From: Phyto melanocephala
Lineage: Eukaryota > Arthropoda > Insecta > Diptera > Rhinophoridae
Direction of reading: 5' to 3'
NCBI GenBank assembly: GCA_941918925.1
Contig: OW799234.1
Location: 123,589,395 to 123,653,394, forward strand
Length of the DNA stretch: 64,000 nucleotides
Shown in pieces: positions 1 through 64,000 of the stretch. Made by a program: the position numbers and the translations under genes. The notes beneath the pieces were generated by a model. It ran no database searches. It had not been told where the DNA came from and was given only the letters and a program-made list of their open reading frames with translations. Within the stretch, counting starts at the first letter, position 1; every line of letters starts with the position of its first letter.

Positions 1-3000
1 TTACTTAATTTCCTTTTAAATATAAGTTTTATGTGAAAGTTCGTTAATATGCAAACAAAAAAGCTTGAAGAATTTTACAACTTTTAGGTAAATGTAAAAA
101 GGTTACTAATATAACAAATAAGTTTTGATTAAAACAAATCTACATGATGTGCAATAAAAAAAATGGTTTAATCTATTAACAAAACGTTTATTGGGCTTGG
201 AAGAGAAAAACTTTGCGGTCGAGTATCCGAATAGGAGAGAAAAAACTCCCTTTTAACAGACTTATGTATATCAAAGGAAAAGGCTAATGACGAGGAAAAC
301 ATAGTGAGTAGCAAGAATGATGATGTCGAGGTGCCAGAAAGTACTTTTAAGCCCGGATAAGCTGCTTTAATTTTTTATAATGTATTATAATAGGTCTTAT
401 GTAAAATGGCTTATAAACGAGATTTAAATATATTAAGATGCTTAAGAAGGCGGGTCGTTGTTAAGGTGATTGAACAAAAGAAAATCACAGATTTGTTCTT
501 ATAATACCTTGAGGTTTTTTCTTCTTTTTTCTTAATAAATTTTGCTTCTAAACCTAACAATGCAAATAAAAAATTTAACATAAGAAACTTATAGGGAAAT
601 TAATTTCCATTCGCAAATATGAGCCATCTTTCAAAAGGGAACTGGCTTGATTTTAAACAGTTCATATTATCCGAGTGCACTGTATTCAAATGTTGTTTTA
701 TATTTTCTAAAGGAAAAAATTAATTTGATGTCAAATTTGATACCAATTCATTTCAAAGGAGTAGTGCTTTAAACAACATAACATTCCTTGACAGGCAAAA
801 TAAGGGCATAAATTAAAAATTAGCAGTAGAAAACAAAAAACTGAATTCCTCAATATTGCATCTTACAACCAAAAACTTTATTAAACACATTAAATATATT
901 CCTCAGATATTAAGGGTTAAGGCGACTAACTAAATCATTGTCCTTATTCATTCAAGCAAATGTTTAATTTAACTAATTTTTAAATTTGTCTGCAAAGGCT
1001 TTTGAAATATCTGTTTTTATTATCTTATTCTTTTGTTTAACATATCCTTAACAACCATAAGGAATTTTCTGAATTTGTCCTTAATCCTTTTTGGTAAAAA
1101 TTGCTTTGTTTAAGTTAAAAATTAATAAAAAAAAATTTTACATCTTGAAAAACACTCACTGTAACTGACAATTAAAGTAGGGAGAAACAAAGAATTCAAA
1201 AAAACAAAACGAAAAAATATACATAAACCAAATGAGGCGAATTAAATAATTCTAGATAAAATCCTTTTAATACGAATTTCAAATTAAACAATAATAAAAA
1301 GGGAAAAAAACGAAAGGATGTGAAGGAAGAAAGAAACTTTATTGTTTACGTTACCACAAACGACAGTTTCATTTAGATTGACATTGAGTCAATATTTTGT
1401 TTTATCTATTTTAAAATAAATCACAATGAAGGTCCCTGTTTGTATGATGGTAAAGAAAAAGGATTTACAATATATATTTAACCATTAGAAAAATGAATAT
1501 ATATTTTGTTGCAATAAGATAACCAAAAACTTATGTAAATTAGGTTTTACATACATACATATACGAAGGTACTTTTAATATTTAAAATGTTTGTTTCCTC
1601 ACACTAACACAACTCAAAGGGAAAGCAGTTAATCAAAAGAAATTAACAATAGTTTTAAAAATACATCAAGGATTTGCCTTCAATAGAAGTGAAGTGATGG
1701 CTGTTTTTTGTTTAAAGTAAAATGATATGAAGTCAGTTTCATGTTAAGGCATGAGATTTTTTCAAGCATAAAAAACTCATAATGATTGATTATTAAAATA
1801 AAGCCTCAAGGGTCTAAAGGATTCCCTTGCGAATACTAGATATAAGTATAAGTAGTAAGTGTAAGTGTGGCTATTAAAGTAGTTCAGAGAAACTTCAGTT
1901 ATTGTGTCAGTAGTGAATAGTTTAATATCAATGAGATAGATAAGTGGTTTTTCGAAGAAGTCTTTTATTAAAAAGACCCTTTTCTTCTGCACAAAAAAAA
2001 TTTAGAACAACTTACACGTTATTAACAAAGTTTAAAAATTCAAGTATTTAAACAGATGCAAAGAGTTTAAAACTATTTTTTTTAACTGTGTTCGGTACTA
2101 AAAATCTCTATTTAAACCTAAGAAAAATCTTTAGTATAAAAACTATAGATTAAGTAGATTTTTTTTGTCGAAACGAAAAATTTCAAGGAAATAGCACATT
2201 GGGTAATAAAATGTCATGCGATCAAAAAACGCTAAAATACAAAACACATTTTATTAAAGTGAAGAAAACAACCAGTTTGATGCCACATGCGATCAGAAAA
2301 CGGCATATTCTTAGGTTTTCTTAAAAAATATTTAAAATTCTTGTTGTCATTCCATAAATTAAACAAAAACACACAGTCAAACAGAATTTTTTGCTGCAGC
2401 ACAGTTCATTTATTTTGCTTCCAGCTGGTTGGGTGCGATTTGAATAAATTTATATTATTTCGAGGACAGCGCAAAAATGTATTTGAAAACAAATAGTAAT
2501 TTGTTTTGTTGTTTTATCCTCTCACCATCTAAGTACATTTTGCTTCATCATCTATTTTCGCTTTCATAATATGGGTTTTTTTTATTGCGTTGTACTTTTG
2601 ATTTTTTGAACAAAATATTAACAATCACATGAGCAAAGTTAAAAAAAGTAAAACACAAAGCACATTTAATTGAATTGAAGAAAACAACCAGTACGTGTAT
2701 AAAAAGAACAACTTCATTAAAAAATCATGATGGTGAGTGGTTTTATTAAAAATAATTTTTGTACACTTGAACAAATTAAGATCCGGCCAAATTAAGCATG
2801 ACCTTTCATTGAGCTTTTGCAAAACGTGCCTAAATTTCGTTCATAAAGAGTTAAAATTTTTTCTTTAAAGCATGAATGGTTGTGGGCTTGTTAACATAGA
2901 CCTTTGACTTACTTATGCCACTCATACAATAAAAAAATCTGGATCATAAATCGAATCGACGAACAGTAATTAATAATTTGAAAAAAAAGAGTTTAAATTC

Positions 3001-3490
3001 TAATCTAATTTTAATAGAAAAAAGGATTATAAGTTGTAAATTTTTTTGTTTGTCGTAAAAAAAAATGTTTGTTTTTTTTACTTTTTTCAATAGGTAGTTC
3101 GATTCGACGAAGTGTAACCTTAATGTACTAAAATTAAGAGTAACCACCCAGGGTTTAACATTCAATGTAGTAATTGATCTGTTTACGGACTATTGGTTAT
3201 TTGAGTCTGTTATTTTTAACGCATCTGGATGAATTGCGGGAATTCTCGCTATTCTTACTTATTTTGAAATAAACTAGTGGCGGGAATAAGCGCTAAATAA
3301 ATTTTCGAAAAGTAAAAAATTATGTTCTTTTTTACCATTGTATTTACAGAATTAGAGCTTTTATAGTGCTGAAAGACCAGCCCTAGTGCATATCACTTAC
3401 ATCAATATTAATTTCTTTACGCAGATAATATTTTGTTATGTTGCTGTATTGATTGCCATTGACAGCCACTGCTTGGCTGATTTAATTTTT
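1..3490. other. AT-rich stretch with no recognised gene
   Basis: No coding region, RNA gene or complete transposon was recognised on either strand. Open frames here stay below about 75 codons and look like chance in AT-rich DNA. The only structure seen is a local duplication: a CATGCGATCA-type segment occurs near 2214 and again near 2286, and a segment containing GAAGAAAACAACCAGT occurs near 2260 and near 2677. Confidence 0.5.
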
Positions 3491-4252
3491 AAACAAGTAA
3501 GAGCGCTATATTCGGCCGTGCCGAATCTTATATACCCTTCACAACGTGTAGTCATGCAATAACAGTAGTTTGTATCACATACATATATAAAAACATCCCA
3601 TTGTAAAGTTATAAATTTACGTAAGTATGTATGTATGTTAAAAAAAAAATTTTAAAAAAAAATTTAAAAAAAAATTTAAAAGAAAAATTTAAAACAAAAA
3701 ATTAAAAAAAAAATAATTAATATAAATAATAAATATAAAACAAAAAAAAGTTAAAGAAAAATAATAGTAATAATATATATAATATATTAAATAAAAAATA
3801 AAAAAAAATTAAAAAAAAATTTTAAATGAATTAAAACAAAAATTCGTTTGGCTCAGCTGGGATTCGATGCCATGCTTACTCTAAGCATTATACATGTTTG
3901 TATGTATGTATGTTGTTGTTGTAATGTCGTTTTTGTGAAAAAAAATCGAGGTGGTCGTGGTTTTTTGCTCATTTCTTAGTTGTTAATGCACCGATGTTTC
4001 TGATTTTCAATACCGATCTACTCTCGAATATTTCTGATATTTTAATACCTCACTTGGGTCCAGGCGATATCGGGGGGCTTCAAAAAGTTGATTTCAACAT
4101 ACACACGGACTGACTGACAGAGCTTAATCGACTCCCCTTTTCATAAGCTTTCAGAAAATATATACTTTATGGGGTCGGAAATGAAAATTGTAGAAATTTC
4201 ACACGGAAAGACAAACCTATATATACCTTTTTTCACTGTGTGAGGGGTATAA
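3491..4252 (-). mobile_element. INE-1/DINE-1-like element, short type, near full length
   Basis: Non-coding element seen in several copies here. Its right end (3491 side) carries the hairpin ATTCGGC-CGT-GCCGAAT followed by TATACCC. Its left end (4200-4252) carries an imperfect inverted repeat ending in GGGTATAA. The core reads, on the minus strand, TTTCCGACCCCATAAAG, GAGTCGATTAAG and tandem GTC(C)-type motifs, as in Drosophila INE-1 (from memory). A 190-bp A/T-only tract lies at 3640-3835. The copy at 18888-19670 matches it over its whole length in the opposite orientation. It encodes no protein; mobilisation by a Helitron/Helentron is known for the family and is not visible here. Confidence 0.8.
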
Positions 4253-5792
4253 AAAAGTATGACCATGCAGTAATACTTACAGATTCATTTTGGTTCTCCA
4301 AATGTTATTAAAGATTTACCGATTAGCAGGATTTTACTCGAAAAATTCGCATTACTTAGTTTGATGAAAGAGCCAATCAACTAACTCTTTTTGATGTTTG
4401 TGGTCATTGGGTGATTTTAATGCTGTACCGATGGAGACCCACAACTTTTACGCTGGAATTTTTAGTTCGTTTCCGTGACATCGATTTGATGTTTCGGATT
4501 TTTTATCAATACTCTCACTAACTGCTTGCATGTTGACATTTTAGCTGCTGGCCAGCTGGAGGTTACTTGAAAAATAATATTTTTTAAATGAAACAACCAG
4601 ACATTTGACCAACCCTTGTGGATAATATTGGGCTACATGGTCCATTTTAGCCAAAAGGAGTACTTACAGCATGGTCCTATGTAATGCAGTCAGAAACCAT
4701 AACAGTTTTAAACAAGATATTGTAGTTAAATGCCAAGTGTTTGTGTTTTAACGATTACATATATTGTTGTCAAGACGTGTGTAATGGTAGTGACAAAGAG
4801 TAGTTTTGAGACTACTCCGATGGGTTATATGGTCCAGCCCTAGGACATCGTAATGTTAAATCGACCATGTTTTCTCCATACATTTGGGTGATCTTTGGAT
4901 AAGTCCTAGTTTATTACAGAGTATACTTTATATGCGTGTATGGATTAGAGATCTGCAACGAATACGTATTAAAAAGTCTTCACTACTTATATGCACTTTT
5001 AAATGAAAGGTACTTACAGTACTCATATTCATCAACACGTATGACTTAGCTGATTGCTATTGTCGTTCATGCAAAATAAAAAGACGACCAAAAGCAAGTA
5101 TGACTCACGTAGTCATTATGATGTTGTGTGTTTTAATTTGCCAGATAACAATTTGGCATTCACCATAATAATTGTGGATTGTTAAAAAAATATAGAATTT
5201 AAATTTAACAAAATAATACAAAAACATCAAGCTCAGTTAAATTTCAATGATTTATACGCACTTATACTCAAATTTTATGACTCACTATGAATATTGAAAA
5301 AACGACTCTAAGCCGATCACTGGTATGGACTAGTCGCGTTATCTGCAGGGACTACGCAACATATGTGTGTATGAATGTACGTTTGTATGCACATAGTTAG
5401 ACAAAATAAATCAAACGCTTGTATATGAAATAAGTTGTTAATGTTAAGCACAAAATTTCGAACAAGTCATAAAGTATTAATAAAAAATTAACGATAGATC
5501 CGATATGTATTAAAAAGTGCTAAAAATTGTTTTCACTTGCCGTAAAAAATATTTTCTAAAATTTCGTTAAGCTTTTGCAAAGCAATTGCGTTTAAGTGTA
5601 ATAAATTAATTTTGGACATGTTTGACATGTTTGTCATTTTGATGTTTGTGACGAACGAGTTGCTATAACTTTTACGTACTTTAACATAATATGTTCATAA
5701 TCTGTTTGTTGTTGTTGCTATTGTGGTTACTGTCATGTTGAGATGTATTTTTTATGATATTCGCTGTCACATAAAAGATGTTTTTATAGACA
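4253..5792. other. unrecognised intergenic or intronic sequence
   Basis: No open frame of note and no recognised repeat. Base composition is a little less AT-rich around 4400-4900 than in the neighbouring stretches, which may mark an old unrecognised transposon, but no protein similarity was seen in six frames. Confidence 0.4.
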
Positions 5793-5809
5793 CCCCCCCC
5801 CCCCCCCCC
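5793..5809. repeat. C17 homopolymer tract
   Basis: Seventeen consecutive C residues followed by TACCCTAAC. The minus strand is therefore G17, which could form a G-quadruplex. It stands out in an AT-rich region. Confidence 0.95.
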
Positions 5810-8245
5810 TACCCTAACTTCCCTAAAATCCTAAATATTCTCGCTGATATACATACATAAATATTTTCCCGCTTAACATTAATTTACAATTTTATTTCTG
5901 CTTAGGAAACATTTAAAATCAAATAAGTTGCCAGCCAGCTGTATGCACCTCAGGGAAGAGTTTGCTTTTATGGCGTGTTTTATTTTCGCCATTCGACTTA
6001 TTACTAATATTTATCCAAGTTATAAAATTTGTTATTTCGTCTATAAAATGATTTAATTTGTTTTGTTTTTTGTTATTGTAGTTGTTTTATTGTTGCTGTA
6101 ATTATGTTTTTTTTTATGTGTGTGTAGAGGGCTGGCGAAATTGCTGTTTTATTTCTCCGTATGTCTGCCGCTCTGTCTGAATTTTAATACATTTTTTATT
6201 TTACTTTGTGGACATTGTGTACATGCTCTGTACTTTTATGCTTTTCAATTAAGGCGTTAAATGTACAGAAAATAAATTAATGATTTAAAGTATATTTGAG
6301 TTGAGAGAAAGAATTCTGCAAGTAAAAATAAAATCAGACAAACTTAGAGGTTAATAAGCGTAAAATTGGTAATTTAGTTTAAGGGTTAAGGATCTTTTTA
6401 TCCACACTGTGCTCTTTTTAGTAAGACTCAATTAACTTTCATTTTATCATCTTTTAAAAGTTAAATTAACGTATCATACCCTTCGCCCTTGCGACTATTT
6501 GACAGTGATTATAAATAAGTTTTTTATTCCGTATGTTAAGACGACTAAATGCACTATAAAATCGTGATTATTACAACTTACTGACACCCTTACGTTTTGT
6601 CCATCTATCAGCGGAAAAAAATTTTACGGTCAAACTGTTGCTTTAGAGTTTAAATAAATATCACCCTACACGAAAAAATATATCTAAGAACATTATTCTT
6701 TGATTAAGTTATATGACTGTGGTTAAAAGCAATAGGTTGGGTGTTTTTCTTTTCTTTTTTTATGGCGTAGAATACGTCTTACCTTACGGTATAGGGAGTC
6801 ATGTCGGATTGTTATTGTTGTAATCTTTATTTCATTGATTATGAGGAAACGGCGAGATAACTTTTTTTAAAAATTTTTTTGTAGGTAAATGAAGATGTTA
6901 TCTTTCGTTTGATATACATTTCATATTGGTTGATATCTTCCTAATATTTAAATTTCTCAAATGAAAATTGTTTAAACACATACACTCAAACATATGTGTG
7001 GTGTTTGGTTGATTGTTTGAGTTTGTATTATAAACACAAACTATGCTGCTGTTTCAGTGTGGACACAAACCTTCGGCTGTTGTTTTGATTGATGAAATAT
7101 TGAAATTTCGTATATTTACTTATGTATTTAAGTGAAACAATATGTTAAATGTGAATTTGAATTTAACATAGATATATAATTATAAAAAATATATGAAAAA
7201 ATTAATTCATTCATTTTTATGTTTAATAAAAGTGCTGCCAAGTAAGCAAAATAACAATACTGCTTGATGCTGTTTGACAGCAGTAACTATCAAATAAATA
7301 AATAAATTCATTTGCTTATATTATTTATCATTTATTGTTATGTATGTTTTCTGTCTTATCGGATGGCGTATTCTACGTTAAACTTAATGCTGTTTTTTTT
7401 TGTTGTTAAATTTATATATTCAGACAGAGGATGAAGCGGATATACTTTATGGATATTTAGAAAAATTGTGATAAAGTATTCTCAGACAAGCGGTTAATAT
7501 TGCTAGTCTATGGCGACCTTATTGTTTTTTTGACTGCTTCTTTTTAATCTTTTCGCATCACAAACAACACAGTTAGGCAGCACATCTAAATAATTAAAAT
7601 TTTTTTTTATCAAAATGCGCTTATGCAAATATTTTGCGTTGTAATAAATAAATGACCGGCACAATGACTCTTTAAGATCATCTTTGAAACATTCGGTAAA
7701 ACACATTAACGTACATGTGAGTCAACGAATCGTCAAAGATAATCGCATAAATTTAGCGGAGACACCGAGTAAGTCAATTGTTTACCGATAACAAGAACAC
7801 ACGCATTTGCCGACACAAAATTTATGATTCGGGATTTGAGTCTGCAACCGTGAGGCATAAGACCCACTAAGGAGCTTAAAGTTAATGGATTAATGGGGAC
7901 GCTGCTTGTGCTTGTGTCCTAGGATGCCTTTCCAGTGTTTTTAATTTGTTTTTTTTTTTAAAACCCTAATACCTCTCAATGAACCGAGTTAGGTGCATTT
8001 GCCTCCCATGGTATAAAAGGCGTTTTTTTTTGCCCAAAATAGGATGATGCCAAATTGGGGCCAGAATTATGAACACTCTGTGCTGTTTTAAGAAAGGTAA
8101 AAACCGCTTTTGTATCGTAGATATATTTAATTATATATTTCTGCGTTTGTCATGCCTGACGTCACAAATAATTATATTTTTTTTTGCCACAACTGGAAAC
8201 TGGAAATGGCTTGCCTAACAAGAAAAAGTTGGGAATGTAGCAGTT
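5810..8245. other. unrecognised AT-rich sequence
   Basis: No gene recognised. A fragment ATACCCTTCGCCC near 6475 may be the end of an INE-1-like element. A short inverted pair, CGTAGAATACG near 6765 and CGTATTCTACG near 7369, encloses about 600 bp but has no other sign of a transposon. A minus-strand frame at 7503-7706 contains CVVCDAKRLKR, too little to assign. Confidence 0.4.
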
Positions 8246-8249
8246 GTTG

Positions 8250-8920
8250 TGCAGCTCATTTGTGTCCATCGTATTGATCTCTTACTGATACGTGTATCAG
8301 AATAGAAGTAGAAATAATATAATTAATTATTAGGGTTAGAAAACGATTAGGAGAGAAAGATCCACGGTCTCCAGGGAACCACCCCGAACGTCTTATTAAG
8401 ATTTCAATTTCGGCAAGGCTTATTGATGCCATCTTTGACAGGCTGAAGGCCACGAAAATATTCTTCGGGTATTATGTGACACAGTAATTGGTATAAGGTT
8501 TTCATCCTCCTCTTTATCTAAACAACTCTACAGATGTTATTTTAAGGTATTCCCAATCTCCTAGCAAAACTGCAGTGTTCAGTCAGCGTAGCCACAATAT
8601 CCTTCAGCCATTTTCTGTCAAAACCTAAAAGCCGTTTGGTAGGCTGAGGAGATCTAGTCCTGGCCATTTCATCCTCGCAATATTACACGCAGAGGCATTC
8701 ATCAGTTTTTTCTGTAACGATATGTGAAGATACATATCTTTAAGAATTTTGGCAAGCAGAAAGCTACATACTACAGTAGTGATCGGCAGATCGATCATTA
8801 AGTAATGCGACCCTCTTGGCGAGAACATCAGCTCTGCAGTTCGCATCACTGGTTCCGTGTCTGCGCAACCATACAAAAGTTATGTTGGAATGCATCGCAA
8901 TCTAAATTGAGGGAATTCCT
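8250..8920 (-). pseudogene. non-LTR retrotransposon 3' part (RNase H and C-terminal region), decayed
   Basis: Read on the minus strand in shifting frames, this contains the end of an RNase H domain (NCRADVLAKR, about 8812-8850), then a segment KRLLGFDRK..LKDIVATLTEHC..RRLGIP (about 8550-8640) that corresponds to the conserved ALTGHW/C-type block after RNase H in I-group LINEs, and finally a C-terminal block ending SLAEIEILIRRSGWFPGDRG (about 8365-8425). Frameshifts and stops separate all three, so it is dead. The layout matches the LINE fragments at 25560-26080 and 28236-28740, though it looks more diverged. Which clade (I, LOA or R1-like) cannot be settled from the 3' end alone. Confidence 0.75.
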
Positions 8921-9157
8921 GAACGATTTGAGATGTCGAGTAGACATTAATTAAGAACTATTAGGTTGAACTCTGGCCTGTTGGCAAAAACCCTGAAATT
9001 CCTATGGAATACCTTATATTACATCAGCCAGTGTGTCGCTCGTTTAATCTCAGATATTTTAACCTAAAGTATGCAGCATTCGTGCGAATGTCTGAAAGAT
9101 ATTTGCACTTCTTCCTGTCTGATATAGACGACTTCTTGGGAAATTTTCTTTGTTTTT

Positions 9158-9448
9158 TTATCCGGCATTGTTCTTAAACATAACCTTGTCCATCAACCAG
9201 CTTAAATTTTTGACCCGGAAGTTGTGAATGGTCTGCCAGTACATGAACTGAATTTTTTTGTTCGTTATTTTGCTTCTTAGATCTTTACCACATTGCGATC
9301 TGTAACTTTCATTAGCATTAGCTTTGGCTCTGCCCACAAAAGAATCAGCGTTATTAACTTTAAGAACTGTTTTGTTGATAGAAGTGTTCGAAGCTTTTAT
9401 CCATCGTCTTTTCCCATAATTTGGACGTTTTCTTTTCTTTCTAATCAA
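9158..9448 (-). other. unrecognised 96-codon open frame
   Basis: A lysine/arginine/asparagine-rich frame beginning MIRKKRKRPNYGKRRW. No domain, signal peptide or membrane segment was recognised. It lies between a LINE remnant and an INE-1-like fragment, so it may be part of an unidentified transposon or simply chance. Listed because it is one of the longer frames in this part and has a basic N-terminus. Confidence 0.15.
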
Positions 9449-9714
9449 ATTCTATTTTTCAATGTTCAAGTCTTTCTTATACTATTGAATGACTTTTGAA
9501 ATAGCGTGGCGTTGAACATTTTGAAATTTTTTGAAAGTCTATATTGAACTTTTTTGAAAAGTTTAATTATTTTTTCATGCCGATTTCTTTGTCGATAGTT
9601 GTCCCATTGGACCAAGATTTTCTGTAAATCTTGCCAATGGTACATATCTTACATATGCTTACATCGCAGCTCGTAATGTTATGTAGGGACATTTAATAAG
9701 AAAATTTTCGAAAG

Positions 9715-9845
9715 TCCATCGGATAAAGAAATACCATCTAACATGCTGAGGTATACGGAGGAGCTTCAAAAAGTTGATTTCTGCATACACAGACAGGCGG
9801 ACATATGTACTTAGATAAATCGACTTCTTTATCTATAGGGATTTA
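9715..9845 (-). repeat. INE-1-like fragment
   Basis: Contains GGAGCTTCAAAAAGTTGATTT, CATACACAGACAG and AAATCGACTTC, matching the internal part of the elements at 3491-4252 and 54831-55512. Both termini are missing. Confidence 0.65.
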
Positions 9846-11499
9846 AGATGCATATAAACTTAATGCTGTTTCAAATAAATACTGCAAGAATTACAAAGTA
9901 TAAGTTTTGGCTGGAATGGTGTGTACAAGTTTTTTTTACTCACCCTTTATGTTCACATTAAGCAAACATTTGTTCAGATAAATGTAACTACTATTTTTAA
10001 TAAATATTTATTGATTGTATTTGACTTTTCCTACACCAATTATTGCTAAAATATAAATCTTAAAATACATTGAAATTGCAATTGGTTGAATTAAAGAAAA
10101 AAAAAAACAAATTTTTAAATAAAGGTTAATCTCGTTCATCCAAATATTTGCCGAATATGAACATTACTTTAGCTAGACGACTATATGAGGGATTCGGTAT
10201 AGTTTCGTTTAAACTCAACTAATCTTATGTTTTTCATAAATGTAAATGAAATAGTCAAACATTTGTTTACATTGATATGAAAAAAAATGTCTTCTTTTGC
10301 TTTTCAGTCATTTATCATTAGATTTCTGAAATCTTCCAACGTAAACACACATGTACAACTTTCAGTGCCTTTCAAAGAGAGAAAATAAGAAAACACACGA
10401 ACAAATTTGTTTTCAAACCCCTTCACTTTGAACGAAATGACTAATTTGTTTCCGTTAATGCGGTTAAACAAAAGTTTTGTTGAGAAGAATATGAAAAACA
10501 ACATTAAAAATTTTAAGATTTTCTTTAAAAATAAATAGAAAGAGATTCAAACTAATTACACAAACTCATGATCAGAAGGATGGTAAAGAACAGCCAAAGA
10601 AAATCAAAACCAGAATGATTGACAAGCCAGAAGTTTATAGCAGAATCAGGCAAAAGAATAAGAAATTACTTAACACAGATTTAAAAAAGAATAAGTACAA
10701 AGAATAAGATAAATTTGACAGCTAAATTTGCTACACAAAATGTAGAATAAAATTTGTAATTTTAGAAATACAAAAGATTGATTTAATGATGCCACAAAAT
10801 GCGTAAGACAAAAATCTACATACATTTCCCCTTTCTTTAAAGCATAACTTATATTTAAATTTAAAACAAAACAACAACAAAAAACATAAGTAAAAGTAAT
10901 ATATTCCGCCGAGCTGATTCTTAATATACCCTTCACACTTATGATTCACAACTACAAGCATATGCATAAAGTTCAACTTCGCATTACATACACTAGTACC
11001 AGCGTTGTCAGCGCGATGCGTTTAGCACTTTTTTTGGTGCTCTTATAAATGTGTTGTGCAAAGAATGTCTAAATAGGTGCGCAGTGTGCTTTTGCTAAAT
11101 TTAGGGTCGTTTCTAAAGTTTTGTTGGCCCCAAAGCATATCTAACACAAGATGTGTATTTCAGTGCGAGCAAAAAATATTTGTTCAGAAAAATACACCCG
11201 TTTCAATACCATTTATTTCAACATTGCAACACAACAAGCACTTAAGCATTAAACACATAGATGACAGCAGGCTACACAGCTACACGACTACAACGGTAGT
11301 TGGCTGCAATCGTTGCCGTGACGTCAGCTACTTATTTATATAGAAGACGACAGCAACAGCTGTTTATTAAATAAATGTGCATTACAGTGGTGCCACTTAA
11401 AGTATTTCACTTTCTTAAAAATAAGATCGATTGTTGTAAAAGTACGTATACCAATTACAAATTTAAAAACAAATAAATTTATGTTTTAAAACCATGTTA
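9846..11499. other. unrecognised AT-rich sequence
   Basis: No gene recognised. At 10905-10945 a short stretch (GCCGAGCTG..TTCTTAATATACCCTTCAC) looks like the terminal hairpin end of an INE-1-like element. The stretch 10985-11345 is less AT-rich and has an 88-codon plus-strand frame (11077-11343) without recognisable features. Confidence 0.4.
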
Positions 11500-12010
11500 T
11501 CTATATATATAAAAATCAATGTGTGTTTGTATGTTTGTATGTTTGTTTGTGCTTTATAGAGGATTAAAGGGCTGGACCGATTTCCTTAAAATTTTCACAG
11601 AATCTTTCTGTATGTCTGGAAGGAACTATAGACTATACTTTGGTTTGAAATTGTAAGTGGGCGGGGTGCCACGTCCTATTAAAAAATAAGTATTAAATAT
11701 TATATATCACGAGAGTAAATGCAACTAGAGTCTTCAAATTAAGTACGGTAAACTTTGATATCCACACAAACACTTGGGTAAAAAATGAGCGGACTTTGAA
11801 CAGTAGGCGTGGCCACATGAATTGAATACTAAATTTCGTATATTTGGAAAAGGATATCGATTAGAGTACTAGAATTTTGCAAGAGCAACTTTGACACCAA
11901 AATGAACATTTAGGCAAGAAATAGGTACATTAACAATAGTGGGCGTGGCACCTGAAATATGAATTAAATACTTAAATTTGGGGTGGCGAAGCACACCGGG
12001 TATTGGCTAG
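11500..12010 (+). mobile_element. non-autonomous Helitron, complete ends
   Basis: The element begins TCTATATATATAAAAATC directly after an A and ends in GGCTAG directly before a T, the A|TC...CTRR|T arrangement of Helitrons. Just before the 3' end is GGTGGCGAAGCACACC, able to form the short GGTG/CACC hairpin expected about 10 bases from CTAG. Inside are motifs GGGCGTGGC and GTGGGCGGGGTGCCACG, shared in style with the other three Helitrons here. At 511 bp it is too short for a Rep-helicase and has no open frame, so it depends on an autonomous partner elsewhere. Confidence 0.85.
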
Positions 12011-12540
12011 TTTTTAATTTAAATAAAATTAGGTATTTTTAATCTCATATAAATTTAACATGTTTTGTTATATTGACATCACTGAATCTGCTTATTGCCG
12101 CTTACAAAAATAGAAATTAGCCTAAGTGGGCGCCACCGCAAAAATGTAGCGGTGCAGTCGTGCTGCTGTGTTGGCTTCAAAATAATCGTCTCTATATAAA
12201 CGCATGTATTTTATTTTTGACATATTGTAGTCGGCATCCTGCTGTCGTCTTTGTGTTTATAGCATTAAGATGTTTATTAACCCTTTCACGTTCATAAGGA
12301 ATATAGAGTTATTTTTTTTAAATCAAATCGATTTTTTTAATTGATATTTTTACAAAATAAGCTAAAATTGCAAAGAAATAAAAATCTCGCCATGAGATTT
12401 TGTGGAATTGCGGAGAAAATATTTTTCCCAATGGACGATAAAGATGGATAAATTTATTTTAGTTTTTTGATATTTTATAAATAATTTTACAAATAAAAAA
12501 ATTCAATGTAATAATATAGTTTTGGAAATACGAAACTAAT
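12011..12540. other. unrecognised sequence
   Basis: No gene recognised. A less AT-rich patch at 12120-12215 (GTGGGCGCCACCGC and neighbours) stands out but matches nothing I can name. Confidence 0.4.
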
Positions 12541-12870
12541 TGCGGTGTTCTGAAAAGGCACCTCACCTTTAACAGTCTTTCACATCTTAGCAGACTGCCC
12601 AGTCCTATCTATTTGCAACTCTTCCAACATTATTGATTTGTTAAAATTTCCATCCAATAACAACATTAACAAAATCTTTAAATTTAAAAAAAAACTATCC
12701 CTGCATAACCAAATTTAATATTAAAATTCCCATTATTTTAATATCCCATTTACTTAAAACAAAAAAAAAATACCAAGCCGATAGCCTTCGTCGCTAGTGC
12801 TCTTAGCTTCTAGATTAATTGTAATTTTAATTATAATAAATATGAAAATAAATAAATAAAAAATAGCCTA
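12541..12870 (+). pseudogene. 3' end of a Jockey-like non-LTR retrotransposon
   Basis: From 12554 a plus-strand frame of 54 codons plus stop (TAA 12716-12718) reads KGTSPLTVFHILADCPVLS and continues to KKLSLHNQI. The pattern of a turn, then H-L-DCP-L, is the conserved C-terminal block that follows the reverse transcriptase in Jockey-type LINEs. The 3' UTR contains AAGCCGATAGCCTTCGTCGC and ends in an A-rich tail (AAATAAATAAATAAAAAAT, about 12840-12868). Everything upstream is missing, the usual 5' truncation. Whether it is the same family as the RT relic at 50450-51060 cannot be decided, since the two do not overlap. Confidence 0.75.
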
Positions 12871-12959
12871 TCAGCAAATATGTTTACGCGATCAAACTCA
12901 TAATTACTTTCGTAATAGTTGTGAGGTGTATAAGAGCCACTTGTCTATCTGAAAACAGG

Positions 12960-13097
12960 TTATACTTCCTTATGAAAAGCTGAGCTGGTATCCACTGTTT
13001 TGTTTTGACTTCTTCTTTGACTTCTTGCAACCACAGCAGCCTCTTTAACACCTTCCTCTAAAAAGTCTCGATGCTCTTCATCTAGCAGAAGTTCATC
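12960..13097 (-). other. short coding-like frame, unrecognised
   Basis: Forty-five sense codons plus stop on the minus strand, reading DELLLDEEHRDFLEEGVKEA then AVVARSQRRSQ and ending FHKEV. It is acidic then basic, with a composition more like a real protein than the surrounding frames. No start codon is visible in frame, so it would be an exon end or transposon remnant. I do not recognise the family. Confidence 0.25.
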
Positions 13098-13114
13098 TCA
13101 AGGTAATACGCCCA

Positions 13115-13560
13115 TTTTAACGCCCACCTCCCATATAAGGCTTTATCTCAAATTCATATAATATCTCTATGGGCAAAAAAATTGAAAGAATATTGGACTC
13201 TATATTGAAATATCTAAGATGAAATTACAAGCAGAAACTATGTTAATAATATTTAAGAGCTTATAAATCTGACAGAATTAGAGATATGATGATGAAATTT
13301 CGCATATATTGCTTTCTGGAAAATGTAAATATGTCAACAATAAAACAACTTCTAAAAATTAAGGTGACACGCCCACCTCCCATACAACACTATCTTAAAT
13401 TTTTATTATTTCTATATGGACAAAAATCAAAAAAGAAGAAATCTGTAATGGATTATCTAAGTTGAATTTCAACATTAATTATATAACTTTAAAACTAGGA
13501 GGTGCCATGCCCACGCAAAGCTAATATTATTTTAAATCAACTCTGGTTACTAAATTGTAC
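13115..13560. repeat. two diverged copies of a ~245-bp unit with ACGCCCACCTCCCATA
   Basis: ACGCCCACCTCCCATA starts near 13120 and near 13366. Each is followed by a similar stretch (TATCT(C/T)AAATT..AT..TATCTCTAT(G/A)TGG..AAAAA). A third, weaker match is at 13500 (GTGCCATGCCCACGC). The style recalls the internal units of the Helitrons at 33825 and 63204 read on the opposite strand, but no Helitron ends were found. Confidence 0.5.
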
Positions 13561-13835
13561 TCTTCAGTTTCCGGAATATACCACATTGTAGTAAATATGA
13601 GTATCATTTCTAATAAAGAAATACTTAAGGTGTCATTGTAAGACTAAATTTAAGAAAACAAATTAATAGCAAATCGAAGTTTCACAAAGAAAGTAAAACA
13701 TATTTAAGTACAAAGAGATTATTCCATAGCGATTACTGTTAATAACGAAATATTAAATTTTGTTCTACAAAAGTACACAAAATTGGTAGTGGGTATAAAA
13801 AACTAAGAGGAAAATAGTGCTTTTGTTTGGTAATT

Positions 13836-14793
13836 TTCAATTTCAAAATAGCTAAATGTATTCTACTAGTCAAACTCTTTTATTTGATACTCATATTGAT
13901 TGATTTGAGAAAAAAATTATTCGTCATTTGTTTTCACAGGCCTTCTTGAATTTTATACTTGTTTTAGTTTACTGTCATATACTGATCAAGTCTTTTAATT
14001 GTATACCCGAATTGATGGGTGTCAAAAGGGGCAAAGCTGTAATCACTTATTTTACATCTATAGAGTGCCATCTTGGATTTACATCTTTTAATGGTTGGCT
14101 ATAGTTTACTGGTCATGATCTTTCATTTGATGCCAATATTGTTGCTTTCGGTTAAATAGAAGATGCAACAAAAAATTGATTTTCGTTTGAAAATTTTAAG
14201 AAAAGCACCGAAGCCACTGTATTTCGGCGTTTGTGTCTTAGTTAGTTTCAAACTGATTTCTTAGTTTTTTTTTCATGAATAGTTTTGCTGGAAAAGATCT
14301 GCAATTTTGTGTCACTAGCATGTCCCAATTTAATAATAGTTGCTTAAGTAACTTTATATGTTTCCAAAAATATATATTTTTCTTTTGATATTATTTTTGT
14401 CTATAACTTTGCAAGTTAGTAACCAATTTGTCCAACATTTGTTTACCAACTGACCAAGGGTTATATAATAGTAACAAATGTATCTGTAAGTAATAAAAAT
14501 TCTAATTTTTATAGTAAAAATATTAGAAAAATGAGTAACAGTCCTGTTTATTTGTTTTTTACTCAAAAAGTTGTGGGGCAATTGTTTTGAATTTCAATAG
14601 CAATTTATTTTCGGTGCTACCAAATAGTTGATTTTAACAAAAACATGGACAGATGGACATTGCCTCAGCGACTCCGCTCTTCATGAGCTTTTAGATAATA
14701 TATAGTTTATGGGATCGGAAAATAATATGGCAACTATAACGAAGAGAATGACAAATCTATATATACCCCTAAAATCACAGGTGAAGGGTATAA
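13836..14793 (-). mobile_element. INE-1-like element, long type, decayed
   Basis: Plus-strand order of blocks matches the long element at 36940-38066: GTCAAACTCTTTTATTTGATACTCATATTGATTG, the ATTCGTCATTTTG-type block, the GCCATCTTGGATTT block, then CTCTTCATGAGCTTTTAGATAATATATAGTTTATGGGATCGG and a terminal AGGTGAAGGGTATAAA. The left terminus is not recognisable. No coding content. Confidence 0.7.
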
Positions 14794-16477
14794 AAATGAA
14801 AAATAAAAAAAATCAATAGACGTTATATACACAGAGAGTAAGAAATATAAACTGAAATAAATAAAATATTATTTCTTTTTTTTTGGTACAACTTTATTGT
14901 AAAGGTTAGAATTTATTTCGTTTTAAAAATATGCAAATTCTGACAAAAAAAATAAAGAACAATAAAAATTGATTTAGATTTGAATTGAATTGAATTGAAT
15001 TGAGTTGAGTTGAATATTTACAGCAGTTTCGCTATACGCACACACACATACATAAATATTATACAGAGATTTATGCAAATTATCTGAATGTGAGTTTTTC
15101 TTTAGATAATGAAATCTTTTGCCTTAAAATTGGATTTTTATAAATAAAATAATATTTAAAAAAAATAAAAGTGTGTTTAGTTTAGGCAGTTTTTTCTTGC
15201 CGCAAGTTAATATTTATAGCAGGGGGAAGTAAAAATATTTATGTTCCCTTTTATTTTATCTGCTATAAATTCAGACTTTTGCCAAGAAAACTGGTAAATG
15301 AAAACACATTACTTCCGTCTTTTAGTCTCTCAGTTGTATTTACAAGTAAAGCAGTTGCTGTTTGTCAACCCCTACCCCCCTAATCTAAAACATACGTGAA
15401 AAATCTGGCTCTTGCTCTACCGTGTAGACCTTGTCCTTGAGCACAAAAAGTTTTATATAGCACTTTCTGTTTTAAATATGTATGTGTTTTAAGGTTTTTG
15501 CCATAAAAATTTTTTATTAAGTCTATTTTGTTCTCTAGCAAATGCGGTTTTTTTTATTGTGAACAATAAGCGCACTTTCAGTTTACTAAGATTTTATATG
15601 CATAAATATGTGTATGTGTATATATATTAGTGACAGCAAAACCAAGAAACGCAACAATTTCTTTGCTAGAGAATGGCTGAAGCGTTTAACAACTTTTCTG
15701 GTCAACAGCTAATAATTAAGATTGACTTTGTGCAAGTGAGTAAGAAATCAACCTACTCACAATCATGTTTCTTTTTATTATTAAACTTATGTTTTGTTTT
15801 TCAAGTTGTTAACTGCATACGTATTGGATGCTTCAACTCTGTTCTTCACTCTTCCACGTTCTGTTTACAAAATCAAAAATTCAACGCAATAAATAAATAA
15901 CACGAACTATGAAAGTGAATGGGTTTGGGAGTAGGAGAGCAAACAGCACAGCTAGATATTAAGAGAGGGACAATTACAGCCTTATGCATAATAATAAAAG
16001 AAAGATAGCAGCTCGTTAGTTAGCACATTGTTTGTTATTATACATAATGCCGTTAGTCTTAACTAATCTGTATTCAATAATTTTTATAGGACTTGTTTTT
16101 GCAAAATTCACGATGTGCTTAAAGCAAAATAAATAGGAACTAGGAATAAGGTAAACTCACTGGAAGGCAGTGTATTTTTGCTTAATTTAGTGCGCATGAA
16201 GAAGAACTCTTGACGCTAAAGATTCCGTAATCTGGTCTACCCTATTTAAGAGAACATAACGAATCTTTTGTCGGCGATTTTTGCCCAATTGTAAAAAAGT
16301 TCATCTACGAAGTACACCGGGGGTCCCAACCTTTTAGCTACAGGAGATCATTGTGAAATCCCAAAAGCAGAAGAGAAGAGGACACCACAGCAAATACATT
16401 GTGTCAACAAATATTGAAAATGTTGTTTTGCTCGTCCAATCCATATTCAGGTCCCTTTTTTTCCTATTCTTTTCGTA
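14794..16477. other. unrecognised sequence with a GAATT microsatellite
   Basis: A (GAATT/GAGTT)n pentanucleotide run lies at 14981-15014. The only other item is a possible exon start at 15673, where ATGGCTGAAGCG begins 21 sense codons leading into GTGAGTAAG at 15736; no support beyond this was found. A 75-codon frame there continues past the putative donor and is otherwise unremarkable. Confidence 0.35.
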
Positions 16478-17029
16478 TATATAAAGGGTCCGCCAAATAA
16501 CTTATTTTTTTTTTAATGCTATAAAAAATGTGTAGCTTCAGCTGTGTGGCACGTAGCGCCGTCCTGTTAAAACCAAATGTTGCCAATATCCTCCTCTTTA
16601 AATTTTGTAAACAAAAATTCGTTCAGCATGGCCCGATAACGATCGCCATTGACTTCGGCCACTCCTTGCTCATTTTCGAAGAAAAATTACCCAATTATGC
16701 CTCTGGACCAAAATCCGCACCAAACAGTGACTCGTTTTGGGTGTATCGGCTTTTCAATGTTTGCGTGCGGGTTTTCTGTGCCCCAAATGCGACATTTTTT
16801 GCTTGTTTACATACCTGCCAAGATTCATCTGAAAAGATGATTTTTTTTGGCAAAATCGGCCAAAGTAATGTCTCAATATTTCCCAGCGTTGTTCAAGCGT
16901 ACACACAACCATATTCGTTCAGCGGAAGGATAAAACTAATTATCTGTCAAATCAGACATGAGCTAAGTGTTACCATTCACGAAATAAGCACTAGTAGAAA
17001 AAAACGTTAAACAGCGGACCCTTTATATA
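16478..17029 (-). mobile_element. Tc1/mariner element, internally deleted, with perfect 16-bp inverted repeats
   Basis: TATATAAAGGGTCCGC at 16478-16493 is the exact reverse complement of 17014-17029. The outer TA is probably the mariner target duplication, and similarity continues inward for about ten more bases. On the minus strand the middle of a transposase is readable: VNKQ, NPHANIEKPIHPKRVTVWCG, GFWSRGIIG, FFFENEQG, NGDRYRAMLNEFLF, EEDIGNIWF and the catalytic-D segment QDGATCHTAEAT. Two in-frame stops (after GIIG and after IWF) and a frameshift kill it. The DNA-binding N-terminus and the C-terminus after the second aspartate are missing. The 160-codon plus-strand frame at 16528-17010 is its antisense shadow. 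Confidence 0.88.
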
Positions 17030-17344
17030 AGTTGGTATAATTTTTTTTGTATGCCTGGTGACAAAACCAGAACGTCGGCAAGAACCACCCCAAGACGGCG
17101 AGCTCTAGCCGAAGCAAAACGACAGCATGCCAGGGCCGCCGACAATCTGGCCAAACTATTAATTTTGATGTTTTTACCAAAATTCTCAATCACGTTTTTC
17201 AATCAACTTTTTTCTATGGTTGATATCTGCTCTCTACTGTTATTTGTAAGCCTTTGAACTATTGTGGAATAACTGCTATACACTTTTGATTAAAACTACC
17301 CCCAAAAAATCGTCTAACGGCGTAAAATATCCATTGTTTCTCTT

Positions 17345-17470
17345 GACACATGGCCAGTGGCACCATCCTGTTGACGGCACATTTTCTATACATTGACATC
17401 ATTAATTTTTTGCCACAATAAGCTCCAGTTTATCGCCATGTAGCGATTTCCATTCACAATTGACAGTTCA
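17345..17470 (-). pseudogene. Tc1/mariner transposase fragment
   Basis: The minus strand reads VNGNRYMAINWSL, WQKINDVN, then QQDGATGHV, matching the NGxRYRAM...QQDGATCHT region of mariner transposases with one stop codon between. About 40 residues survive. It is a different copy from the neighbour at 16478-17029, since it repeats the same protein region. Confidence 0.75.
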
Positions 17471-18887
17471 AGTTTGAATACCCTTTATATCATTTTTAAG
17501 ATTTTGTAGAACAAGCAATTTTATTTTGTTTTTTGAATTCATACATGTATAGTAATTAAAAACAAAATAAATTTATTTATATTTTATAACTCAAATATCC
17601 TATTAATTTTTTTAACTTTTCTAAAGTTTTAATCAACGCATATTTATTCATCAGGTAATTGCAGTTCGTAGAGAATTTTTTGTTTATATTTTTTATATAT
17701 GAAGTTTTTCATTTGAAACAAATTAGAAAAGAGAGAAAATGGTTTTTTATTTATGTATTTCGACAGCTGAGATTTAAAATAAGTGTTGAAAAAAATAATC
17801 AGCTGACGAATCAAGAGTACCTGATGAATAAATATGCCTTGAGTTTTAATAAAAATAAGTAAAAAAAAAATAAGATTTCATTAACTTAGTTTTTGATTTT
17901 CATTTGCTTGACGTTTCATATTATTTGACTTTTTACAATACAAGATACAAACGTACAACACAAATTGTATTCTTAAGAATATAAACAAAAACTGAATTTA
18001 AGAAGACAATACAAACTACAATAGGTGCTTGGCTGAATGGGATATATAATTTGAAAGCCAATTTAAATTGTTTATCTCTCCATAATAAAATGGCTTAAAC
18101 TGATATTTTGAACTGTAAAAGAATTGTTAAGACAACTTTTCTCGAATTTGGAATATGTCGAAAACAAAATGCATAGCACCTACTTAATACTAAACTAGTT
18201 CGAAAAATATTCCTCAATCAAAATTTCACTAAACAGCTTTAGTCAACGAAAATTGCACTGGAATTTTTTTAAGTAAAACTTGCAGCGATAAATTCCTGTT
18301 ACTAGAAAACTAAAATTTGATTTTCTTTCACACAGAGAATGCAATTTTAATCTACTGTGTCGACTTTTAAATTATCTCTTCGGAAGACTCACATTTTCCC
18401 TTTGTTTTTTAATTCCTCTTACCTTCTCATCTTAAAAGGATCTTAATTGAGTTAAAATAATTACAGCAGAAAAATCCTTTGAATCAAAGCCCTGCAACCG
18501 ACACTATCCGCCGTCAGTCACAACTACTTTAGTTGCATGAGCTTGAGTAGTAAAACAGTCTCAACAGTTTGTGTAGTCATCATCATGATGTGAAAAACTC
18601 ACTTTGTCTGGCTACAAAGATAAAGCAAGTGAAAGTACTCAGCAGCGTACTCAAAGTCATCTGTAGCAGCAGCAGCAGCAGCAGGTCGTTATAGAAAGGA
18701 TTCGCACACATCAGCAGCAACATGAGTTCAGTGTTATAATTCTTAAAATAATGCCTTTGTAAAGCTGATTCAAAAAGAAATCTGCAATTTCTTCTATAAT
18801 AATATTAATTAATTAGCTTGAAATAAGTTTGCAAATAATATGGGTGTTGTGTTTTTTTTTGCGAAGAATTTTACTTGAAAGAAGTTA
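17471..18887. other. unrecognised sequence with a more balanced island at 18480-18730
   Basis: Mostly AT-rich with nothing recognised. The island at 18480-18730 is less AT-rich and includes CCGCCGTCAGTCACAAC, a run of CAG trinucleotides (18665-18683) and CAGCAGCAACATGAG. It resembles fly 5' exon or promoter sequence in style, but no TATA box, open frame or splice pair supports this firmly. Confidence 0.35.
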
Positions 18888-19670
18888 TTATACCCTTCAC
18901 ACAGTGAAAAAGGGTATATATAGGTTTGTCATTCCGTGTGAAATTTCTACAATGTTCATTTCCGACCCCATAAAGTATATATTTTCTGAAAGCTTATGAA
19001 TAGGGGAGTCGATTAAGATCTGTAAGTCTGTCCGTCTGTCCGTGTGTATGTTGAAATCAACTTTTTAAATCGCTTGGACCCGGATGAGGTATTAAAATAT
19101 CAGAAATATTCGGGAGTAGATCGGAATTGAAAATTAGAAACATCGGTACATAAACAACTGAGAAATGAGCAAAAACCCACGACCACCTCGATTTTTTTTT
19201 CACAAAAACAACATTACAACAACATACATACATACAAACGTGTATACTGGTTAGAGTAAACGTGGCATCGAATCCCAGCTGAGCCAAAAAAATTTTTTTT
19301 TATTTTTTTATATATTTTTGTTTTATTTTTTTTTTTTATTTATTTTTTTTAATATATTATTTATAATTTTATTATTTTTTTTTTATTTATTTTTCAATTA
19401 TTATTTTTTTTTTATTTTTATTATTTATATTTTAATTTTTTTTTTTAATTTTTTTTTAAATTGTTTTTTTAATTTTTTTTTATTTTTTTTTTTCAAAATA
19501 CATACGTAAATTTTTAATATTACAATGGGATGTTTTTATATATGTATGTTTTTTATATATGTATGTACGTATTTCATATGATACAAACTACTGTTATTGC
19601 ATGACTACACGTTGTGAAGGGTATATAAGATTCGGCACGGCCGAATATAGCGCTCTTACTTGTTTTTTTT
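18888..19670 (+). mobile_element. INE-1/DINE-1-like element, short type, full length
   Basis: Starts TTATACCCTTCAC-ACA-GTGAAAAAGGGTATA, a strong terminal inverted repeat. The core follows (TTCCGACCCCATAAAGTATAT, GAGTCGATTAAG, tandem GTCTGTCCGTCTGTCCG), then a 200-bp T/A tract (19290-19498). It ends with the hairpin ATTCGGC-ACG-GCCGAAT, GCGCTCTTACTTG and T8. It is the best-preserved copy in the window together with 3491-4252. The 76-codon minus-strand frame inside also exists in the copy at 54831-55512 but follows the repeat, not a protein family. Confidence 0.85.
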
Positions 19671-20075
19671 CTTCTTGCCAATAGAGCCTTTTTTATAACT
19701 CATGCAGGACTTGTATAAATTTGTTTTTGTTGTAATATTTCAAAACAGATTATAGTCCATTTTGTCAACAACACTGACAAAACAGCCCCAAAACGCCATA
19801 AACAAATTACTTGCTTTAAATCAAACTTTCAACAGAGATGGTGAGAGGACTTAAAGTATTTTCATATTTTTTAAAATATCTACAAACTACACTGCATACT
19901 CATTGACATTCACCTTTTCTCACTATCTTACAAATACAAAGACAAAACACCTTATTAACCTTAAGATAAATGAAACAAATAAAAAATATTGCAGATTTTA
20001 TTAGACTAATACTTTTAGCTGACAAATGCCTATTTATGTGCTACAGTTTTTGTCAATTTAATATATTTTTTTGCG
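19671..20075. other. unrecognised sequence
   Basis: Nothing recognised on either strand. Confidence 0.4.
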
Positions 20076-20400
20076 TATATCCTACACCTGTGGTTATAAG
20101 GGTATATATAGGTTAGTCATTACGTTCCTAATTTCTGCAATACTCATTTCCGATCCCAAAAGGTATTTTCTGAAATGAATAGGCGAGTCGATTGAGAATT
20201 GTTCGTGTGTTGGTTGAAATCAACTTATAGAAGTAACCATATGTTACAGATATCTGTTTGTGGTCTTTTGATGATCAGTCTTTTAAAATATATTATGAAA
20301 TAAATCTCTACCGATATAAAATGCATTAAAAGATAGTTATCAAGTATTTTGACCGAATCGCTCACTAATTGGCAAAGTTATAGACAAAAATTTTTTTAAA
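20076..20400 (+). repeat. INE-1-like element, decayed left part
   Basis: ACACCTGTGG..TAAGGGTATATATAGG, TTTCCGATCCCAAAAGG, GGCGAGTCGATTGAG and TTCGTGTGTTGGTTGAAATC appear in family order. The similarity fades after AGTTATAGAC near 20385. The terminal TATACCC half of the left hairpin is mutated. Confidence 0.7.
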
Positions 20401-23305
20401 TTTATTAATAAAAATATATTATATTATTATTGCACGCTAGTTTTTGTATGGATCTAGAGTCTTTTTTTATGCGATTTTTTCTTATGCGGTAGATGCGTTC
20501 CGCGACCTGTGTGTATTTACTTACTAGATCTCAGTTTCTACTACGCGATTGTACCACTCTTATATCAAAAGATTAAATGTTCATTAAACTAAGAAAGTAT
20601 TGTGTTAACACTTGTGCTATATTTTTTGTTGCCGAATGTAGGGCCACCTTTTTAATTTTTTCTTTATTTCAGTGGCCTTTATAACAAAAATTTGTTTGTC
20701 TTGAGACGATAACACTGATATATTTATCTCACTTTATGACTGTAAATGCTTAAATATAAATTAGAGACTTTAGCAAGCGACCCTTACACTTGGCAAAAAA
20801 ATAATTTTTCAAATTACTGTACAATAATAATTTACATTAAAATGTGTACGTGAACATTTTCTTACCATAAGCTACAATGCATGTACATTTACGGACACAA
20901 CATTAGAATTACAATTAAAAGAATTTGCAATTTACTAGTCATAAGATAAGATGCTGGATCACACACATTAGGTCAAGTCTTATCAACTTTTTATTTATGG
21001 AAAAGGGTGTCAAAGAGAATGAAGAAGGGTATACGCCTGTTTGTTTTCCATTTCTTTTGCATAGTAATGTTATTTTTGTTTTCCTATTCTTATCTTTAAA
21101 GAAAACGAAAATTGAAAGGAAGAAAAAAATTGGCTGTGTATGAACGTAAACGCAGGTTCAAAATAAAATTGATATAAACTGATCCACTTAAGCTGATGTA
21201 TGTGACCCAGCCTTGTAAGCAACATTAGAAACATTAGAGCTTAGTAAGTAGCCGACATAAAAGGATTTCCAGACATTTAACAAATTGTGACAACACTGTA
21301 GTTAAATTTAAAACAAGATAAGGAATTATGTGATTTTTTTTATTTTCTAAATTTAAACATTTAAAGTCTTGATAGAAAATTATGCAAAATTTTCTTCTTT
21401 AAAATGGTCTTCAATTGCCTTTAAGCATTTACCAAAAATTGTTCTAAAAATATAATCTAAACGTTAATTTTATATTCCCTTTGGAAAAACAAAAAAAAAA
21501 CCAAAAAAAAAATAAAAAAATTATAATAAAAATAAGCCCCTAAAATAAAGTCCGTTTTAGTTCAAGGAAAACTTAAAGTTGTTCAGTAACTCGCAGCAAA
21601 TTGTTGTGTTCCTTATCTGTATTTTAAATAATTTCTAAAGGTCCTTGACTCTTAAAACTCTTCAAATAACAACGACATAAATTTTAAAAGTCCCCTAAGA
21701 AAATAATTTCTTACCAGTCCCTTATGTATGGAGATATAAAAACGTACACATGTAAATGTGTGTGAGTAAGAACCTGCATAGGTAAAGTAGTCTGCTGTAA
21801 GGACTTGGGCAAGTACGTTGATATAATAGTATAAGTGTGTGTGTTTATTCTTGTTTTTACCACAACTAAAGTGTTTTATTGTTTATTAGCTGACATCAAC
21901 CAGCAATAACCTTGTGTTCTTCTCTTCTTAACAACAGTGGTCGCTGCCGCTGCTGCTTTTTTGTTGTTGTTGTTATTGCTGTTTATATTTCAATTTTATA
22001 TTTTATAAAATTTTTTTCTTTTACTCATACCATGAGAAATTTTTATTTAACAAATATTGTTCTTTAGGATTTGATGTCAAACGCGTTAAATTGCAGATTA
22101 CCGCCGACATACACACACTCACACACACACACACTGCCACACAGAATGGTATAATATTTCTCCGTTAGTCTGGTATAAGTGTATGTATGTATAGTGATGA
22201 GAACGTACTCGTTTTCATACTCGTACAATTGTATCCTTACAACGAACTAAATGTTTTGCTGATAATGCTAATGACGATGGCGATGTTGCTATTATTGTTG
22301 TGGTTGCTGTTGTTGTTGTTGTTGCTTTGACGTTGACAGCAAAGTGATTGAAGGAAAGCTGTTAAGTGTTTGTTTTTGTTACTGCTGTTTCATTTTTGTA
22401 TGTTACTTACTTCTTTAGCAGCACTAGAAACAGCAATGCCAGCAAACATTCTGCTCATCAGCATATATGTATGTGGTTGTGGTTGTGTGTGTGTTTTTTT
22501 TTTTTGCTCCTTTCACTTGATCCCTTGTAATGAAAATTATGTTGTAATAATATCTAGCATTTTATGTCCTTGTATGTGTGTGTGTAAAGTTGTTTTAGTA
22601 TCTTTTTCATCAACCGCTTAAATAAAGCCTTGCAATCGAAAAAAAAAATCTTGTTCTAATTTGCGGGACTTTTCGTGACAGTTTTCCTTGGTTTTTCAAA
22701 ATTAAAATTTAAATGTCTGTCTGTACATCTGTCTAAAATCTCTTTTAAACTTTGACTTAATATTTAGAAAAAATATATATTTATTTAGGAAAATAGCATA
22801 TTTTTGCATTAAATTTTTGCCAACAAAATCTCTACAAATTACATTTTTAATTACAAAAAAAAAAAAAAAGAATTCATTTGTTTGTGATGATTTAAGACTA
22901 TAATTTTGGTCATTCATCAAATTCTGTACCACATTTTTGTATTGTGTGTGTATGTGTGTTTAATGCAAATTAACATATTTTTTTAACATTTTATCCATCT
23001 TTGTTGAAAAAAGGAAGTGATGTTCTAGGGCGGTAGTGGGAAATTCAGTTGTTTCCTAAGCACTTTTTTAGATCGATTACACTGTTAAGCAAATACATTT
23101 TAGATTTAGCGGACATGTGACACATTTTGTCCTTTTTTGTTACACAGAAACTAGATAAGGGTAAAACGATTTCAAACAGAGAATTAAGGTGTCACTTGTC
23201 TTATTTTCTTTCTGCTTTAATGGAAAATTGATGGAATTGTAGTAAACATATTTGTTGGTTCGTTGAAAAAGTTATTTTTTTTTCTTTTTAAAATAAGGAA
23301 AGCAT
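20401..23305. other. unrecognised sequence with microsatellites
   Basis: No gene recognised. Simple repeats include (AC)n near 22109-22135, TTG/TGT repeats near 22295-22325 and GT-rich tracts at 22465-22500. The region 21850-22350 is rich in GCTGCTG, TTGTTG and similar trinucleotides, common in fly regulatory DNA. An 83-codon hydrophobic frame at 22370-22621 overlaps these repeats and is not convincing. Confidence 0.4.
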
Positions 23306-23780
23306 GAAAGAGTGCTGCATCTGATATTTTCACCATCATGTACGTAAGTATAATAACTAAATCGTAGCATAGTCTAGATTTCAAAGTTAACGTTGTGCGA
23401 CATTTTTCTTTATTATTTCCGAACCTATTTTCGATTTTGAATTTATACTTAGCTAACTGTATTCTTCTCGTCAAGTCCTTTCTTTTGATGTTCATATTGA
23501 TGGGTTTAAGTAAAAATTATTCGCCATTTTGTTTCACATACCATCTTTGAATTTAACTCTTTAATAGTTCTCTGTATTTTTCTGGTCCAGCTATTTCATT
23601 TGTTAACAGCATTAGGGAGTTGAAGGCTGCACGTTTCGACCCAGTGACGGACGTCTTGGATCTACAATTTTTTAGTCAAACTGATACCAAGATTGACCCT
23701 TCCAGTTCTCTAGAATTTAAAAAAAATTAATTTCTATTTGTATATTTCGCATAAATACCGAAGCGGTTGTATTTTGGTTG
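23306..23780 (-). repeat. INE-1-like element, long type, part
   Basis: Blocks CACCATCATGTACGTAAGTATAAT, TTAGCTAACTGTATTCTTCTCGTCAAGTC, TGATGTTCATATTGATGGG and ATTCGCCATTTTGT match the long copy at 36940-38066 in order. It is interrupted at 23781 by a second, oppositely oriented copy. Confidence 0.7.
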
Positions 23781-24143
23781 TTATACCCTTCACCTGTGGT
23801 GCACAAGGGTATATATAGCTTTGTCATTCCGTTTGTAATTTCTACAATTTTCATTTCCGACCCCATAAAGTATATATTTTCTGAAAGCTTATGAATAGAG
23901 GAGTCGATTAAGCCCTGACCGTCTGTCCGTCTGCCCGTCTGTCCGTGTGTTGGTTGAAATCAACTTTTAGAAGCAACTATATGTTCCTCAGATCTGTATA
24001 TGGTATCAATCTCTTGGAAATATCCAGGAATGAACCGCTATTGAAATTCAGCACAATCGCCCCATAACTTTCTGAGATATGAGCAAAAAACCACGACCAC
24101 CTCGTTTTTTTTCACAATTACAACAACAACATACATACATACA
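23781..24143 (+). repeat. INE-1-like element, left half
   Basis: Begins exactly with TTATACCCTTCACCTGTGGTGCACAAGGGTATATATAG and keeps the complete core (CCGACCCCATAAAGTATAT, GAGTCGATTAAG, three GTCTGTCCG/GTCTGCCCG units, GTGTTGGTTGAAATCAAC, AACCACGACCACCTCG). It stops at ACATACATACATAC with no right-end hairpin. It lies in the opposite orientation to the flanking copy on its left. Confidence 0.8.
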
Positions 24144-25559
24144 TGCGGTGAGATTTTTGCCCCTTTGGCTCGCCCATTTATATAAATAAAATTTTAATCA
24201 TGTTAAAAAGTTGTTTAGGCGCTTTGACCGCATCACCATAAAAACCAACTTTTAGATCTTTACCCTCGGCAGTGTCCTCGGAACTTAACTTCTGCACGTG
24301 CTTAACTAAATCGAAGTTTATTCTAAGATTAAACTTCCAACCTCTTGCAGGGCTTCACTTTTCATTTCATAACGTTTTTATTTACATTTTTGGCCAACTA
24401 ACACCTGAATAAATTTTTTAAAAACTCTTTTGAAGAATTAACTCGCCATTTACTTACCAGACACATGAACTGCGCTAGGTGTTTACCCAAAGACGGCCTT
24501 CATAGCGGTTATGTTTTTTATCACCAATATGTTTTAAGAACAAGCTTTTTCTTTTCAGTACTTGGATCAGAATTTCACAACTTTTTTTTTTGCGCAAATG
24601 TTGACGATTTTAGTACAAATTTATAAATTTTGTCGACGGCAAGTAAAAAAAAATATTTTAAAATATACTTTAAAAGATTTTAAATACTAGAAGATACACA
24701 GTGAACACTTGATAACGTGACTAACCAAATATATAAATATGTATTTTTATCTCTTGCAAAACATTAAAGAAATTTAAAAAGTTTAAGATTTTGTATGGTT
24801 GTTTTATTTCCGTTGAATTTTAAACTGTTTGGAAATCCCTGCATAATAGATATAATCATTTTTTTACCTCTGTGATTTACATAGAGATTAGTTTTTTGTT
24901 TGCTGGTGACAGGTGCAATAGAAACATCAATAGGTAATAGCAAATTCTTATAGCAAATATTGTTGAAAAGTATTTTGTAGAGTCAATTTATTTCTATTAA
25001 AAACTGCGTAGTAAGAAATAAAAATATAACAGCCATAAACGGAGGTGGGGTAAGATGGTCTAGCGGTTAGAACAGGTTATTCAGTTTGACACAAAAAGGT
25101 CAGTAGCACATGGACATTCAGAAAGCGCCACTTTCAGGTTAAATGACAAATCCTCAGTAAAATCAGCAAACATAAAGCAAATTTTTGCATTGTGTTGTTC
25201 TTAGGGAACGACAGATGGCACCCCCATACATTCTCGGCCAGACCGAAATAGACTATTCTTCTACTAAAAAGAAAAAACCAAAAAGTTTTAGGTAACCGGA
25301 AGCAAGGAGAAACAAGATGCTTTGTCCTGTTCTCCCAAAAGAAGTAAACGGACCAAAAATAGGAAATTCATAGAGTTTTTGCGGAAATATTCAACATCTA
25401 GAGTGTAAGGAAAACTCAAATGCCGACGGATTACATCACCTTATATCTGGGATAGTACAGAATCGTCTACCAGATAGATATTCTTGGTTTGCTACATGTG
25501 CTGGATCGATCACCTGATGAAATGTCGAATACAAGGGAAGAAAACTTTCATTTTACTTG
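24144..25559. other. unrecognised sequence
   Basis: No gene recognised. TGGTCTAGCGGTTAG at about 25056 resembles a tRNA/SINE A box, but no B box follows at the right spacing. The part from about 25200 to 25559 is less AT-rich and may be the 3' UTR of the LINE remnant that starts at 25560. Confidence 0.4.
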
Positions 25560-26080
25560 ATAACCAGCAAGATCCACCCAGCAGCTGTGAGTTATAACAT
25601 CAGATCATTAGTTTGACCTCAAATGTATGACAGGTTATTTAGTTTATGATCTCTTAGGATTATGTGTCTCTTGACAGCCAAGGCAGGACATGCGCAGAAA
25701 AGGTGAAAACCGGCTTCTCCTTATCGAAATCCATACAGCTGCGACAATGGTCGTTTGAGGAATGTTCGAGTTGGAATGCATATTTTCTTTACATCCAGTG
25801 ACTCGCTAACACCGCGAGCAACCTTGAAATGCCTTTCCGACTTTGATTCGTAATTTGAAATGTGCATCTGATATCAAAAGACAGCCACTTTCCAATACAC
25901 ATTACCTATTCTCGACTTTTCCAAAGAAGGGCTGGTTTCGAGAATCTCCAATAAAATTGCGACTACATTTGCGTTAAAGACATTTAAAGTAGATCCCTCC
26001 TGACTAGCTCATCCGCCCGTTTGTCTCCATAGTGGCCCCTATGCACAGAGATCCAAACTAGAGCAATTTTAGTCAGCTGA
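25560..26080 (-). pseudogene. RNase H-bearing LINE remnant (family L2)
   Basis: On the minus strand the end of RNase H reads ALVWISVHRGHYGDKRADEL (about 26005-26065; the GH..G-ADEL pattern is diagnostic). Then comes GISRLLAVLASHWM and KYAFQLEHSSNDHCRSCMDF, a zinc-knuckle-like block matching TGHWMLGKHASRLGLPSNDHCRSC of the copy at 28236-28740. A C-terminal AAGWILLV follows. Stops and frame changes are frequent. It lies tail-to-tail against nothing complete; a different LINE family (plus strand) starts within 200 bp to its right. Confidence 0.78.
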
Positions 26081-26249
26081 CCAACCCTTTACAACACTTT
26101 TTGAACGAATAATTTACAATGGATAAACTTTAAAAAACTACATAAAGACAGGCCTGTGTAATTCTAAAAGTAGCCTTTGGTACGGGTACGGTAACTATTC
26201 TCTATTTCAACCGTATTACGAATTACCGGATAGCAGCTTGGGTTACAGG

Positions 26250-26791
26250 TCACTGATATTTCAAATATTATTCAAGAAGATGCAGGTGATGTAAAATTTG
26301 TGGGATGTGCCTACAGGATGCTGAGACAGCACCACATATATAGTATACGATGTCCTGCACTGGAAATCAGAAGATTGTGGGTCTCAGACTAGCACACATT
26401 AAGTGTAGATGCTATGAGAGACCCCAGTCTGAAGAATATGTAAGCGATTACAAAGTCAGGTCAGCAGTCTGAAATCGCTCTCCAGTCTAGAGCAAATAAT
26501 GGTTTTAGCTTAGGGCCTGAAATCACTGAGGAAAACAATATTTTACTGCCAAATCTAGCAAACAGGATTGCCAACTAAATTTTGAACTCGAACTAGAGAT
26601 CCATAAGGAGTTACATTGAGGGGACTGGGTTCTTGGACTAGTCCGTTATTTATGGGAAATTATGACTAGGTTTTTTGTTTGGGAATTCCGTTTCCCTCCT
26701 GGAGCGCACAACATGTTAACTGGGCATAAGTGTATACCTGTCATAGGTTTGGGCTTTTAATTCACCTCCTTTTCAACCTAACCTAACCTAA
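26250..26791 (+). pseudogene. LINE 3' end (family L1), decayed coding part with well-kept 3' UTR
   Basis: The last 30 codons can be traced as ..NSN/TRTRDP..SYIEGTG.. against the intact copy ending at 29441. From GATCCATAAGGAGTTACATT (about 26603) to the 3' end the DNA is nearly identical to that copy, through GTGTATACCTGTCAT to the terminal CAACCTAACCTAACCTAAG. Upstream, 26290-26360 is a degenerate CRACEEED..CHCPA block. No polyA tail; the element ends in CCTAA repeats instead. Confidence 0.8.
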
Positions 26792-28235
26792 GTTTTAAAT
26801 TTCTGGAAATAGTTCTGCCTCTAAAAATTTTGTTTAGGAGTGCTGTTATAACTCCATCAATATGGGCAGTAGCTCCATCCAGCTGAAACTACATACAAGA
26901 TATCTTTTCAAGAGTAAGACCTTACAATTTTTCTATCATAAATCAATACGCTTAAAGCACTTTTGTCTTCATTTGAAGAATTTAGTCCTAATGATATATT
27001 CATTTTTAAAATAATTGATGGCTGATTTAAATAATAAAATTCTTTTATTCTGATTCTTTGTGCAGTTGTCAGTCTCTTTATTTTTTATTCTCCAGGTGTT
27101 GTTATATAAAATGATATGAAAAAGTTATTACATTTTTAAGCGCCATGGTGAGCACACCCTGTACAACAGATTTTTTACTGACAAGTTGTCTTTGTACACC
27201 TTAATCAACTATGATTTTCTTCAAGTTAAGAAAAGAAAGAATTTTGTGTTTTTAAGTAAATCACATCTCTTTGGAGAGATTTGTTTCTATAAATTTAAAA
27301 ACTATTAAAATATATTTTACCATTAAACAGAATTTATTGGACATTTAATAGCAATCTTACTGGATTTCGTTTTGCTTTTTTTTTTTCTTCAAAACATGTT
27401 TTTCGAAAATAATGCGACACGCTGTTTAGCTTAACGATTATAGAATATTTATGTAATGTCTCATATTTTTACTGCAGACTAATGGCCGCTAATCCAATTA
27501 CTTGCTGTTGTGTACGTGCATGTCATTTTAAATACTGACAAATTGACATTAAAAATATCTATTTTATATGTGTGTAAGTTTTTAAGTACTTAACTTCTAA
27601 TTGACATTTATACTAACAATAAGGCAAACAGCTTTCAAATACGAATGTATTTTTATTTCATCCGTTTAGCAGAGATGTCTGCGAAGCCTTTGTTTAATTT
27701 GTTACGCTCTTTAGAGCTGTGAGGAAGGTTTGCCATAAATTACGAAAGTCTTAAATGTACATTTGTTTGGATGTTTGTCAGCATGCTAAAATAATGCCTC
27801 ATTATTTAAATCACACAGACAACAGTTTACAGATACAGATGAATCTTGTAAAATTTTAAAATTGTCTTCCTTCACATATAAATGTGAGATAATTTCAATA
27901 CAGTGAACTGATTGAAAATAGTTTAAAACTCCTCGTGAAAAGAAACTTGTTATAAGCGTTTAAGTCATTTATCTTAATAATACATGAATAAGCAAAATGT
28001 TCTACCCCATCATAGGGACATTCGCAGAAATTAGGTCATAAGGTACAAGCGTTTTACCACGAAGCTCCCAATTACTTATTTTTTTCTTTAATTGGCTTTG
28101 ACAATTATACTTGTCGCATGTGATTACAGAAAACTACCGATTATAACTTGGGCTGATTTATGGCAAATAATGTAATTGGGTGATTATACTTTAAATCAAG
28201 GCATCAAATTGCTAATATCGTGCCCTGCGGACTTA
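26792..28235. other. unrecognised AT-rich sequence
   Basis: Nothing recognised on either strand. Confidence 0.4.
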
Positions 28236-28740
28236 ATTAAAACCGATGCAAGGCGTACATTACAACTTACTAGTCGAAGTCGGAGCGACATATAGATATT
28301 GCTGGCGGTATTGACGGGTCACTGGATGTTAGGCAAACATGCAAGTCGACTCGGACTTCCATCGAACGACCATTGTCGCAGCTGTCGGGATAGAGAGAAG
28401 GAGGAATCGGTTTTCCACCTTCTCTGCGAATGTCCTGCACTGACGGCTGAAAGACACAGTTTCTGGATGGCCTCTCTGCGATATCTGAAGTTAGACTGAA
28501 TTATCTACTGAGATTCCTCACGGCCACGGGGTGGATCTATTACCTTAACTACTCTTGGATTTATTCTGAGATACATTGGAGCCGACTTGACTGTTTGCGT
28601 GCAGCGAACTACCACGGTAACCAACCAACCAACCATAACCTGGCACTAAAGATATGCCCAGAAACGTTAGCACAATCGGTAAAGATTTAATTCTTAAAAA
28701 ACTATAGCCTAAAGTTAAATATAAAAGACACAAATTCATA
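28236..28740 (+). pseudogene. LINE C-terminal region (family L2)
   Basis: From 28236 the plus frame reads LIKTDARRTLQLTSRSRSDI, one TAG (28293-28295), then continues in frame as LLAVLTGHWMLGKHASRLGL and PSNDHCRSCRDREKEESVFH, LLCECPALTAERH to a TGA near 28500. The CxxC...HxLCxCPAL spacing is the knuckle found after RNase H in I-group LINEs. After a frameshift, LRFLTATGWIYYL gives the usual C-terminal aromatic block. The end is probably the CCAACCAACCAACCATAACC stretch near 28620-28645. RT and RNase H are absent (5' truncation). Confidence 0.82.
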
Positions 28741-28895
28741 TTCGATGTTTAATGGATATAAAAAGGAAAATGTTTTTGCTAAAAATAAAAAACTGGTATA
28801 GATTAAACTTTTAAATAACTACAGGAGTAATAACGTCCTTTTCAAATCCCCTTGCTCCCCTGTGATTCCAAGAATGTCAATCAGCATCACTTCTT

Positions 28896-29441
28896 TTGCG
28901 GAGTTTCGCGCACAAAAAGCATCTTCTTAAGACTTGTCACGGGCTGATCGGAAACGAGAAAGCCGACAAATTATCCAAAATGGGAGCTCTTTTGAGTACT
29001 ATAACTTTGGAGAACGCCAAACCCCTTAAACGATTTAAGGATGAACTTAAACGTTGGGCAATGGAAGAACATGTCAGAAAATGGCAAAGCACTGATGTCG
29101 GTAAGGTGACAAGAACACTCTGGGGTGACCCAAATCTTGGGAAGTCAAAGGAGATTTTGAGACTAAGTAGACCTACACTTAGGAAATTAACCGGTGTAAT
29201 TACAGGTCATACGGAGTTGAGAACTCATTTAGCACGCATGGGATTATCTGAGGAGACGACATGTAGAGCTTGTGAGGAAGAGGATGAGACCCTGGTACAC
29301 TACCTCTGTCATTGTCCTGCGTTTGGGCATATTAGGCGCGAAAATTTTACAGTAGATAATATGCCGAACTTGGAATACCTGGGGAACTCGAACTGGAGAT
29401 CCATAAGGCGTTACATTGAGGGGACTGGTTTCTTGGACTAG
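28896..29441 (+). CDS. LINE ORF2 C-terminus, 181 open codons (family L1)
   Basis: Uninterrupted frame covering the end of an RNase H domain and the C-terminal knuckle of a non-LTR retrotransposon. GLIGNEKADKLSKMG (residues about 16-30) is the RNase H C-terminal motif. DPNLGKSKEILRLSR and LTGVITGHTELRTHLARMGL follow. Then comes the knuckle CRACEEEDETLVHYLCHCPAF (given here in shortened spacing: C-x2-C, H, C-x-C) and the C-terminal YIEGTGFLD. The first codons (MRSFAHKK) lie outside recognisable homology, so the copy is 5' truncated near 28920 and the ATG is not a real start. The lack of stops over 170 codons means a recent insertion. Known LINEs of this type carry endonuclease, RT and RNase H; only the tail is here. 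Confidence 0.85.
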   Translation: MRSFAHKKHLLKTCHGLIGNEKADKLSKMGALLSTITLENAKPLKRFKDELKRWAMEEHVRKWQSTDVGKVTRTLWGDPNLGKSKEILRLSRPTLRKLTGVITGHTELRTHLARMGLSEETTCRACEEEDETLVHYLCHCPAFGHIRRENFTVDNMPNLEYLGNSNWRSIRRYIEGTGFLD

Positions 29442-29591
29442 TCCGTTATTTATGGGAAATTATGTTTATGGTTTTTTGTTTGGGAATTCCGTTTTCCACA
29501 TGGAGCGCACAACATGCCAACTGGGCATAGGTGTATACCTGTCATGGGTTTGGGCTTTTATACCCCTCCTTTTCAACCTAACCTAACCTAA
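29442..29591 (+). other. LINE family L1 3' UTR and terminal repeats
   Basis: Follows the stop codon directly. Contains CTGGGCATAGGTGTATACCT, in which ATAGGT-GTAT-ACCTGT can fold as a hairpin, and ends with CAACCTAACCTAACCTAAG instead of polyA. The same 3' UTR ends the copies at 26791, 41551 and 42915. The hairpin segment recurs in the SINE at 51071-51262. Confidence 0.85.
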
Positions 29592-30677
29592 GACTTGAAA
29601 ACGACAATTCTAATCGCATAGTCCTTTGTAATCGGAGTTAGGCTGAGGTTCCCTATAGAACTATACCTAATTTTTGCTTTAGTGTGATTCCTATTCTATC
29701 AAGATCTGAGTCTCTCTAAACTCTTTAAATTCATGGTTTAGAATTCCGCTATGCCCTATAAGTAAAGATGCATTCGAAATAATCATGCCATGCAGCCCCA
29801 CGCCATTCCTTACTCGACTCCTGCGCTCCATCGGCATCTGAGGTTCGGTGTTATTAACAACTCTACACACTCCGCCAAGGTAACATTTCCAGATGGAATA
29901 ATATCCTTTTTTTCTTAAACATTTGTTGTTGATGGAACGACCAACAAACCTTATTAATCGTTATGAAAAAAAAGAGCGAAAATATAATTTTTTAAGCAGA
30001 ATATACCTTAAGTATGTGTCAATATAGAAGCAGTTGCAATTAAATAATAGATTTTTTTACATCTTATATTTTTCACTTAATCAAGGGTGTCTTAAAATGC
30101 ATAGATTTTAATTTGTTATTTTTTTTTTTGAACAAAATATATCAACCCTTTAAAGGATGATATGATATTGACAAATTATGGCTGCATTAAATTTAGTTTT
30201 TATATTTATTAAAAAAAAAAGAAAGCCGAATAGCCGTTACCATTTTTTTAGGACTGATTTTCAGACGAAATTTATCATGAGCATCAAGGACGATTTGAAT
30301 CTGTGCGAACCCGTAAATAACTATGATTCGGCTTCTGAAACACTAATAAACCACAAACCATTTTTCATTAAAAAAAACTCAAAATCATTGCATGGTCTAT
30401 AAATTCTAGAGCACCACTGCTGGAAGCAACTCAAAGTATCCATTACTAAATTTTTGTTGATAAATTAGGATGCGTTTTTAAGTCATGGGCCGTCCAGATT
30501 AGTTACTTATAAATTTCTGAAAGCCAATTAATGAAATGTTTGACAAGAGTGCCGGAATTTCAGAACAGAAGGATAAAAAATTGTATTTACATCAGCCGAA
30601 ATAGACTTTAGCAATGGTGGGCAGTTCCATTAAATTAATATCACATTAAAAAAATTAATTAAATTTAATTAATTATT
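29592..30677. other. mostly unrecognised; one copy of the 62.7-kb repeat
   Basis: At about 29742-29855, GAATTCCGCTATGCCC..ATGCAGCCCC..CGACTCCTGCGCTCCATCGG matches the 123-bp units at 62770-63050. The rest holds no recognised gene; a 74-codon frame at 30178-30402 has no recognisable feature. Confidence 0.5.
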
Positions 30678-31246
30678 TCATTGTAAAAACAAAGCAAAAA
30701 TATCGTTCCATTTGCGAGCTACGTTGTATTTTACAGCTCTTATCAAGCGCGGGGAAAAAAAGGGATAAACAATCACTATTGGATTATCATTCGCCCAAAA
30801 GTGGTAATTCTGCTTATTGATGAATCCACTGAGGTGAAAATGTGCCTCATCACTGAAGATGATTTTCTTCAAAAATTGATCATCCACGGTTGCCATTCTG
30901 ACCATTGACGACGTTTGAAATGGTCAAGAGGTTTAAGTTCTTGAGTCAATTGCATTTGTTGGGTACGACGATGAGTTGAGGTGGACGGCTCTTTAGCCAC
31001 ACTATCGCGAACAGCAGCAATATTTTCTGCAGAACGAGCTGTACGAGCATGAACTTGTGTTTTCAAATTTCCTATAGACCCGGTTTGCTCAAATTTTTCC
31101 ACGAGTTTTCCGATTGTACGCATATTTAGACGATTAAATTGACCGAAAAAATTACAAAGTGCACCATATGCATTTTGATTTGAACGCCGATTTTTATAAT
31201 AAGCCTGAATAACTTTGACGCGTTGCTCGATTGTGTATCTTTCCAT
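30678..31246 (-). pseudogene. Tc1/mariner transposase gene, deleted and frameshifted
   Basis: Two minus-strand frames make one broken transposase. The first (31246 to 30869) starts MERYTIEQRVKVIQAYYKNR, the helix-turn-helix N-terminus of the insect Tc1/mariner group with a DUF4817-type domain, and includes TIGKLVEKFEQTGS and ARSAENIAAVRDSV. A deletion removes the linker before LTQELKPLDHFKRRQWSEW. A frameshift then leads to the second frame (30905 to 30678) with the first catalytic aspartate, KIIFSDEAHFHLSGFINKQN, after which homology ends and the QDGA segment with the second aspartate is gone. The ATG at 31246 is the natural start. It cannot make an active enzyme. The downstream end at 30600-30680 is AT-rich and its inverted repeat was not identified. 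Confidence 0.88.
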
Positions 31247-31315
31247 GGTTACAATTGATTAGTCTGAAATTGAGAAATGTCAAATATAATGCAGAAAAAA
31301 ACATGACGTTTAGGT

Positions 31316-31795
31316 GTGGTTCACATTCAACATCAGCCTTTAAAATTGAACCACCTCTTAGAAGAGTACTACCGCAAAGAGGGATACATCTCCCTTATTG
31401 ATTCTGTTCTCCAGGACTTAAGAATACGTTTTTTAAAAGACGTTCTCAATTTATTTAACATCCCTAAACTCTTGCCGAAAAGCATTCAACATTATTCATC
31501 AGGCTTAACCAATTTAATTCCACTCCTTGTAGACGATTTGTTTAAGTACGAAGAAACAAATGAACTACTAAAATCTAAACTTATAGCTGAACTTTTGCAT
31601 TGGCAGTAGAAATGGAAGATTTTTCAAGAACTTCCTGAAAATATTGTAGATGTTTTAATTATGTGTGACCCAGATATTTATCGAAATTTAAGATAAATAT
31701 TTACCATTTTTGTTTCAATGCCGGCAAGTAATGTTACGGACGAAAGATCAAAAAGCTTAATCTGGATCCGCGCCAGCCTCCTATACTGCTTTAAG
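31316..31795 (+). pseudogene. hAT-family transposase C-terminal fragment
   Basis: Frame LLEEYYRKEGYISLIDSVLQ, DLRIRFLKDVLNLF runs to LLHWQ and a TAG at 31607-31609. It continues in the same frame through a second stop to LPENIVDVLIMCDPDIYRNL and IFTIFVSMPASNVTDERSKS then LIWIRASLLY. The last part corresponds to the hAT dimerisation motif (usually LxxLPVSTATAERSFSTLRRIKTYLRS), and the first to the region before it in ZMYM1/THAP12-like domesticated and mobile hAT proteins. Two stops and loss of the catalytic domain show it is a relic. It starts 70 bp from the mariner gene on the other strand. Identification rests on the spacing and the motif; sequence drift is strong. Confidence 0.7.
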
Positions 31796-33824
31796 GCTTA
31801 CAGTTTATGTTAAATAAAAATTGATTGCAACTTGAAAGAAAGTCTCAAAAGAATATTGATTTAAATTGCTGGATTGAGAACGCAGTTTTTCCCAATTTCA
31901 GGAAGACTGAATAAATTGTTTTCGCTTAAAGTATTGTTCTTCCACAAATATATCAATCAAATACCAGCATAGTACGTGAGCGTTTTAATGAGTTTCTAGA
32001 AATATCAATAAGAAGTCGATTACACGTACTTAAATTTCTAAAAACTCTCTTTAGCATTTACTCACTTAATTTTTTTTTTGCCACAGTGCTGCAAAGTTCA
32101 ATTGATTAATTTTTTTATGATTGATTGATTGATGCATAATAATGAGAGTTCGTTGAATGGGTTATCAAATAGCATCAAGTAAATGCAAATTTCGTTTAAT
32201 AATAATTATGCATACTGTGTCATAGACTTACGATGCTAAGTGTTCTTCTCAATGGATTGAGTTTCTCACACCCAACCTCCAGTCCTGTGATCCTTTTGTG
32301 CTTCTCAATCACATCACAGGTGGCAGTCATACCTTAATTAATTCTTAGCTAAGATAAGTACATCTTGTAAAGAAGCTCGCCCTATCTATCCCTTACTCTT
32401 TTTTTTTTTTTTTTGCTACGAGGTTAAGTAATTAGTCAGCGACAGATTCGGATGTGTGGTCCAAAAGAATCGACCTTTCTTAAAAGCCAACCGCATCGTA
32501 TTTGGTTGTATAAAGTTCGCCAAGGCTGCAAGCATTAGTTATTAAAACTTATTTCTATATTACTTGTTAGATTGAAATAGCATTCCAGAAACAAAAGTGA
32601 TTGCCATTAAACCATCTCCAAAACTCCTCTCCCGGTTGGGAGTAACCACAACCAACATTGGCTTTCTGAAGTTACCTCACCAATAACCAGTCTAGAACAA
32701 GTTTAAGGGTCTAACTGATTCCCAGATATGTCTCTAGTCAGCATCAAGAAACCAAATGTGTTGGTCCCACCTCTCTATCCCGTTCAGAAAATATACCCTT
32801 GTCTGGCACTAGCCAAAAAGACATGCCTTCGAGAAGAATCCAACAGATTTTGAGGTTGGTGCATCACTAGAACATACTTCATACATTTTAAACTTTCGAT
32901 GATGTTCAAATACCATACGTAGAGGTCTGGCTGCCTAAATTGTGCGAGTATATACGATTTAACATTTTTCATAAGGTGTTTTTAAGTAAAACAAAAAAGG
33001 AACACATTCATTCATTTTATTTTGCTGCAGTAGAAACATGGAAATAAAGAAATCCATCAATGTAAATGTTATTTGTTTTTACAAATATATAAACTCTGGC
33101 TGATTTTGACATGAATACCTTTACAAATTTTGAAATACAATTTTCTCAAAGACTTACTCAAAGCACTTAAGCCACTTGATGTAAGCATGAAACAGTTTAA
33201 TCGATATGCAGCTGATGTAATTGAATTTTGGAGAGCCATAATCACATTTTTAAATAACAATTTGACAAAAGCCAACAATAACAAATGGATTGATTAATGG
33301 TAAAAGCAGCAAATTAATTAATTCTTTAATTTTATTTATAACTTGAAGGCTTTTTTCCAATAAATCTTAGTTCATGAAAATATATTTAGAAAAAGACAAA
33401 CAAAAGATTTAGGAAATAGGCAGTTTGGCAAACGTGTTTGCCAATGAAAATACAACATAATATGGCTGATAATGACATTTCTTCTGTGGAATCTTCAAAT
33501 ACTAATGAAAAAGTTTTGCAAATAAACTGAACTTTTGAAAGTATATAAAAAGGAAATAGAAAACTCAATAACACTTATGATTAGATATTTAATTTTTTTC
33601 CTAACAACCTACAGCCTACAGTAGGATTCATTTTATCAAACAATTTAAAATTAGCTCTTAGTGAGTGCAATAATAAGGGAATGCCAGAAACTATTTTACC
33701 TAAAAAACTTTGTACGTATTTTTTTTTTTTTTTTATTATCGCACATCGTTAGTGGTGCAGCCAAAAAGTATGCAGTACTTTAAGGACTAAAACTTAAGAA
33801 CAACCCGCTTCCTTTTATATGCAA
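31796..33824. other. unrecognised sequence
   Basis: No gene recognised. A less AT-rich patch at 32420-32960 with several short frames (for example minus 32784-32972) may be an old transposon, but no motif was readable. Confidence 0.4.
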
Positions 33825-34645
33825 CTAGAAAAGCCCGGCGCGCGTTGCTACGCCCCTTAATGAATAAAAATGCATTCTGAATTTAAATTGAATATCAAGT
33901 GCAAAAATTATAACTTGTTTATTAGCGTGGCCCCGCCCACTTCTTTAATCACGAAATTATAGTCATGACAGCTCAATATGTGTGTGCAAAGTTTCAGAAA
34001 AATCGATCTAGTGCAAGTAGCTAAAAATAATAACTTATTTCTTATGGGCGTGGCACTGCCCACTTTTCTAATCACACAATTTTATAATCATGAGAGCTCA
34101 ATATGTGTGCAAAGTTTCACAAAAATAGGTCCAGAGCAAGTACCTCAAAATTATACCTTTTTTTTGGGCATGGCCCTGCCCACTTTTCTTATCACGAAAT
34201 TTTAAGGTCATGACAGCTCAATATGTGTGCAAAGTTTTAGAAAAATCGGTCATGTGCAAGTAGCTAAAAATGATAAATAATTTTTTATGGGCGTGGCTCT
34301 GCCCACTTTTTTAATCACGAAATTATAAAGTCATGACAGCTCAATACGTGTGCAAAGTTTCAGAAAAATTGGTCCAGTGTAAGTATCTCAAAATTAAAAC
34401 TTTTTTAGGGGCGTGGCATGACAGCTCGATATGTGTACAAAGTTTCAGAAAAATCGGTCAAGTGCAAGTAGCTAAAATTGATAACTAATTTTGTATGGGC
34501 GTGGCCGCGCCCACTTTTTTGCACTCATAAACACTCCCTGGAATGTGTACAACAACTTGCCAAAGTTTGAGTCCGATCGGTTTGACAGTTTCGGAGTTTA
34601 TAGGTAACACACACACACACAGAGTTTCACTTTTATATATATAGA
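33825..34645 (-). mobile_element. non-autonomous Helitron with internal ~120-bp tandem units
   Basis: On the minus strand it starts A|TCTATATATATAAAAG TGAAACTC (5' end at 34645) and ends ..GGGGCGTAGCAACGCGCGCC-GGGCTTTTCTAG|T (3' end at 33825), with a GGCG/CGCC stem before CTAG. Inside, a unit with GGGCGTGGC..GCCCACTTTT, CATGACAGCTCAATATGTG and GTGCAAAGTTTCAGAAAAATCGG repeats near 34046, 34166, 34289 and 34409. The short frames inside (for example 33978-34205) read the repeat and are not genes. It splits an INE-1-like remnant. Confidence 0.85.
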
Positions 34646-34701
34646 TATAAAAGTATATATAGCGTTTGTAATTTCTGTAATATTTGTCAGCAACCCCATA
34701 A
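34646..34701 (+). repeat. INE-1-like remnant, left piece
   Basis: AAGTATATATAGCGTTTGTAATTTC and GTCAGCAACCCCATAA correspond to GGGTATATATAGC..TTTGTAATTTC..CCGACCCCATAA of intact copies. It is continued at 35413. Confidence 0.7.
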
Positions 34702-35412
34702 TGCTAGGCGCGCGATTGCGATGAAAAACGAAGTTCATCCTACACGACGAATTCGTCGTTAAAAATTCCCTGTGTAAATTCGTTATATGAAGCACAATAC
34801 GACGAAAAATTAACAACTTTTATAATTGATAAAATTTTTTACTGTTTGTGCAAAAAAATAACAAAAATAATTAAAGAATTTAAATTTTTGTGAAACTCAG
34901 CAAAATAATAAATATAATTTCTGTCATAGTAAAAACTTTTTTACGTATTAGTAAACGTTTACAAATAATGTCGTGGGTATGTGCAAAAAAAAACAATAAT
35001 AACAATTTTGTTTTTGAATAACAGCTAATAGTGAGACCATACTACAATAAAAAAAAAATCACTAAAAAAATTCAAAAATTTACAAAAATCCAAATAGTTT
35101 TTGTAGTTGTTGATATATATTTAAGGTGTTTTAAAATAAAATACGAAATAATTGTTAAAGTAAAAACTAACTTTATTTTCTAAGAAAGTTGAAAAGTAAA
35201 ACCAAATTTAATAAAAATGGTCACCTTGTACCAATTTGTTCGTCGTTCGCCGGCGTATGAAAAAGAAATAAATCTATTGCAGAGTTCGCCGCGTACAGCG
35301 AATTTTGACCGACGCCAAAATTGTACGCATTCTTATATACAGAAATGTCTTTTTTTTACGACGAATATTCGCGGCGAAAAATTCGTGTTTCGTCGCAATT
35401 GTGCGCCTAGCA
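34702..35412. mobile_element. Harbinger-type MITE with TAA target duplication
   Basis: The left end TGCTAGGCGCGCGATTGCGA and the reverse complement of the right end TGCTAGGCGCACAATTGCGA pair with two mismatches in 20, and similarity continues to about 32 bp (GAAA.ACGAA.TT). TAA flanks both sides (34699-34701 and 35413-35415). Removing the element and one TAA restores CCCATAAAGT, exactly the sequence at this place in intact INE-1-like copies. TAA/TTA duplication is typical of PIF/Harbinger. Inside is a 67-codon frame (35217-35420) starting MVTLYQFVRRSPAYEKEINL that I do not recognise; it runs into the inverted repeat and is probably not a gene. Confidence 0.85.
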
Positions 35413-35465
35413 TAAAGTAAAAAATTTTGGAATAGAGTCGATTAGGTAGTGTTCGTTTGCAAATT
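35413..35465 (+). repeat. INE-1-like remnant, right piece
   Basis: TAAAGTA..TTTTGGAATAGAGTCGATTAGG..GTGTTCGTT continues the piece ending at 34701 (ATAAAGTATATATTTTCTG..GAGTCGATTAAG in intact copies). Confidence 0.65.
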
Positions 35466-36939
35466 ATCTAGCATAAACAACAGTGCATGTAGACCAGCTT
35501 TATGCTTAAACAACCAAATAAATATTGTGTTCAATTTATGTGAATTCATTCTTCTTTTCTGTCAGACAAATACGTTTTGATTCTGTTTTTTTCATAACAA
35601 ATTAAAACACAAATTTAAATTATTTATTTAAAGCTCCAAATCATACACGTGTATTCTTGGTATATTTTTGTAACATTTAAGCATTTTTAAAACTGAGTAC
35701 GGATATTGAAACTATACTGATCTAAGTTCTTTTCAATATATTTTTAATGTAAAAACCCTGTGGTTTTGGCTTGGAGCCGATAAAAATTCTAATAAAATTT
35801 TATTGCCACCGTACATTAAGCAAGTTTTTCAAACCAAACCTCAAATACAAAAACGCACACGCACACATTAATGTAAAAAACTAAATTAAGAACTAGTAGT
35901 TTAAATTCCGCTTTGTTTAAATGATTTAAATGTTATTTGTTAAAGTATCTTATTTGCTTTTATATATACTACACACCTATATTTGCTCACATACTTATAC
36001 ATATTTACACACACATTTGTATATACATGTAGTTGTGAAATGATACCACAAAGAAGATGGCTTCTAAGGACTAACGCTCTTGATCTCTGCATAAAATCAT
36101 TTACCTTAGTACAGACTATTTTACACACACAAAAAAACAAGCACAAATACACTCATACACATATGCTAACCGCAATAGACAACATTTAGATGAGAACATG
36201 CCAAAAAGAAAAAAAAAAGACAAGACACTTGAAACAAAAGAAATGGAATAATAATAAAAGAAAAATTCATTTGTTTACAATGACTCTGTGCCACTGACTA
36301 GATGTGGCAGAGAAAGTGCCGTAAGAGCCAACTTAAACGAAAGTTAAATCATATTAAATACATGTACAACCGTCCCCTCTAGTCATTTACCATGCTACTA
36401 TATGTTCTTGTCAATGTTTCTTTAGAAAACTAAAGGCCCACAAGTTATTTCTATTATTATTATTATTGTTGGTTAGGGCTTTTTCTAACTTGTTGTTGGT
36501 TTTAGATTTTGGTTTCAGTTCGGTTTTGGTTAACATTGCCATACATTTGTTTTATGCGGAATTTTTTAACAAAAGGAAAAAGAAAAATTACCTCAGTGCA
36601 GAGGTGAGTGAGAAACTCAAATAAAGCATATTATAGAAAAGACATTTTGTACAACTAAAGCCGCAAACACATACAACGCACATGCATGTTTGCAGCATTA
36701 TTTCAGAGCTAATCAGTGTTGCCAATATCTAATACTTATATATTATAAAAAAAAACTATTTGAACTCAATAGATATTGAACTAATTAAACGATTTTTATA
36801 CACAGAGATTAAAGGTGGAAATAAAATATTTATGAAAAATATTTTTCTTTTTTGCACAACAATACATTTTTGAATAAATTTCTTAATTATTTTTAATTGT
36901 TAACAAAGAACGAAGTTTTCATTCTTACAAATATATTGA
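35466..36939. other. unrecognised sequence
   Basis: No gene recognised. CA-rich runs lie near 35855-35870 and 35970-36020; an ATT microsatellite is near 36450-36468. Confidence 0.4.
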
Positions 36940-38066
36940 TAAGTAAGAGTTCTACATTCGACCGCGCCGAATTTGATAATACCCTTCACCATCATGTACA
37001 TAAGTATAATCCCACATCGAAGCTTAACAAATATTTATTGTTATACGCCATTTTTATTTTTTATTTCTGATGCCATCCTTGACTTTTACGTAGTTAACTG
37101 TATTCTTCAAGTCAAGCACTTTAATTTGATACTCATATTGATGGGGTTAAAAAAATTGTATCCACCATATTGTGTTAGACGCCATTTTGGATTTTAAATT
37201 TTTTAATAATTTAAAATAATTGATACTCATATTGATGGGGATTCATTAAATAACAATATTGTGGGGTCTGAAAGGGGCAAAGCCGTTATTAGCATATTTG
37301 ACCAATATATCCACCATTTAATTGAGGCTGCCATCTTAGATTTTTACTCTTTCATAGTTTACTGTAACTTACAGGTCATGCCGTTTCATTTGATACCAAT
37401 ATTGAGGGGGTTTAAGAAGGTACATTTAAAAATACCAGATTTGATACATTAAATGTATTGTTCGCCATTTTGTAGTGGCGGCCATCATGAATTTAAATTT
37501 TTCATAGTTCCTTGTATTGCACTAGTCAAGTCCTTCCAGATAATAGCAATATTGACTCTCTCGGTTGTCGAGAAGCTAACAAAAATTTATTTTAAAAATT
37601 TTTTTGCCTATAACTTTACTGATTAGTTCCCGATTTATCCAAAATTTTCAAAAATTTTTGTACAGGCACATTATATCTACAAATAGTAACAAAGGGACCT
37701 ATAAATTATTCTACGGCTGAAAAAATTTAATTTTGGTGGTAAAAATGTGGAAAAAAACAGAGGCAGTCGTGTTTATTTGCTCATATCTCAAAAAGTTATG
37801 GGGTGATTATGCTGAATTTCAAAAGCAATCATTTCCGGATATTGCCACAAGATTGATACCATACACACTTCTGAGGAACATGTGGTTGCTTCTAAAAGTT
37901 GATTCAACCAACACACGGACAGACGGATATGGTTTGATCGACTTCATTCATAAGCTCTCGGAAAATATATACTCTATGGGGTCGGAAATGAATATTGTGG
38001 AAATTACAAACGGAATGACAAAGCTGTGTACATATACCCTTATTCACCACAGGTGAAGGGCATAGG
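36940..38066 (-). mobile_element. INE-1-like element, long type, nearly complete
   Basis: The right end (36940) is AAGTAAGAGTTCTACATTCGACC-GC-GCCGAAT..AATACCCTTCACC, the same hairpin end as short elements but mutated. The left end (38020-38066) reads TATACCCTTATTCACCACAGGTGAAGGGCAT. In between are three or four diverged repeats of a block with TTTGATAC(T/C)(A/C)ATATTGA.GGGG and CGCCAT.TTG. The core GGGTCGGAAATG and TCGACTTCATTCATAAGCTC is at 37935-37990. Frames such as 37733-38056 read through the core and are coincidental; INE-1 elements encode nothing. Confidence 0.78.
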
Positions 38067-38276
38067 AAACAAATTTAACATTTTTGTTTTTGTATAAGAA
38101 TGAAAATTTCGTTTGACTTTAAATAAACTGGTTGTTGTTCAAAATTTTCTAAAGCAACTAAACTAGTTGAAATTAAATGAACATATTGCTAATTATATAT
38201 TAATATTTCATTCCTACTTTATAGTATAATTTATATAAAATTGATTGTAAATAATTTTAAGTTCATTTATTTTAAT

Positions 38277-39180
38277 GGGTGATTCAAGTAGAGATACTTT
38301 TTTCAATAGTTTTTTTTTAACAAATCACGTGTGAGCTGTGTCATGCTGTCATGTTGTTTTTGTTCAGTATTGTTTGGCATTTCCTAATGGAAAGACTTAC
38401 GCCTAAACAAAGTTTATAAATCGTTCAACTTTATTACGAAAATTCACGTTCTGTGAGGAATGTGTTTCGTGCACTTTGGTCAACATAATCGGCCTACTGA
38501 GCGTACTATTCGCAACACCATCACCCATTTTTCAATCCAGCATTCATTATTGGATAATATTCGACCGAATAGACTACGTCCAGCACGCTGTGAAGAAAAT
38601 ATCGCGGCCGTAGCTGAAAGTATACACGAAGACCGTGGAGAGTCGATTCGGCTCCGTTCGCAGCAACTCGAACTGACGTATGGAACGACTAGGCGCATTT
38701 TACGTCAATATCTTAAATTGAACGACATTTGGTATCAGCAAGACGGAGCCACTTCACACACATCGCATCAATCAATGGATTTATTGGGAGAACACTTTGG
38801 TGAGCGCATAATTTCACGTTTCGGGCCGGTCGATTGGCCACCAAGAATGTGTGATATCACACAATTAGACTTTTTCCTGTGGGTATATGTAAAGTCTAAA
38901 GTTTAAGCTGGCAAAACCGCTTCGATTCAGGCTTTGGAGGAACACATCACACGTGTCATTCGCCAGTTACCAGTAGTAATGCTCGAACGAGTCATCAAAA
39001 ATTGTACTCAACGGATGGACCATCTGCGACGTAGCAAGAGCCAACATTTGATAGACATAATATTCAAAAAATAAATGCCAAAGAATGTTCTTTCAAATGA
39101 TAATAAACATTCCACATTAAATTTGAACTTTCTGGGTTTTTTTCTTTAAAAACAGAAGGGTTGAGGTTCCCTGGATCACG
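38277..39180 (+). mobile_element. Tc1/mariner element, internally deleted transposase
   Basis: ATGGAAAGACTTACGCC near 38385 begins a transposase (MERLTPKQ, a stop, IVQLYYENSRSVRNVFRALW). After a frameshift the frame 38460-38906 runs through TERTIRNTITHF, LLDNIRPNRLRPARCEENIA, AVAESIHEDRGESIRLRSQQ and LELTYGTTRRILRQYL. It then jumps by deletion to IWYQQDGATSHTSHQSMDLL, SRFGPVDWPPRMCDITQLDF and FLWVYVKSKV-stop. After the stop the same frame goes on (TASIQALEEHITRVIRQLP to IDIIFKK). The deletion removes the first catalytic aspartate region. Ends GGGTGATTCAAG (38277) and, inverted, CGTGATCCAGGG (39180) are probably worn terminal repeats. It belongs to the same large group as the copy at 30678-31246 but to a different lineage. 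Confidence 0.87.
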
Positions 39181-39224
39181 CTTTATTATTTAATTTCCCT
39201 AAACATTTTCTTAATTAAATTTTA

Positions 39225-39310
39225 ATCATTTTAAGAATATTTCAAAAACTATTCCGATGTTACCAGCTACGATTTCATTATCGGCACTCTTCATCGGTAT
39301 TCTCATAAGT
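39225..39310 (+). repeat. dispersed repeat D, degenerate copy
   Basis: ATTCCGATGTTACCAGCTACGATTTCATTATCGGCACTCTTCATCGG aligns with the better copy at 47170-47240 (shown in parts: CCAGCTACGGTTTCATCATC, CACTCCTTGATCGG). Not a recognised family. Confidence 0.6.
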
Positions 39311-40857
39311 AATTTTTAAACGACTACATATTTTACAATTTAATAGAATTATAATTAGGGAATCATAGCATTTATTTCCAAATTTGTCGTTCTTTTCCTC
39401 CCAAATTACATTTTTCTACATGTTTATATTTCTTCATATTCTTAATGCATTTTTGTTATGCTATCAATATTCATCCTTCGGCTGTCAGTGTGTTGTATTT
39501 TTATTTTTTATTTTTATAAGTCTAACCAAGTGATAGACAGCGAACAATGAATTCATGAATGCTTTAAACACCGTGCTGTGTGCGTTTGTTATAATTGCAA
39601 ATTAATATTTATTCGAACTTTATATTTTAGATTTGTTGTAAATGATTTTTATTCTGGCTCAAGCTAAGTGAACTTATTATTTTACTTAGATTCCCAAATT
39701 TCAAATAATTTAATTCATAAATTTATAAAAGATTTCATTAATTTCTTACAGTTTTCTAACAACTCCAACAATATTTCGTTAAAAAAAAACTTAGAACAAT
39801 TTGTAAAACTTTCCATTTTATTTACGCTTTAACTATAAATAAAATAAACAATTTTAAAATATCTAATTTTGTGTAAAAAAAATTATTTGATTTATTTATA
39901 GAGAAGATTTTTCTCAAATTTAATTTCTAATAAATGCTAAATAGCTTTACATTAAAATATTAAAATTAATATAAATCTTTCTGCACAACCATTAGAATTG
40001 CTTTCATATACATACATAACATTCGTAAAATTATTTCCATTAGCTAAAATAATCTCTCCACTGTGTTCATTCAGCTACAAAATACCTTCTACAAATAATC
40101 AAAGCGAAAAAAGGGCCTACTTGAAATCATGAAAAAAAAGACTGAAATTTACACAAAAGCTCACGCTTAAATACAAACTATACACACTATACTAATATAA
40201 CATACACGTTCGTATATGCATAGACACACACATAAACGCATTCACATAATATTCATTCTCGTAAATAAGTGCTGAGATAAATAACCTGGGATGAATACCC
40301 AGGTGGACAGTTTAAGTTTATAATGAGAATAACGTTTTTACACTTGGCCTAAAGTGCTTAAGCGAATATCGCAGAAAAAAACAAATAAAGGAGGGCGTTG
40401 TTTTTTTGCCTAAATTGTTTTTGTTTATTTAATGATTTTCGTTATTTAAAGAGGAAAAATGAAGAACAAAAAATGCGGAAAACACAAGTTTTTGAAAACG
40501 TTATAAACGTATAAAACGTTATAAAGAAAACAGCTTAAGAATTAAACTTAAAGCCTTTAAACACTCGAATATGACTCAATTTAAAAAAAGGCCTTGAATG
40601 ACAAAAGTTAAAGTAAAAAAAGATACACTTTTGGTTTGGTTTTTTTATTGGTGGACTCGTATAAATAGAAAACATAGAACCTGCTTTTAAAAGTACAAAA
40701 GATAAGACTTGATTATCACCTGCCCTGTTTAGTGAACACATTGTCACATGCATCGAAATTCAGGCTTCTAGATGATTTTTTTATCTTTTTAATTTAAATG
40801 TACTGCTTGGATAAGCAATTTGTTTAAAAAAAATAATGACAGATCATAATAATAATA
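39311..40857. other. unrecognised AT-rich sequence
   Basis: Nothing recognised apart from TTTTATTCTGGCTCAAG near 39650, also present at the start of repeat D at 47056. Confidence 0.4.
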
Positions 40858-41551
40858 ATCGAGATACCTCGCAAATAGATAACCACCATACAGAGTCTAC
40901 TGAGAATTCTGTCGAACGAGGGCTTCAAACCCATCTGTAACGCAGTTGATGTTAAGATACTGATCTTGATAATTTATCCAGGAGACCTACAGAGGCTACG
41001 AATATGTCTCATAATAAGGCAAAAGAACATGGACTTAACGTCAACCTGCGGAATATGGACATCTGCACGTTTACGAGAAAGAGTGCTTTACTTTCCTGTG
41101 TTTCGAAATAAGACAGACATTTGAGTAGTACTTAATGGAGGCAACCATTGTACCAGTGTAATTACAGGTCATACGGAGTTGAGAACTCATTTAGCTCGCA
41201 TGAGATTATCTAAGGAGACGACATGTAGAGCAAGCGAGGAAGAGGATGAGACTTTGGTACACTACCTCTGTCATTGTCCTGCGTTTGGGCAGATTAGGCG
41301 CGAGAATTTTACAGTGGATACTATGCCGAACTTGGAATACCTGGGGAACTCGAACTGGAGATCCATAAGGAGTTACATTGAGGGGACTGGGTTCTTGGAC
41401 TAGTCCGTTATTTATGGGAAATTATGTTTATGGTTTTTGTTTGGGAATTCCGTTTTCCACATGGAGCGCACAACATGCCAACTGGGCATAAGTGTATACC
41501 TGTCATGGGTTTGGGCCTTTAATGCGCCTCCTTTTCAACCTATCCTAAACT
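40858..41551 (+). pseudogene. LINE family L1 copy, RT fragment joined to 3' end
   Basis: The first part (40870-41150) holds degenerate reverse transcriptase: EHGLNVNLRNMDICTFTRKS (about 41029-41088) corresponds to the motif where hydrophilic N-P-x-K-T-E..FTRK normally stands. An internal deletion then joins it to GVITGHTELRTHLARM-type sequence at about 41155. From there the frame 41179-41403 is open and about 95% identical by eye to the tail of the frame ending at 29441 (CRASEEEDETLVHYLCHC, changed C to S in the knuckle, then NLEYLGNSNWRSIRSYIEG and FLD). The 3' UTR ends CAACCTATCCTAAAC. Confidence 0.82.
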
Positions 41552-42915
41552 TACGGAGGCTATCCTGGAGAGTAAAATGTGAGTAGAGTGGAGAAAGCTC
41601 AAAGTATATGGGCTATTTGTAAAAGAGCGATAGGCCCAAAATGTAGCGTAAGCTCAAGGATGACATTCTGACTACAAACAAGCATAATACGACCGATCCT
41701 AACGTATTCCTCCATAATGTGGTAGATATTTTTAAAGAGAAACTTCAATAGAGAACCTCCTTAAAATATCGAAAGGCAGTGCTGTATTGGTATATGAGGT
41801 AACATATTCTGTCGAATATAAGTAAAATATTAAGCAGCTCTGGCTGCTTCCGGATTAGTGGCAATGGGTGAATGACTGGTGCGAGCCCATCAACTATATA
41901 CCAAAAAAACATTGATATCTTATCTATAAAGTATCACAGATTTAACTTATGACAACAAAATATGATAGCGTTGGCTGCATTGCTTAAGTACCAAAGAAAG
42001 AATAAGTTGTTAGGGCAAGAAATACCTTAAGCACCGATTTTTATATAGACAGTTCAAAGATGGATATTCCATCTATGAGATAAAAATACTATTTTCCAGG
42101 CCAAGGTTATGGTAATTACGGAAGGCATTAGATGAATGAAAGAGATTGACAACGAAACCCCGATTCGAATTTTGTTTGATTTGCGGACAGTAAATCTGTT
42201 ATCAAGACTCTAGTAAACGATAGAGTTGAATTTCGGAGTGAGATAAACTTGCTCGCAAATTGTGAAAATCTAGAGATAATATCGATACCAGGCCATCACA
42301 GCATAACTGGAAGGGGAAAAACGATAAATATAACCACACGAGGATAATTTTTTTTGTTCCATTTCTCCACCGCTTTCTGAGATGCAAAAATTAAGTTAAA
42401 GTTCGGTCGATTGAAGAACACGTCAGAAAGTTTTACGAACTGCTGTGGTTAAGGTTACGACCATACAACGGGATGACCCAAATCTTGAGAAATCAAAGAG
42501 AGATAACTGAGAAGTTAACACTTAATAGATTAACAAGTGTAGTAACAGGTCCTATGAAGCTGAGAACTTATCTAACTCCAGTGGGACTCGCGGACCATAC
42601 GACATATAGAGCATAAAACGAAGAGAATAAGATTTTTGACACTACCTTTGTCAGTGTCATGAGTTTGAACGTATTAGACATGTAAACTTAAGCATAGACA
42701 CTTTGCTGAATTTGGACTTCCTAAAGAATTCGAATTTTAAATCCCTAAAAAAACCTTGAGTGGGCTAGGATCTTGACTTAGTCGCAATATTAGATAAATT
42801 TGAAATTATGATTCCAATATAGAAAATTTTATTTTAAGAGAGTGCACAACATGACAATTTGGGCATACTCGTATACCTATAATGGGGTTTGGCCCTCTAA
42901 ATCAACCTAACCTAA
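41552..42915 (+). pseudogene. LINE family L1-related copy with RT thumb, RNase H and knuckle, decayed
   Basis: Starts without gap after the previous copy's 3' end. Readable blocks in order: EKAQSIWAICKRAIGPKC and TSIIRPILTYSSIMW (41590-41725, end of the RT region), YTDSSKMDI (about 42042), ADSKSVIKTLVNDRVEFRS (about 42184-42240) and IPGHHSITGRGK (about 42287-42322), the three parts of an RNase H domain. Then follow DDPNLEKSK (about 42470), a worn knuckle (HYLCQCHEFERIRHVNLSID) and NSNFKSLKKP. The 3' UTR has CGTATACCTATAATGGGG and ends CAACCTAACCTAAG. Many stops. It is older than its left neighbour. Confidence 0.8.
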
Positions 42916-44020
42916 GTGGTTTCGGTAGAATTATCTATTTTTTAACGATTACGAAATGATTACTAATAAACTGAAAACAGTGGTACCTTTGTAAACCGTA
43001 TTTACAATGACCTTTTTCTTTTTAAGAATTTTTCTTGAAATGTGTTACAATATTTTTAGGGTCGTTAAAACCAAAAGTTTGTCCTACTTGATTGCTAAGT
43101 ATTTAATGACATTTTATTTAAAGTCTTTATCATTTTTAGTTTAAACTTTAATTCAATATGTGTTCAAAAAGAATCTATTATTTAAACAAGTTTTACTTCC
43201 CTTCCAGTATCACAAAGAGATAGTGTTAGAGTGACTGACATCGTAAGCACTAGCAGAAGATTTAAAATGAACCACTGAACCTGCAATGAAAAAAATATTC
43301 TTCTAGTCAAATGGTACCATAAAAGTAAGAGTGTTTTCTTTCATTGCTCGAGGGAATACAATGTAAAAAGGTTGTGTGTGTTTTTTTTTTCATATATATT
43401 TCTTTCATTTTGCCATAGTTTATTTAAATTTTTTCCTTTCAAATATAAAACGATTCAACAGAAATAAAGAAAAATATTTGTTTTTAATAAAAACAGAAAA
43501 AAACAAAAAGTGGAATTTTAATACTATATTCATGGTTGTGAATACGATTTATTTCTATACTCATACTAAAACTTAGAAAAATCCACTAAACATATTGCTC
43601 GCTCTTTTATTAATGTATTCATGTAAGTTGTGAATGTGTGTATGTGTGTGTTTATTCAATCACATTTATTATAAGTACCAGTGGCATCAGAAGTCTGTAA
43701 ATTTTTTTTATTCTTTTGTTTTTTTTATAAAAAGAAATAAACAGACGTACACTCAAATAAGTTTTATATTAAATAAAAAATGAATGAAAATCTGTTTATT
43801 TTATTGAGATTGCCTCCCCTCAACAAAATGTTATATTCATAAGAATATCATTTCATATAGGTTTTACCGATCACTACGATTAAGCTTTTTTGCTTTCTAA
43901 ATGATTATTTAGATTCCATGTTACCGACCACCATTTTAAACTAACTTGCTTCATAATATCTTCAATCGCTAGGCTTTATATCAAGGATGTTAATAGCTAA
44001 ACTTGTCCTACACCGATTTG
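42916..44020. other. unrecognised AT-rich sequence
   Basis: No gene recognised; TG repeats near 43640. Confidence 0.4.
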
Positions 44021-44480
44021 CTTGCTAGGCTAGGTTAGGTCACAATAAATGGTCCTTTGATAGTCCACATACATAATAGGTATACTTGTACGACCGTTTG
44101 GCGTACTATTCGCTCTACTGGAAGAAGATTCCCCATTACAATCATAAGCTCAATTGAATGTAATTCCTAAGGGATCTCTAGTATAAATTTGTAATGCATT
44201 GCAGGTCCGGCATTGTGTCTAGGTGAAAGTTTTCTTATCTAAAACGCCCAAGCGCAGAATATTGACAGAGTTTATGTTTTAACGTATCGTCTACTAATCA
44301 CATGCTTGCTAATTGAGCTATGACCTATTACTTCTGACTGTTGGCCTTCTTAATTTCCTGGCTCGTTACTTTTCCGACACATATTTCCTGACACATACTT
44401 CAAATGTCCAAGTTAGAAATTCGTTTTTCTACCCCTGAAAAAGCTTAGCATCATCTTAAGTGATTGAATCTGAAAACAAT
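44021..44480 (-). pseudogene. LINE 3' end related to family L1, minus strand
   Basis: On the minus strand CALGRFR-stop-ENFHLDTMPDLQCITNLY-stop-RSLRNYIQ corresponds to CPAFGHIRRENFTVDNMPNL..NSNWRSIRRYIE of the intact copy. The 3' UTR follows with GTCGTACAAGTATACCTATTATG (compare GGGCATAGGTGTATACCTGTCATG) and ends GACCTAACCTAGCCTAGCAAG at 44021. Much more diverged than the other copies, so either an older insertion or a sister family with the same terminal repeat. Confidence 0.72.
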
Positions 44481-45800
44481 TTAAATTTTATAAAAAACAG
44501 CCAAAAATTACTCATTTGAATAAAATTTTTATTCTGTTTGGAAGAAAATTCCAACACATTACTGTCTTAAAAATGAAAAGTTAAAAGTGATAACGACAAC
44601 TGGTTTTTACATGACGGCAGCAGGCCATAATATTGATGATCTTTGCTTGTTGATAAGTGGTCACCTTAATGACTTATCAACCTTTTTCCAAGCCGAAGAT
44701 TTGAAGATCCTTCCACCAAAACTATAAGTGATCTCGTAACTGCATGGAGTAAAGAAAAGGAACTTGAGTTAAATTCTCTAATCGATGGTGTTCAAATTCA
44801 GACATTAAATTGTGCTCAGCAATTAAGATTTAGATACAGGTTTTAAAATCCTTAGCCTTCTTCGCTACATATAAAATGTTTTTCAGTCATATTTAAAAGT
44901 AATAGTTTGTGTTGTGACCTAGATTCTACGTTGTCTAATAGCAGAAGCTTCACAACTTTCAAAATGCTACATTTAGGATTGTCAAGAGCTGTATAGAAAT
45001 CTCATTAAAATAGCACCTGCACTAAGACATTACAATGCTTAACGTCAATGAACTCTTTGCGATTATCAAATAGTTTTTCTTAGATGCTATCGGAGAAGAC
45101 ATCGAATTTACTACTTGCAGAATTGACTTTCCCTTTAAACGTGTCAGAGAAGATTGTCGCAAGTATAAGGACGAAGTCTTAAGGTAAATACCTCCTTTTA
45201 TAAAGCAGCATTAAGCGATATTCGCAGGGAGCCGATTTAAAATGTCATCCGAATCTCTTGGATCTAATGAAATTAGCCCCTATTAATTGCAAAACATAGA
45301 CTTCAGAAGTCGGATGACGTATATGCATAATACCTTATTGAAGCATTCTTGGTGCGATATATTCATAAGCCATGCTGCTTCAGCAACTAAAAATCAAATA
45401 TTTATTTCAGTAATTTCATGGTATGAGTTCTGTGGAACACTAGTTGCTTAAAAGTTATTTGAATATCAAACATAAGGTCATAAGGTAGCCCCAAACAATA
45501 TAATATAGAAGCGTCAAGTAACACATCCTTCGATGCGAAGAGAGATTTCTGTTTCTAAGACTGACATTATAAAATTAATTTTGAATTCTTAATAAATGTG
45601 TGGTCTCGTGAAACCATTGTTTTGAATTACACAATGTTGTTACAGATTTAGCTTGATTAACATTATTATGCATTTAACATTTTCATTGGTTGGTTGACAG
45701 TTACATGTTAAGTAATACGCAACTGAAATACAACAGCATGTCCTGCAAACTTTAGGGAGCATACTCGTGTGTATATGCAGAGGCATCGTGGAAAGCTACA
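44481..45800. other. unrecognised; coding-like stretch at 44700-45200
   Basis: A plus frame at about 44703-44843 reads PSTKTISDLVTAWSKEKELE then LNSLIDGVQIQTLNCAQQLR with few stops, and another near 45080 reads DAIGEDIEFTTCRIDFPF. The composition looks like former coding sequence, perhaps a retroelement, but no family motif is present. Confidence 0.35.
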
Positions 45801-46200
45801 ATTTGGTATTTTTACAGGATGAGCCATTTTGTATTGAACAACCGATCATCTTGATTTTGAAAGCAAATTGGAAAAAATTTATTTTGAACACTTTCGAGAG
45901 AGACCGGCCTTCAGTTCAGTTTGTGGGTCAATTTGTGAAGCGATTTAATGAAAATGAATCATTATTAGACTAGGTACCCGCGTAGGCTCTCCTCCACTGC
46001 GTTCAATCAAAAACATTGCTTCTGTGGCTAACAATATGCAAGAACATCCATTAACATCAACTTGATATCGTTCTCAGGAACTGAACATTTCTCTCAGTCC
46101 TTGAGAAAAAATTTGGGTAAATAAAAATTGGGTTGATCGGATGCGGTACTGGCAGGCCAGGTGTGGTAATTATATAAATGATATTTTGTTCCGCTGGAAA
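45801..46200 (+). pseudogene. Tc1/mariner transposase with N- and C-terminal parts joined by deletion
   Basis: DEPFCIEQPIILILKANWKK through RPSVQFVGQFVKRFNENESL and LLD-stop is the helix-turn-helix N-terminus. In the same frame follow GTRVGSPPLRSIKNIASVAN, NMQEHPLTST-stop-YRSQELN. At about 46110-46190 the frame reads VNKNWVDRMRYWQARCGNYI then NDILFRW, the C-terminal RMRYCxxxxGGHxNDIIF block. All catalytic residues are deleted between the two. Confidence 0.8.
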
Positions 46201-47034
46201 TGGCAAAGTTCTGAAAAATTTGAAATTTTTAAAAATTATCAGCACTTTCTTATATAAATAGTTAAACAGCACAGCTAGCAGTAGTGGTATAACAACAGAG
46301 TTCGTTGCGTGTATATAAAATAGTGTTTGATAATGAAGGTGATAATGAATCTGTATCACAGTGGTTACATTATCAGAAATGCTAGGTCTGGGTCCAAATG
46401 ACGACGTATCGGCGTATCGGAGTCTTATTATTATTAGAATATCTTTACCAAAATCATAGCAAACTTTAGCGATCGAGTAAAATTTCGATCTTGACCGAAT
46501 GCCATAATTTACCCTGTAGTTGCATTGTTATCAACACTGACAAACAGACACTGTTCAAAAGAATATAAAAAATTAACAGTCGTTATGATTTTTTTCTTTT
46601 ACGTTTTATTGCTACAAACCGGAGGTGATACACTATAACTGGAATGAAATATGTATTCACTGCGGAGCTACAGACTTCATTAACGTTCAAGGTGTTTTCT
46701 CAATTACGATTAAACAAGGATATTGATTATTCGACTTCAGGGTAAATGTGAGATTTTACTGTTTTCCATTACAGTTTGAGCACAAATGTATAATAAATAT
46801 TTTTGAATTTGCGATAGGGCAGAGTAAAACTGAATATTTCTGCCAAGCTTTTGGTAAAATATTTCTTTTGAATTTTATTTCAAATAAAAAATTGCAGTAA
46901 CAACTTCAATGTTAAAAGAAAAAATGTATGTTAATTTTACCATTTCAGTGAGTTGAAATAAATAATATTTTACGTAAATAAACAAAAAAATTATTTAAAA
47001 AAACAATTTATTTTCCATTTTATTGTTGCACTAA
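46201..47034. other. unrecognised AT-rich sequence
   Basis: Nothing recognised on either strand. Confidence 0.4.
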
Positions 47035-47260
47035 ATGTTTTAAAGACTTTATTATTTTTATTCTGGCTCAAGTTCATTTTAATATTAAATTTCTAGGTTT
47101 TTCATATGAAGAAATCAATTTTTATTTTTGATAATTAAAGAATGCACTGGAAAAGTAAGTTTTAATCCCGACACCAGCAGAGTGGAATGCATTTTCGAAA
47201 CCAGCTACGGTTTCATCATCAGCACTCCTTGATCGGAATGTCTTATTGTTGGGATGTAAA
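47035..47260 (+). repeat. dispersed repeat D, good copy with hairpin
   Basis: TTTTATTCTGGCTCAAG..GGAAAAGTAAGTTTT..CCCGACACCAGCAGAGTGG, AATGCATTTTCGAAACCAGC, then TACGGTTTCATCATCAGCAC and TCCTTGATCGGAATGTC. GAAACC-AGCTAC-GGTTTC is a perfect 6-bp-stem hairpin. The reverse complement of 60880-61070 matches it along its whole length. No frame and no known family. Confidence 0.75.
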
Positions 47261-48799
47261 TATCATCTATTTAACTCACAAGTTTATATGAAAATTGATT
47301 TTGTTAATTGAACTTCACAAACATAATTTACTTCACGTAATTTATTCTAAACAAGAAGTGTAAGTTGTACGCGCCTTTAAATTCAATCTAATTAATTTAA
47401 ATTATACAAATTAAATTTGCGTACAAAATATTTTCAGTGTAAAAATTCAAAAGGGGTAACAATCTTTTATACAATGACTGTTACGCTTGTTGGTAGTTGC
47501 TGTTGTACTCGTATTTATTTCAAACGTCATCAAAAAGGAAAATTTATATTGGGCTCATTATGATTTCATGAGAAAAAATTAGTTTTCTCCTCTCTAGCAA
47601 AGCCTTTTTCTTTCTTTTTTTTTTTGTTGAAAAGGAACACCTTTACAAGTTGAAAGAATATTTATTCTTTTTTTTAGTTTTTTATAAAAGGTGAAAGGCA
47701 TTGAATGTCGCTTTAGGTGTCCGAGAACTTGCAGGCAATTTTATCAAGATCTCATGTGCCTTTTGTTTTGAGAGAACCAACTGAAGAAATTCAATGCAAG
47801 AAAATCGTTTTAGTATTTAAATTTGTTTCATTAAGAATTAAGAGGTTTTGTTGTGTAAATTTATTTGTTGTTGTACGCTTGGATATTTTTAAGATTATGA
47901 AGACAAATAATTGAAAGCATAAGCCTTGTTGATAAGCAAAGGAATTTAGAATTTTTTTTTTCTTTTATATTTTTTACTTTTGCAAAAGCGGAACTGGTGT
48001 CCAGGTGAAACTGTTTTCTCATACACAAATTTATCTAGTGTCAGAAATTTTTAGGCTTTTTTAGAGTGTTTAGCAATCTTAGATTTTTTTTTAAGTCTTA
48101 ATAAATTTTAACAAAAAATTTTATAATTTTCCTTTGCCTGATTTTTTTTTATCTTAAACTAATTTTCTATTTTTTATAAATTTTATACTTTAAATAAGTA
48201 TGCTGTTAACGAAAATTTCTTAAACAAATAATTTTGCTTTATAACGAGTGTCTCCAAAATAAACGAAAGACTTAAATTTGCTGGTATGTTTTCAGTAAAA
48301 TGTAATGTTATCAAATTTACACAAAGGCATTTTTCAAGAAGGCAGATTTTACAATAGCAAAAAGGTTGGCCACAGTTCAAAAAAGTGTGACAGAATATGT
48401 TTGGAATATTGATATTATTGATATTGATTATTGATATAATTGATATTATTTCAACGTTTATGCAGAGTAATTTTTCAGTCGCACAGAGACTAGATTATTG
48501 TTGATGCAAAAAGCACACTTTGTTTAGAAACAAGTTCTTTTAATGTCTGTATCACGTGACTCGAGAAATTCTTAGAAGCTTTATACAGTCCTTAGTCAGT
48601 ATGATTTTGTCTCTCCATAGTTTAAAATTCAACTGTCACAAAAACTAAAGGCTAATGATCATGAGAAAAAAAGTTTGTTAAAAAAGTTAATAAACATGTG
48701 GTCAAGACCACAAGAATTAGATGCTGTCTGCTAAAATCGCAAAAATTTTCATATTTCAAATTCAATGAACTTACACAGGATTATCGGAAAATAAATGCA
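47261..48799. other. unrecognised AT-rich sequence
   Basis: Nothing recognised; a TTGATATTAT-type local repeat at 48402-48450 (GATATTGAT/GATATAATTGATATTAT). Confidence 0.4.
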
Positions 48800-49640
48800 T
48801 CTACAATGTCTCACCGTTTTGTACATCACCATTCCTTGAAATATCTTGTTGTGGAAATAGATCTCTCAGTAATTCCATTGTAATCCTGGCTGTATGCGAC
48901 GTGGCATAGTCTTGTTGAAACCACATGTTAGTCAAGTTTTAAGCATGCAGTTGTGGCATTAAAACGTTTTCAATCATATCACGATATGGCTCCCCATTGA
49001 CAGTTTCAGCCGTTTTCAGTTTCAAAGAAGTAAGGACCAATGATTCCACCTGACGAAATTGCATACCAGGCTGTCACTTTTAATGAGGATTTTTTATCGC
49101 CCAGACCCGGCTATTTTGTTTATTATCATAGCCATTCAAATAAAAATGTGCCTAGTCACTTATTATGTTTTTCTTTTTCATGAAAATCGGGGTTGTCATT
49201 GGTGAGCTGTAACATCCTTTTCGAACATTTACGGCGGCGTAAATGGTCTTCTGGAAGAGGCTGTTGTGTCAACTAAATCTTAAATGGAAACAAATGCAAA
49301 ATTGTGGTCAAAATTGTTTTTTGAAGACGATGTTCCTGAGCACGGCGTTGAATTGAGATTGATTGTTGTGATCACTATCTTAAACAAAAGTAATGTTTTC
49401 TACCGATCTTAGAGTACGTTGTAGTCCATGCTTAGGCCTATCAGCTACAGTCCCTCTTTCTTCGAAATCATTCACTACGCGATAAATAGTGCGTCTTGTT
49501 GGCACGTTGTTTCTCCCAAAAATATTACGTAACTTTCCCATAGTCACAGTAAGCCCTTTAATTAGTCTGCGTAAAATATTAAATAATATTATATTTGAAA
49601 AGATATTACTAGTTCTCACTAATAATCTGACTCAACTATT
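48800..49640 (-). pseudogene. Tc1/mariner transposase gene, multiply broken
   Basis: Minus strand, from the right: LRNIFGRNNVPTRRTIYRVV and NDFEERGTVADRPKHGLQRT, RSVENI (49380-49600); QFNAVLRNIVFKKQF (about 49340); the first aspartate region NIISD-stop-AHFYLNGYDNKQN (about 49110-49165); NPH-stop-KWQPGMQFRQVESLVLTSLK; TVNGEPYRDMIENVLMPQLH (about 48945-49005); NMWFQQDYATSHTARITMEL (about 48870-48930) with the second aspartate; and LFPQQDISRNGDVQ. Several stops and frameshifts. The N-terminal start codon region is poorly kept. Confidence 0.85.
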
Positions 49641-50449
49641 CACCAAACATGCAAAGAAAAAAATTGGTTGTGGTAATCATAATCTAAGAGCAACATACTA
49701 TAATTGAATTGTATGATTGTGGCTAGAACATATAATATTTGTTAGTTATCATTATTATGTTTAATTAAAGTATCATTCAATAATCTTATATATTACTACA
49801 ATTGAAATCGACAATCTTTGCTTTTTTACGGCATATTATTGTCTTTTGCTGTAACATACACATATCGATTGTACTTGCATTTTTCATTGCAATTTTTATA
49901 TCAATATTTTTTTTTTAATTTTTGTGTATTTTTTTGACTTATCAAATTTTTAAAATAACAAAAATTTATTCAACAAAAAGAAGAACAGTTCAAATCAAAA
50001 TATTATTTTAAAAAAATATTACTTGCTTTCTGAACATACTATTGTCTCATATATTTTTTAATGATCATTTGTAATTTTAAATGATTTTGAATTTAATATT
50101 ATTTTTTTTAAATCATACTATTTTCAAATGCCAATCATATCGAAATTTATACGAAAAGTAAACATTAAATGATAAAACTCAAATAAAAGCTTGATAATCG
50201 TAACAAAACCTGTGTATAATGCAATAAAATAAATTTAATTATTACTTGTTTTCGGCAACCAAATATTGTTTTAGAGAACATAATATGATCGTCGTGATCA
50301 TGTCGTAACCATGGTTTTTCATTGCGTGAATCGAGAGAATATGTAATGACGTTCAAAATCAAAAAAGTCGACAGCACTTGTATTTATCAATGTGGAAAAA
50401 GAATTCGATTCATTGCAGCAAACGTGTTCAATTTTATTTTCTAATTTAC
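49641..50449. other. unrecognised AT-rich sequence
   Basis: Nothing recognised on either strand. Confidence 0.4.
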
Positions 50450-51060
50450 CTAATAAGGCTCGCTAAAAGCCGTTTTATGGCAGATACTTTTGTGTCTATA
50501 TAGGAAACTGCCTTCCTGCAGGGGAACCGCAGGGTTTTGACCTCGGTCCTATTCTGTGCTAACTTGCGCTTAATTAGTCCTCGTAGACTCTCTTCATATG
50601 CTGACGATCGGGCAGTTAATTTTACACATGAACTTAGAATAACTACAGCTCAGATTAGAAGAGTACTATACTAAATAGAAATTTAAAATTAATCCAAATA
50701 AAACACAAGCTATCTTTTGTAGAAGGAAAACCTTGTTATATACCTAATTATAACTTTATTCTTTTAGGTAGCAATAAAAGTTGCTCTACTTACTTAGGAA
50801 TCTGATTGGACACTAAATTTATTTTAATGCCATTTTTAATTACGTTATGGAAAATGTTAATAAATATATATTTGCAGAAACTCCCTTTTGAGCAACACAA
50901 ATAAATTTTTAATTGTTAAAACAATTTTTCAGGCTGTCCAGTTTGGGGCAACCGCGCTATAACACATTTAAAACGCCTTTAAGTAGAGCAAAACATAATT
51001 TAAGAATTTGGTTTTAAACAACCATTGCATTACTCCGCTAGTAGAGTACACATGATCAGT
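50450..51060 (+). pseudogene. Jockey-like reverse transcriptase relic
   Basis: GNCLPAGEPQGFDLGPILC (about 50507-50563) corresponds to the RT motif AGVPQGSVLGPILF. SSYADDRAVNFTHELRITTA (about 50594-50653) contains the catalytic YADD intact. Then come QIRRVLY, NPNKTQAIF-like sequence (about 50694), VMENVNKYIFA (about 50845) and RAKHNLRIW. This order is palm and thumb of a Jockey-type LINE RT. Stops and frameshifts are frequent. The endonuclease and C-terminus are missing; a SINE follows at once. Confidence 0.8.
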
Positions 51061-51070
51061 AATACCAAAC

Positions 51071-51262
51071 ATTGTGGTGACCCGGTGGACTAGCCTCTAG
51101 TGTGCTGTTCTGCTAGTTCGGGGGTTGCGGGTTCGATTCCCGCCAGAGACTCTGAACTGGTCTGATTCTCTTTCTGTTCTAGTCTATCTATTCAATTGGG
51201 CTGGGCATAGGTGTATACCTGTCGTGGATAGAAGTTTTATTACTTTCTACTTAACAAATAAA
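51071..51262 (+). mobile_element. tRNA-derived SINE with a LINE-like 3' tail
   Basis: The head has a polymerase III B box GGTTCGATTCC (51130-51140) inside a perfect tRNA T-arm (GCGGG-TTCGATT-CCCGC, 51127-51143). An A-box-like TAGCCTCTAGTGTGC lies about 40 bases upstream. The rest of the tRNA fold is poor, so it is a SINE and not a tRNA gene. The tail CTGGGCATAGGTGTATACCT GTCGTGG (51201-51227) matches the 3' UTR of LINE family L1 (29521-29547) at 26 of 27 positions, including a foldable ATAGGT-GTAT-ACCTGT. A short A-rich end follows. Retroposition by that LINE is the natural inference. It lies about 96 bp before the splice acceptor at 51358. Confidence 0.78.
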
Positions 51263-51327
51263 TATAAATGTTTTTAAAAATTTTAGTACTTAATTATAAG
51301 AAAAAATATCTCTTTAATATGAACTTT

Positions 51328-51358
51328 ATTTAATATTTTTTTCTTCTTTTCTTTTCAG
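51328..51358 (+). other. candidate 3' splice site
   Basis: TTTTTTTCTTCTTTTCTTTTCAG is a long pyrimidine tract ending in CAG (51356-51358), and TTTAAT upstream could serve as branch point. Directly after it the sequence changes from T-rich to A/C-rich, as at an exon start. Confidence 0.55.
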
Positions 51359-52010
51359 TTCTTAGTTTCATTATACTAGAAGTAAGTAGTCAAGGGAAAT
51401 AATTTAAAACAAATAATAAGAAAAACAAACAACTGCCATTGTAATAAAACTAGCAACAAAATTAATATATAAAATATACGAAAATGTAGTTTTCATTAAA
51501 AAAAAGAAAATAACAAAAAAACAACAACAAATGAGCAAAAAGAAAATAAAAGCTGCCACAATAAGAACTCAAATAAAACAACACCTCCAAAAACAGCCAA
51601 ATTTCTTCCTAAAAAACTTCAAATAAATAAAAACCCAAAGAAATAAAAATAAACAATGTAAAACAATGTAGTTGAAAGTAACAACTTGACAAATTCCACA
51701 CAGCAACCGAAAACATCAGTCAATCTATCAAGACAACAAACAGCCTATAGAAATACAGAGAAAATAAAAAGCATGCCACACCTTTACCACAACAACAACG
51801 AAAAACTAATTGAAATTTGGCTGTAAAACAAAAAAGTAAAGAAAATGGCATGTGATTGCAAAGTTAAGAAAGCAAAGAGGCAGTAAAAAGGAAAAATTGC
51901 AAAACAGAACAAAAAAATAAAAAAAAAGTTTTTGGTCAAATAAAGACGCTACACAACAAATTCTTCAAGCCCTTGTAAAATTTAAGAAATTTAAAGTAAC
52001 GACGCTACCA

Positions 52011-52478
52011 ATGAATGAATCCGCGTTTGCAATTGAAACAACAAAAACAACAACAGCAAAATATCATACAAAAACACATTACGTTGTTGGCGTATTGAAG
52101 CAGAAATTTTTAACGGAACACCCCACGGCGACTAAATCATCATTAGCGGCCACAACTTTAGCTACAAACACAATAGCTACATTCTACATTCACAAGCGAA
52201 AAACTGTTACAGTTATATTAACACTACTACCACAACCAACACGACCACCAATAGTAACAACGTCGAGAAAAATACCACCCTCTCCTTATCGACTACAAGC
52301 ACAACTATTGCTACTACAATTTAGGACAGCATCAGTTGCAGCAATATTAGACAAGTTGCTGCAAAACTACTGCACCACTACAGCTTTAGCTAAAACTACA
52401 AATTTAGATTATTTCTTTAGTTGCTGGCTTAAATGTAGTTGTGGCCTGAATAAAACGCCGCAACAAAGCTTCAGATAG
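52011..52478 (+). CDS. 155-codon upstream open frame in the leader
   Basis: Starts ACCAATGAATGAATCC with an acceptable initiation context. It begins MNESAFAIETTKTTTAKYHT, is rich in threonine, has a leucine-rich stretch near residues 93-105 (LQAQLLLLQF) and a cysteine cluster near the end (CWLKCSC). It ends about 1 kb before the main start codon. No domain was recognised. The Thr/Thr-Ala bias follows from ACA/ACT-rich leader DNA, so it may be chance. If translated it would strongly limit scanning to the main start. Confidence 0.25.
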   Translation: MNESAFAIETTKTTTAKYHTKTHYVVGVLKQKFLTEHPTATKSSLAATTLATNTIATFYIHKRKTVTVILTLLPQPTRPPIVTTSRKIPPSPYRLQAQLLLLQFRTASVAAILDKLLQNYCTTTALAKTTNLDYFFSCWLKCSCGLNKTPQQSFR

Positions 52479-53496
52479 CAAAAGGCATCTTACTTTGGAT
52501 TGGTTTCTTAATCTAACAACTTTCCCCCACTACCGCTCTCTTTCCGTGCGACTACAAATTTTGTTATTTGTAGCTTTGCAGCTGTTCAACCACCGCTAAG
52601 AAAAGAAAAACATTTAAAAACAAAAAAAAAAAAGAATTTAAACAAACTACTTAAGCCACAGAAACAACGAAAACTATAACTAAAACTACTTACTGTAAAA
52701 CTTGGCAAAAAATCTTGCAATTCTCTTTAATTATATTTGTATGATAATGAAAATAATAAAATAAAACTTAAATTTTGATAACAATAACCATAAGAAGTAG
52801 AAGAAGAATAAGAACAAAAACTATTCAAAACAATACCATTATGACTGCCACCATTGTTGAAAAGATTTTTTAAAAGTGCTTATTACGTTTCTACAATGGA
52901 CAATTAACATCAGCAGCAGCATTGCCAGCAGCCACTACAGCACTTTGCTGCAAAAAATAAAAGAAACTTTAAAACTATTAGTTACAACAAAACAAATACT
53001 TGTAACAAAAACATCAACAGTAACTGAAATTGCAATTGAAACTATTACTTAAAACATTTTGCAGCCAACCAACCAACTAACCATCCATCATAACTCGCCC
53101 ACTCACTGATTGCTTCTACGTATGCCACCGACAAAGAATTGTTTGCTATAGGGCTTCTTCAAACCACATCACTAGCATCAGTAGCAGCAACATTTTTCCT
53201 GCAAAAAGAACTTAGACAACAACAGCAGCAACAAAGACAAAACAAAGACTACAATCCAACATCAAAACTATAATTTTAATACTATAGAGAGTACAAGATT
53301 TTCAACTTGATCTTTTGTTTAGCATTTTGTTGTTGTCGTTTTTTTTTTTTTTTTTCATTTCACATTTCTATTTGTTGCACAACGAGGGCCAACAACGAAA
53401 AATTCATCACAGCACAAAATCATCGCAGAATCAAGACAATTCATAAAGGATAAAGCAAAAAACAAAAAGGCAACAAAAAACATCACAAAAGGGGAA

Positions 53497-53505
53497 ATGA
53501 GATGA
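53497..53505 (+). promoter_or_regulatory. two-codon upstream frame overlapping the main start
   Basis: ATG AGA TGA: the stop codon shares bases with the main ATG (53502-53504) in the string ATGAGATGAAG. Termination here would place ribosomes directly on the main start, a layout suited to reinitiation. Seen directly; function is inferred. Confidence 0.5.
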
Positions 53506-53556
53506 AGTGGTTTCAAGTGGCATTAGATATGATTCTTGTGCTTTCATTCATATCAA
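53502..53556 (+). CDS. first coding exon with signal-peptide-like N-terminus
   Basis: Reads MKWFQVALDMILVLSFIS and then the first base of the next codon before GTAAGT. A basic residue at position 2 followed by a hydrophobic run (positions 10-18, MILVLSFIS) fits the start of a signal peptide, so the product is probably secreted or a membrane protein. Many fly surface-receptor and adhesion genes put their signal peptide on such a first coding exon after a long leader. The exon is in phase 1 at its end. The next exon is not found within the remaining 10 kb, meaning a long intron. I do not recognise the gene and give no name. Without splicing the frame would read on only through the donor (SSKYIR), which supports an exon end. 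Confidence 0.6.
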
Positions 53557-53562
53557 GTAAGT
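53557..53562 (+). other. 5' splice donor GTAAGT
   Basis: TCAA|GTAAGTAC matches the donor consensus at six of six intron positions and lies directly after the signal-peptide-like codons. Confidence 0.6.
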
Positions 53563-54080
53563 ACATACGGTATGTTTTTATTGTTATTATATTTCAATTA
53601 CACATACACGCACTCAATCCCTCTCTATACATACAATTGTATTATAATACCGATACATAAGTAAAAAGGATATGCAAACAACTACAAATAAATGTTTATT
53701 ATTTCAACTCAATTACAGTACGAGATATTAAAATAAACGCTACATTTTAGGCTCATCATATCTATGTATGTGTCTCATTAACGATACGAGTACATTTTTT
53801 TATTTGATTTTAAGGATGTCTTATATTTGTGTAAAATTTAAAGAAAAGTGATTTTTTGTTAAAAAATTTAAAAAAATGACATTTTTGTGGTAAGTTTTCG
53901 TTAGGCTTGGCTTTATAAAAAACGTTTATAAAAACTATCAGAAATTTACAGAACATCTATCTATCTATCTATCTACCTACCAATCTATATATGTATCAAT
54001 CTATGTAAGAAGTGTATCGAAAAAAATTTTTATTTGCATTAAGTTTAATAAAACTCTAATCTTGCAATATAGAAACTCTT
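53563..54080. repeat. putative intron start with TATC microsatellite
   Basis: AT-rich, nothing coding. A (ATCT)n run with ACCT variants lies at about 53953-53983. Confidence 0.6.
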
Positions 54081-54720
54081 TAAAATACAATGCTTCCAAC
54101 TTCGTCGGCTTGTTGACATAGACCAATGATTTGACATAGCCCTGAGGAAAAAAGTCTACCGGCGTTAAATCGCACGAACGAGGTGGCCAATTTACTGGTC
54201 CATTTTTTGAGATAGCACGCTCACCAAACTTACTCTTGAAAAAAAAACGGTTGTAACATGTGCTGTGTGGCTGGTGGCCACATGTCGTCCAAGTTCATGC
54301 TTTTCAATTCGGGCCAAAAATAATCAGTAATCATGGCGCGATAACAATCATTATTGTCGACGAAAAAATATGGCCCAATGACGCGGTCGGCATGCAAACC
54401 GCACCAAACAATTATTTTTTAAAGATGAAGTGCTGATTCATGAAGCTCATGTTCACCACACCAATAACACATATCTTTCTTATTGACAAACCCTTTGCGC
54501 AAAAAAAAAATGAGGGCGAGAAAACTGAAGTTACCGCTCTTATACTTGCGGTCACCAGCTCCGAATTTCGTAGCACATTTTTAAAATTTGCATACGTTGT
54601 TCGTTCGTGTACTTAACCATGAGGAAAATGTTGAGTTTACCGCAAAAAAGGAAAGTAACAGTTAGATGATCAGCGTTCACAAATTAAATTCAAAGTTGCC
54701 AAGTACCTTCCAATGGGTTG
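54081..54720 (-). pseudogene. Tc1/mariner transposase gene, broken
   Basis: On the minus strand ATGGTTAAGTACACG (about 54620) begins MVKYTNEQRMQILKMCYEIR, a helix-turn-helix N-terminus. After a deletion come GFVNKKDMCYWCGEHELHES, IVWCGLHADRVIGPYFF, RAMITDYFWPELKSMNLDDM and W..ATQHM in which the catalytic QDGAT is damaged. Near the left end ARSFVRFNAGRLFSSGLCQI and VCQQADEVGSI-type frames correspond to PPRSCDLTPVDFFLWGYVKS and VYVNKPTKLE in other frames. Several frameshifts. It is inactive. Confidence 0.8.
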
Positions 54721-54766
54721 TTACTTCTTAACAAAAATTTTCGCTTAAAGTTGTATATATAAAGTT

Positions 54767-54830
54767 TTATACCCTTCGCCTGTGGTGCACAAGGGTATAT
54801 ACAGCTTTGTCACACCGTTTGAGTTCTTTA
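54767..54830 (+). repeat. INE-1-like element, left end, split by insertion
   Basis: TTATACCCTTCGCCTGTGGTGCACAAGGGTATATACAGC..TTTGTCACACCGTTTGAG is the left hairpin end of the element whose body resumes at 55513. Confidence 0.75.
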
Positions 54831-55512
54831 TTATACCCTTCACACAGCGAAAAAGGGTATATATAGGTTTGTCATTCCGTGTGACATTTCTACAATTTTC
54901 ATTTCCGACCCCATAAAGTATATATTTTCTGAAAGCTTATGAATAGGTAAGTCGATTAAGCTCTGTCCGTCTGTCCGCGTGTATGTTGAAATCAACTTTT
55001 TGAAGCCCCCCGACATAGCTTGGACCCGGGTGAGGTATTAAAATATCAGAAATATTCGGGAGTAGAACGGTATTGAAAATCAGAAACATCGGTACATAAA
55101 CAACTGAGATATGAGCAAAAACCCAAGACCACCTCGATTTTTTTTTCACAAAAACAACATTACAACAACAACATATGTACATACAAACGTGTATACTGAT
55201 TAGAGAAAACGTGGCATCGAATCCCAGTTGAGCCAAAAAAATTTATTTTTTATATTTTTTTTTTTTTAATTTTTTTGTTTTATATTAATTATATATATTT
55301 TAATTATTTAAAAAAAAAAATTTTTTTTTTAATTTTTTTTTTTAAATTTTTTTTTTAAATTTTTTTTTTAATTTTTTTTTTTTCTTTTAACATACACACG
55401 TAAAGTTATAATTTTAAAATGGGATGTTTTTTATGTGTATGTACGTACTTCATATGGAAGGGTATATAAGATTCGGCACAGCCATATATAGCGCTCTTAC
55501 TTGTTTTTTTTT
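54831..55512 (+). mobile_element. INE-1/DINE-1-like element, short type, complete and nested
   Basis: Complete element from TTATACCCTTCAC-ACAGC-GAAAAAGGGTATA to ATTCGGCACAGCCATATATAGCGCTCTTACTTG plus a T run. The right hairpin is worn (GCACAGCCATAT in place of GCACGGCCGAAT). The T/A tract is at 55240-55390. It sits inside another copy of the same family. The 99-codon minus-strand frame inside begins MAQLGFDATF, as does the frame in 18888-19670; it comes from shared repeat sequence. Confidence 0.85.
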
Positions 55513-56267
55513 GTGTTGGTTGAAATCAACTTTTAGAAGCAACGATATGTTCGTCAGATCTGTGCATGGTATCAATCTTTTGCAAATCTTCGGAAATGAA
55601 TTGCTTTTGAAATTCAGCAAAATCGACCTATAGCTTTCTGTAATATGAGCAAATAAACACGAATGCTTCTGTTTTATCCCATATTTTTACTACAAAAATT
55701 AAAATTTTTCAGCCATAGAATAATTTATAGGTACCTTTGCTACTATTTGTAGATATAATATGCCTCTAGAGATATTCGTGAAAAATTTTGGATAAATCGG
55801 CTTCTAATCGTTAAAGTTATAGGCAAAAAATATTCCAAAAATTTACAAACTAAAACCAATTTTTCAGCTTCTAGACAACCAAGAGAGTCAATATTGTTAT
55901 CATCTGAAAGGACTTGACTAGTGCAATATAAAGTACTATAAAACAAGTTAAAATTCATGGCAGCCGCCACTACAAAATGGCGGACAATAAATTTATATAT
56001 GGGTAAAATCTGGTATATTAAAATGTAACTCCTTCAACCCCCACAATATTGGAATCAAATGAAAGGGCTTGACTAGTAGAACACAGTTAACTACGTAAAA
56101 AAATATAAAAATTTTAAATCGAGAATGGCGTCGGAAATAATAAAGAAAAATGTCATGTAACATGAAGTGTAGGCTAAGCTACTATGTGGGATTATATCTA
56201 TGTACATGATAGTGAATAGTATTATACGATACGGCACGGCCGAATATTGCACTCTTACTTGTTTTTT
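55513..56267 (+). mobile_element. INE-1-like element, long type, body and right end
   Basis: GTGTTGGTTGAAATCAACTTTTAGAAGCAACGATATG continues the element opened at 54767. Blocks seen in 36940-38066 follow in reverse order (TATAGCTTTCTG, GGTACCTTTGC, ATATTGTTATCATCTGAAAGG, CCGCCACTACAAAATGGCGG, ATCAAATGAAAGGGCTTGAC). It ends with ACGGCACGGCCGAATATTGC ACTCTTACTTG. About 150 bp that should lie between the two pieces (core with CCGACCCCATAAAG and the GTCCGTC repeats) is missing. Confidence 0.78.
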
Positions 56268-59017
56268 AATAATTTGTATAATTTCTTTTTGCCCCACTGT
56301 GTTCTCTAAAAAATCCGCTTTGGCAGAAATTGGTTGGTTTCTATATTCTATAATTCTTTTTTTAATATTGTTATTTGTTAAATACTTTTAAAAATAGTCT
56401 TTTAAAAAAATATTTAATTTTTAAAAAATTCCTATTAAGTTTTTTCTTTTATTTAAAAAACAGGAAATATTATTTAATGCTTTTAAAAATATTTGTTAAG
56501 TAATTGTTGTTTTAAACATATAAATTTAAATAATCTTTAATGAGAAGATTTTTAATTTTAAGACAAGACGTGCTTCTTCTTTGAGCCTTATTTGAACATC
56601 CTTGATTATATTAATTTCGCTTGTGTTCATTTTGTGTGTTTTTTTTTTTTGCTTTTAAGCAATTTCATTGTTTTATTTTTTATTTTTAGTAAAATCTTTC
56701 ACCATGACCATAGCAGTCGTAAAAAGACTATTTCAAAATTGTGTGTGTGTGTGTTTCTTTTTTTTTCAAAGAAAATAAATTTCAAAAAATAGAAATAAAA
56801 TGAAACAAATATTAATATTGAGGTCAACTATCATATTTCAACACAAACACAATACACTTATTCTAAAAGGATGATACATCTTTTCATATACATATTTTAA
56901 AAAGGACACTCTGGTCACAGTAGTGATTCTAAAAACATAATTTTATTTGTATTACATTCTCCATCTCTCTTTATCGTTCTGCGGTTAGACAAAAGGAATA
57001 CTAATGCCAACAAATATATTTTATTTTTCTTTATCTTTAGCAATTTTCGTCTAATATTACATATGGTCTTTTATTGTTTGTAAAAATCCCATGTTAATCT
57101 GGTAGAATAGAAAATTGTAAATTAGTGTCACAGGAAATCACAGTAGTAGTAGTATGAATGATGATTTGTGGAAATTTAAATGATGTGTGTAGTTTTTGAA
57201 TTAAAATTATTTTTTTAAGAATACTAAAATTATTATTATTAATATCAACAAGAAACTTAATTAGTTTATTATAAAATTCGACTAAAATATTACATGTTAA
57301 ATTAAACAACTTTTCGATTTCCGAGCGGTAAACAATAAAAAAACAGCAAAATTGGAGTTCTAAATTTCAACATTAACTGCTTCTATGGCAACAAAGATAA
57401 CAAATTGTGCAATTCAAAATAAATAAAGAAATAAAAAATAAATTATTAAACTCTTCGATAATGTAGCCTTTCACAACGAACACTAAATTGTACACATTAA
57501 ATGCTTTACAAATATGAATACGATGATAAGGCATTTTATTGCTAACGATTTCAAACATCCATTTCATTTTATCTCCAATTGAAATGCCAATATTAAATAT
57601 TTTATTTACATTCTAACACGAAAACTACAATTTAAAAAAAATAAATCAAAGACTGGAAATCAGCTCTCCGAAGAATTTTACAGCTTTTCATCGCTATAAA
57701 TTTTCCTATTCATGCCTTAATTTCAGCTTACATGGAGCCAAACTAAACTGCCAATTTTATGTTTGTAATTTTATATTTTTAAGTAAAACTCTATTTAAAT
57801 CTAATAAAAAATTTAGCATTTACTTTAGACCTACGAAAACTAAATTTAAATATTCTCAATCAGCTTACACTAACATATTAAATAAAAATAAAATAAAACA
57901 AAACAAACGTTTAAAGGGTTAAACAACGTTTGTGTATGAATGTACATACATAAACGTACTTTATTACATTTTCAACATCCGATAAAATTTATTCAAACTC
58001 TCTTCCACACACACACCCAGTTACACACATACACTGGTGCCTACACTGAACGTTTCATTTATTCATTCATTCGTACGTACGTACATAAATAAATTCATGC
58101 AAATTCATGTAGTGGCAGTGGTTGAGAGTTGCAGAAGAGTAAGTTGCTGCTGCTGTTGTTGTACAACAAACCAAAACAAAACCAATTCCACTCAGCATTC
58201 ATCATAAGTTATGACGAATGTTGCCAAAGTCCACTAAAGGAGAAAATACACTAGAGTAGACAAATGCACACAAACTTACACGGATACACAGACACATAGA
58301 AAAACACACAACTATTTCACACACGCTATGTTATAATATTTAAAAAGGGAAAAAGGATATTTTTATTCATGCAATAAAAAAAGGACAAAAAAAAATACGC
58401 TTCACATACATAAATACGTACGTATTTTCGTATACGAATGTTGAGGCATTTGTAGGTGATAAATGTCTTGTGTTTAATATATTTCTTTAATATAATATCA
58501 GTGTGTGTGTGAGTGTGTGGTAGGTTAAAAACTAAAATTTCATATAAGTATATTGGAGTATAGTATTCAGTGTCTGATTGTTGTGTCACATATGTACGTA
58601 TGTATGTGTAATGTAAGTTTTTGATTTATTCATAGAACATTGGCCAGCCTATAAATATTTCGAATATTGTATTGTAGATCTTTTTTTTAAGTAAATTACA
58701 GCTTTTTTAAATTAAATTATAATTAAATATAAAATTTTGCATTTAATAAAGCGTAAAATGTTTTTTAAATTGGCGCCCGGAAATTATGGATGACAAATGA
58801 ATATTTGCGACACATAAATGTTATTGGTTTATAAAGTAGCGTGAACAAGTAATGAAAATTCAAATTTAAGTTTGAGTTGCTAATTTTTTGTGGTGTATAG
58901 AAACAGTTTCCTTTATATAACTTTCTAACTTAAAATACAAATATTTACATTATGGTGTTCTTAAGCATAGAACCAAACTAAAGTATTATGTAATCTATCT
59001 ATACATTTTTCAGATCT
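56268..59017. other. putative intron sequence, unrecognised
   Basis: No gene or transposon recognised. CA/GT runs near 58010-58035 and 58500-58520, and a GTAC repeat near 58073-58085. A TGCTGCTGCTGTTGTTGTTG stretch lies near 58145. Confidence 0.4.
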
Positions 59018-59300
59018 ACAGGGTAGGCCAAAAGTCACCATGGGTCTTACAATTTTAATAAACTTTTCGTTTTTATATAAATACATTCTTTTTCAGATTA
59101 TAAAATATACAAAATGTAAATATTTTACACTCAGTATGGAAATAATATATCTTAATTGACCCCCATTTTCAGCTGCGCAATGATGGGCTTGTTTAAGAAC
59201 ATTTTCCAAAATATCTTTCAAAATTCCTGCCTTGACTTCCAGAATTGTCTTAAGCTTGTTCATATATACCAGAGACCTGTTTGATAGCGAATCAAAAAAC
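59018..59300 (-). pseudogene. mariner 3' end with part of the transposase C-terminus
   Basis: ACAGGGTAGGCCAAAAGTCA (59018-59037) looks like a mariner terminal repeat. On the minus strand, SLVYMNKLKTILEVKAGILK followed by NVLKQAHHCAAENGGQLRYI is the C-terminal region (LVYxNKPKTxxELKA...GGHxxDIIF). The N-terminal part and the other inverted repeat are missing. Confidence 0.75.
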
Positions 59301-59675
59301 ATACATAGTTTTGCATTTTTTTTAAAAAAATATTTGGCTAGCAGTTAAAGTCAATGAAATGAATGATGCTAATGCATGATTTAATTCTTGCAATGTGTGC
59401 TTATTCATGTGATTCATAAATGCAATTATTCTCTATGATTGTTTTGAAAACTTCTTACAAATCCATTTGCTAAAAACACTTCTCCATTGCTATATTAACG
59501 GAACTTTTAATAATGTATTACAGCATGCTTTTGTACTTTATTTGAACACAATTGAAAACAATTAGATTTAGTTCAGTTTTGCTAGAAGCACTTCCAAAAC
59601 AAGAGTAAGATATTTACAGTCAGTTGTAAGAGAGCTCACAGTGTAAGCAATATCACTAATACAAATTGATATTAA

Positions 59676-59792
59676 GGGCCGTATTCATAAAAAATATTTT
59701 AGGTTTATTAAAGGCTTCTTTGACGGATGTTGTAGAGAAATTTGTCAAATAAGCTTTCAATAGACCTAAAATATTTTTTATGAATACGGGCC
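59676..59792. mobile_element. 117-bp foldback MITE
   Basis: GGGCCGTATTCATAAAAAAT and, inverted from the right end, GGCCCGTATTCATAAAAAAT. Pairing continues through ATTTTAGGT(T/C)TATT.AAAG, so about 40 bases on each side pair and only about 35 lie in the loop. TAA flanks both ends (59673-59675, 59793-59795), again a Harbinger-like duplication. No similarity to the MITE at 34702 was seen. Confidence 0.8.
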
Positions 59793-59809
59793 TAAAAAAA
59801 CAATACAAA

Positions 59810-60407
59810 TCTATATATATATAAGTGAAACTCTATTTGTGTGTGTGTCTGAGCTAAAAACTCCGAAACCGTAAAGTCGTTCGGACTCAAACTTTGGCAA
59901 GTTATTGTACACATACCAAGGTGTGTTTATGGGTGGTAAAAAAGGGCGGGGCCACGCCCATAAAAAATAACTTATAGTTTTTAGCTACTTGAACTAGATC
60001 GATTTTTCTGAAACTTTGCACACACATATTGAACTCTCATGATTAAATAATTTCGTAATTAGAAAAGTGGGCAGGGCCACGCCCATAAAAAAGTTATTAT
60101 TTTTAGGTACTTTCTCTGGACCGATATTTGTAAAACTTTCCACACTTATTGAGCTGTCATGACTATACAATTTTTTGATTAGAAAAATGGGCAGCGTCAC
60201 GCCCACAAAAAAAAATTATTACTTTCAGCTTCTGGAACGTAACCGATTTTTCTGAAACTTTGTACACATACTTAGCTGTCATGACTATACAGTTTCGTGA
60301 TTAGAAAAGAGGTCAATGACAAACAAAATTTATAATTTTTAGCCTTGCAATTCAAAATGTATTTTTATTCATTAAGGAGCGTAGCACCGCGCGCCGGACT
60401 TGGCTAG
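59810..60407 (+). mobile_element. non-autonomous Helitron, complete ends
   Basis: A|TCTATATATATATAAGTGAA at the 5' end; GGAGCGTAGCACCGCGCGCCGGACTTGGCTAG|T at the 3' end. After the 5' end, CTCCGAAACCGTAAAGTCGT..CGGACTCAAACTTTGGCAAG matches the same region of the minus-strand Helitron at 33825-34645 (TTTGAGTCCGATCGG..CTCCGAAACTG complement). Three internal units of GTGGGCAG.G.CACGCCCATAA, fewer than in the other copy. It starts 14 bp after the foldback element. Confidence 0.85.
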
Positions 60408-60660
60408 TGCATTATAAATGTGAGTGGGGAGCGAAAAGTAACAACTCATACATTTCTCTGCTATACACTCGCTACTTCGAATAACCCAAAATAAAAAATT
60501 TGAAATTAGTTTTATTAAATTACACTTTTATATGTTTATGTTCTCTCATATTCTTAATACATTTTTATTTTTTCTATTTAGAAATATGTAAATGCTATGC
60601 TTCCCGTTTTCTGATTTCATAAAATTGTTACGTAAATAGTAGTTTTAAATTACATATAAA
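60408..60660. other. unrecognised sequence
   Basis: Nothing recognised except CATATTCTTAATACATTTTTATT, similar to 39435-39460. Confidence 0.4.
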
Positions 60661-61072
60661 TATGTTGATACAGAGTGCTGATGATAAAATCGTAGCTGGT
60701 TTCGCAAATACAATTAATATCGGAAAATTTTTTTAATATTCTGAAACGTGTTCACAAATTAATTCCAAAATGTTTTTAAGAAGTTTACTAATAAGAAAAT
60801 AAATCTAATACATTTTTAAAAGAGTTCGAATAAATAATAGTTTATAATTATAAAAATAATATGATATTATATTATATCCAACATTTAGACACTTCGATCA
60901 AAGAGTGCTGATGATGAAACTGTAGTTGGTTTCGAAAATGCATTCCACTCGGCTGATGTCGGAATAAAAACTTACTTTTTCAAGGGTATTCTTTCATTAT
61001 CACAAATAAAATTTATTATCTTCATATAAAGTGATAAATTTAAAAAATAAACTTGAACCAGTAATAAAACAA
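60661..61072 (-). repeat. dispersed repeat D, two copies in tandem
   Basis: GAGTGCTGATGATAAAATCGTAGCTGGTTTCG (from 60672) is a first, short copy. GAGTGCTGATGATGAAACTG TAGTTGGTTTCG..GCATTCCACTCGGCTGATGTCGG (from 60903) starts a long one that reaches CTTGAACCAGTAATAAAA (about 61065). The long one is the reverse complement of 47035-47260 with a few changes. Confidence 0.72.
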
Positions 61073-62700
61073 AACGTAAAGGAAGAATGATTCAATATTT
61101 ATCAGAAAATAAATTAATTTTTTTATACCCTTTTGGCTCCTCCGCCATAACAATGAAGTATGTATAACATGGTTCATGAAAAGCAACGAATCCTAATAAA
61201 TTTGATAAATAATTAAATAGCTCACTACGATAAGCATTTACCGAGAGCTTCTAAAAGTAGTTTATTTTTATATAAAAAACAAAGAACGGAACTTCAATCT
61301 GTAAATTAGACTAAAAACCATTATGAAGTAAGTGAGTGGATATTGAATCCTTTATTAATTTTTTTTATTACGTTAATATTTCACAATGCCGCCTTAATGC
61401 GTCTAGGAAACACCCATAAGATTTGTAAAAAAATTTCATATAAACAATTCGAAAATTATAGAAAAAGAAAATGTCTTACTATTATTATTTTATGTATTTA
61501 TATTAAAAAAGCCTTAAAAAGCATTTTTTTAAAATTTCGAACATAAGTTCGAAAATTCGAATATTGTTAAAAAAATATTGTTTTTTAAAGCCTTATTTTA
61601 GAATTTATGTAAAAATTTAAAAACAAATCAATTCTCTTAAAAATCCCATTGTAGGAATTTCGAAAGTTGTTGAAATATAAAGCAAATGGCAAAAAAAAAA
61701 ACAATTACCAAAAATATTTTTACTTTATACTTCCGTAATCTTTAAATTTATAATTGTCTCTTAATTGTCTTATAATACATAGAGCACTCACTTTGAATTT
61801 TTACAACACATTTAATTTTGTACAAGTTTTCGTGTCTACGTCAATGTAAAATGCACAATATTGAAACAATTGAATACTTTGGCACATAGAAGCAAACGTT
61901 ATTATTACTACTAGTTATATAGTAAATTACCAATCAATCTACGACACTAAACCGAACTAAAGGAGAGTAAAATTGATCAAGGGATTTACAAGTGTTCAGG
62001 GCACAAAGTTTATCCCTGTCATGGTGTCTGTCTGTTTGTCTAAAAGCATTTGAGTGGATATCTATGTGTCAGTAATTAAACAAATGCAAGGAAGTAACAA
62101 TGTAAAGTTTTATTTCAGTTTTTAGTTTTTCTTATTTTTTTTCTACATGATGGTTTCCATTATTACCATTTTTTTCATTTTTTTTCTTTAAAACCAGACA
62201 AAGAAAAACGAGGTGTGAATGCATTACAATTTATTCATGACATCACTAGAGAAAACAAATTTTTACCATGCTTCTACTTACTAAAAAAAAAATAAAAAAA
62301 AGTTTTTAAAAATAAAAAAATAGATTTTTGAAAAGAAATTCCATAAAACAAGAATAAAATTATAAAAACAAAAATTTCTTGCACATTTTCAAGACGCAGG
62401 CACGTGACATAATCTATGTTATAATATTTTTTGTGATAATTTTCATATATGCATATGCATGTGTTACATGTATTGGGCGAATATCGAAGCAAACTACTTG
62501 AGCTTATATACGCCTCCTTCGCGCTTCAGATATTTCATGGCTGCCATTCTGCATCACCTCCTTCACTAAAACTCTCGCCATTCTCTAGATTAAAAACCGG
62601 TTTCACATTACCGACTGGTGATTTTTGACAATCAAATTCGGACACTCCTTCGTAGCCATCAGCATATTTATGAGACTTAGATGTAACTAAGTATTTACGC
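61073..62700. other. unrecognised AT-rich sequence
   Basis: Nothing recognised up to about 62500; from there base composition becomes more balanced and leads into the repeat at 62706. Confidence 0.4.
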
Positions 62701-62705
62701 TAAAT

Positions 62706-63101
62706 ATGTGCCTAGCTTTGGTCCTAAGTCTACCACAAGCTGAGTCTCCCAAACCACTACTACTCCGAGGTCCAGGATTCTGCTATGCCCCATCAGTATC
62801 AGATGCTGATGTGACTATCTATGCTCTTATTGTGCATGAACCTATTCGCTATGAGTGTGCGATGCAGCCCCGCTACCTCCTTCAATCTTCTTATGTCCAG
62901 AATTCTCTTATGACCATCGGTAAGGACACTGATGTCACTGTCTATGCCCTCATTGTGGATGAATCCATCCGCTATGAGCGTTCGATGCAGCATCCGGACT
63001 CATACGCTTCATCGGTATCTGAACCTCTCTTAACTTCTATGCACGAGGTCCAGGATTCTCCGATGGCACTACTAGAGATTCCGGTAATACCCCTATACTG
63101 A
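62706..63101 (+). CDS. 131-codon frame over a 123-bp repeat, unrecognised
   Basis: The frame contains DVTIYALIVHEPIRYECAMQ (residues 35-54) and DVTVYALIVDESIRYERSMQ (residues 76-95), 41 residues apart. At DNA level a further unit marker, GTCCAGGATTCT, occurs three times (about 62770, 62896, 63048), but the first lies in another frame than the other two. About half of the differences between the two best units are at third codon positions. No signal peptide, membrane segment or known domain. Sequence is clearly less AT-rich than its surroundings. A diverged copy without an open frame sits at 29742-29855. It may be a piece of an unknown transposon or a minisatellite; a cellular gene is less likely. 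Confidence 0.3.
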   Translation: MCLALVLSLPQAESPKPLLLRGPGFCYAPSVSDADVTIYALIVHEPIRYECAMQPRYLLQSSYVQNSLMTIGKDTDVTVYALIVDESIRYERSMQHPDSYASSVSEPLLTSMHEVQDSPMALLEIPVIPLY

Positions 63102-63203
63102 AAACTTTAAACAAGTAATATGCCCCGGCGAAAATAAATTATTTCTTTTAGTTCTTCGAACAATTGGCCAGAAAAGGCCTCATTTGTATTTATATACTAT
63201 TTA

Positions 63204-64000
63204 CTAGAAAAGCCCGGCGCGCGTTGCTACGCCCCTTAATGAATAAAAATGCATTCTGAATTTTAATTGAATATCAAGTGCAAAAAGCTAAAAATTATAA
63301 TTTTTTTTAATGGGCGAGGCACTGCCAAATTTTTTAATCACGAAATTATAAAGTCATGACAGCTCAATATGTGTGCAAAGTTTCAGAAAAATCGGTGAAG
63401 TTCAAGTAGCTGAATATAATAATTTTTTTTATGGGCGTGACACTGCCACTTTTCTAATCAAGAAAATGTATACTCATGACAACTCAATATGTGTGCACAG
63501 TTTCAGAAAAATCGATCTAGTGCAAGTAGCTAAAAATGATAACATATTTCTTATGGGCGTGGCACTGCCCACTTTTCTAATCACGAAATTGTATAATCAT
63601 GAGAGCTCAATAGGTGCGTGCAAAGTTTCAGAAAAGTCGGTGAAGTTCAAGTAGCTGAAAATTATAACTTTTTTTATGGGCGTGGCACTGCTCACTTTTC
63701 TTATCACGAAAATGTAAAGTCATGACTGCTCGATATGTGCGCATAGCTTCAGAAAAGTCGGTGAAGTTCAAGTAGCTGAAAATTATAACTTTTTTTATGG
63801 GCGTGGCACTGCTCACTTTTCTAATCACGAAAATGTAAAGTCATGACTGCTTGATATGTGTGCAAAGTTTCAGAAAAATTGGTGCAGTGCAAGAACCTCA
63901 AAATTATAACTTTTTTTATGGGCGTGGCCCTGCCCACTTTTCTAAACACCAAATTATATAGTCATGACAGCTCAATATGTGTGCAAAGTTTGCATGGGTG
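63204..64000 (-). mobile_element. non-autonomous Helitron with tandem units, cut by window end
   Basis: Minus-strand 3' end at 63204 (CTAG preceded by GGGGCGTAGCAACGCGCGCC GGGCTTTT), identical over its first 50 bases to the end of 33825-34645. At least five units of about 120 bp with ATGGGCGTGGCACTGC start near 63430, 63553, 63678, 63798 and 63919. Units near 63640-63720 and 63760-63840 are almost identical, indicating recent unit duplication. The 5' end lies outside the window. Short frames inside read the repeat. Confidence 0.85.

What the first reader, a model, noticed from the sequence alone, without database searches (positions are those of the whole stretch)
51071..51262. SINE that appears to borrow the 3' tail of the local LINE family
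A tRNA-like head with intact B box is fused to a tail that matches the 3' UTR of LINE family L1 (29521-29547) at 26 of 27 bases, including a small hairpin ATAGGT-GTAT-ACCTGT. The coding and flanking parts do not match, so it is not a truncated LINE. Shared tails are the known way in which stringent-type LINE machineries are parasitised by SINEs (as in eel and reptile pairs). I know of no named pair of this kind in calyptrate flies.
Basis: partly seen in the sequence, partly recalled or inferred. Interest (0 to 1): 0.75.

Follow-up and report, generated by a model that had tools for sequence, protein, structure and literature searches.

The report
SINE family with three alternative tails
A short parasitic DNA element in this genome exists in many copies that share one tRNA-like head but carry three alternative tails, two clearly and one probably taken from different larger jumping elements, which suggests that it can hitch-hike on more than one of them.

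Summary
Confirmed and extended. The block at 51201-51227 matches the LINE 3'UTR at 29521-29547 at 26 of 27 bases; shuffles give no such match. The window's own 740-Mb assembly holds a large family with this head: 1373 first-look candidates, 40 of 40 scored match. Of 40 copies examined, 20 carry the LINE-A tail, 19 a second tail (B), 1 a third (C). Consensus tail A is 93 bp and runs into LINE-A's terminal (AACCT)n repeat. Tail B ends an independent LINE family, in 18 of 20 copies. Tail C lies beside the same head at 20 of 21 places; its only candidate donor is a decayed LINE-like stretch in this window (81% over 64 bp). Target-site duplications beat the 99th percentile of mismatched flanks in 23 of 40 copies. 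The window copy is an old, damaged A copy without one. The claimed hairpin is not conserved. Best reading: a SINE family that swapped tails and so uses several LINE machineries (mobilisation inferred). The kind is known; one head with several LINE tails is the unusual part.

The parts
51076..51197 (+). SINE head and body; 90% identical to positions 1-122 of the tail-A consensus
51086..51100 (+). A-box-like stretch TGGACTAGCCTCTAG, degenerate (3 mismatches to the recalled consensus)
   Evidence: own reading; one search lists two-mismatch candidates only in other registers (51075, 51078)
51130..51140 (+). exact B box GGTTCGATTCC, in a T-arm-like stem-loop
51201..51227 (+). LINE-A-derived block, 26 of 27 identical to 29521-29547; the recognisable remainder of the 93-bp tail A
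51228..51262 (+). 3' end of this copy: decayed or replaced; marginal similarity to LINE-A; no target duplication found
28937..29588 (+). LINE-A copy, 5' truncated, flanked by TAAGACTTG (28928-28936 and 29589-29597), ends in (AACCT)n; tail shared with the SINE family 29497-29588 (93.5%)
41152..41551 (+). LINE-A copy; shared tail 41458-41548, 92% to the SINE-A consensus
26584..26792 (+). LINE-A copy; shared tail 26700-26788, 91%
42390..42915 (+). older LINE-A relative (67% in the blast match); shared tail part 42840-42893, 80%
8242..8560 (-). decayed LINE-like stretch (judged by eye, no Pfam test) whose 3' end resembles SINE tail C, 81% over 64 bp; only candidate donor of tail C

Best explanation
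This is one damaged copy of a tRNA-derived SINE family of at least hundreds of copies. RNA polymerase III would transcribe it from the internal A/B boxes (inferred). Its 3' tail, copied from the 3'UTR end of LINE-A, would be recognised by the LINE-A reverse transcriptase, which copies the SINE RNA into nicked target DNA and leaves target duplications (tail identity and duplications shown, enzyme use inferred). The same head and body also end in the 3' tail of a second LINE family, LINE-B, and in a third tail of a probable LINE-C. The family therefore gained new tails at least twice, most likely by reverse-transcriptase template jumps in the pyrimidine-rich CTATTC tract before the tail (inferred). 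That tract resembles the LINE-B 3'UTR, so tail B was probably first (inferred, weak).
For: Family size: 1373 first-look candidates, 40 of 40 scored matched. Tail typing: A 20, B 19, C 1 of 40. Tail A: SINE-A consensus 123-215 is 88.5-93.8% identical to five LINE-A copies, each match starting at base 123; three more diverged matches start at 127, 129 and 137; the similarity runs to the (AACCT)n end. Tail B: SINE-B consensus 117-236 is 96.7% identical to LINE-B copy L070; 18 of 20 LINE-B copies hold the tail, one of them (L095) only 38 bp of it; LINE-B has 629 first-look candidates. Tail C: 20 of 21 places have the head or part of it; 166 first-look candidates. Duplications: 23 of 40 above the 99th percentile of 380 mismatched flank pairs. 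L012: a B copy sits inside a LINE-A copy with a 12-bp duplication. Heads of A and B copies do not sort by tail: 13 changes, shuffled mean 13.6.
Against: The window copy alone shows 27 bp of tail, no target duplication and a poor A box. 17 of 40 copies show no significant duplication: 11 of 20 A, 5 of 19 B, the one C. No tRNA was called at ARAGORN defaults, in the window or the consensus; relaxed settings gave a tRNA-Ser-like call, and Rfam matched only the T-arm, through tmRNA-type models. The hairpin is not conserved. LINE-B protein evidence is weak: no Pfam match for the two ORFs of L088, a below-cut-off zinc-knuckle match for another copy. The donor of tail C rests on one decayed stretch; a genome search with it found itself and one 75% fragment. 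The 40 copies were chosen by similarity to a query that held part of tail A, so A:B:C proportions are not the genome's. Two of 108 head columns differ between A and B at p<0.05, uncorrected.
Confidence: 0.86

Rival explanations
1. Chance or one-off junction: a tRNA pseudogene next to a LINE fragment, or a single reverse-transcriptase jump from LINE-A RNA to a tRNA.
For: The window copy has a 27-bp match only and no target duplication.
Against: The same head, body and tail A recur with other flanks in 19 further copies, 9 of them with significant duplications.
Confidence: 0.01
2. The tails were exchanged at the DNA level (recombination or gene conversion between SINE and LINE copies), not by template switching during reverse transcription.
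For: Heads do not sort by tail; pyrimidine-rich tracts could support DNA-level exchange.
Against: Where found, the duplications lie outside the whole composite element in copies of types A and B, so each of these types moves as a unit. This does not tell how the first copy of each type arose.
Confidence: 0.2
3. One LINE enzyme moves all three types; two of the tails are passive cargo.
For: All three tails end in short repeats of the AACCT or ACCT kind, so one relaxed enzyme could prime on any of them.
Against: Tails A and B reach the LINE's own 3' end and are shared over 93 and 120 bp, longer than priming on a repeat alone would need (inference).
Confidence: 0.15

Closest known systems
Gecko SINE with I-clade LINEs (MosquI / I-74_AAe), Aedes aegypti
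   Same: tRNA-derived dipteran SINE listed with LINE partners by its 3' end (table passage in PMC3747384). That I-clade LINEs carry RNase H, as LINE-A does, is recalled.
   Different: Listed with I-clade partners only; here at least two separate LINE tails on one head. Sequences were not compared, and the Gecko paper was not held.
HaSE1/HaSE2/HaSE3, Helicoverpa armigera (PMC3272025, abstract and passages seen)
   Same: HaSE1 and HaSE2 share head and central domain but differ in the 3' part; the HaSE1 tail is like that of the LINE HaRTE1.1
   Different: HaSE2's 3' part is like a mariner element, not a second LINE
UnaSINE/UnaL2 of eel (recalled; paper title seen in the reference list of PMC8010984)
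   Same: SINE tail shared with the 3' end of a LINE
   Different: There a tail stem-loop is required (recalled); the stem-loop named here is not conserved
Metulj, ZenoSINE and Flambeau SINEs of heliconiine butterflies (PMC6685494, passages seen)
   Same: Insect SINEs assigned to LINE partners by the 3' tail; Metulj tails vary
   Different: Separate SINE families with their own presumed partners; full-length tails of several LINEs on one head were not described in the passages seen

Membership tests
tRNA-derived SINE | dispersed multi-copy element of roughly 100-500 bp with a fixed 5' end | tested here: met
   40 scored places on five contigs; common 5' start in the 21 rows; consensus
tRNA-derived SINE | internal pol III promoter, B box | tested here: met
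   exact B box in this copy and in the consensus
tRNA-derived SINE | internal pol III promoter, A box | tested here: inconclusive
   degenerate in this copy; the consensus TGGACTAGTCA is no clear match either
tRNA-derived SINE | head related to a tRNA | tested here: inconclusive
   ARAGORN only at relaxed threshold, tRNA-Ser-like; Rfam T-arm only, via tmRNA models
tRNA-derived SINE | target-site duplications | tested here: met
   23 of 40 copies above the 99th percentile of mismatched pairs (A 9 of 20, B 14 of 19, C 0 of 1)
SINE with a LINE partner (shared tail) | SINE 3' end homologous to the LINE 3' end down to the terminal repeat | tested here: met
   tails A and B; tail C only against one decayed stretch and not to its end
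SINE with a LINE partner (shared tail) | mobilised by that LINE's reverse transcriptase | not testable with these tools
   needs a cell assay
stringent-type pair with 3' stem-loop | conserved stem-loop in the shared tail | tested here: not met
Other structures were not tested
RNase H-bearing LINE group (I/LOA-like; clade names recalled) | RNase H domain followed by a zinc knuckle in ORF2 of LINE-A | tested here: met
   L049: PF00075 E 3.6e-9, above cut-off; zf-RVT E 3.4e-4, below its cut-off. The clade was not tested

The most novel reading that the evidence does not exclude
A single SINE head has been served by three different LINE machineries within one genome, by repeatedly replacing its recognition tail at a pyrimidine-rich junction: a modular parasite that hedges across hosts and can outlive the extinction of any one LINE.
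Probability: 0.6. Interest if true: 0.68.

Novelty: new variant of a known kind. Interest (0 to 1): 0.6.

Why it matters
One survey gives SINEs under 1% of the TE content in most dipterans (PMC6327564, passage), and a genome paper reports none detected in the avian vampire fly (PMC9210292, passage). Such a set is a natural experiment on what a LINE enzyme recognises: head and copy ages are alike for A and B (mean head divergence 0.050 and 0.044), only the tail differs. It makes testable whether tail identity alone decides partner choice, and whether tail swapping keeps SINEs alive when a LINE dies.

Tried and rejected
Rejected: chance match; truncated LINE; the named hairpin as recognition element; separate heads for tails A and B (no clustering, no starred branch). 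Led nowhere: exact-pattern scans of viral contigs and genome contigs, 0 hits each; protein search with the LINE ORF, 87 candidates, none at E 0.001; PDB search, one hit at E 0.39; a LINE-C search from the window stretch. Genome-wide counts of head plus tail by pattern did not complete.

Rows and counts to know: the 40 copies are the best-scoring by similarity to the window copy, not a random sample. Of the 40 places, one is the window copy and the other 39 were fetched. Of the tail-B places, 20 of 40 were fetched; of tail C one of the 40 is L011 and 20 of the other 39 were fetched; of LINE-B one of the 40 is L070 and 19 of the other 39 were fetched. Two of the 18 tail-B places with a SINE head or body (L068, L080) and several of the tail-C places (for example L115, 45 bp) show only part of it. 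The sample was 20 stretches of 10 kb on C1-C3 only: 1 SINE (tail B), 3 LINE-A tails (one only 72% alike), no tail B without a head. One search used 12 of the 21 tail-C rows for its consensus. Gapped comparison of the window copy's last 48 bases with four LINE tails was not significant (p 0.21-0.92).

Full report
Observation. The 27-bp match is real: 51201-51227 against 29521-29547, 26 of 27, E 4.9e-7; the core 21-mer recurs at four places in the window at up to 3 mismatches and never in 100 shuffles. Upstream lies a G+C-rich stretch (0.605; 24 of 63,925 stretches at least as high) with the only B box found in the window at up to one mismatch. The A box is degenerate in this copy. The part between head and tail does not match the LINE. 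The hairpin is not a shared feature: three of four LINE copies in the window do not keep it, and the folded tails are no more stable than shuffles.

The LINE. Four copies of LINE-A or a relative with this tail lie in the window; a further coding fragment without the tail lies at 44157-44270 on the minus strand (68%). The copy at 28937-29588 ends in (AACCT)n and is flanked by TAAGACTTG on both sides. A copy sampled elsewhere (L049) encodes an RNase H domain (PF00075, E 3.6e-9) before a zinc knuckle that scores below its cut-off. From memory this fits the I/LOA group; the clade was not tested.

The family. The window lies in a 740-Mb assembly of 9 contigs, at C2:123589395-123653394. The element gave 1373 first-look candidates; 40 were scored and all 40 matched, mostly over query positions 6-127, the head and body. 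One of them is the window copy; I fetched the other 39 with flanks. Alignment of 20 of them with the window copy and tail typing of all 40 give 20 copies with tail A (the window included), 19 with tail B and 1 with tail C. One of the 19 (L012) also shows a tail-A match further downstream, because it is inserted in a LINE-A copy.

Tail A. The consensus of 20 copies matches LINE-A copies over positions 123-215. Of eight matches, five (29497 and 41458 in the window, L049, L052, L012) start exactly at 123; the others, more diverged, start at 127, 129 and 137. The similarity runs to the terminal AACCT repeat. By exact motifs, 15 of 20 copies still show that repeat and 10 of 20 the start of the tail. 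The window copy lost about 20 bp around the head-tail junction, and its last 35 or so bases are decayed or replaced. In the register set by the block, those bases resemble LINE-A only marginally (p by window position 0.025, 0.037 and 0.082 for the three close copies, 0.70 for the older one), and not at all in a gapped test. Its head is the most diverged of the 20 A heads, 0.087 against a mean of 0.050.

Tail B. A 66-base probe gave 1440 first-look candidates. Of 20 fetched, 18 carry SINE head or body, one is a microsatellite (L078) and one (L070) has LINE-like coding sequence upstream by eye (longer piece, ORFs). The 200 bases upstream in L070 gave 629 first-look candidates; of 20 such copies 18 hold tail B, one of them only 38 bp of it, and L096 and L099 do not. 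LINE-B is thus an independent repeat family ending in this tail. Its protein evidence is weak: a zinc-knuckle match below cut-off for another copy and no Pfam match for the two ORFs of L088. SINE-B positions 117-236 are 96.7% identical to L070. In 9 of the 18 LINE-B matches the similarity reaches back to SINE positions 90-101, into the pyrimidine-rich body that A and C copies also have. This suggests that B came first, but the tract is low in complexity.

Tail C. L011 carries a third tail; the probe gave 166 first-look candidates. Of 20 further places 19 carry the SINE head or part of it, and L122 does not. The only donor found is a decayed LINE-like stretch on the minus strand of this window, 81% over 64 bp; searching with it found itself and one 75% fragment. 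The donor of C is therefore probable, not shown.

Movement. Comparing 5' and 3' flanks, 23 of 40 copies exceed the 99th percentile of 380 mismatched flank pairs, where 0.4 would be expected: 9 of 20 A, 14 of 19 B and 0 of 1 C. The clearest is L012, a B copy inside LINE-A with TACTATGCCGAA on both sides. The window copy has no such duplication.

One head or several. A tree of 104 head columns needs 13 changes between A and B against a shuffled mean of 13.6, and has no starred branch; two of 108 columns differ between A and B at p<0.05 without correction. The two consensus heads differ at one base of the first 100 or so. In part of the C copies the head shows its own variants. Mean head divergence is 0.050 (A) and 0.044 (B), so the two were active at similar times.

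Mechanism. Shown: shared tails A and B, multi-copy families, target duplications. Inferred: pol III transcription, recognition of the tail by each LINE's enzyme, and tail gain by template switching at the CTATTC tract. Not excluded: DNA-level exchange, or one relaxed enzyme acting on AACCT/ACCT-type ends.

Known cases. Gecko and its I-clade LINEs in Aedes are listed in PMC3747384 (table passage); HaSE1 and HaSE2 share a head with different 3' parts (PMC3272025, abstract and passages). I saw no paper that describes this family or a SINE/LINE pair in calyptrate flies in the listings of searches of an open-access library; most listed papers were not opened, and Repbase and Dfam were not available. 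A paper on 600 kb of Calliphora vicina lists LINEs and unclassified repeats but no SINE class in its abstract and the passages and sections seen (PMC3630058); whether one of its unclassified repeats is this element was not tested. The host species here is not named by any tool.

Noticed in passing
L012 (G000:C2:19154155-19155171): A tail-B SINE is inserted into the coding part of a LINE-A copy with a 12-bp target duplication, giving a relative date for the two.
   Followed up: partly
window 28320-28640: Remnant of another LINE (zinc-knuckle-like reading on the + strand, by eye) just upstream of the LINE-A copy.
   Followed up: no
window 30869-31258 (-) and 38457-38906 (+): Remains that look like mariner-type transposase genes by eye; the first matches PF16087 (helix-turn-helix, E 1.5e-11), the second had no Pfam match.
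   Followed up: partly
tail-C copies L112, L117, L118, L120, L121, L125: Share head variants CAGCAG and GCCGGAG (five of the six also GATGG) that I did not see in the A and B rows printed: a C sub-lineage with its own head.
   Followed up: no
L078 (G000:C2:12641514-12641900): Tail B follows a long ATTCT microsatellite, perhaps grown from the pyrimidine-rich tract of the SINE body or LINE-B 3'UTR.
   Followed up: no
window 29506-29549 versus 42840-42893: The 3'UTR stretch around the SINE-shared block is among the best conserved parts between two LINE-A relatives that are 63% identical overall.
   Followed up: partly
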